Virus record (IMG/VR): IMGVR_UViG_3300042935_000617
Span: 1-26,971 of that record
Length of the DNA: 26,971 nucleotides
Reading direction: 5' to 3' (one strand)
From: a virus
Shown: positions 1-26,971 of the stretch, piece by piece
Layout of the letters: every line of letters starts with the position of its first letter
Numbering within the stretch: position 1 is the first letter of the stretch
Notes under the pieces: model-generated
What the model was told of the DNA's origin: nothing
Databases searched by the model: none
The model's input: the letters and a program-made list of their open reading frames with translations, nothing else
Made by a program: the position numbers and the translations under genes

Positions 1-489
1 TATCTTACCAATCAAATTAAACTCATTCAATTTAAATCTTAAACGAGACTTAACAATGTTGTAAGCCATCCTTGTAACCTGTGAAGCTTCCTCAATCACG
101 GCACACGTTATCTCAATTCCCGCTAAACTGTCAAAATTAGGATCACTTGGTTTTGATTCCAAATCCTTTAGGATAATCTCTGAACCATTATAAAATGTAA
201 TTGTATTGGACTGACCATTGTATGTGTAATGTTTATCTGCTTCCATACCACTCATCTTTAAAACCTCAAATAAGGTGTTTAGAGACGTTTGTTTTAGAGA
301 TGATAAAGTTGTACGTCCAAGTAAAGTTCGTATCCCCTTGTACTTTAAACACATCGTCATTAACCATAATGACGCTAACATACTCTTTCCACCTCCTGCT
401 GAACCACCGAAGACCAGTTCATTGGTTGTATTATCCATAAGATAATCCCATGCAATTGTCTGTCTCTTGGTTAGTTTAATGTCAGGCAT
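1..489 (-). CDS. terL: Terminase large subunit, N-terminal part (runs off left edge)
   Basis: This is the ATPase that drives DNA into the prohead and, through a C-terminal nuclease lying outside the window, cuts the concatemer. The 163 visible codons begin at the ATG at 487-489, eight bases inside the end of the upstream methyltransferase-like gene, which suggests translational coupling. A Walker A loop GGSAGGGKS lies at residues 28-36. A GRTTLSSLKQT stretch (58-68), typical of the adenine-binding/arginine region, follows. A Walker B-type segment CAVIEEAS lies at 129-136 with the acidic pair E133/E134. This arrangement matches PBSX/Terminase_6-type large subunits. It is the last visible gene of a leftward operon that also encodes the small terminase. 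The ATPase identity is seen directly; the nuclease half is inferred from the family. Confidence 0.93.
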   Translation of the reverse strand, partial: MPDIKLTKRQTIAWDYLMDNTTNELVFGGSAGGGKSMLASLWLMTMCLKYKGIRTLLGRTTLSSLKQTSLNTLFEVLKMSGMEADKHYTYNGQSNTITFYNGSEIILKDLESKPSDPNFDSLAGIEITCAVIEEASQVTRMAYNIVKSRLRFKLNEFNLIGKI

Positions 490-1024
490 ATAATGATGAT
501 GGTTTATAATTCTTATTAGAGTTATTATGTTCCAAGTGATGAAACATTAAATCCCTTGGTAAGAATTTAGAACAGAAGTAAGAGTTATTAAATGATGATG
601 TGTTCCCATCAAATGAAACTTTCTTATCTACTATTAATAATTGTAAGTCCTTATCCAAAAAGAATTGACCTACCTCTTGGTAATTTAATATTGGTAGACC
701 CAATATCATTGCAAAGGGTTTACCCAATTTATATAATCTATCTAACACTTCTAACTTACGGGTAAAGGGTGGATTAGAGATGACATAGTCATAGTATGGA
801 GGTTCATATTCAAAAAAGTCATAACCCTCTTCTATGTGTCCGTAAATAACTTTATGACCCTGTTTGGTTATTTGTTGTACAAACTCACTTTCAAATTTAT
901 CAAATGGACACCACACAATACTATTCGGTTTTATATATTGAAGGATTGGTTCCACCAATATTGATGGGGTATAATATTCGTCCTTGTCTTTAGTTCTAAA
1001 GTGTGCTGAATTAATCTTTATCAT
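482..1024 (-). CDS. Methyltransferase-like protein with NPPF motif
   Basis: This 180-residue protein resembles a widespread phage family annotated as adenine-specific DNA methyltransferase or, less plausibly, sugar-phosphate nucleotidyltransferase. Visible signatures are EYYTP at residues 16-20, an amino-methyltransferase motif IV NPPF at 84-87 after a hydrophobic strand, and SFNNSYFCSKFLPRD near 144-158. A classic S-adenosylmethionine-binding FxGxG loop is missing; WCPFDKFESEFV at 38-49 occupies that place, so cofactor use is uncertain. The start codon overlaps the stop of the upstream methyltransferase as ATGA, and its stop overlaps the terL start by eight bases. It is thus sandwiched between a methyltransferase and the packaging motor. 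A nucleotide- or DNA-modifying role is inferred; catalytic activity is not certain. Confidence 0.7.
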   Translation of the reverse strand: MIKINSAHFRTKDKDEYYTPSILVEPILQYIKPNSIVWCPFDKFESEFVQQITKQGHKVIYGHIEEGYDFFEYEPPYYDYVISNPPFTRKLEVLDRLYKLGKPFAMILGLPILNYQEVGQFFLDKDLQLLIVDKKVSFDGNTSSFNNSYFCSKFLPRDLMFHHLEHNNSNKNYKPSSLYA

Positions 1025-1830
1025 ATACCCATAATTTGTTTTGATAATTCATAATATGGTGTATGTATTTCGGATCCTATCCACTGTCTATTCATTTCTT
1101 TTGATATTCTTGTCGTAGTGGATGCTCCAAGGAAGGGATCATATACAATGTCCATTTCATTAGTCCAAGTTTGAATATGTCGTCGTGCTATTTCATCAGT
1201 CATGACCGCAGGATGATTAACACTTAATTTATTCTTATATGATTTGTTTGCACCATTTGCTATATACCATACATTATCTTCATTACCATATTCTCTAATC
1301 GGTACACCTTGAAACGCATCCACAAAATCTCCTTGATAGTTTCTAAATTTTCTTGAGTTTCTAACCTGACCTGCAGTTTTATTCTTTTTTAATATTGGAT
1401 TGAATGTATTTGGTTTTCCTTTTGAGAATATAAACATGTTCTCCCATACACTTCTATATCTATGTGGTGATGGAAATGGTGTTCCTGTCTTATACCAAAT
1501 CAAATGGTCCCAAAAGTTAAGTTCACATTCATCCAAAAAGTATAACGCCTGTCTCATTGAACTACCTGTTCTACTTTTATTAATAGTTTGGTCTTGGACA
1601 TTCCACATAATAACTCCACCAGGTTTTAGGACCCTTGTCATTTCTTTTGCTATTGATTCAAAATCAAAAGACATTCCACTTTTTAATCTTTTATGGTCTG
1701 TTTTATCTTTACCGTATCTCCTCATGTTGTCATAAGGAGGACTGGTACAAATCAAATCTATCATTCCATCTTCCATTCGGGACATTGTTTCTAAACAATC
1801 CTCATTGTATATATTATTAATTTCTATCAT
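1021..1830 (-). CDS. DNA methyltransferase, beta class (N4-cytosine or N6-adenine)
   Basis: This 269-residue enzyme should transfer a methyl group from S-adenosylmethionine to an exocyclic amino group in DNA. Motif IV TSPPY is at residues 29-33 near the N terminus. A motif X-like HPAVMTDEIARRHI lies at 206-219, and the cofactor-binding motif I DPFLGASTT at 231-239 near the C terminus. This order (IV before I) defines the beta class. Between them, WDHLIWYKTG (107-116) and WENMFIFSKG (129-138) are typical of the family. TSPPY alone does not decide between cytosine and adenine as target. No restriction endonuclease is adjacent, so it is probably an orphan phage enzyme for self-protection or marking. 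It lies 31 bases after the small terminase and overlaps the next gene by four bases. Confidence 0.9.
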   Translation of the reverse strand: MIEINNIYNEDCLETMSRMEDGMIDLICTSPPYDNMRRYGKDKTDHKRLKSGMSFDFESIAKEMTRVLKPGGVIMWNVQDQTINKSRTGSSMRQALYFLDECELNFWDHLIWYKTGTPFPSPHRYRSVWENMFIFSKGKPNTFNPILKKNKTAGQVRNSRKFRNYQGDFVDAFQGVPIREYGNEDNVWYIANGANKSYKNKLSVNHPAVMTDEIARRHIQTWTNEMDIVYDPFLGASTTTRISKEMNRQWIGSEIHTPYYELSKQIMGI

Positions 1831-1861
1831 ACCATAGTCAAAAACGACATTTTAAGGGTGT

Positions 1862-2260
1862 TTAATCCCTGTCTAATACGATGTTAAGGTTTATCTCATT
1901 TCCATTAGAAGTTATGTCTATCTTCCTCGTACCCTCCAAGGAATGGATTTTAGCAATGTCCGCCAATACCTCACGTTCAGTCCTCTTGTTATTGTCATCT
2001 CTACATCTCTTAAGTAAGTCATATAGTTGGTTAAGATGATTTTCCAATATCTCTTCTTGATTCTGTTGGTATCTTTCTTTTAATCTTTCTCTTGCTTCTT
2101 TCCATAACCTTTCCGCCTGTCTTTCGGATACCTTAAACTCTTTTGATGCGGTTGATGCAAATTCTCTATATGATAAATGATCATATAACATCATCTCAAA
2201 TACTCGTGACATTACTGATTCAAATTCCAACTCGTCTGTTTTTCTTCCTACTTTTGCCAT
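1862..2260 (-). CDS. terS: Terminase small subunit candidate
   Basis: The protein (132 residues) has the layout of a phage small terminase. A basic, helical N-terminal DNA-binding region (about 1-60) contains a likely helix-turn-helix around YREFASTASKEFKVSERQAERLW. A long charged coiled-coil/oligomerisation stretch follows (about 60-108). The C-terminal segment REVLADIAKIHSLEG followed by KIDITSNG (about 95-122) is highly characteristic of terminase small subunits. It would recognise the packaging start site and regulate the large subunit. Its start overlaps the stop of the upstream gene as TAATG. Unusually, two methyltransferase-like genes separate it from terL. The call rests on domain architecture and position. 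Confidence 0.78.
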   Translation of the reverse strand: MAKVGRKTDELEFESVMSRVFEMMLYDHLSYREFASTASKEFKVSERQAERLWKEARERLKERYQQNQEEILENHLNQLYDLLKRCRDDNNKRTEREVLADIAKIHSLEGTRKIDITSNGNEINLNIVLDRD

Positions 2261-2589
2261 TACGTTACTTTTATATTTAGTTTATCGTTTATATAGTTCT
2301 TTAACTTTCTTGATTGAATAGATACACAACTTGGACAATTAAAATCAAACTCCTCGTTAAATAGAAAACTATATACCTTATTAATAAATTCTTTCTTATC
2401 TTCTACCCTATTACCAAGTTCCACATATGCAAGTAGAATATCGTTTGGACTTGGTATAAACATTTCCTCATCAACTAAATCAGGTAGGAATGTCAATGGT
2501 TCTTTCTTCTTCTTACAAGATGTACAACCTTTCTTCTTCTTACCATCTGATTTTAAACTATCAATTTTATCTTTTAGTTCTTTATTCAT
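2260..2589 (-). CDS. Hypothetical protein with two CxxC pairs
   Basis: This is a 109-residue protein I cannot assign to a function. A lysine-rich N terminus surrounds CTSC at residues 22-25, and a second pair, CPSC, sits at 85-88. Together they could form one split zinc site. The middle (about 48-80) looks helical. The gene lies between the sigma-like/99-residue genes and the small terminase, overlapping the latter as TAATG and following the 99-residue gene after a single base, so it is clearly co-transcribed. Zinc binding is inferred only from cysteine spacing. A DNA-binding or packaging accessory role is possible but not shown. Confidence 0.8.
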   Translation of the reverse strand: MNKELKDKIDSLKSDGKKKKGCTSCKKKKEPLTFLPDLVDEEMFIPSPNDILLAYVELGNRVEDKKEFINKVYSFLFNEEFDFNCPSCVSIQSRKLKNYINDKLNIKVT

Positions 2590-2590
2590 A

Positions 2591-2890
2591 TTAATTTTTA
2601 GTTTTATTCCACGATGTTAATTCATAAGCCAATTGTCCATCGGGTGTGTCAGGATAATTTGACCTTTTAATTACTGGTGTTACAGGGTTAATAAAAAACT
2701 CATCCAAATTATCAAATGGGTCTGTCATCCTTAACTCTTTTGTTTTATTGGATATATATTCCTCTACTTCTTCTCTTGAAGGTATATTTAATTCTGTTTC
2801 TCCGTAAGGATTGGTATAAGTCATCGCTTTACCCTTCTTCTTATCCCTTTCAACCTTTCTTTTAAATCTTCTTGTTGCTGTACTACTCAT
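2591..2890 (-). CDS. Hypothetical protein, 99 residues
   Basis: The product is 99 residues with a very basic N terminus (RRFKRKVERDKKKGK, about 7-21) followed by an acidic, partly helical middle (SREEVEEYISNKTKEL, about 38-53). There is no membrane segment or recognised motif. Its first eight bases overlap the end of the sigma-like gene and its stop sits one base before the next start, so it belongs to the packaging/regulatory operon. The basic tail could contact nucleic acid, but no function is claimed. Confidence 0.78.
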   Translation of the reverse strand: MSSTATRRFKRKVERDKKKGKAMTYTNPYGETELNIPSREEVEEYISNKTKELRMTDPFDNLDEFFINPVTPVIKRSNYPDTPDGQLAYELTSWNKTKN

Positions 2891-3398
2891 TGTTATATCT
2901 TTTAAATGTACTTAATTTAACTTGTGTTCTTGTTTCCTTTATATATCTTCCTATTGATGGTAATGATATTTTTGTATCTATTGCTACTTTCTTTAATGAA
3001 CCTAATAACATGTACTTCTCAAATATTACTTTATTGAACCAGTTCACCTCCCCGAATTGTTCTTCCATTATATCCATGAACCTGTGGTCATCCATTTCGG
3101 TTTCATTTCTTATCATTTGAATTGCATCATTCAATTCAATGTGGGTGAAATTTTCCTTCTTATATTTCTTATAAAAAGGACTTGAAGGATAACACCAATT
3201 GACCATTATGATACGAATAATATAAGCTTTAATTGACTCATCATCAAGATTAACATTTATTTCTTTTTTATCATACAACTGAAGAATGACCTCATGTAAC
3301 AATTCTGATGCCCAATCATCGTTGTCAGTATATTTGTGAGCTATCTTTAACAACTTGTAATAGTTCTTCATTATGTACAACTCAACTTCTTTATTCAA
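2883..3398 (-). CDS. Sigma-70-like factor (phage-encoded)
   Basis: At 171 residues this looks like a small sigma-70-family protein of the type seen in Bacteroidota phages. Residues about 15-75 resemble a region 2 helical bundle (IAHKYTDNDDWASELLHEVILQ, then the IKAYIIRIIMVNW helix). Residues about 118-160 resemble region 4, with a helix-turn-helix in which LKKVAIDTKISLPSIGRYI would be the recognition unit. It would redirect host RNA polymerase to phage promoters, probably late ones. It overlaps both neighbours by eight bases. Region 2 is divergent, with few canonical -10-melting aromatics, so it may be an atypical sigma factor or a sigma-derived regulator. A promoter-like motif repeated in the structural region (9112-9125 and 11616-11629) is a plausible target, by inference only. 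Confidence 0.72.
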   Translation of the reverse strand: MNKEVELYIMKNYYKLLKIAHKYTDNDDWASELLHEVILQLYDKKEINVNLDDESIKAYIIRIIMVNWCYPSSPFYKKYKKENFTHIELNDAIQMIRNETEMDDHRFMDIMEEQFGEVNWFNKVIFEKYMLLGSLKKVAIDTKISLPSIGRYIKETRTQVKLSTFKRYNNE

Positions 3399-3660
3399 TA
3401 TTTAAGTATTTTCTACAATCAAACAGGACTTGACATACAATATATTCTTCCTGTTGTTCATTGCTCATCAAACTACTTTCCAATACTTCATCAAGGAAAC
3501 TAATTCTGTTTATGGTTGGGTCTAAATGTTTATCTATATCTGTTAATAATAAATCAATTATTTCATTACATACAGCCTGCTTTTGTTTAACTGTAAATGT
3601 TGGGTAAGATGTAGGTATGTCTATAAACCCAAGTTCAATATGTTCATTCTTATTTCGCAT
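3391..3660 (-). CDS. Hypothetical protein, 89 residues
   Basis: This is an 89-residue acidic, mostly helical protein with no motif I recognise. It has an N-terminal ELGFIDIPTSYPTFTVKQK stretch and a C-terminal EQQEEYIVCQVLFDCRKYL helix. It overlaps the upstream zinc/HTH gene by 11 bases and the downstream sigma-like gene by eight, so the three are translated as a coupled block. Position next to a sigma-like factor would fit a regulatory partner, but nothing in the sequence demonstrates that. Confidence 0.78.
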   Translation of the reverse strand: MRNKNEHIELGFIDIPTSYPTFTVKQKQAVCNEIIDLLLTDIDKHLDPTINRISFLDEVLESSLMSNEQQEEYIVCQVLFDCRKYLNIE

Positions 3661-4375
3661 AATCGTCTCGTATTATTCTCATTACCGTTGCTGGTGATAT
3701 ATCATAAATATCTGCAATCTTTTGATAAGTCATTCCATTTTGTTTTAATTCAATTAACTCTAACCTTTTATGATATACTGGTGACCTTTCATTACCATTT
3801 TGATTTTTGGTTGCAATCTTTTTAAATTTATTAATTGGTTTTTCCCATACCTTATCTTTTGTTTTAAACCCTTCCTTGCTCCATACACCATTTGAATTAA
3901 ATTTCCAACCAAGTAACGTTAGAAATTCTGTTACCTGTCCTTTTTGATATTCATCAGCATAATTATTTGGTTTTTGTGGAACCCTTTCAGAACCACCATT
4001 TTCCATTTTATACTGTTCATCTTTCTTTCTTCTGATTGTTAATTCATATTCTCTTACACAACTAATACATTGGTGTCTTTTTACGTAAAACTCTGTCTTA
4101 ATATCTTTAACCTTCTTACAATTCGTACATCTACGTTGACCTTCCAGTACTTTTATTTCTAATTCTTGGACCACTGGTTGGATTATTTCTTCTTGTTGAG
4201 GTATTTGTTCCAATAATTTTTTTTGTTCTTTTAATTTGAGTTTATATTGTTTTGATTGCTTTCTTAAACAAGTAAAACAAATATGTCTAGTATAAAACTT
4301 TTTATGTGTTGAATGATAGTAGGTGTAATATTCTTTTTCATCTTGACTAACATTGCACTTGGAACATATCTTCAT
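3650..4375 (-). CDS. Zinc-ribbon and helix-turn-helix protein, putative DNA-binding regulator
   Basis: The product has 241 residues. Two cysteine modules are visible: CSKC (4-7) with CFTC (33-36), and CTNC (83-86) with CISC (103-106). Each has the two CxxC knuckles expected of a zinc ribbon or HNH-associated finger. A lysine/glutamine-rich helix (about 41-75) separates them. The C terminus (about 205-238) holds a resolvase/terminase-like helix-turn-helix, GMTYQKIADIYDISPATVMRII. HNH catalytic histidines are not evident, so a nuclease is unlikely. It is the first gene of the packaging operon, 24 bases downstream of a strong terminator, so its expression probably depends on read-through. A transcription factor or DNA-end recognition role is inferred. 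Confidence 0.75.
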   Translation of the reverse strand: MKICSKCNVSQDEKEYYTYYHSTHKKFYTRHICFTCLRKQSKQYKLKLKEQKKLLEQIPQQEEIIQPVVQELEIKVLEGQRRCTNCKKVKDIKTEFYVKRHQCISCVREYELTIRRKKDEQYKMENGGSERVPQKPNNYADEYQKGQVTEFLTLLGWKFNSNGVWSKEGFKTKDKVWEKPINKFKKIATKNQNGNERSPVYHKRLELIELKQNGMTYQKIADIYDISPATVMRIIRDDYAK

Positions 4376-4390
4376 ATAAATACTTCAATA

Positions 4391-4435
4391 AATTAAAAAG
4401 ACCTGATACCCAAGTTTTAATTAGGATACCAGGTC
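4391..4435 (-). terminator. Intrinsic terminator upstream of the packaging operon
   Basis: On the minus strand a 12-bp stem (4424-4435 with 4400-4411, including two G-U pairs) with a 12-base loop is followed at once by TTTTTAATT. On the plus strand the hairpin is not followed by a T run, so it works leftward. It lies between the 71-residue gene and the 241-residue gene, whose ATG is only 24 bases further on. It may terminate the short upstream transcript and act as an attenuator for the operon. The 8-base sequence taccaggt occurs at 4427-4434 inside the stem and again at 4446-4453. Confidence 0.85.
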
Positions 4436-4464
4436 AGGAGTTTATTACCAGGTATGATAATAAT

Positions 4465-4496
4465 TAAATATAAACTATCTAATCTATATCATCAAG
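4465..4496 (-). promoter_or_regulatory. Candidate promoter, CTTG-N20-TATATTTA, leader of packaging operon
   Basis: Read on the minus strand, CTTG (4496-4493), exactly 20 bases, then TATATTTA (4472-4465) match the Bacteroidota -33/-7 layout. Spacing and -7 box are the same as in the two TTTG-N20-TATATTTATA sites in this window (4744-4711 minus and 6217-6250 plus). It overlaps the last codons of the 71-residue gene. It would start a leader of roughly 85 bases that runs straight into the terminator at 4435-4391 before the first ATG of the packaging operon. In an AT-rich genome chance matches are possible. Confidence 0.45.
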
Positions 4497-4694
4497 TGAT
4501 AAGAATTGTTTAGTTTGCGTAATTACTTTTGAATACTGATTGAGGATTATTTCATCACCAGTACTTCTTTCTGTTGAGGATAGTTTTTCTAACATGGAAA
4601 TATATTCATTCCTTACGGTTGAAGGTAGATTATAAAATTCCTTCAACGATAGCTCTTTATCTCTCCAAGTCCAGCCTTTCTTTTCTCTAGTCAT
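4479..4694 (-). CDS. Hypothetical protein, 71 residues
   Basis: This is a small charged protein with no recognised domain. It starts TREKKGWTWRDKELSLKEFYNLP and ends in acidic residues (LSLDDID). It looks helical and soluble, without a signal peptide or membrane segment. It stands alone: a well-formed promoter-like site lies 17 bases upstream of its ATG and an intrinsic terminator lies 44 bases downstream, so it is probably a short independent, likely early, transcript. Its location between the early plus-strand genes and the packaging operon would suit a small regulator or host-takeover protein, but that is speculation. Confidence 0.72.
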   Translation of the reverse strand: MTREKKGWTWRDKELSLKEFYNLPSTVRNEYISMLEKLSSTERSTGDEIILNQYSKVITQTKQFLSLDDID

Positions 4695-4710
4695 AATAAA
4701 TATATATGTA

Positions 4711-4744
4711 TATAAATATAAATAAAATTATTTAATTATACAAA
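4711..4744 (-). promoter_or_regulatory. Candidate promoter TTTG-N20-TATATTTATA for the 71-residue gene
   Basis: On the minus strand TTTG (4744-4741), 20 bases, then TATATTTATA (4720-4711) fit the Bacteroidota promoter consensus (TTTG, 19-21 bases, TAnnTTTG) except for the last base. The gene's ATG is 16 bases further on. The same boxes with the same spacing recur on the plus strand at 6217-6250. Confidence 0.6.
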
Positions 4745-4761
4745 TAGTTCAACAAGTTTCT

Positions 4762-4776
4762 TCCAGTAATACTGGA
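4762..4776. promoter_or_regulatory. Perfect 15-base palindrome, candidate operator
   Basis: The sequence TCCAGTAATACTGGA has 7-base arms around a central A. It lies 18 bases upstream of the -33 box of the minus-strand promoter at 4711-4744, within the divergent region. A dimeric repressor or activator could bind it. A short hairpin without a T run would be the alternative, so it is not a terminator. Confidence 0.4.
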
Positions 4777-4833
4777 CTCTTTTCTTTTACTTTTTTTCTT
4801 TAACAATTAACTCAACAGGTTATACTAGTAACA

Positions 4834-4860
4834 CCCCCCCTAGTCCCCCCCATAAAGGGG
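4834..4860. other. C7-TAGT-C7 tract, potential G-quadruplex on the minus strand
   Basis: The plus strand reads seven C (4834-4840), TAGT, seven C (4845-4851), ATAAA, then GGGG (4857-4860). The minus strand therefore carries two G7 runs four bases apart, enough for four G3 tracts. The CCCC-ATAAA-GGGG part can also form a short hairpin. Such GC blocks are exceptional in this AT-rich sequence. Confidence 0.5.
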
Positions 4861-5002
4861 CATAGAAATAGTGCTTGATATTCTTCTATTAAAAATAGAT
4901 TCAAGTGGATTTTTTATAGGTCTTCTCAACCTCTATACATAATAAATACCAAATAATATTCAAAAAGACAAATTATTTATAAACTATTTTAAAAATAAAT
5001 GT

Positions 5003-5037
5003 GGAAAAGTATATCTATAAATATTTTTATACTTTCC
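5003..5037. repeat. Imperfect inverted repeat upstream of the plus-strand genes
   Basis: GGAAAAGTATA (5003-5013) is complementary to TATACTTTCC (5028-5037) with one bulged A. The right arm overlaps the -33 region of the candidate promoter of the 5076 gene. It could be an operator, perhaps for self-regulation by the winged-helix-like product, or simply a hairpin. Confidence 0.4.
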
Positions 5038-5057
5038 AAAAGTTTCGTATATTTATT
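5024..5057 (+). promoter_or_regulatory. Candidate promoter of the plus-strand early genes
   Basis: TATATTTATT (5048-5057) is preceded by exactly 20 bases and TTTT (5024-5027), one base from the TTTG box. The layout matches the other promoter-like sites in the window. Transcription would begin around 5062-5065, giving a 5' leader of about a dozen bases before the ATG at 5076. Confidence 0.38.
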
Positions 5058-5075
5058 AATATAAAACAATATACT

Positions 5076-5531
5076 ATGGCAATTAGAATCCAAACTTATT
5101 GGAAGACGGTAGACGCTCCAAGAGAACAAATCATTAAAGATATAAAGATGTGTAAGACACAAGATTATATTCTTTATTTTTTATTTAAAACATATGGTAC
5201 ATTAACCGCTGAAGACGCTTTATTACTATCTAATGATTACGGATATGAGATTAAAGAAAGTTCATTAAGAAGGTCAATAGACACTCTTAAACACCCAAAG
5301 AATAAATGTATAAGAGAAGTTGGTACAACAAGAGCATCAACCAATCGTATGGTTACAATGTACACATTAGCTGATGAGAATGTTGATGTAATTATAACAA
5401 TAAGAAAAAACTTACCAGATTCAATTAAAGTAGATTTGGTATTAGATGAAGATGGTTCAATTGATATTGGTAATATGATTGACCAACTTACAGAACAAGT
5501 AGTATTTTTAACAACTAAATATAAATTATAA
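5076..5531 (+). CDS. Putative winged-helix DNA-binding protein
   Basis: The frame is open from 5001, but the ATG at 5076 (MAIRIQTYW) is preferred. The upstream extension would lie over the promoter-like site and inverted repeat and encodes an atypical Tyr/Phe-rich stretch. The 151-residue product has an N-terminal half (about 18-100) that looks like a winged helix: a helix QDYILYFLFKTYG, then LTAEDALLL, a recognition-helix candidate ESSLRRSIDTL, then a basic hairpin and strand ending VTMYTLA. The C-terminal half is acidic and helical. It is first in a four-gene plus-strand cluster. A transcriptional or replication regulator is plausible; the fold is inferred from pattern only. Confidence 0.68.
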   Translation: MAIRIQTYWKTVDAPREQIIKDIKMCKTQDYILYFLFKTYGTLTAEDALLLSNDYGYEIKESSLRRSIDTLKHPKNKCIREVGTTRASTNRMVTMYTLADENVDVIITIRKNLPDSIKVDLVLDEDGSIDIGNMIDQLTEQVVFLTTKYKL

Positions 5532-5758
5532 TGGGAAATTGTCCTGAATTTTACTCAAGAGAAGTTAGCATTATGCAACAATCTCAATCCAAACTTGCTT
5601 TGGAATTTCTAACACATCACGGAATCGTTCCAACACCAATGGAATTGTGGTCAGTAACGGAAGTGTTTGTTCAATGTTGTCTTCATAATCAAACTGATGA
5701 TTTGAAGAAACGATTAAAGGATTTGGATGCTTGGATTATTAAACGTAAAAATAAATAA
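5531..5758 (+). CDS. Hypothetical protein, 75 residues
   Basis: The start overlaps the stop of the upstream gene as TAATG, which supports this start over the internal ATG at residue 15. The protein begins MGNCPEFYSREVS, has a central helix QSKLALEFLTHHGIVPTPMELWSVTEVFVQCC, and ends with a very basic charged helix (DDLKKRLKDLDAWIIKRKNK). There is no membrane segment. No family is recognised. The arrangement PTPMELWSVTEVFVQ could be part of a helix-turn-helix, but this is weak. It is probably a small early protein. Confidence 0.72.
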   Translation: MGNCPEFYSREVSIMQQSQSKLALEFLTHHGIVPTPMELWSVTEVFVQCCLHNQTDDLKKRLKDLDAWIIKRKNK

Positions 5759-5759
5759 A

Positions 5760-6047
5760 ATGAAAAAACTACAAGAAGTTATGTTTGAAGAAGATAAAAC
5801 AATGACTACCTTTTCAATTGAAGACCCTCTAACAGGTAATATAATAGTTATACCTATGAAAAATGAACTTGTATTATCTCTATCACCAGAAAAGTTAATT
5901 AAAATTATCTCAACTATTATTGAAAAAGAATTTAAAAAACAAGAAACCATCCGTGGTGTTATTACCAAACCAATTGATGAAAGTGTAGAAATGATAGTAT
6001 CGGAAGAAGATATGGATATAATTAAAAAATATTTATTAAATAAGTAA
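5760..6047 (+). CDS. Hypothetical protein, 95 residues
   Basis: The ATG at 5760, one base after the previous stop codon, is preferred to the upstream in-frame ATG at 5727, which would overlap the preceding gene by 32 bases. The protein (MKKLQEVMFEED...) alternates charged segments and beta-like stretches (TFSIEDPLTGNIIVIPM). It continues with an amphipathic helix (LIKIISTIIEKEFKKQ) and ends EEDMDIIKKYLLNK. No known domain is visible. It is part of the coupled plus-strand cluster. Confidence 0.72.
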   Translation: MKKLQEVMFEEDKTMTTFSIEDPLTGNIIVIPMKNELVLSLSPEKLIKIISTIIEKEFKKQETIRGVITKPIDESVEMIVSEEDMDIIKKYLLNK

Positions 6048-6048
6048 T

Positions 6049-6216
6049 ATGGAAAAGTTCACAGAAGACGAATTGGCTGTAGTCAACTACACATTAAAAA
6101 CTTTACATTCAGCTATACAACAAGAACTTGATAAAATACCTGATGGATATGAAGTTACTCAAGAAGTTACAACAATAAAAGTTATAGAAAATCTACTTGA
6201 AAAAATAAATAAATAA
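6049..6216 (+). CDS. Small hypothetical protein, 55 residues
   Basis: An ATG one base after the previous stop opens a 55-codon frame, MEKFTEDELAVVNYTLKTLH... ending LLEKINK, closed by TAA at 6214-6216. The composition (acidic/lysine, helical) and spacing match the preceding genes, so it is likely real despite its size. It is the last gene of the plus-strand cluster. The motif FTEDELAVVNYTLKTL looks like an amphipathic helix. No function is recognised. Confidence 0.65.
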   Translation: MEKFTEDELAVVNYTLKTLHSAIQQELDKIPDGYEVTQEVTTIKVIENLLEKINK

Positions 6217-6250
6217 TTTGGTAATTCAAATTCTTTTTCTTATATTTATA
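6217..6250 (+). promoter_or_regulatory. Candidate promoter TTTG-N20-TATATTTATA
   Basis: TTTG at 6217-6220, exactly 20 bases, then TATATTTATA at 6241-6250. The boxes and spacing are identical to the minus-strand site at 4744-4711. Transcription would start near 6255, right at the first base of a G-rich inverted-repeat arm. It begins one base after the stop codon of the last early gene, so it drives a separate transcript of about 130 bases. Confidence 0.55.
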
Positions 6251-6254
6251 ATAC

Positions 6255-6385
6255 GATGGGGGTGGATTTATAGTTTTATTACTTATTGCCATTTGTATAT
6301 TGATTATCCTTCCCCCATCTTTTAATATGTTTCGTATTGATGTTTGTTCATAACTCCCCTGTGGTTTCTACTACGGGGGTTTTTT
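6255..6385 (+). ncRNA. Candidate small structured RNA (or tiny membrane-peptide transcript)
   Basis: A promoter-like site, a pairable 5' end and an intrinsic terminator bracket this 131-base segment. GATGGGGG (6255-6262) is perfectly complementary to CCCCCATC (6312-6319). A further arm AATACGA (6250-6256) matches TCGTATT (6332-6338), allowing an alternative fold. No conventional gene fits. However, codons 6252-6350 are open in one frame and encode a strongly hydrophobic stretch (FIVLLLIAICILIILPP) lacking a start codon. The ATG at 6256 is out of frame by one base across a G5 run. RNA versus peptide cannot be decided here. Confidence 0.45.
6356..6385 (+). terminator. Intrinsic terminator of the plus-strand transcripts
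   Basis: CCCCTGTGG (6356-6364) pairs with CTACGGGGG (6371-6379) through nine pairs, two of them G-U, around a six-base loop. TTTTTT (6380-6385) follows directly. It ends both the early gene cluster and the candidate small RNA. Confidence 0.9.
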
Positions 6386-6388
6386 AAT

Positions 6389-6411
6389 AAAAAAAGGTTC
6401 CATATGGAACC
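6389..6411 (-). terminator. Intrinsic terminator of the structural region
   Basis: The perfect 16-base palindrome GGTTCCATATGGAACC (6396-6411) is followed on the minus strand by seven T (6395-6389). It lies 32 bases after the stop of the last structural-region gene and only a few bases from the plus-strand terminator, giving a compact convergent boundary. Confidence 0.85.
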
Positions 6412-6443
6412 CTGTATATAATTAATTTTAAGACGATTTAAGA

Positions 6444-6665
6444 CTACTTCTTCTCCCAAGTAGAATAACATATACCCAACGCCTGTTCCTGTCCGTATTC
6501 GTCTGTAATTGATGATACACACCTACTGATGTAAGTTTGTTCATCCTCACCACTTTCGGGTAAAGGAATAATGAATTTCTCGTCTACTACTAATGCGGGT
6601 ACCATTGGTGGTTCAATCTGTTTAGATAGTTCCATTCTAATTCGTTGTAGGTCATGAATATTCAT
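6444..6665 (-). CDS. Small conserved phage protein with QALGICYSTW motif
   Basis: This 73-residue protein contains PLPESGEDEQTYISRCVSS (about 35-53) followed by DEYGQEQALGICYSTWE (55-71). A very similar '...E.YG..QA.A.CYS.W' signature occurs in many phage head-region proteins, either as a small separate protein or fused to portal or protease proteins. Its function is unknown to me. It is the most downstream gene of the structural region, next to the membrane coiled-coil gene and before a strong terminator. An association with head assembly is inferred from family distribution and position. Confidence 0.75.
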   Translation of the reverse strand: MNIHDLQRIRMELSKQIEPPMVPALVVDEKFIIPLPESGEDEQTYISRCVSSITDEYGQEQALGICYSTWEKK

Positions 6666-6666
6666 A

Positions 6667-6927
6667 TTATATTGTACTTTTATTTTTAAGTTGTTTATTC
6701 TCTGTCATCAATTCCTCTATTCTTTTTTCAAGTCCAGCAACTTCTGTGGTTAGAGTTTCAATCTTCTTCGCCATATCATCTATAATTAGATTATAAACAT
6801 TGATAGATTTTTCTAAACTATCCAATCTACTTGATTGTAAATCAACATTTTGTTTTCTATAACCAACAATATATCCAATGATGGATGTTCCTGCTGCAAG
6901 AAATATTTGTAATAGTATGTCTTTCAT
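6667..6927 (-). CDS. Membrane-anchored coiled-coil protein (holin- or spanin-like)
   Basis: The protein has 86 residues. Residues about 4-22 (ILLQIFLAAGTSIIGYIVG) form one hydrophobic membrane segment. This is followed by YRKQ, consistent with an N-out/C-in anchor, and a long coiled coil (about 26-82) rich in Leu/Ile heptads. One membrane helix plus a coiled coil is seen in some small holins and inner-membrane spanins, and also in unassigned phage proteins. No lysin is visible in the window, so a lysis role is only a suggestion. It sits one base from the downstream gene and three bases from the upstream connector gene. Confidence 0.72.
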   Translation of the reverse strand: MKDILLQIFLAAGTSIIGYIVGYRKQNVDLQSSRLDSLEKSINVYNLIIDDMAKKIETLTTEVAGLEKRIEELMTENKQLKNKSTI

Positions 6928-6930
6928 ATA

Positions 6931-7566
6931 TTAGAAACAATCGGGGCAGTTCCACCAATTAGCACCTTGTTCTGAATAAGGTTGCATGTATCCACCACCG
7001 TTATTTAAGTTTGTTATTTCATTAAAGTTCCAACCCTTACGAGTTGAATGTCTTAAGAATATTCCGTTATTGTATTTTTGTACTCTATCAGGAACCATAC
7101 CATCAATAGTAGATGCGTTGTTGTATGATGGGAATTTGTTTTGACCACGACCTGTTAATAGATAATCAATTAATCTTTGAGAATAAAAATCAGCACGTTG
7201 TTTTTGTAGTGAACGTAAATATTTCATTGTCTCAATTTCAACAGGAGCACCAAACTCATTATTACCTTCTTGGATTCCACGGTTTAATGTTCTGTACATT
7301 AGATGTGGTATAGCATTGAAATAAGCTGTCTGAATAAGATATGGTTGAATATATTCATTAACTAAAATCAATTCATCAGCATTAAATGTATTACCTGTTG
7401 AACCTACCTTTGATAATAATTCATTATAGAATTTTGATCCTAATATTGTTTGTAAATCAATATCTTGTGCAACTTGAACTTCCGCTTTAAGAACGTCCAT
7501 GTCTACATTTTTATTGATGTTGGTGAAGTTTTTTAATTTAACTTCAGAAATTAATAATACACCCAT
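6931..7566 (-). CDS. Head-tail connector (adaptor-like, DUF6712-type)
   Basis: This 211-residue protein follows the portal gene directly. It begins ISEVKLKNFTNINKNVDMDVLKAEVQVAQDIDLQTILGSKFYNELL, a pattern typical of the DUF6712 group of Bacteroidota phage connector proteins. Helical segments such as YIQPYLIQTAYFNAIPHLMYR follow. It probably binds beneath the portal ring as an adaptor. The C terminus is unusual: after Gly/Asn-rich residues it ends WWNCPDCF, a terminal CxxC pair that could bind metal or lock the ring. The family assignment comes from pattern memory and position. Confidence 0.72.
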   Translation of the reverse strand: MGVLLISEVKLKNFTNINKNVDMDVLKAEVQVAQDIDLQTILGSKFYNELLSKVGSTGNTFNADELILVNEYIQPYLIQTAYFNAIPHLMYRTLNRGIQEGNNEFGAPVEIETMKYLRSLQKQRADFYSQRLIDYLLTGRGQNKFPSYNNASTIDGMVPDRVQKYNNGIFLRHSTRKGWNFNEITNLNNGGGYMQPYSEQGANWWNCPDCF

Positions 7567-7567
7567 G

Positions 7568-8722
7568 TTATATTTGTGTTGGAGTTATAGGTTTATCATC
7601 TACTACTGGTTGTTCTTGAACATCACCCGTTAAGAATAACGATAATGGTTTAACTTCCAATGTAGTTGGTTTTTCAAATTTCAATGATAATAATTTATTA
7701 AACACAGGTAACATTTGTTCCTGATATGGTTGAATTACCATCTTACGGAAATATTCACTGTGTTGTACTATTTCATCAGAACCACCCAATTTACCTGCTG
7801 TTGCAATACCGAATAACTCCGCACTTGAAACTCTATGTGAAGATAATATATTACGAGTAATATCATCGTTAAGTGTTTGATAGTAACTGTCGTGGTCGTC
7901 ACGAGGTATTTGTGTAATTTCAGGAGATTGTTCTTTAGATTCATTGAATGATATAATTGCTTGTCCTGCATTATCTGTACCACTATATTGTGATTCTAAT
8001 GCACGAACGATAATACGTTGTTCTTCTTCACCAGGAATACCATTGTTATAGTTAATCCATAAACTTGGATTCATACCCTTACGAAGATTGTTCATATGGT
8101 AATTAAGAGCCTCTATATTAATCTCAATTGCTCTTTGACCTGCTGACCAATCAGGTACAGCATAATAAGTCATTGAAGGCATGTAATTCTTAAAATATAA
8201 TAATTGAGATGGTTCTTTTTCTTCTTGAGAAAATCTTTTAATTTCTTCTGGTTGATATTTTCTTACATTAGACCAATCAGGTGAGTAATAATAACAATCA
8301 ATCTTATCATCTTCATTCAATTTACCACTTCTAATACGAGAAAAATCCACGTGATATATTTCAGCAATAGTTTTTCTATCTTTTGCCCATATAACATTTA
8401 AACAAAATCCCCCAAAAATCATATAATCTAAAGCACATTTTCTCATTACATCAGAAATATTCTCACTATCATTAATTAAATTAACTGTAGCCATTGGATT
8501 GTTTAAAGAAACAATACCATCACCCATGATTTGATTTACTTTTGATGTAATAACAGCTTTATGAATTGCACAGTTATCGTATAATCTTATAAAGTATTGT
8601 GGTAATAGATTATCCAAACCATAAAATACCCAAGGTACTCGTTGAACTACTTCTGAAAATACAGGTAATGAAGCCTGTGCAAAATCTATTTTCTTTAATT
8701 CAAATTTTTTTAAATCACTCAT
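7568..8722 (-). CDS. Portal protein
   Basis: At 384 residues this has the size and features of HK97/PBSX-type portal proteins. It has an early PWVFYGLDNLLPQYFIRLYDNCAIHKAVITSKVNQIMG segment (about 30-67), which is a family hallmark. A mixed alpha/beta clip region follows (YMIFGGFCLNVIW, AEIYHVDFSRIR). A stem helix around NIEALNYHMNNLRKGM precedes the wing/crown helices SSHRVSSAELFGIATAGKLGG and HSEYFRKMVIQPYQEQMLPVFNKLL. Twelve copies would form the DNA gate at one capsid vertex, contacting the terminase during packaging and the connector afterwards. It is flanked by the connector gene and a small beta protein. Confidence 0.88.
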   Translation of the reverse strand: MSDLKKFELKKIDFAQASLPVFSEVVQRVPWVFYGLDNLLPQYFIRLYDNCAIHKAVITSKVNQIMGDGIVSLNNPMATVNLINDSENISDVMRKCALDYMIFGGFCLNVIWAKDRKTIAEIYHVDFSRIRSGKLNEDDKIDCYYYSPDWSNVRKYQPEEIKRFSQEEKEPSQLLYFKNYMPSMTYYAVPDWSAGQRAIEINIEALNYHMNNLRKGMNPSLWINYNNGIPGEEEQRIIVRALESQYSGTDNAGQAIISFNESKEQSPEITQIPRDDHDSYYQTLNDDITRNILSSHRVSSAELFGIATAGKLGGSDEIVQHSEYFRKMVIQPYQEQMLPVFNKLLSLKFEKPTTLEVKPLSLFLTGDVQEQPVVDDKPITPTQI

Positions 8723-8724
8723 AA

Positions 8725-9096
8725 TTATTCTTGTATGTATATATAATTTTCATTAGTTTCATTTGGAGAAATATATTCTGTAAATGGATTAGCTTCAGCT
8801 GTTCCTTCAAGAACAACCATACCAATAAAAACCAATTGATTATTTGGTTGACCATATATATTAAGTTGGTACTGTCCCTCGTAGTTTAAATCATCAATTG
8901 TAAAATCTAAAGTGATAGTACAATATCTAATATTCTCAAAAAATTCATTTGGGTCATTTGTTTGAATACTATATGATTTAACCTCCTTACTCATTATATG
9001 AGTAAAAACTAAAGTATAACCTGTAAATGTATCCCTTGAATTATTATTGATATTTAACACCAATGTATTTTCCTGACCTTTATTCAAATAAAGCAT
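8725..9096 (-). CDS. Small beta-rich structural protein
   Basis: This 123-residue protein is built of short beta strands: NTLVLNINNNS, GYTLVFTHIMS, KSYSIQT, RYCTITLDFTI, GQYQLNIYG, VFIGMVVLEG. It ends NENYIYIQE. Proteins with this pattern, including the tyrosine-rich acidic tail, are common near head genes of Bacteroidota phages, but I do not know an experimentally assigned role. A head-tail joining, decoration or tail-fibre-anchoring beta sandwich is plausible. A promoter-like motif lies 15 bases upstream of its ATG, so it may be first in a portal-connector transcript. Confidence 0.75.
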   Translation of the reverse strand: MLYLNKGQENTLVLNINNNSRDTFTGYTLVFTHIMSKEVKSYSIQTNDPNEFFENIRYCTITLDFTIDDLNYEGQYQLNIYGQPNNQLVFIGMVVLEGTAEANPFTEYISPNETNENYIYIQE

Positions 9097-9111
9097 AATA
9101 ATATATATCTA

Positions 9112-9125
9112 TACCTATAAATATA
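9112..9125 (-). promoter_or_regulatory. Candidate late promoter element TATATTTATAGGTA (copy 1)
   Basis: This 14-base motif on the minus strand is identical to one at 11616-11629. It lies 15 bases before the ATG at 9096 and 29 bases downstream of an intrinsic terminator, where a new transcript would be expected. Unlike the TTTG-N20 sites it has no TTTG box 20 bases upstream (TATC instead) but an extra GGTA downstream. Confidence 0.45.
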
Positions 9126-9154
9126 GAAAAAGTCAAGTTGAACAGGATAAACAC

Positions 9155-9177
9155 AAAAAAAGAGGCGTAAAGCCTCT
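9155..9177 (-). terminator. Intrinsic terminator after the tube-like gene
   Basis: On the minus strand AGAGGC (9177-9172), a five-base loop, and GCCTCT (9166-9161) form a 6-bp hairpin followed by six T (9160-9155). It lies 47 bases after the stop of the 178-residue structural gene. The candidate portal-module promoter follows shortly. Confidence 0.75.
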
Positions 9178-9224
9178 CTTTTCATTAGAAGATATAGAAA
9201 TTGTCCAATAGGACGAACATTCAA

Positions 9225-9761
9225 TTACCCGTCAATTTGTGCACCTGAAAATACAGAAGCCAATGGACCATCGATAGTGTTAGCTGGTTGAGGTTCTTGA
9301 CCTGTGAAAATCATCTCAAATCCATTTCTATCACCATAAGCAGTACCAGTAGCAGCAGAACCACCACTTAAATACATACCATTTGTTTGACCCAAGTAAT
9401 ACTGTACATCATTTTGATCAATACCAATTATTTGTATTTGGTCATTTTGACTTAATATTTTTAATTGGTTTCTCTTGTCTTGGTCATACTTGAAGAACAC
9501 AGCCGTTAAAACTTGTTCAAAAAATATAGTACCATTTTCAAAACTCTTTGTAGTATTTTGAGACAATGAAGATGTATTTCTTTTTAATTCAAATCCATAT
9601 AAAGTAGTTCCTGAAGAAGAAGTAGCACCAGTAATTGCACCGTCGCCATTGTAAGTAAGTCCTGTAACAGAACCACCACCACCAACGATGTAAATTTTCT
9701 TAATACCACCTATACCATCTGAACAACCTAATTGGATACCTGAAGATATATAACAACTCAT
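9225..9761 (-). CDS. Phage structural protein, possible tail tube
   Basis: This is a 178-residue member of a family frequent in Bacteroidota phages. It has GIQLGCSDGIGGIKKIYI near the start. Further on are YGFELKRNTSSLSQNTTKSFENGTIFFEQVLTAVFFKYDQDKRNQLKIL (about 55-103), DVQYYLGQTNGMYLSGG and AYGDRNGFEMIFTGQEPQPA (about 141-160). The Gly-rich first third and the beta-rich remainder fit a tube-like or decoration protein. It lies downstream of the capsid gene, bracketed by two intrinsic terminators, which suggests its own stoichiometric control. The tube call is an inference because no other major tail protein is apparent nearby; head decoration is the main alternative. Confidence 0.7.
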   Translation of the reverse strand: MSCYISSGIQLGCSDGIGGIKKIYIVGGGGSVTGLTYNGDGAITGATSSSGTTLYGFELKRNTSSLSQNTTKSFENGTIFFEQVLTAVFFKYDQDKRNQLKILSQNDQIQIIGIDQNDVQYYLGQTNGMYLSGGSAATGTAYGDRNGFEMIFTGQEPQPANTIDGPLASVFSGAQIDG

Positions 9762-9804
9762 ATTGTATAATTCGGGGCTGTACCCCTTATTTATTTTTTT
9801 TTTT

Positions 9805-9827
9805 AAAAAAGGGGACTTTCACCCCTT
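9805..9827 (-). terminator. Intrinsic terminator after the capsid gene
   Basis: AAGGGG (9827-9822 read on the minus strand) pairs with CCCCTT (9814-9809) across a seven-base loop, with T residues continuing to 9805. It lies 17 bases after the capsid stop. A second small hairpin, GGGG-TACAG-CCCC (9786-9774), stands between it and the next ATG. The stem shares the AAGGGG sequence, so alternative pairings exist. Confidence 0.75.
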
Positions 9828-9843
9828 AATGTTCTTTATAAGA

Positions 9844-10821
9844 TTAAGCTAAACCGTTAGTTGCAAAATACTTTGTACTTCCAAAAGTAGCAATAGTTGC
9901 ACCATAGTTATAGTTTGCACGTAGACCAATTCTATCAAAGTCAATTGAATACCAAGCTCTTAAAGTCTCGTCTGATAACAAATCTACACCATATACCATA
10001 TATTCAGCTGGTCCAATTACCACTTGATTAGAACCGTTCAAACCTAATGTAGGAACGACTTTAATATTTGTGTTTGGATGTATTGCACTCATGTTAGAAG
10101 TAACATCTGTACCACCAATGTAATTAGTGAAGAAGTTAGCTCTTGTTAAAGCTTGTACATATAAACGGAAGTTAGAATAAGAAAGGAATACTACTAAATC
10201 TTCACGAACTAAAGCGTTTGCATCTAATACGTTGATTAGCTGATCTATTTCTGTTATGGGGTTACCTGAAGTACCATATGATGCTGAACTTGAGAAAGTT
10301 GTACCACTTGAAGAAGCTACTGCTGCTGCAAATGTGTTACCAGTGTTTTGAGAAATTAAGAAAGCGAAACCGTTAAAACAGTCACCTGATACGGTACGAG
10401 CTTGCCATAATTTTGTTTCAACACGTTGTTCAATTTGCTTTCTTTTCAAATCCATGATCATTTGTTCAAATGGAACAGTTTCTTGTGTTTGACCTGCTTT
10501 CATCAACATAGACTGATATGTCGCGAACAAGTCCTTGTAGCACAAAGTTTCATATAGGGTCTCAGGACATGTTGTGATTGAATGTTGTGTAAAAGTTGTT
10601 GTACCTGATGGGTTTAAAGAACAGTTACCTGCTTGGAATACTGGAGTTGAATCCAATAAGTTTAAAGCTTGTGTACCTTTAATACCTGTACGTACATTTA
10701 CGATAGAAGCTGTAGTTCCACCGATAAGTGCTTTCGCTAACAATTCACCACCTACTTGGTCAGAATAACCACCAATGGTAGATACGTCATACGAAAATTT
10801 TTGATTTTTTAAATTACTCAT
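9844..10821 (-). CDS. Major capsid protein (HK97-like)
   Basis: The 325-residue sequence matches Bacteroidota-phage major capsid proteins. It has an N-terminal GGELLAKALIGGTTASIVNVRTGIKGTQALNLL (about 24-56). A Cys-containing CPETLYETLCYKDLFATY stretch (about 85-102) and a spine helix PFEQMIMDLKRKQIEQRVETKLWQ (about 117-140) follow. A long domain then ends in IGPAEYMVYGVDLLSDETLRAWYSID and IGLRANYNYGATIATFGS. Hundreds of copies form the icosahedral shell. It follows the scaffold gene directly and is followed by an intrinsic terminator, as expected for the most abundant product. No N-terminal delta domain is fused, consistent with the separate scaffold. Confidence 0.9.
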   Translation of the reverse strand: MSNLKNQKFSYDVSTIGGYSDQVGGELLAKALIGGTTASIVNVRTGIKGTQALNLLDSTPVFQAGNCSLNPSGTTTFTQHSITTCPETLYETLCYKDLFATYQSMLMKAGQTQETVPFEQMIMDLKRKQIEQRVETKLWQARTVSGDCFNGFAFLISQNTGNTFAAAVASSSGTTFSSSASYGTSGNPITEIDQLINVLDANALVREDLVVFLSYSNFRLYVQALTRANFFTNYIGGTDVTSNMSAIHPNTNIKVVPTLGLNGSNQVVIGPAEYMVYGVDLLSDETLRAWYSIDFDRIGLRANYNYGATIATFGSTKYFATNGLA

Positions 10822-10844
10822 TTTGTAATATTTTTTTAATTTTT

Positions 10845-11585
10845 TTATTTATTTTTTAATGATTTAAGAGCTGCAATACGTGCAGACAATACATCATCAT
10901 TTTCTTTAGTAAACACTTCTGTTTTACCATCAGATAATTTCTTACCAGCTGGTTGTTTTTTGAATGAATTAAATTCATCCTGTAATGAAGAATAAGATTG
11001 TTCCATTTTAGAAACTTTCTCTCCCATTTTAGAGATAAACTCTTTTAATAATTCCATCATTTCTTTTGACATTTCCATTGGTTTGTCGATTGCAGGTTCT
11101 TCTAATGATTTTACTCCGTCTTCCATTTCATTTAGAACTTCTTCAATTCTTACAATAACTCCGTCTTTAGTTTCTAATTTAGTTCCGTCCTCAAGTTCAT
11201 GTACACCATCTGGAGCGGGTATTTCCGCATCAGCTGTAACTACAACTACTTTAGCACCTTCAACTAAACCATCACCAGAAACTTTAACTACTGTACCATC
11301 AACCAATTTTGCATCAACAAAAATCTCTTTTACAGATTTAATTTCTCCATCAATAACTTCAATGTCAAAATTTTCTTTTAATTTGTAAGACCCATCTTCT
11401 AAACTAACTTGCTCAAATGTTTCGTTAATTTTGTAGATTTTAGAACCAACCTCTAACTTTTCAGTATTAAGGATAGTATTGTCTTCTAATTTGAAAGATA
11501 ATAATTGACCTTCGTCATTCTTTAAGAAACCAAACTGTACCATAAGATTTTTAATTTCTTTAATTGCACTTTTTGAATTAGACAT
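10845..11585 (-). CDS. Head scaffolding protein with DG beta repeats
   Basis: The protein has 246 residues. The first two thirds are acidic, with repeated 'L.DGT/S...V..G.I' units: LEDNTILNTEKLEVGSK, LEDGSYKL, VDGTVVKV and LEDGTKLETKDGVIVRIEEVL. They suggest a small beta-helix or hairpin array. The last third (about 165-246) is helical and charged with a coiled coil (MSKEMMELLKEFISKMGEKVSKMEQSYSSLQDEF) and a lysine-rich end. This beta-plus-coil plan, located directly upstream of the capsid gene, is typical of scaffolds in Bacteroidota phages. It would guide shell assembly and be removed by the protease encoded by the preceding gene. A promoter-like motif precedes it. Confidence 0.75.
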   Translation of the reverse strand: MSNSKSAIKEIKNLMVQFGFLKNDEGQLLSFKLEDNTILNTEKLEVGSKIYKINETFEQVSLEDGSYKLKENFDIEVIDGEIKSVKEIFVDAKLVDGTVVKVSGDGLVEGAKVVVVTADAEIPAPDGVHELEDGTKLETKDGVIVRIEEVLNEMEDGVKSLEEPAIDKPMEMSKEMMELLKEFISKMGEKVSKMEQSYSSLQDEFNSFKKQPAGKKLSDGKTEVFTKENDDVLSARIAALKSLKNK

Positions 11586-11615
11586 AATCGTTTTTTATTT
11601 GTTTTTATTATTTCC

Positions 11616-11629
11616 TACCTATAAATATA
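11616..11629 (-). promoter_or_regulatory. Candidate late promoter element TATATTTATAGGTA (copy 2)
   Basis: This minus-strand motif is identical over 14 bases to the one at 9112-9125. It lies in the 64-base gap between protease and scaffold genes, 30 bases before the scaffold ATG. It would allow strong separate expression of scaffold and capsid. There is no TTTG box at the usual distance (TTAA instead). Confidence 0.45.
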
Positions 11630-11649
11630 TATATAAGTGGTTTTTCTCA

Positions 11650-14091
11650 TTAATCTTTAATATTCTTTAATACTTCTGCTACTTTATAAAGGAACATCTC
11701 CTCTTTTGTGAACGCTGCAACCTCTTCAAAGAACCCTGAAACACTAAATCCATTGAGTTTCCCTGATTTAACTTCCTCCCAAATCTTGGGATTATTTACT
11801 TTCATACTTACAAACCAAGTTCCAACAGGTAGATTTTCAAATCCGTATTTACTTGACTTATCTTGAACATCTTCTTTAATCCAAGATTCTAATACATGTA
11901 TATCCTTGATAGCTTTACCATCATGCATCGTGTCATTGTTGTCAGTATATTTGTTTCTCATATACTTTTCAGCAATCATCTTGATAGTTTCAGAAGTGAA
12001 ATAAACATAATAAGGATTACCTAAAGCATCCTTACGGAATATCTTTTGGTCAGGTATCATTGCTGGTCCAAGTACAATATGTTTCTCACTGTCTGTAGCG
12101 AAGTGTTGATTAGACATATCTTCATTATCATATTTCTTTTTCTTCTTTTTTGGTAATTGATCTACATAAGCAGGTAATCCACCCACATCATAACCCATAT
12201 CTTCTTCAGTTATTGGTCCACCAACAACCCAAGCATCACATGTTCTTGACGCAGCACACTTAAAATCAAACGCTTCACAATAACCCAAATCACCTGCGTC
12301 TATTGTATCCCACTCATTTGTATCGTTAATACCATTAGCAATACAATCCAACATACTTTTTGTTTGAACGAAGAACGCACAATTACCACATAAAGCCTTT
12401 TTTGCTGAAGGTAAATCACCACCAAACATATCTGCTTTCTTCTTCCAATATTCCTCATTTGGTTCATTTGGATTCAATGGACCATAATTTGCAACATCAA
12501 TACATTCTTGTCTATTCTCTAAATTTGTTTCAACATCTTGTGTAGCATCAGGACAACTTTCTAAAAACTTTTGTTTATTGAATGTATTAACTTTACTTTC
12601 AGCCCAACTTAAAGCGGATAAACCTCCCCAACTATCATACATTAATTTACCACATCCATCATCATAACTTTTACTTTTTTCTAAATCTACTTTATGACGT
12701 GATAAATAACTATACATTCTTCTAACTGTATCTTCACTAATAGGTTCACCATTAGCAAGTTGATTAGCTCTAATCTTACCAACTTCAGTTCCACAACTTC
12801 CCCATCCATTTTCATCAACCCATTTCAATACCGCTTTTGCGTTGTTCTTAACACTATCAGGATAATCAGAAACACTTTCCATATTTTCTTTAATTGGAAC
12901 ACATCTTGGACTACCATCATCATTTAAACCAATTGGTTCATATCCTTCCCAACAAGGGTTAGGTGTAATTTCCATATTTTCTTTTGACATGTCAGCTTTA
13001 GGATGGTCCTTCGGTAACAAATCATAATCAGTATTGTATTTAGGATTTTCTGGTCTACCATTCTTTAATAGATATAGATAAGCATTGACACGAGCATAAG
13101 CCCATTGTTCTGCTGATTTAACTAAAGGTGAATGTGATGTATTAAAGGCTCCTAATCCACGTTGGAATACGGATTTAAGTTGTCCTAAAGTTGCTCTACC
13201 ATTCTTGGTATTACTTTCTTTTTCGTTAAACTCGTCAACCTTATTCTGTAAAGTTTTTTCTTGTTCTGCAGATACTTTAGCACTTTTACCTGATGCATCA
13301 CCTTTAGCTGAACCTTCACCCTGTGGGTTTTTGTTTGGTGTATCTGATTTTGGTGCCTTATCTGATTCTTTAATTCCACCTCTTGGTCCTACTTCAGCTA
13401 ATGATTCTTTAGATAAACCCAAATTCTTTATTGTAGATGGAGATGGATTGTTCATTGTCTTATCTGTAACTGTATTTGGTTGTAACCATTCAGGACTTAA
13501 TTCAACAGGGAATCCACCACCAGTGATTTTATTTCTATTAACCGATGACTTATTTGTAATATCACCTGTCTTTTTATAGAATATTCTAAACCATTCATGA
13601 CGACAATTATAACCACCTCTCCAAAATTGTGCTGATTGACCAAATGAATTAAGTTCATTCTCTACTTCCTCTATTCTCCATACAAAATTCTTTTGAATTA
13701 ATTGTCTACAAAATTGACGAGTTGTTGGAATAATTGCTGATTGTTTAATATTACTATTTAAAGCGTACTTATATCTAACTCTATAAAATGAATTATCTTG
13801 ATATGACTCATCGTTTGGAGTTGTTGCAAAGTTTTCTTTAACACTTTCAATTCTATCTATTTCCCAACCCTCATCCAATAATTCTTGTTCAGGTTGTCCT
13901 TTTGATAATAATTTACCCAAATAGGTTTCATCCTCATTATCGGGAATATGAAAATCTTCTTGTAATTCCTTTTTAAAAGCTATCCAGTTGACCATTATTG
14001 CTGGTTCATCAACTAAACTAATAGAATCTATTCCTGAAATTTCGTCGTCTTCTTGAATCTTTAATTCAAATATTTTTTCTTTCTTTATCAT
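11650..14091 (-). CDS. Mosaic prohead protease (XkdF/S78_2) with inserted head domains
   Basis: This 813-residue protein appears to be a chain of modules. Residues 1-40 carry GIDSISLVDEPAI, the usual N-terminal part of XkdF-type proteases. Residues 115-175 (FCRQLIQKNFVWRIEEVENEL, RGGYNCRHEWFRIFYKK) match a head-morphogenesis module. About 235-280 is a low-complexity linker; 300-365 is RGLGAFNTSHSP...NPKYNTDYDLLPKDHP; 376-400 is the CWEGYEPIGLNDDGSPRCVP unit. Residues 407-500 match a phage domain with CGTEVGKIRANQLANGEPIS and GCGKLMYDSWGG. A cysteine-rich module spans about 565-625 and a K6 linker lies at 648-653. The C-terminal protease body follows, with candidate catalytic His723 (MHD) and Ser783 (GFSVSG). 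It should cleave scaffold and capsid precursors; several insert roles are unknown. Confidence 0.82.
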   Translation of the reverse strand: MIKKEKIFELKIQEDDEISGIDSISLVDEPAIMVNWIAFKKELQEDFHIPDNEDETYLGKLLSKGQPEQELLDEGWEIDRIESVKENFATTPNDESYQDNSFYRVRYKYALNSNIKQSAIIPTTRQFCRQLIQKNFVWRIEEVENELNSFGQSAQFWRGGYNCRHEWFRIFYKKTGDITNKSSVNRNKITGGGFPVELSPEWLQPNTVTDKTMNNPSPSTIKNLGLSKESLAEVGPRGGIKESDKAPKSDTPNKNPQGEGSAKGDASGKSAKVSAEQEKTLQNKVDEFNEKESNTKNGRATLGQLKSVFQRGLGAFNTSHSPLVKSAEQWAYARVNAYLYLLKNGRPENPKYNTDYDLLPKDHPKADMSKENMEITPNPCWEGYEPIGLNDDGSPRCVPIKENMESVSDYPDSVKNNAKAVLKWVDENGWGSCGTEVGKIRANQLANGEPISEDTVRRMYSYLSRHKVDLEKSKSYDDGCGKLMYDSWGGLSALSWAESKVNTFNKQKFLESCPDATQDVETNLENRQECIDVANYGPLNPNEPNEEYWKKKADMFGGDLPSAKKALCGNCAFFVQTKSMLDCIANGINDTNEWDTIDAGDLGYCEAFDFKCAASRTCDAWVVGGPITEEDMGYDVGGLPAYVDQLPKKKKKKYDNEDMSNQHFATDSEKHIVLGPAMIPDQKIFRKDALGNPYYVYFTSETIKMIAEKYMRNKYTDNNDTMHDGKAIKDIHVLESWIKEDVQDKSSKYGFENLPVGTWFVSMKVNNPKIWEEVKSGKLNGFSVSGFFEEVAAFTKEEMFLYKVAEVLKNIKD

Positions 14092-14111
14092 AGTATTAAA
14101 TATATGTAATT

Positions 14112-16160
14112 TTATAGGGTACTTAAATCCTTTAATCTTGCTTGTCTTTGTTGTTCATTTGTCATATCACTTGAAACAACATATGTTTTTATTATTTGTG
14201 GTTGTGTTATTATTTCTGATGTTTTCGGACTATCATAAGAAGCTTGTCCTGTTGCACCTTTAGTAAATGCAACACCACCACCCATTTGATTCATCATTGA
14301 AAGAAGTGGATTAAACATTGTAACAGCTCCTCTTGTCATTATCGCTTCACCACCCTCCGCTTCAATCATCATTCCACCCTGTGCATGTCTTGGTCCATTT
14401 AATAATCCACCCTTCTCATAGTTTCTACCCATATTAGGTGTTGCCGGTGCTGAACCTACTGATGCTCCTGATGTTGCTCCTTTTGCTGCACTTACAGCTG
14501 ATTTAATTGCAGATATAATACCTACCGCTTGTGCCGCATATCCAATTAATAAAGGTATATTTTGTGGGAAACCAACCTTCGCCGTTTTTGCTGCACCTGC
14601 TGTTATGTCAACCGTAGCATTAGCAAGTGCCACATTACCAAAAGTTATAGTTCTTGAAACTTCCATTGCTAATTCCTTTGCTAATAAGATTTGTTTAGCT
14701 ACTAATGCGATACGACCAATATCACTTTCAGCACCAGCAATGGATATAATATCATCTAACGCTTTTTGTTTAATAGCTACTCTTGATTGTTCTAATTGAA
14801 TTGATGAGTTAATATAGTTTGTTTCATCAGCAAGTTTCTTTTCATTCAATTGTTGTATTGCTTCTGCTGTTAAACCTGCAGCAGCTAATTGTTCTTTATA
14901 ATATTTTTCATCAGCAATTTTCTTTTGTTCAAGTAATTGACGTTGCATATCCAAGTCATTTCTGTAAAATAACATGTCACTTTGGAACTTTGTGTCTCGA
15001 TTACCCTTATCAATTATATCTTGTTTTAACTTATCTTCTTTCTTCTTATCTTCAATTTTTTGTAAATCTGCAGCTAATTTAATTTCAAAATCAGTAATTT
15101 CTTTTGCATTCTTATCTCTAATGTCTTTATCCTTATCTTTAAATTCTTTTGTTTTAGCAATACGTTCAGAATCTAATGTATTTAATTGAGTTTGAAGTTC
15201 TTTATACTCATTTGTTTCTTCCCCATATAACTTTTGTTTATCTAATAAATCTTTTTTTCTTAATTCATATGATTTTTCATAGAACTTTTGTTCCACAGCT
15301 AACCTCTGCTCATCATTAAATGCCTCTAAAAGTGCTAATTGTTTTTGTTTTTCTAATTCTGATAGGTCCAACTTGTCGTTAGTTTCCATATTCTTTAACC
15401 TATCAGCAAGTGCTTTATCTGCAATCTCCTTACTATTCTTCGCATTTTCTTTCTGTGTTTTGGTCAATTTCTTTGTACCAGCCTCAAATCTATTAATACC
15501 TTCATTATATGCGTCAACTGTTTTACCTAAACTACCTTTGATTTGTTCATACCCTGATGTAATACTATCTGTATCCAAAGTGAATATACCTTTAAGGATT
15601 TTACCAACACCAGTTCCTGCTTCTTTTATTAAAGTAAAGAATGCAACAAATCCTGAATATAATTTACCAATACCTGAAGTTACATATGGTAGAGCTTTAA
15701 GTGCTAAATCTAAAAATGTATCTAAAATTGGTTGTATTACTTCAAGTATTCCACCAAAAATCTTTTCTAATCCAATCATCAATGGTTCCAATTTCTTTAA
15801 TGAACCTTCTGTTTGAGAGAATGCTGCAACTAACCCACCAATCAATGAAACTAATAATCCAATACCAATAGCATTAAATGCTGCTCCCCATGATTTGGTA
15901 GCAAGTTCTACTTTTTTAATAGCTCCACCTAACATACCTAAAGGACCTGGTGCATTTTCAAGTAAACCTTTAAAGTCCTCACTCGCTTGTCCTGCAGATT
16001 CAAGACTATCTTCAATATCCCTGATTTGGTTTTTAATCTTACTCCACTCGGAAGTACCAGCAGGTAATTCTTTTAGTTGTTGTTTTAATGCTCTTAAGTT
16101 CTTACTACTTTCAACAATATTACCCGTTACATCAACCTCTATTTCTATTTTTTTAGCCAT
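14112..16160 (-). CDS. Tail tape measure protein
   Basis: The 682-residue protein has a helical N terminus, then hydrophobic segments (about 95-115 GIGLLVSLIGGLVAAF and 135-180). A long charged coiled coil follows (about 230-480, Lys/Glu/Asp-rich). A second hydrophobic region (about 540-570, LIGYAAQAVGIISAIKSAVSAA) precedes a C-terminal YEKGGLLNGPRHAQGGMM...AEGGEAIMTR region (581-610). The end is TYVVSSDMTNEQQRQARLKDLSTL-like and typical of Bacteroidota tape measures. It sets tail length and is ejected during infection; at about 0.15 nm per residue it predicts a tail near 100 nm. Its start overlaps a 56-codon gene by eight bases. It is short for a siphovirus tape measure but complete. Confidence 0.85.
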   Translation of the reverse strand: MAKKIEIEVDVTGNIVESSKNLRALKQQLKELPAGTSEWSKIKNQIRDIEDSLESAGQASEDFKGLLENAPGPLGMLGGAIKKVELATKSWGAAFNAIGIGLLVSLIGGLVAAFSQTEGSLKKLEPLMIGLEKIFGGILEVIQPILDTFLDLALKALPYVTSGIGKLYSGFVAFFTLIKEAGTGVGKILKGIFTLDTDSITSGYEQIKGSLGKTVDAYNEGINRFEAGTKKLTKTQKENAKNSKEIADKALADRLKNMETNDKLDLSELEKQKQLALLEAFNDEQRLAVEQKFYEKSYELRKKDLLDKQKLYGEETNEYKELQTQLNTLDSERIAKTKEFKDKDKDIRDKNAKEITDFEIKLAADLQKIEDKKKEDKLKQDIIDKGNRDTKFQSDMLFYRNDLDMQRQLLEQKKIADEKYYKEQLAAAGLTAEAIQQLNEKKLADETNYINSSIQLEQSRVAIKQKALDDIISIAGAESDIGRIALVAKQILLAKELAMEVSRTITFGNVALANATVDITAGAAKTAKVGFPQNIPLLIGYAAQAVGIISAIKSAVSAAKGATSGASVGSAPATPNMGRNYEKGGLLNGPRHAQGGMMIEAEGGEAIMTRGAVTMFNPLLSMMNQMGGGVAFTKGATGQASYDSPKTSEIITQPQIIKTYVVSSDMTNEQQRQARLKDLSTL

Positions 16161-16323
16161 GACATTCTTTTTTTAAATTTTGAAACACACTATCTAATAT
16201 TAATTTATTTCCTTTTAGTTCTTTTATTGAACTAAAATCTACCTCAATGATATTGGGTTTAAATAATTTAACTTTTTTTATTTTGTTTAATTTCTTTTTA
16301 TTTTTATATATTTCTATCTTCAT
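16153..16323 (-). CDS. Small basic protein upstream of tape measure, 56 residues
   Basis: An ATG at 16321-16323 opens a 56-codon frame, MKIEIYKNKKKLNKIKKVKLF..., ending KKECHG with TAA at 16153-16155. The stop lies inside the tape measure gene, overlapping it by eight bases, and the start is 15 bases after the previous stop. It therefore fills an otherwise empty gap exactly. The N-terminal half is extremely lysine-rich, the C-terminal half amphipathic. In most siphophages the genes just upstream of the tape measure encode tail assembly chaperones, so a reduced chaperone is possible, but there is no sequence evidence beyond position. Confidence 0.65.
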   Translation of the reverse strand: MKIEIYKNKKKLNKIKKVKLFKPNIIEVDFSSIKELKGNKLILDSVFQNLKKECHG

Positions 16324-16338
16324 ATTCTAATTTTAATT

Positions 16339-17187
16339 TTAAACTACACACGCCAATGCACATGTTGTGAATGAACCGTATGATGTTGTTAATATAAATG
16401 CTATACCTGGACTTGCTGATGCTACAACCCTATATGAATTACCATCAGGTCCACCATTAGGTATATAAAATCTATTTAATGTTACTGACGAACCTGCAAC
16501 AAACGCTACTAATATAGTATCAATTGACTCTGCACAATTCGTACAAGCAAATACATCTGCTGTATAATAATCATACGTTACTCCTGATGTTGGAGTAGGA
16601 GTTGGTGTTGGTGTTCCTGTCGCTGTAGGAGTTGGAGTTAATCCTGACGTTGCTGTGGGTGTTGGTGTTACAGTTGGAGTATTAGTTGGTGTAGGAGTTG
16701 GGGTTGGTGCTATTACCGTAATTGGTAATATAACACATATTGGATATACACATTTCTTTCCAATCATTCTAACCTCAAAATAATACGTACCACTTGTAAA
16801 ACCTGTAAGTCCTAAATAAGATGGTAATACTGTAAAATTTTCATTAAATGATACATTTGTGTTTGTTAATCCTGTTGAACTAATATTATCAACTAATCTC
16901 CATGGTCTATAATATGATTGAGTTGGTCCCATCATGTGAATAGATGCAAGACTCAAAAATCCACCATTAATATTGATGTAAGGTTCCGCACCATTTAATG
17001 ACCAACTTCCCTGTATATTAAAGGTAATTCCTGTTGAATTTATTGTTGTTGCACTGAAAACAGTTGTAACTCCTGATACACAATTATTGTTTATATCGTG
17101 TACAATTTCTAAATCGTATTCGGCTGTAAAGTTATTTGGATAAACAAAATCCAAACTATCAACCTGTGCTATATATTTTCTACTCAT
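16339..17187 (-). CDS. Tail fibre/adhesin-like protein with PT-rich linker
   Basis: This 282-residue virion protein has two parts. Residues 1-160 are beta-rich and end in a YYFEVRMIGKKCVYPICVILPITV strand pair. A 40-residue Pro-Thr linker (161-200) follows. The small C-terminal domain (about 203-282) has cysteines at C214, C217, C276 and C280 (FACTNCAES and TTCALACVV), consistent with disulfide or metal cross-links. There is no signal peptide. It lies between the propeller-type fibre protein and the small protein before the tape measure. The architecture fits an exposed stalk-plus-head adhesin or receptor-binding accessory. The PT linker and Cys-containing head are shared in style with the neighbouring 771-residue protein. 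Confidence 0.68.
   Translation of the reverse strand: MSRKYIAQVDSLDFVYPNNFTAEYDLEIVHDINNNCVSGVTTVFSATTINSTGITFNIQGSWSLNGAEPYININGGFLSLASIHMMGPTQSYYRPWRLVDNISSTGLTNTNVSFNENFTVLPSYLGLTGFTSGTYYFEVRMIGKKCVYPICVILPITVIAPTPTPTPTNTPTVTPTPTATSGLTPTPTATGTPTPTPTPTSGVTYDYYTADVFACTNCAESIDTILVAFVAGSSVTLNRFYIPNGGPDGNSYRVVASASPGIAFILTTSYGSFTTCALACVV
16588..16707 (-). repeat. Pro-Thr linker repeat
   Basis: About 40 codons alternate CCA/CCT and ACA/ACT (PTPTPTP with N, V, A, S, G interruptions). They form a low-complexity DNA repeat that resembles the two linkers in the adjacent fibre gene (18170-18241 and 17464-17508) and could support recombination between them. Confidence 0.85.
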
Positions 17188-17197
17188 ATTTTATTTT

Positions 17198-19513
17198 TTA
17201 TAAACAAGAGGTTACATATGAACCAACTTGTCCTGTTGAACTATTATAATTATACGTTGCTGATGGAAGACCAATTACATTATCATTTACATATGAAAAA
17301 GAGAATGGTATTGTTCCTGCTGCATCTTGATAAATATATTGAGGAACCCCCAATATTGGATCACCACTATTTGGAACGTAATAACCTGGTGAATTTACTG
17401 CTATACAACATGCACTTGTAGTATTACCAAAGAAAAATCTCGTATTTGAATAACTCAATGATGATGGTGTACTCGTTGGAGTTGGTGTTGGAGTTGGAGT
17501 AGGTGTTATTGGTACTGGAATATCTCCTAAATTGAATTTTGTATTTCTACTATCAGGTGCAAATGAATAACTTACACCTAAACTACTTTGATTTAATATG
17601 CCATCATTTTTATTAATAGTCATTGAACCACTATTATTTGCTGATATTGTTACTGAAGTTAAACTATAAAAATCTTGTAATGAACCACTTACAGTTTGAT
17701 TAAAACGTAATGTATTCATTAGGGTAGGATTAAATTGTAAATAATTTAATGTATTGCTTCCAGAAATACTTCCACTTGATGCTCCACCACTATTAAAATG
17801 ACCCCATAAAAAAACAGATTGACTTGTATTATTATATATTTGTATTTGTGCAGAAATACCTGAACCTGTAACTGGATATACACCACTTGTTGTAGTGTAT
17901 GTTATTGCTCCTGATGGTGGTGTTGTTGGACAAGATGTACATCCCTGTATAACAGTACCAACTCCTGTTCCTGTAGATGGTGATGATACAGTCAAATATG
18001 TTGAACTACCAATTGAAGTTTTAACATAATTACTTCCACTAATCCAACTACCATATAGTTGTGTATTATCACAAAAATTAACCATACTTCCTGTGACAGT
18101 AAATGTTTGACTAGCCACAGCACAAGGGTCATATATATTTGTTCCTTTAACAATATTACCAACAAATTTAGTTGGAGTAGATGTAGGAGTTACAGTTGGT
18201 GTTGGAGTTGGAGTTAAAGTTGGAGTTGGTGTAGGGGTTGGATATATTGTAATTGGGTTACATTCACCAAAACTTCCATCATTATTTATACCTGATAAAT
18301 TTCCAGCTATATAATCATTATATTTTGTATAAGCACCACCATTAAATATTTTTCCATTATTATATGTCATATCAAATACTGCACTAACTGGTAATACATA
18401 TAAATTTGAATAATCAAATCCTAAACCTGTATTAAATGTTGTGTCTAATGTTCCATCTGAATTTAATCTAAATAATGCATTAATTGTTTGTCCACTATAA
18501 GTTTGTGTTGAAGGATAATCAACTGATATACCAACATATACTTCATTTGTATTATTATTATATAATCTAATTACATAATTATTTAATAAATTGTAAGGGT
18601 ATGAAGTATCTAATGTTCCATCTGAATTTAATCTAAATAAATATGAAACTGTATAACCGTCAATTGTAACAGTAGGTGAATAAACGGTACCAACTATTAA
18701 TTTACCATCTGATTGAATTACAATATCAGTAATACCTCTTGGTTGTGCATCAGATGGTAAACTCCAATTAAAATTTAAATTAAAAGTATTATCTATACTT
18801 CCATCTATGTTTAATCTAATGATTGGTCCACATGTAACACCACTATATGATCTAAAATCACCACCTACTATTAATTTTCCATTTGATTGTTGTCTTACAA
18901 TATTAATTGTACAACCTGAAGGAAAATATGTATTAAATGATAAATCTGTTCCTTGTAAGTTTTGATTAATTCTTACTATTGAATTTTGGTTCCTAATTCC
19001 AGTAGAATTATTACTAAAACGTAAAAAATTTCCATAAATCAATAATTTATTATCAGATTGAAAAGTTAAATATTTACATAAATAATCTTCAACATTACCA
19101 CCAGGCCAACCAAATTGTCCAATACTTCTTAAACGACTAAAACCATTTTGTGTATTATTATAACTTTCTACTCCAACATCATTACTCAAATATCCTGCTC
19201 TATGTCTTGTTAAAACAAATTGTGATTTTGTACTATTAAAAACTAAACCATTTACTATTGAACCTTCATTTTGTGTACCACTATTAGTAGCCAAAACTTT
19301 TCCTTCAGGTGATAATTTAAAAATATATTTTTGATTGGTATATGTGACACCACTATATATAGGTGTTATTACTGTATTATATGGTTTTAAATTTAAACCA
19401 CATATTAAATTACCCCAATTATCTGTTGCAATTCTTTGAACTACGGTATTAAAACCAGTATAAAAATTGGTACAAATACCTATATTATTAAAAAATGTTT
19501 TAAATAAAGACAT
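17198..19513 (-). CDS. Tail fibre protein with delta-60 propeller repeats and PT linkers
   Basis: The N-terminal 415 residues of this 771-residue protein contain about five blades of the delta-60/DUF5122 propeller type. Each has a 'DGKLIVGG.F' strand followed about 25-30 residues later by 'RLNSDGTLDTTFN'. Examples are KLLIYGNF at 156-163, GKLIVGGDF with RLNIDGSIDNTFN at 212-245, and GKLIVG with RLNSDGTLDTSY at 270-305. RLNSDGTLDTTFN also appears at 349-361. A PT linker (425-448) leads to a beta domain with CTSCP. A second PT linker (about 669-683) leads to a C-terminal cysteine-containing head ending TSCL. The modular build fits a distal, receptor-facing fibre or spike. Binding specificity cannot be read from the sequence. 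Confidence 0.75.
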   Translation of the reverse strand: MSLFKTFFNNIGICTNFYTGFNTVVQRIATDNWGNLICGLNLKPYNTVITPIYSGVTYTNQKYIFKLSPEGKVLATNSGTQNEGSIVNGLVFNSTKSQFVLTRHRAGYLSNDVGVESYNNTQNGFSRLRSIGQFGWPGGNVEDYLCKYLTFQSDNKLLIYGNFLRFSNNSTGIRNQNSIVRINQNLQGTDLSFNTYFPSGCTINIVRQQSNGKLIVGGDFRSYSGVTCGPIIRLNIDGSIDNTFNLNFNWSLPSDAQPRGITDIVIQSDGKLIVGTVYSPTVTIDGYTVSYLFRLNSDGTLDTSYPYNLLNNYVIRLYNNNTNEVYVGISVDYPSTQTYSGQTINALFRLNSDGTLDTTFNTGLGFDYSNLYVLPVSAVFDMTYNNGKIFNGGAYTKYNDYIAGNLSGINNDGSFGECNPITIYPTPTPTPTLTPTPTPTVTPTSTPTKFVGNIVKGTNIYDPCAVASQTFTVTGSMVNFCDNTQLYGSWISGSNYVKTSIGSSTYLTVSSPSTGTGVGTVIQGCTSCPTTPPSGAITYTTTSGVYPVTGSGISAQIQIYNNTSQSVFLWGHFNSGGASSGSISGSNTLNYLQFNPTLMNTLRFNQTVSGSLQDFYSLTSVTISANNSGSMTINKNDGILNQSSLGVSYSFAPDSRNTKFNLGDIPVPITPTPTPTPTPTSTPSSLSYSNTRFFFGNTTSACCIAVNSPGYYVPNSGDPILGVPQYIYQDAAGTIPFSFSYVNDNVIGLPSATYNYNSSTGQVGSYVTSCL
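17464..17508 (-). repeat. Second Pro-Thr linker of the propeller fibre gene
   Basis: A run of alternating Pro and Thr codons (ITPTPTPTPTPTSTP) near residues 669-683 joins the middle beta domain to the C-terminal domain. Boundaries are approximate. Confidence 0.75.
18170..18241 (-). repeat. First Pro-Thr linker of the propeller fibre gene
   Basis: Residues 425-448 are a PTPTPTPTLTPTPTPTVTPT-type run joining the propeller to the middle beta domain. At DNA level it is very similar to the linker at 16588-16707. Confidence 0.85.
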
Positions 19514-19514
19514 G

Positions 19515-20702
19515 TTAAATAAAGTTTTTAGTTGAAGCTAAATAAATTGTTGAGTTATTATAAGATACTAAAGATAAAACATCAACACTTGTTGTTGTAG
19601 TTGGAACATATATTGAACCAGCTGGTTGTTTAACTGAACCTGGAAAAGATACTGTTGCCGAACCTGTTGTATTAACTAATATTGTTACCGTATTTCCTGC
19701 TTTAATATTTGTTGGATTAATAAATGTATTTGAACCTGCTACTAATTGTAAAGTATAGAACGTTCCTCTTGAAAAATCTAAAGAAGCTGTATTTGAACTT
19801 ATTGTTAAAACATTTACATTTCCTTGAACAGAACCAGTTATAAATGTAGAACCACTAACATTTAATGAACCAGTAACACCAACATTATTAGTTGTATTCC
19901 AAACTGAACCAGTTAACGCAAATAAAGAATCACCACTTGTTCCTGAACTTCCATTAGTTCCTGATGAACCATTCGTTCCACTTGTTCCATTAGAACCACT
20001 AGTCCCTGAAGAACCGTCGGAACCTGACGAACCATTTGTACCATTAGAACCACTTGTCCCACTACTTCCATTACTACCTGATGTTCCACTACTTCCATTT
20101 GTTCCATTAGAACCTGATGTTCCACTACTTCCATTACTACCTGATGTTCCACTACTTCCATTTGTTCCATTAGAACCTGATGTTCCACTACTTCCATTAC
20201 TACCACTTGTTCCTGAAGAACCATTTGTTCCATTAGAACCTGATGTTCCACTACTTCCATTACTACCACTTGTTCCTGAAGAACCATTTGTTCCATTAGA
20301 ACCTGATGTTCCACTACTTCCATTTGTTCCATTAGAACCAGATGTACCTGAACTTCCATTTGTTCCATTAGAACCTGATGTACCTGAACTTCCATTTGTT
20401 CCATTAGAACCTGATGTTCCTGATGAACCATTTGTTCCATTACTACCAGATGTACCTGATGAACCTGAACTACCGTTTGTTCCATTACTACCACTAGTTC
20501 CTGAAGATCCGTTAGAACCTGATGTTCCTGATGAACCATTGGTTCCATTAGAACCTGACGTACCTGATGTTCCTGAAGAACCAATTAATGTTTCTTTTGT
20601 TACTTTAAAAGTGGTTGTTTCACCACTATTATTCATTACCAAATATACACCTGTTGTATTTCCTGTATAGAGTGGTAGACCTGATATTTTTACTTGTGAC
20701 AT
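19515..20702 (-). CDS. Collagen-like tail fibre protein
   Basis: The protein has 395 residues. Residues 1-40 (VKISGLPLYTGNTTGVYLVMN...TFKVTKETLI) form a short attachment domain common at the start of Bacteroidota phage fibres. Residues 41-257 are an uninterrupted Gly-X-Y array with X/Y limited almost entirely to Ser, Thr and Asn (one Asp pair region near the end). The array contains no proline. Residues 258-395 form a beta-rich C-terminal domain (GSLNVSGSTFITGSVQGNVNVLTI, FYTLQLVAGSNTFINPTNI) that probably trimerises the fibre. It is a structural appendage for host contact. The stop lies one base before the start of the next fibre gene. Confidence 0.85.
   Translation of the reverse strand: MSQVKISGLPLYTGNTTGVYLVMNNSGETTTFKVTKETLIGSSGTSGTSGSNGTNGSSGTSGSNGSSGTSGSNGTNGSSGSSGTSGSNGTNGSSGTSGSNGTNGSSGTSGSNGTNGSSGTSGSNGTNGSSGTSGSNGTNGSSGTSGSNGSSGTSGSNGTNGSSGTSGSNGSSGTSGSNGTNGSSGTSGSNGSSGTSGSNGTNGSSGTSGSNGSSGTSGSNGTNGSSGSDGSSGTSGSNGTSGTNGSSGTNGSSGTSGDSLFALTGSVWNTTNNVGVTGSLNVSGSTFITGSVQGNVNVLTISSNTASLDFSRGTFYTLQLVAGSNTFINPTNIKAGNTVTILVNTTGSATVSFPGSVKQPAGSIYVPTTTTSVDVLSLVSYNNSTIYLASTKNFI
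19932..20582 (-). repeat. Collagen-like coding repeat array
   Basis: About 650 bases encode Gly-X-Y units in 36-base (GTNGSSGTSGSN) and 27-base (GSSGTSGSN-type) blocks. In part of the array (about 20080-20330) these combine into near-identical 63-base higher-order repeats in tandem. Copy number is likely to vary by slippage or recombination, and short-read assembly of this stretch may be unreliable. Confidence 0.85.
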
Positions 20703-20705
20703 GTT

Positions 20706-21164
20706 TTAAACTAAATTTTGTTGTATTATTATATTCAAATTATTTTCTGTTAATATATCTTCACTATCTTCTGTCATAAGATTATAAGCTAAACCATTTG
20801 TTGATGCATCAACTCTATATTCATAATTATAAGCATCAGCTACAGTTGTTGCGGTAAAAGTTAAATTAATTGGACTTAATGTACCTGAAATAGTTGATAT
20901 AAAAGTATCTCTTATACCATTATCACCACTTTGGTCATCAGTTGTATAATCTCTTCTTGTTGTTGATATTTGTTTATTTAAAAGTGATGGTAAGAAATTA
21001 ATTGTTATTGATACTACATCACCAGTGTTTACAAGTGTTGTATAAATTGTATCACTATCAATATATCTAATATATCTTTCCTGTCCTGCGACATTGATAA
21101 TTATATTATCAATTCCTAAATTGTCAATCTCCTCATTAAATGTTAAAAGTATACTACCTCTCAT
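20706..21164 (-). CDS. Tail-region structural protein, beta-rich, 152 residues
   Basis: The protein alternates short strands: GSILLTFNEEI, NIIINVAGQERYIRYI, TIYTTLVNTGDVVSITINFL. A polar loop (RDYTTDDQSGDNGIRDTF) is followed by PINLTFTATTVADAYNYEYRVDAS, which resembles an immunoglobulin/fibronectin-like strand pair. It sits between the large tail-tip protein and the collagen-like fibre, three bases from the latter, so it is likely a virion component linking or decorating fibres. No specific family is recognised. Confidence 0.7.
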   Translation of the reverse strand: MRGSILLTFNEEIDNLGIDNIIINVAGQERYIRYIDSDTIYTTLVNTGDVVSITINFLPSLLNKQISTTRRDYTTDDQSGDNGIRDTFISTISGTLSPINLTFTATTVADAYNYEYRVDASTNGLAYNLMTEDSEDILTENNLNIIIQQNLV

Positions 21165-21183
21165 AAATATTTATATATTTTAT

Positions 21184-24100
21184 TTAACACGGACTACCGC
21201 AAATTACATTATTCCAATCCGCTAAATCAGCAAATGGGTATCCATACCTTATTGTTGAACAATCAGCACAATCAGTTATAGTTTGTACACCTAATGATGT
21301 GAATTGTTTATATACTGTACCTGCTGCCGTATCATATTTTAACCATCCTGTATCTGTTATGTTTAAGGTTGTTCCTGTTGTATATGGTGAGACAGGTGTT
21401 GAACCTGGTGCTGGTGACAATGTTACACCATTAGAAGCACAATATCCTGAGAAAGTTGAACAATCAACTGCCACATTAAAGAATGCTTTATTACTAATTC
21501 CGTCATTTGAAAATACCCATATTAATTGTGAATTACTACTTTCAATTAATGATGGTTCTAAACTTAATCTATCAATAAATAAATTATTATTATCATCTTC
21601 ATACCACCAAAAATAACTTGGGTCATTGTATTCGTCTTCAGTAATTTCATTCATTGTATAAGACCATACACTACCAAAACCAGGATAATTATATGATGAG
21701 GTAATTCCACTAACACTTCCACCCAATGCACCAACCATGTAGTCATAAAATATAGACCAATAGTAATATGTTCTACGTATTGAATTAAGTTCTTCACCAT
21801 TACCTGTTGCTAATCTACCATCAGTATTTTCTTCAGGATTAAAGAATGTTCTGAATTTATAAACTTTAATACCGGCTTGATTACAATAAACATACTTGAA
21901 ATATCTTGTAGGATATTTTGAGACATTACTATTTGTTTGAACAAGTTCCACATTTGTAAGTTCAGGATTAGTTAAATCAAATCCTTCCAACTTATTAATA
22001 TAAAAATATTGTTCTTGTATTTTAATTAAATCATTTGACCTTAAGTTTTGAATATCAGATAGTTTTAAATTAAACTTACCTGTTAAAAATCTTGTATTTT
22101 TATTATATAAATTATCTACTCTATTTGAATAGAATAAATCATATGAGTCTTGGTCAGTATATGCGTTGAACGTAGGAATACCTAAACCAATATCATCAGG
22201 TTCCTGTGAGTTAAATAAAATACATATACTATCATTATTAATCTTATTACTGTCAGGATTACCATAAGGCATTGTGTGACTTATCACAGGATTAACAAGT
22301 GAACCTATTGCGTATGTATTACCATCAGGACCAGGTGAACCAGGATTCACACCTGTTGATGGTTGTATTCTAAAAAACATATTGTTAATTCTAAACGCAC
22401 TAACAAAGTTAAAACTCTCACCAACCGTATCTAAAAATGGAGATAAGTTCCCAAGATTATAAATCAGTCTTGGTTTTTGTTTAAGACCTGTATATTTCCA
22501 TCTAATAGTTTCTGAAGCACCTGAAGTTTCAGGATTTGAAGATGCAGCATAGTTAATACCTAATGGTATACCTATGTTATCATCCCACTTACGAATTACT
22601 TCAGGTGAAAAGATTGTATCAATCTTTTTTGTTTGTGATTTAAAATCTGTTGGGTTATAGACAATATTCTGTCCGTATATTAATTTGTTTCTATCTTTAT
22701 ATGTCTTGTTCGCCTCATCACCATCTTCTTGATCTGTAAGAATTAATTCACTCTCAATAAAGTTAAGTGCTGGTTGTACCGTAAATCCTTTATCAAAAGA
22801 TAACTTATCTGTCCAATCATATATAACACCTGTACCAATATAATAATCATATGGTTCTATAATTAATTGATTTGGAACATCAGGGTCAGGAATAAGAACA
22901 AGGTTAAATTTTTTAGCAATTGAACTAATAATATCAATCTGTTTAATGTTAGTATCTATTACCAAACTAAAATCTACATACGTACCTTCTGTGAATAGAA
23001 CGTTTGTATTAGGAGGTAATGGTGTGTAAGCTAATGGCGCAGAAGATACTCCAACATTTGTTTGAGATAAGTTAACACCAAAATTTTGTATAAGTTCTAA
23101 TACACAACTACCTCCACCACAATCTACGAATTGATTACTTATCCAAGAATAAGTTGTTCCTGTTGTATTTGGTGGAATTGTTAAATTTACTGTATATGGA
23201 GTTGAACCACCATAACAAGGAAATAGTTCAAAATCTAATCCAACATTAATTTGGTTAGCTGATAATGCTGGTATACCTGTACCTTTCTTGACAACATATA
23301 TTGTATATGTTCTTGTTGTTCTAATATTAGGACTACCTAAACAAGTTATAGTATCGTCAACAAATGTTTCTATCAATAATATATCAACACCTTCTAATGG
23401 TATTGTCTGTGGTACTGGTGTTCTATAACCGAATTTAGTACCATCAAATGAATAGTAACCATACATGTATAATAACTTAAACCAAGGACTTTCAAAGAAA
23501 CTTGATTTAATTGTATATCCATAGTTTTTAAACATCAAATTAATCAACGCATACATGTTAAGTGATGGTTTTAATTGATTGTCTAATATTGGATTTAATG
23601 GTGAGTTAATTCTATAATCTGCACTTAAACCATTTGCACTAGCGTATGCCGCATATGTTGCGTATGTACCAATTTCATTTGTTGATGTATATAATCTAGT
23701 TTGATTTGTTACTGTACCACCACTTAAATTTACTGTGTTACCAGTGTATTCATATCCACTATGAACAATAGGATACATCCATAATGATGGTATAACTCTA
23801 CCATTCTGTATAGTATTTTGTGACCAAGTGGATGCGACATTATACACATTGAAATAGTGATTGAAATGCCAATCCATATCATTAAAATCCAAGTCCTTTA
23901 ATAGGTTGTTTCCCATTTGACCATATAGGTCCGCTACTGTTGAATATAAAGTCACATCATACTCAACCTTTGAATCAAGTACAGATACCTTATTTAACCT
24001 CATATAACCCGTGAAATACTTCTGGTCATTCATTAGTACATCTATGTTAACACGTCTCGTTACATCAAAGTATAATGAATTTGTATCCACATTAAAATAA

Positions 24101-24723
24101 CTCTCAAAGAAAGCATTGTTCTTCTTTGAACCAGGTAAAGCTAACCCAACAGAATAGTCAGAGTTTCTTTTACCAATATCCTGAAGTTCAGCAAATGATT
24201 TGTTTAATTTAAGTGGTATATCTGTATATAAATCTAAAGTGTCATAACTTAATACTTCACTAAATTCTGTTTCTTCATCGGGTGTAAGATAGAAATTAAA
24301 TGTTGCACCTGTTGGTATAGATATACCAGCATTTATATACAATTGGTCACCATCATAAACCTTAAATATATTAACTAAATCAGATTGACCATATTCATTA
24401 AATCCACCCATACCTTGTATGGTACCATCGGGTTTTGTAACGATTATACTAAATCTATAAGATTGATATATCGTACTAATAGAACCAGAATATGCACTCA
24501 TATCAACATTATAATAAAAGGTTCCTGTTCCACCACTAACTATTGTTGAAAACTGCCAAATATTTGCGTTAGTTACACCAGTGTATGGTGATGTTTCCGT
24601 ACCACTACCTCCATATGTAAGACCACTAGTTGAAACTACAGATAACGATGTGGAACCTGTAACTTCAATACCTGATGGTATGTTTGTTTGTACTCTTAAT
24701 ACTGTTTGTTGTTGTTGTGCCAT
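21184..24723 (-). CDS. Large tail-tip/hub protein candidate
   Basis: At 1179 residues this is the largest product in the window. After a Ser/Thr/Gly-rich N terminus (1-110) comes a segment (about 165-290) typical of Bacteroidota phage tail proteins: DIPLKLNKSFAELQDIGKRN, then ALPGSKKNNAFFESYF, VDVLMNDQKYF-like strands and YDVTLYSTVADLYGQMGNNLLKDLDF. A tail-hub role at the end of the tube is likely. Around residues 590-720 it has a further domain (IDIISSIAKKFNLVLIPDPDVPNQLIIEPYD). The C terminus carries paired cysteines (DCSTFSGYC, TDCADCSTIR) and ends CGSPC. It is one base from the upstream 537-residue gene and probably anchors the fibres encoded downstream. Confidence 0.72.
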   Translation of the reverse strand: MAQQQQTVLRVQTNIPSGIEVTGSTSLSVVSTSGLTYGGSGTETSPYTGVTNANIWQFSTIVSGGTGTFYYNVDMSAYSGSISTIYQSYRFSIIVTKPDGTIQGMGGFNEYGQSDLVNIFKVYDGDQLYINAGISIPTGATFNFYLTPDEETEFSEVLSYDTLDLYTDIPLKLNKSFAELQDIGKRNSDYSVGLALPGSKKNNAFFESYFNVDTNSLYFDVTRRVNIDVLMNDQKYFTGYMRLNKVSVLDSKVEYDVTLYSTVADLYGQMGNNLLKDLDFNDMDWHFNHYFNVYNVASTWSQNTIQNGRVIPSLWMYPIVHSGYEYTGNTVNLSGGTVTNQTRLYTSTNEIGTYATYAAYASANGLSADYRINSPLNPILDNQLKPSLNMYALINLMFKNYGYTIKSSFFESPWFKLLYMYGYYSFDGTKFGYRTPVPQTIPLEGVDILLIETFVDDTITCLGSPNIRTTRTYTIYVVKKGTGIPALSANQINVGLDFELFPCYGGSTPYTVNLTIPPNTTGTTYSWISNQFVDCGGGSCVLELIQNFGVNLSQTNVGVSSAPLAYTPLPPNTNVLFTEGTYVDFSLVIDTNIKQIDIISSIAKKFNLVLIPDPDVPNQLIIEPYDYYIGTGVIYDWTDKLSFDKGFTVQPALNFIESELILTDQEDGDEANKTYKDRNKLIYGQNIVYNPTDFKSQTKKIDTIFSPEVIRKWDDNIGIPLGINYAASSNPETSGASETIRWKYTGLKQKPRLIYNLGNLSPFLDTVGESFNFVSAFRINNMFFRIQPSTGVNPGSPGPDGNTYAIGSLVNPVISHTMPYGNPDSNKINNDSICILFNSQEPDDIGLGIPTFNAYTDQDSYDLFYSNRVDNLYNKNTRFLTGKFNLKLSDIQNLRSNDLIKIQEQYFYINKLEGFDLTNPELTNVELVQTNSNVSKYPTRYFKYVYCNQAGIKVYKFRTFFNPEENTDGRLATGNGEELNSIRRTYYYWSIFYDYMVGALGGSVSGITSSYNYPGFGSVWSYTMNEITEDEYNDPSYFWWYEDDNNNLFIDRLSLEPSLIESSNSQLIWVFSNDGISNKAFFNVAVDCSTFSGYCASNGVTLSPAPGSTPVSPYTTGTTLNITDTGWLKYDTAAGTVYKQFTSLGVQTITDCADCSTIRYGYPFADLADWNNVICGSPC

Positions 24724-24724
24724 A

Positions 24725-26338
24725 TTAGAAACCTTTACTTACAAAGTACCCATCTGCGTACTTACAAGTTATTCTATACTTGTTTAATTTTTGGTGTTTT
24801 TTTGTTATTGTCTCTACCTCTGTTGATAATATCTGTATAGGTCTTAAATCTTTATATATATAATCTTGTCTATCCAATGGTGATATATAATCTTCTTTCA
24901 TTTCATATACCTGTGGTGACATAAATAATTGTTCTAACCAATTACCATATTGTACATTCAAATAATCACTCTCTATCACAAACTCTCTCTGTACATTTGT
25001 ATCAAACGTCTTAACGGTTCTACCTACATTTCTATCAGGTGATTGTTGAGATGTTGAATAATATCTATTGTCATAACTCTGTCTACTTATCTTCTTCGTA
25101 TCTTGTCTATATGATGTAAATGTATAATAGTCATATCCACCTCTTTCATTTAACCATGCAAGTCGTGTGTCCTCAGGTTCACAGTTATCATATAGATAAA
25201 AGTAGAAACATTCAGATGACGGTCCAACAGGTCCTATATTAACTCTTTCAGTATTCATATTTGTTGGATATGAATAATATATCTGTACAGTGTAATAAGC
25301 AAAAAGTGAAAAATCAAAAGTACCAAATATGTTTGTAATATCTTTTGGACCACATGGTAGTGCAAATATTCTTAATGTATCTGTATTACCTGTTGGTGAC
25401 GCAAATGTTGTACCACTAAAATTGATTTGTTGATTATATGCTGTTAATCTGTTATTATTTTCATCAAAAAATTCAACTACCATATAATCTGCTTCTATTA
25501 CTTGTCTATCTCCTGTCTGTCCGTTTAAGTAATATAATACATAATTTTCATCAGGTTGTATATACATAATACGAGGTGCATCAGTTAAAAATCTTGATGT
25601 TGTACTCATTTCAGGTACCGTTGGATAATCAAATAAATATTGAGACATTGGTGATAATAATCTGTAACTATCAACTGTATTGATTGTGAATCCTGTACCC
25701 ATTACAGTACCTAATTCTTGGTCAAAGTTTGATAATAGAAACTTATCTGTACCCATTTGGAAAGATCCACCAACATAGTTAAAGTAATTACCTGTGTTTG
25801 TAAATCCACTAGCGGTAAACCCTGTACTCGTTGCACAATATGGTATACTTGTATAATGGTTAAAATCATTATTTATACCTTGAAACGTGGATGTAGGTGT
25901 TGAACCTGTTAATGGTTCAAAAAATTGCGTTGTACCATTTGTATAGCTATACCCATATTTAACATTACCCTTAATTGAGTTTGGATATGGGTTATTTAAA
26001 TTAATCTTTTCATTCGTTGAATACCAATTGTTTAGATAATAATTGGTATAATGTTCTGATTTAACAAAGTTTGATAAGTAATCGTATGGTCTAATATTAA
26101 ACTTATAGGTATATGTATTACCTGATTGTCCCACATTATATGGAACAATAGACATTTTTCCAACTTTTGCATCGTCAGAAAATAAATCCACATTCAATTC
26201 TAATGATGACTCATATGACGTACCTGTTAAGACAACCTCATAGGTTCCTCCACGTTGATAAATCATGTCTGTTGATCTTCTTAATTGTGTATTGGAATTT
26301 AATCCATTACTATATAAACTCTGATAACCAAATCCCAT
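24725..26338 (-). CDS. Tail structural protein, 537 residues
   Basis: This is a beta-rich protein of a type found beside the large tail-tip protein in Bacteroidota phages. A central DTRLAWLNERGGYDYYTFTSYR (about 392-413) is the most recognisable signature. It is followed by EFVIESDYLNVQYGNWLEQLFMSPQVYEM (about 452-480) and a C-terminal ITKKHQKLNKYRITCKYADGYF strand set. The Tyr/Asn/Ser-rich first half is probably a globular beta domain. It may form part of the baseplate or distal tail ring. Its stop lies one base before the start of the 1179-residue gene. Confidence 0.68.
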   Translation of the reverse strand: MGFGYQSLYSNGLNSNTQLRRSTDMIYQRGGTYEVVLTGTSYESSLELNVDLFSDDAKVGKMSIVPYNVGQSGNTYTYKFNIRPYDYLSNFVKSEHYTNYYLNNWYSTNEKINLNNPYPNSIKGNVKYGYSYTNGTTQFFEPLTGSTPTSTFQGINNDFNHYTSIPYCATSTGFTASGFTNTGNYFNYVGGSFQMGTDKFLLSNFDQELGTVMGTGFTINTVDSYRLLSPMSQYLFDYPTVPEMSTTSRFLTDAPRIMYIQPDENYVLYYLNGQTGDRQVIEADYMVVEFFDENNNRLTAYNQQINFSGTTFASPTGNTDTLRIFALPCGPKDITNIFGTFDFSLFAYYTVQIYYSYPTNMNTERVNIGPVGPSSECFYFYLYDNCEPEDTRLAWLNERGGYDYYTFTSYRQDTKKISRQSYDNRYYSTSQQSPDRNVGRTVKTFDTNVQREFVIESDYLNVQYGNWLEQLFMSPQVYEMKEDYISPLDRQDYIYKDLRPIQILSTEVETITKKHQKLNKYRITCKYADGYFVSKGF

Positions 26339-26348
26339 AATTTTTATT

Positions 26349-26852
26349 TTATATTCCTTCTATTACGTTTATTAAATCTTCATAGGAAGCATCTCCCATT
26401 AATTCTACTATTCTTGGGTCATTCAATACTTTCTCCAATGATACATCTATAAAGTTTGACGGTCTAATTCCAAACTTTTTTATGTTAGTTTGTATTGCAA
26501 ATGCAAAACTTTTATCCGTCATGTATCTACCCTTTTTATCTCTACCTTTCAATCCTCTATCTTTAATCCATTTAATTAGTGAACCAACTGGTACAAACCC
26601 CTTACCAGGTCTTCTACCTGATTGAACAAATTGATAATATTGTTCCATTAAAACTTGAAAATAATAAGTCTCATAATTTCCATGTGGAGATTTTCTTTTA
26701 CCAACATCTACTTCAACACTTCTTGCTAATGTTCCTGAAGCAACTTTATTACCTACACCTCTATAATTAGCGAACCCAAATGGGTATCGTTTCTCATATA
26801 AAGATTGTCTTATAATATCTTCTAGTATAGGTGCTATTGATTCTAAATCCAT
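26349..26852 (-). CDS. HK97 gp10-like tail completion protein
   Basis: The protein has 167 residues. The signature YYQFVQSGRRPGKGFVPVGSLIKWIKDRGLKG (about 71-102), followed by SFAFAIQTNIKKFGIRPSNFIDVSL (about 114-138), is characteristic of HK97 gp10-type proteins, which cap the tail end that meets the head. N-terminal LARSVEVDV and YETYYFQVLM strands fit the fold. It starts as TAATG overlapping the stop of the upstream gene. In most phages this gene lies between head and tail genes; here it precedes the tail-tip genes in transcription, far from the portal. Confidence 0.78.
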   Translation of the reverse strand: MDLESIAPILEDIIRQSLYEKRYPFGFANYRGVGNKVASGTLARSVEVDVGKRKSPHGNYETYYFQVLMEQYYQFVQSGRRPGKGFVPVGSLIKWIKDRGLKGRDKKGRYMTDKSFAFAIQTNIKKFGIRPSNFIDVSLEKVLNDPRIVELMGDASYEDLINVIEGI

Positions 26853-26971
26853 TATCTAACTTGTTTTACAGTTGTTATGATTGATGGTGTTGCTGGTATA
26901 TTACCACTTGCAGCTTCATAATATAATTGTGCGTGACCATTAACATTCTGAAATACAATTTCATAATAGTC
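26852..26971 (-). CDS. C-terminal end of an upstream gene (runs off right edge)
   Basis: The last 39 codons of a minus-strand gene enter from the right edge: DYYEIVFQNVNGHAQLYYEA... ending TTVKQVR with TAA at 26852-26854. There is no methionine codon in this part, so the start is outside the window. The stop overlaps the next start as TAATG. The beta-like, polar sequence would suit a virion protein, but too little is visible for an assignment. Confidence 0.75.
   Translation of the reverse strand, partial: DYYEIVFQNVNGHAQLYYEAASGNIPATPSIITTVKQVR

Follow-up and report, generated by a model that had tools for sequence, protein, structure and literature searches.

A modular XkdF-type prohead protease of uncultured phages carries a linker that resembles the N-arm of the capsid protein

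How does a prohead protease come to be in the head that it matures? The entry of prohead proteases into the assembling head is poorly understood beyond a few model phages. The question is raised by an 813-residue ORF, with some 620 residues between the N-terminal strands and the catalytic body of its protease, in a 26,971-base stretch of viral DNA from an IMG/VR virus record (the window), which we analysed by computation throughout, together with relatives taken from viral contigs (identified by L numbers), 186 of them distinct and full-length. An earlier note on this DNA had described the ORF as a mosaic in which several phage domains interrupt an XkdF protease. This holds up: matches in Pfam and PHROGs and the varying architectures of the relatives agree with it, and the ORF itself and the motifs quoted for it, including His723 and Ser783, were all recovered from the 813-residue translation.

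Table 1. Features of the protease ORF and of the neighbouring head genes (positions in the window)
Feature	Positions	Strand	Residues	Remarks
Whole protease ORF	11650..14091	minus	813 aa	ATG at 14091, stop 11650-11652; XkdF-type prohead protease with inserted modules
N, N-terminal protease piece	13972..14091	minus	1-40	two predicted strands, LVDEPAI
A, portal-C-terminus-like module	13399..13953	minus	47-231	RGGYNCRHEW
B, DUF5824 module with low-complexity lead	12988..13398	minus	232-368	
C, CWEGYEPIG unit	12886..12969	minus	375-402	
D, all-helical domain	12556..12885	minus	403-512	phrog_2859; AlphaFold2 pLDDT mostly >85
E, cysteine-rich module	12196..12555	minus	513-632	
Lk, capsid-N-arm-like linker	12130..12195	minus	633-654	MGYDVGGLPAYVDQLPKKKKKK
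F, Peptidase_S78_2 catalytic body	11653..12105	minus	663-813	Pfam E 4e-18
Scaffold-like protein	10845..11585	minus	246 aa	homology to the C-terminal part of P12024L gp01, E 1.4e-13
Putative major capsid protein	9844..10821	minus	325 aa	N-arm, residues ~8-32 (window 10726-10800), resembles Lk
Portal protein without module A	7568..8722	minus	384 aa	Pfam Phage_portal E 2e-14; phrog_33693 E 1e-37

The catalytic body is securely recognised in Pfam, where Peptidase_S78_2 (PF14550) matches residues 666-789 at 66.1 bits against a curated cut-off of 24, and DUF5824 matches residues 290-355 at 26.6 bits, barely over its cut-off of 25. In PHROGs, phrog_2859 matches residues 410-509 (E 1e-16). Across 260 non-redundant relatives, the candidate catalytic residues His723 and Ser783 are conserved in 100% and Glu735 in 99%. 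The motif GIDSISLVDEPAI lies at residues 20-32, CGTEVGKIRANQLA and GCGKLMYDSWGG are both present and belong to one domain rather than two, and RGGYNCRHEW, CWEGYEPIG, CGNC...KCAASRTC and a run of six lysines (K6) are all found in the ORF. Judged by its sequence, the ORF encodes a member of the XkdF/S78_2-type family of prohead (capsid-maturation) proteases and is predicted to act in the proteolysis of head proteins.

We modelled the full-length protein with AlphaFold2 from an alignment of 51 sequences. The pTM was 0.35, with ordered blocks at about residues 1-30, 44-175, 270-350, 410-512 and 663-795 and low-confidence stretches at 176-249, 360-378 and 566-660. The N piece forms strands at 6-11 and 20-27, Lk falls in a segment with pLDDT below 50, and module E is poorly modelled, partly because few alignment rows cover it. 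This suggests separate domains joined by flexible linkers; the prediction did not give the single continuous fold that would have spoken against the earlier note. A Foldseek search of the PDB returned no resembling structure for either of the two models, and predicted viral proteins named XkdF do resemble the model.

The modules differ in where else they are met. Residues 89-177 of module A match the PHROGs portal family phrog_33693 (profile positions 422-513 of 560, E 8e-7), and a motif like that of module A sits at the C-terminus of the 560-residue portal of Nonlabens phage P12024L. The module is thus placed at the C-terminus of the portal in P12024L (L240; 179-1228, 3405-5087) and in the interior of the protease in the group to which the window belongs, whose own 384-residue portal is without it. 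The earlier label of a head-morphogenesis module for RGGYNCRHEW found no backing, since Pfam gave no MuF or SPP1 gp7 match at E values up to 1 and the only family tie is to the portal C-terminus. Module A thus looks like a domain that was moved between two head genes, those of the portal and the protease.

Modules B, C, D and E also occur as free ORFs. HMM matches to the C unit were found in free ORFs of about 100 residues and in fusions. The unit is often accompanied by a second one ending like CIGDLTAEYGTEQASAICYAQW (L064, 6047-6355, and comparable free ORFs of ~100 residues), and this second unit is also found inside some proteases. Translated searches (tblastn) with domain D matched an annotated portal, prohead protease, major capsid protein and others in other phages; matches came from haloarchaeal viruses and from phages of Vibrio, Roseobacter and Synechococcus. 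D is probably a widespread, mostly head-associated domain. Module E has conserved cysteines at 513, 568, 571, 583, 605, 612 and 618 in an alignment of 30 sequences, and is free or fused in other phages, where its GenBank label is ‘high potential iron-sulfur protein’. An assignment to that class by sequence is unsupported by Pfam, which gave no HIPIP match to the module at E values up to 1, or by the PDB, in which sequence and profile searches with the module found no HiPIP. Its spacing is C-x2-C-x33-C-x12-C plus three further conserved cysteines, with a middle gap longer than that typical of HiPIPs. The earlier claim that such modules exist outside this ORF, on their own or joined to further head proteins, is borne out in other phages and viral contigs.

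Among the 186 relatives, the N strands and the protease body are kept while the region between them varies, giving 47 module orders and protein lengths from 194 to 1095 residues. The modules met include A, B, C, D, E, a HAD-like domain, a zinc-ribbon-like unit and others. The earlier note held that the N piece and the XkdF body normally lie close together; this is true of a subset of relatives (46 of 186 have them within 60 residues), but in 137 of 186 they are more than 200 residues apart, and large inserts are therefore common in this phage group.

Comparison of near relatives points to exchange of whole modules. The protein of L007 has a body 96% identical to that of the window, yet it is without B and E and carries a HAD domain and another unit at the place of B. 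DNA alignments show that the two unusual blocks of the window protein have sharp breakpoints, at ORF nucleotides ~686-694/1105-1120 and 1505/1891-1897, with flanks up to 89% identical and a short shared sequence near one breakpoint. Module E of the window has a copy of 85% identity in a protein whose body shares only 36%; for module B the corresponding values are 91% and 47%. B is conserved everywhere (~80-90%, even in relatives whose protease domains diverge), and its loci were retrieved through their likeness to B, so that high B identity alone is no proof of recent transfer. Presence or absence between near relatives is the stronger evidence of module exchange. The region between the N strands and the catalytic body is thus a slot for insertable, swappable modules. 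In four contigs the reading frame is broken within this slot (L049, 6600-6900; L081, 6600-7000; L279, 1900-2400; L301, 1500-2100). The resulting gene splits were considered as a sign of independent modules and set aside, as they look like frameshifts, probably from sequencing or assembly errors.

Whether the modules do anything once fused is a separate matter. They could be ordinary structural add-ons, joined by chance recombination and without delivered activity, in what would simply be a long, fast-evolving prohead protease. No enzymatic family was recognised among the modules of the window, and DUF5824 and phrog_2859 are families of unknown function, as such an account would have it. However, HAD-like phosphatase modules (with weak matches to 5-nucleotidase and Acid_phosphat_B in Pfam) and conserved-cysteine modules are present in some relatives, and the conservation of modules does not track that of the protease body. 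We consider this account somewhat unlikely; it is independent of the choice between docking and cleavage discussed below, and our confidences in the several readings therefore need not sum to one.

The genes downstream run in the order protease, scaffold-like, capsid-like, two small genes and portal. The scaffold-like protein has a weak match to the C-terminus of the head maturation protease family phrog_9427. Pfam, PHROGs and NCBIfam gave nothing significant for the 325-residue protein between scaffold and portal, and a search for a solved structure of its family found none. Among 11 divergent relatives, five match phrog_1623 (virion structural protein), two phrog_752 (major head protein) and two SU10_MCP (best E 0.002); with these weak family matches and the gene order, it is very probably the major capsid protein. 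Upstream of the head genes lies a gene for a 771-residue protein with DUF5122/delta-60 repeats, with a collagen-like tail fibre gene adjacent (window 17198-19513 and 19515-20702), and two neighbouring ORFs at 482-1830 match DNA methyltransferase families (phrog_799 and phrog_67). A search of bacterial genomes for a host assignment found nothing.

Next to the catalytic body, the linker with the K6 run, GYDVGGLPAYVDQLPKKKKKK, is similar to the sequence with which the capsid protein begins, KFSYDVSTIGGYSDQVGGELLAKAL. The earlier note had proposed this linker as a site of self-cleavage; the linker is indeed special, but the feature found there is its likeness to the capsid N-arm, which that note did not mention. 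We built profiles from protease linkers only, to avoid circularity. Searched against 1,553 other ORFs, a profile of 81 linkers matched 46 capsid proteins at E <0.01, in every case at residues 8-25, along with two truncated proteases; the best remaining match had an E value of 1.6. With three linker profiles and 3,686 non-protease ORFs, 49 of 51, 10 of 11 and 27 of 30 matches were capsid N-termini, and the others were truncated or frameshifted proteases; the window's own capsid protein was matched here at E 2.8e-4. Among the best, long matches are those of L401 (capsid FNFNLSGLAPYTDQVGGELLRKAIL, protease FNEDVSGLSPYVDEVSGELVRKPVL) and L290 (capsid KKKLSFNYDLTNLPTFNSYGSDMLIKAIL, protease KKQDNMDVDVSNLPPYNSYPTGDTKNDMLIKPVL).

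The likeness was also apparent when each capsid protein was compared with the protease of its own locus. Of 200 pairs, 112 had their best ungapped match inside capsid residues 1-45, where about 28 (~14%) would be expected. These pairs come mainly from six of the thirteen capsid clusters (46/51, 7/9, 2/4, 2/2, 18/68 and 35/48); the 18 of 68 from the ungapped test belong to cluster 6, the likeness in cluster 4 (L155) was seen by eye only, and a seventh, small cluster (2/3, low scores) was not counted. When all ORFs of a locus were ranked against the capsid N-arm, a noisy test, the protease took first place in 48 of 70 loci, compared with an expectation of 13. In all six clusters the N-arm of the own lineage outscored those of other lineages, in one case marginally (35.2 vs 34.7). 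With the similarity of protease body and capsid core removed, the partial correlation was 0.48, a value reached by none of 500 permutations but biased upward, as the segments were chosen through alignment to the own N-arm. By these comparisons, the N-arm likeness tracks the capsid protein of the same lineage. Where residues are identical, third-base agreement was 0.50, which equals the background, and the likeness therefore does not come from a recent DNA copy; recent gene conversion from the capsid gene was rejected on this ground. In a regular-expression count, the conserved K/R/E is followed by A (92) or S (26) in capsid proteins and mostly by P (24) or S (8) in the protease copies.

The likeness is not universal. 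With the methods used it was undetected in several capsid clusters with a separate scaffold (the L188 and L206 types), and Lk is therefore not essential to the protease family; the same types led us to discard the rule that the likeness occurs wherever the scaffold is a separate gene. It was likewise not found in P12024L, in which a scaffold-like part is fused to the protease and the insert is absent. In a lineage without the likeness the scaffold-like protein is longer (328-340 residues; L188, 2768-3787; L207, 4792-5775), and the scaffold profile matches three overlapping stretches of it, as if it were internally repeated.

What might the linker do? We give a probability of roughly 0.5 to Lk being a functional docking (capsid-targeting) peptide, by which the protease enters the prohead together with the modules fused to it. 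During head assembly, Lk would bind whatever binds the N-arms of the capsid protein, most probably the scaffold protein, a separate product of the neighbouring gene, or else the capsid lattice; the protease and its modules would thereby be built into the prohead, the protease would then mature the head from inside, and the modules would stay within the head, in accessory roles or for delivery. By analogy with other prohead proteases, the protein is expected to be packaged into the head; the partner of Lk and the roles of the modules are likewise inferred. In line with docking are the single copy of Lk kept by the close clade through all module changes, its place in a low-confidence segment of the model, and the failure to find it in P12024L, whose scaffold-like part is fused to the protease. 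There are three published precedents: the scaffold of phage 80alpha holds a helix of the capsid N-arm in the procapsid (PMC5744158), T4 internal proteins have only a capsid-targeting sequence in common (PMC3012670), and targeting of the SPN3US protease is considered to depend on its own propeptide (PMC7411985). A fuller version, which we offer tentatively, has the protease recruit itself along with changing passenger domains by imitating the N-arm of its own capsid protein, imitation and capsid co-evolving and the slot serving as the exchange site for head-packaged effector domains.

Docking fits the N-arm likeness of Lk at least as well as cleavage does, and the main rival is that Lk and the capsid N-terminus are the same processing site of the protease, which would free itself from its modules and make the chain a head polyprotein. 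We know of no cleavage motif for XkdF proteases. Prohead proteases studied so far remove an N-terminal propeptide from the capsid protein (PMC7411985), and the capsid and scaffold proteins of 80alpha have a common N-terminal cleavage motif (PMC5744158). The position of Lk, in a low-confidence linker between modules and exactly once in each of 78 scanned proteases of the close clade (twice in none), whatever else is inserted, would also suit a cut site. Against this, linker profile searches found no copy of the motif at significant score in the scaffold-like protein, a usual substrate; in some lineages the shared stretch extends to ~25 residues, more than is usual for a protease motif; some of its capsid residues are invariant across divergent relatives, which is unusual for a removed propeptide; and in the capsid protein the motif is preceded by only ~9 residues in the window and by ~1 in L136 and L155. 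Such a shared processing site seems unlikely to us. That the likeness is a functionless leftover, inherited or due to chance, such as an old duplication of the capsid 5' end turned spacer between modules, would suit the several lineages of the same gene order in which it was not found but is quite improbable, as the protein likeness persists despite background third-base agreement, a single copy survives module exchange in the close clade, and the likeness follows the own capsid protein.

If Lk docks, a widespread group of uncultured phages would have a short targeting signal that could become a tool to load proteins into phage heads, and the exchangeable modules would be candidates for delivered or head-internal functions. 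If the protease instead cuts at Lk, this gives a substrate motif for the XkdF family. Searches of an open-access full-text library, which lacks many papers, turned up no account of a phage protease with a peptide like the capsid N-arm, and this is weak evidence that such a peptide is new.

The closest known protein is gp01 (XkdF) of P12024L, which has the same His/Ser body, with the N strands directly before it, and is encoded beside scaffold and capsid genes. It differs in having no insert and a scaffold-like part at its own C-terminus, whereas the window has a separate scaffold gene, the long insert and the N-arm-like peptide. In its working, the window protein may resemble a polyvalent protein or a carrier that takes cargo to the capsid. 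The polyvalent proteins that Iyer et al. 2017 (PMC5512222) describe from phages and conjugative elements combine unrelated domains in one polypeptide in changing order; some embed a peptidase and have been likened to polyproteins, and some are fused to the head proteins MuF or portal. The window protein is likewise multi-domain and variable in order among its relatives. In contrast to those polyvalent proteins, its frame is the head protease itself, and ArdC-N, MuF, PBECR and 2H, domains named for that class, were absent from it in Pfam searches at E values up to 1 and from seven relatives at E values up to 0.01. T4 internal proteins (PMC3012670, PMC7411985) bring diverse cargo into the head by a short conserved peptide, as we propose here. 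The T4 targeting sequence is N-terminal and cut off by the protease, whereas Lk is capsid-like and internal, within the protease itself, and beyond capsid proteins and broken proteases no non-protease ORF among those searched matched it. In phage 80alpha (PMC5744158) the procapsid scaffold holds the capsid N-arm, and an N-terminal motif is common to two head proteins; that motif is a host-protease site in the capsid and scaffold proteins, whereas here the likeness lies in the phage protease.
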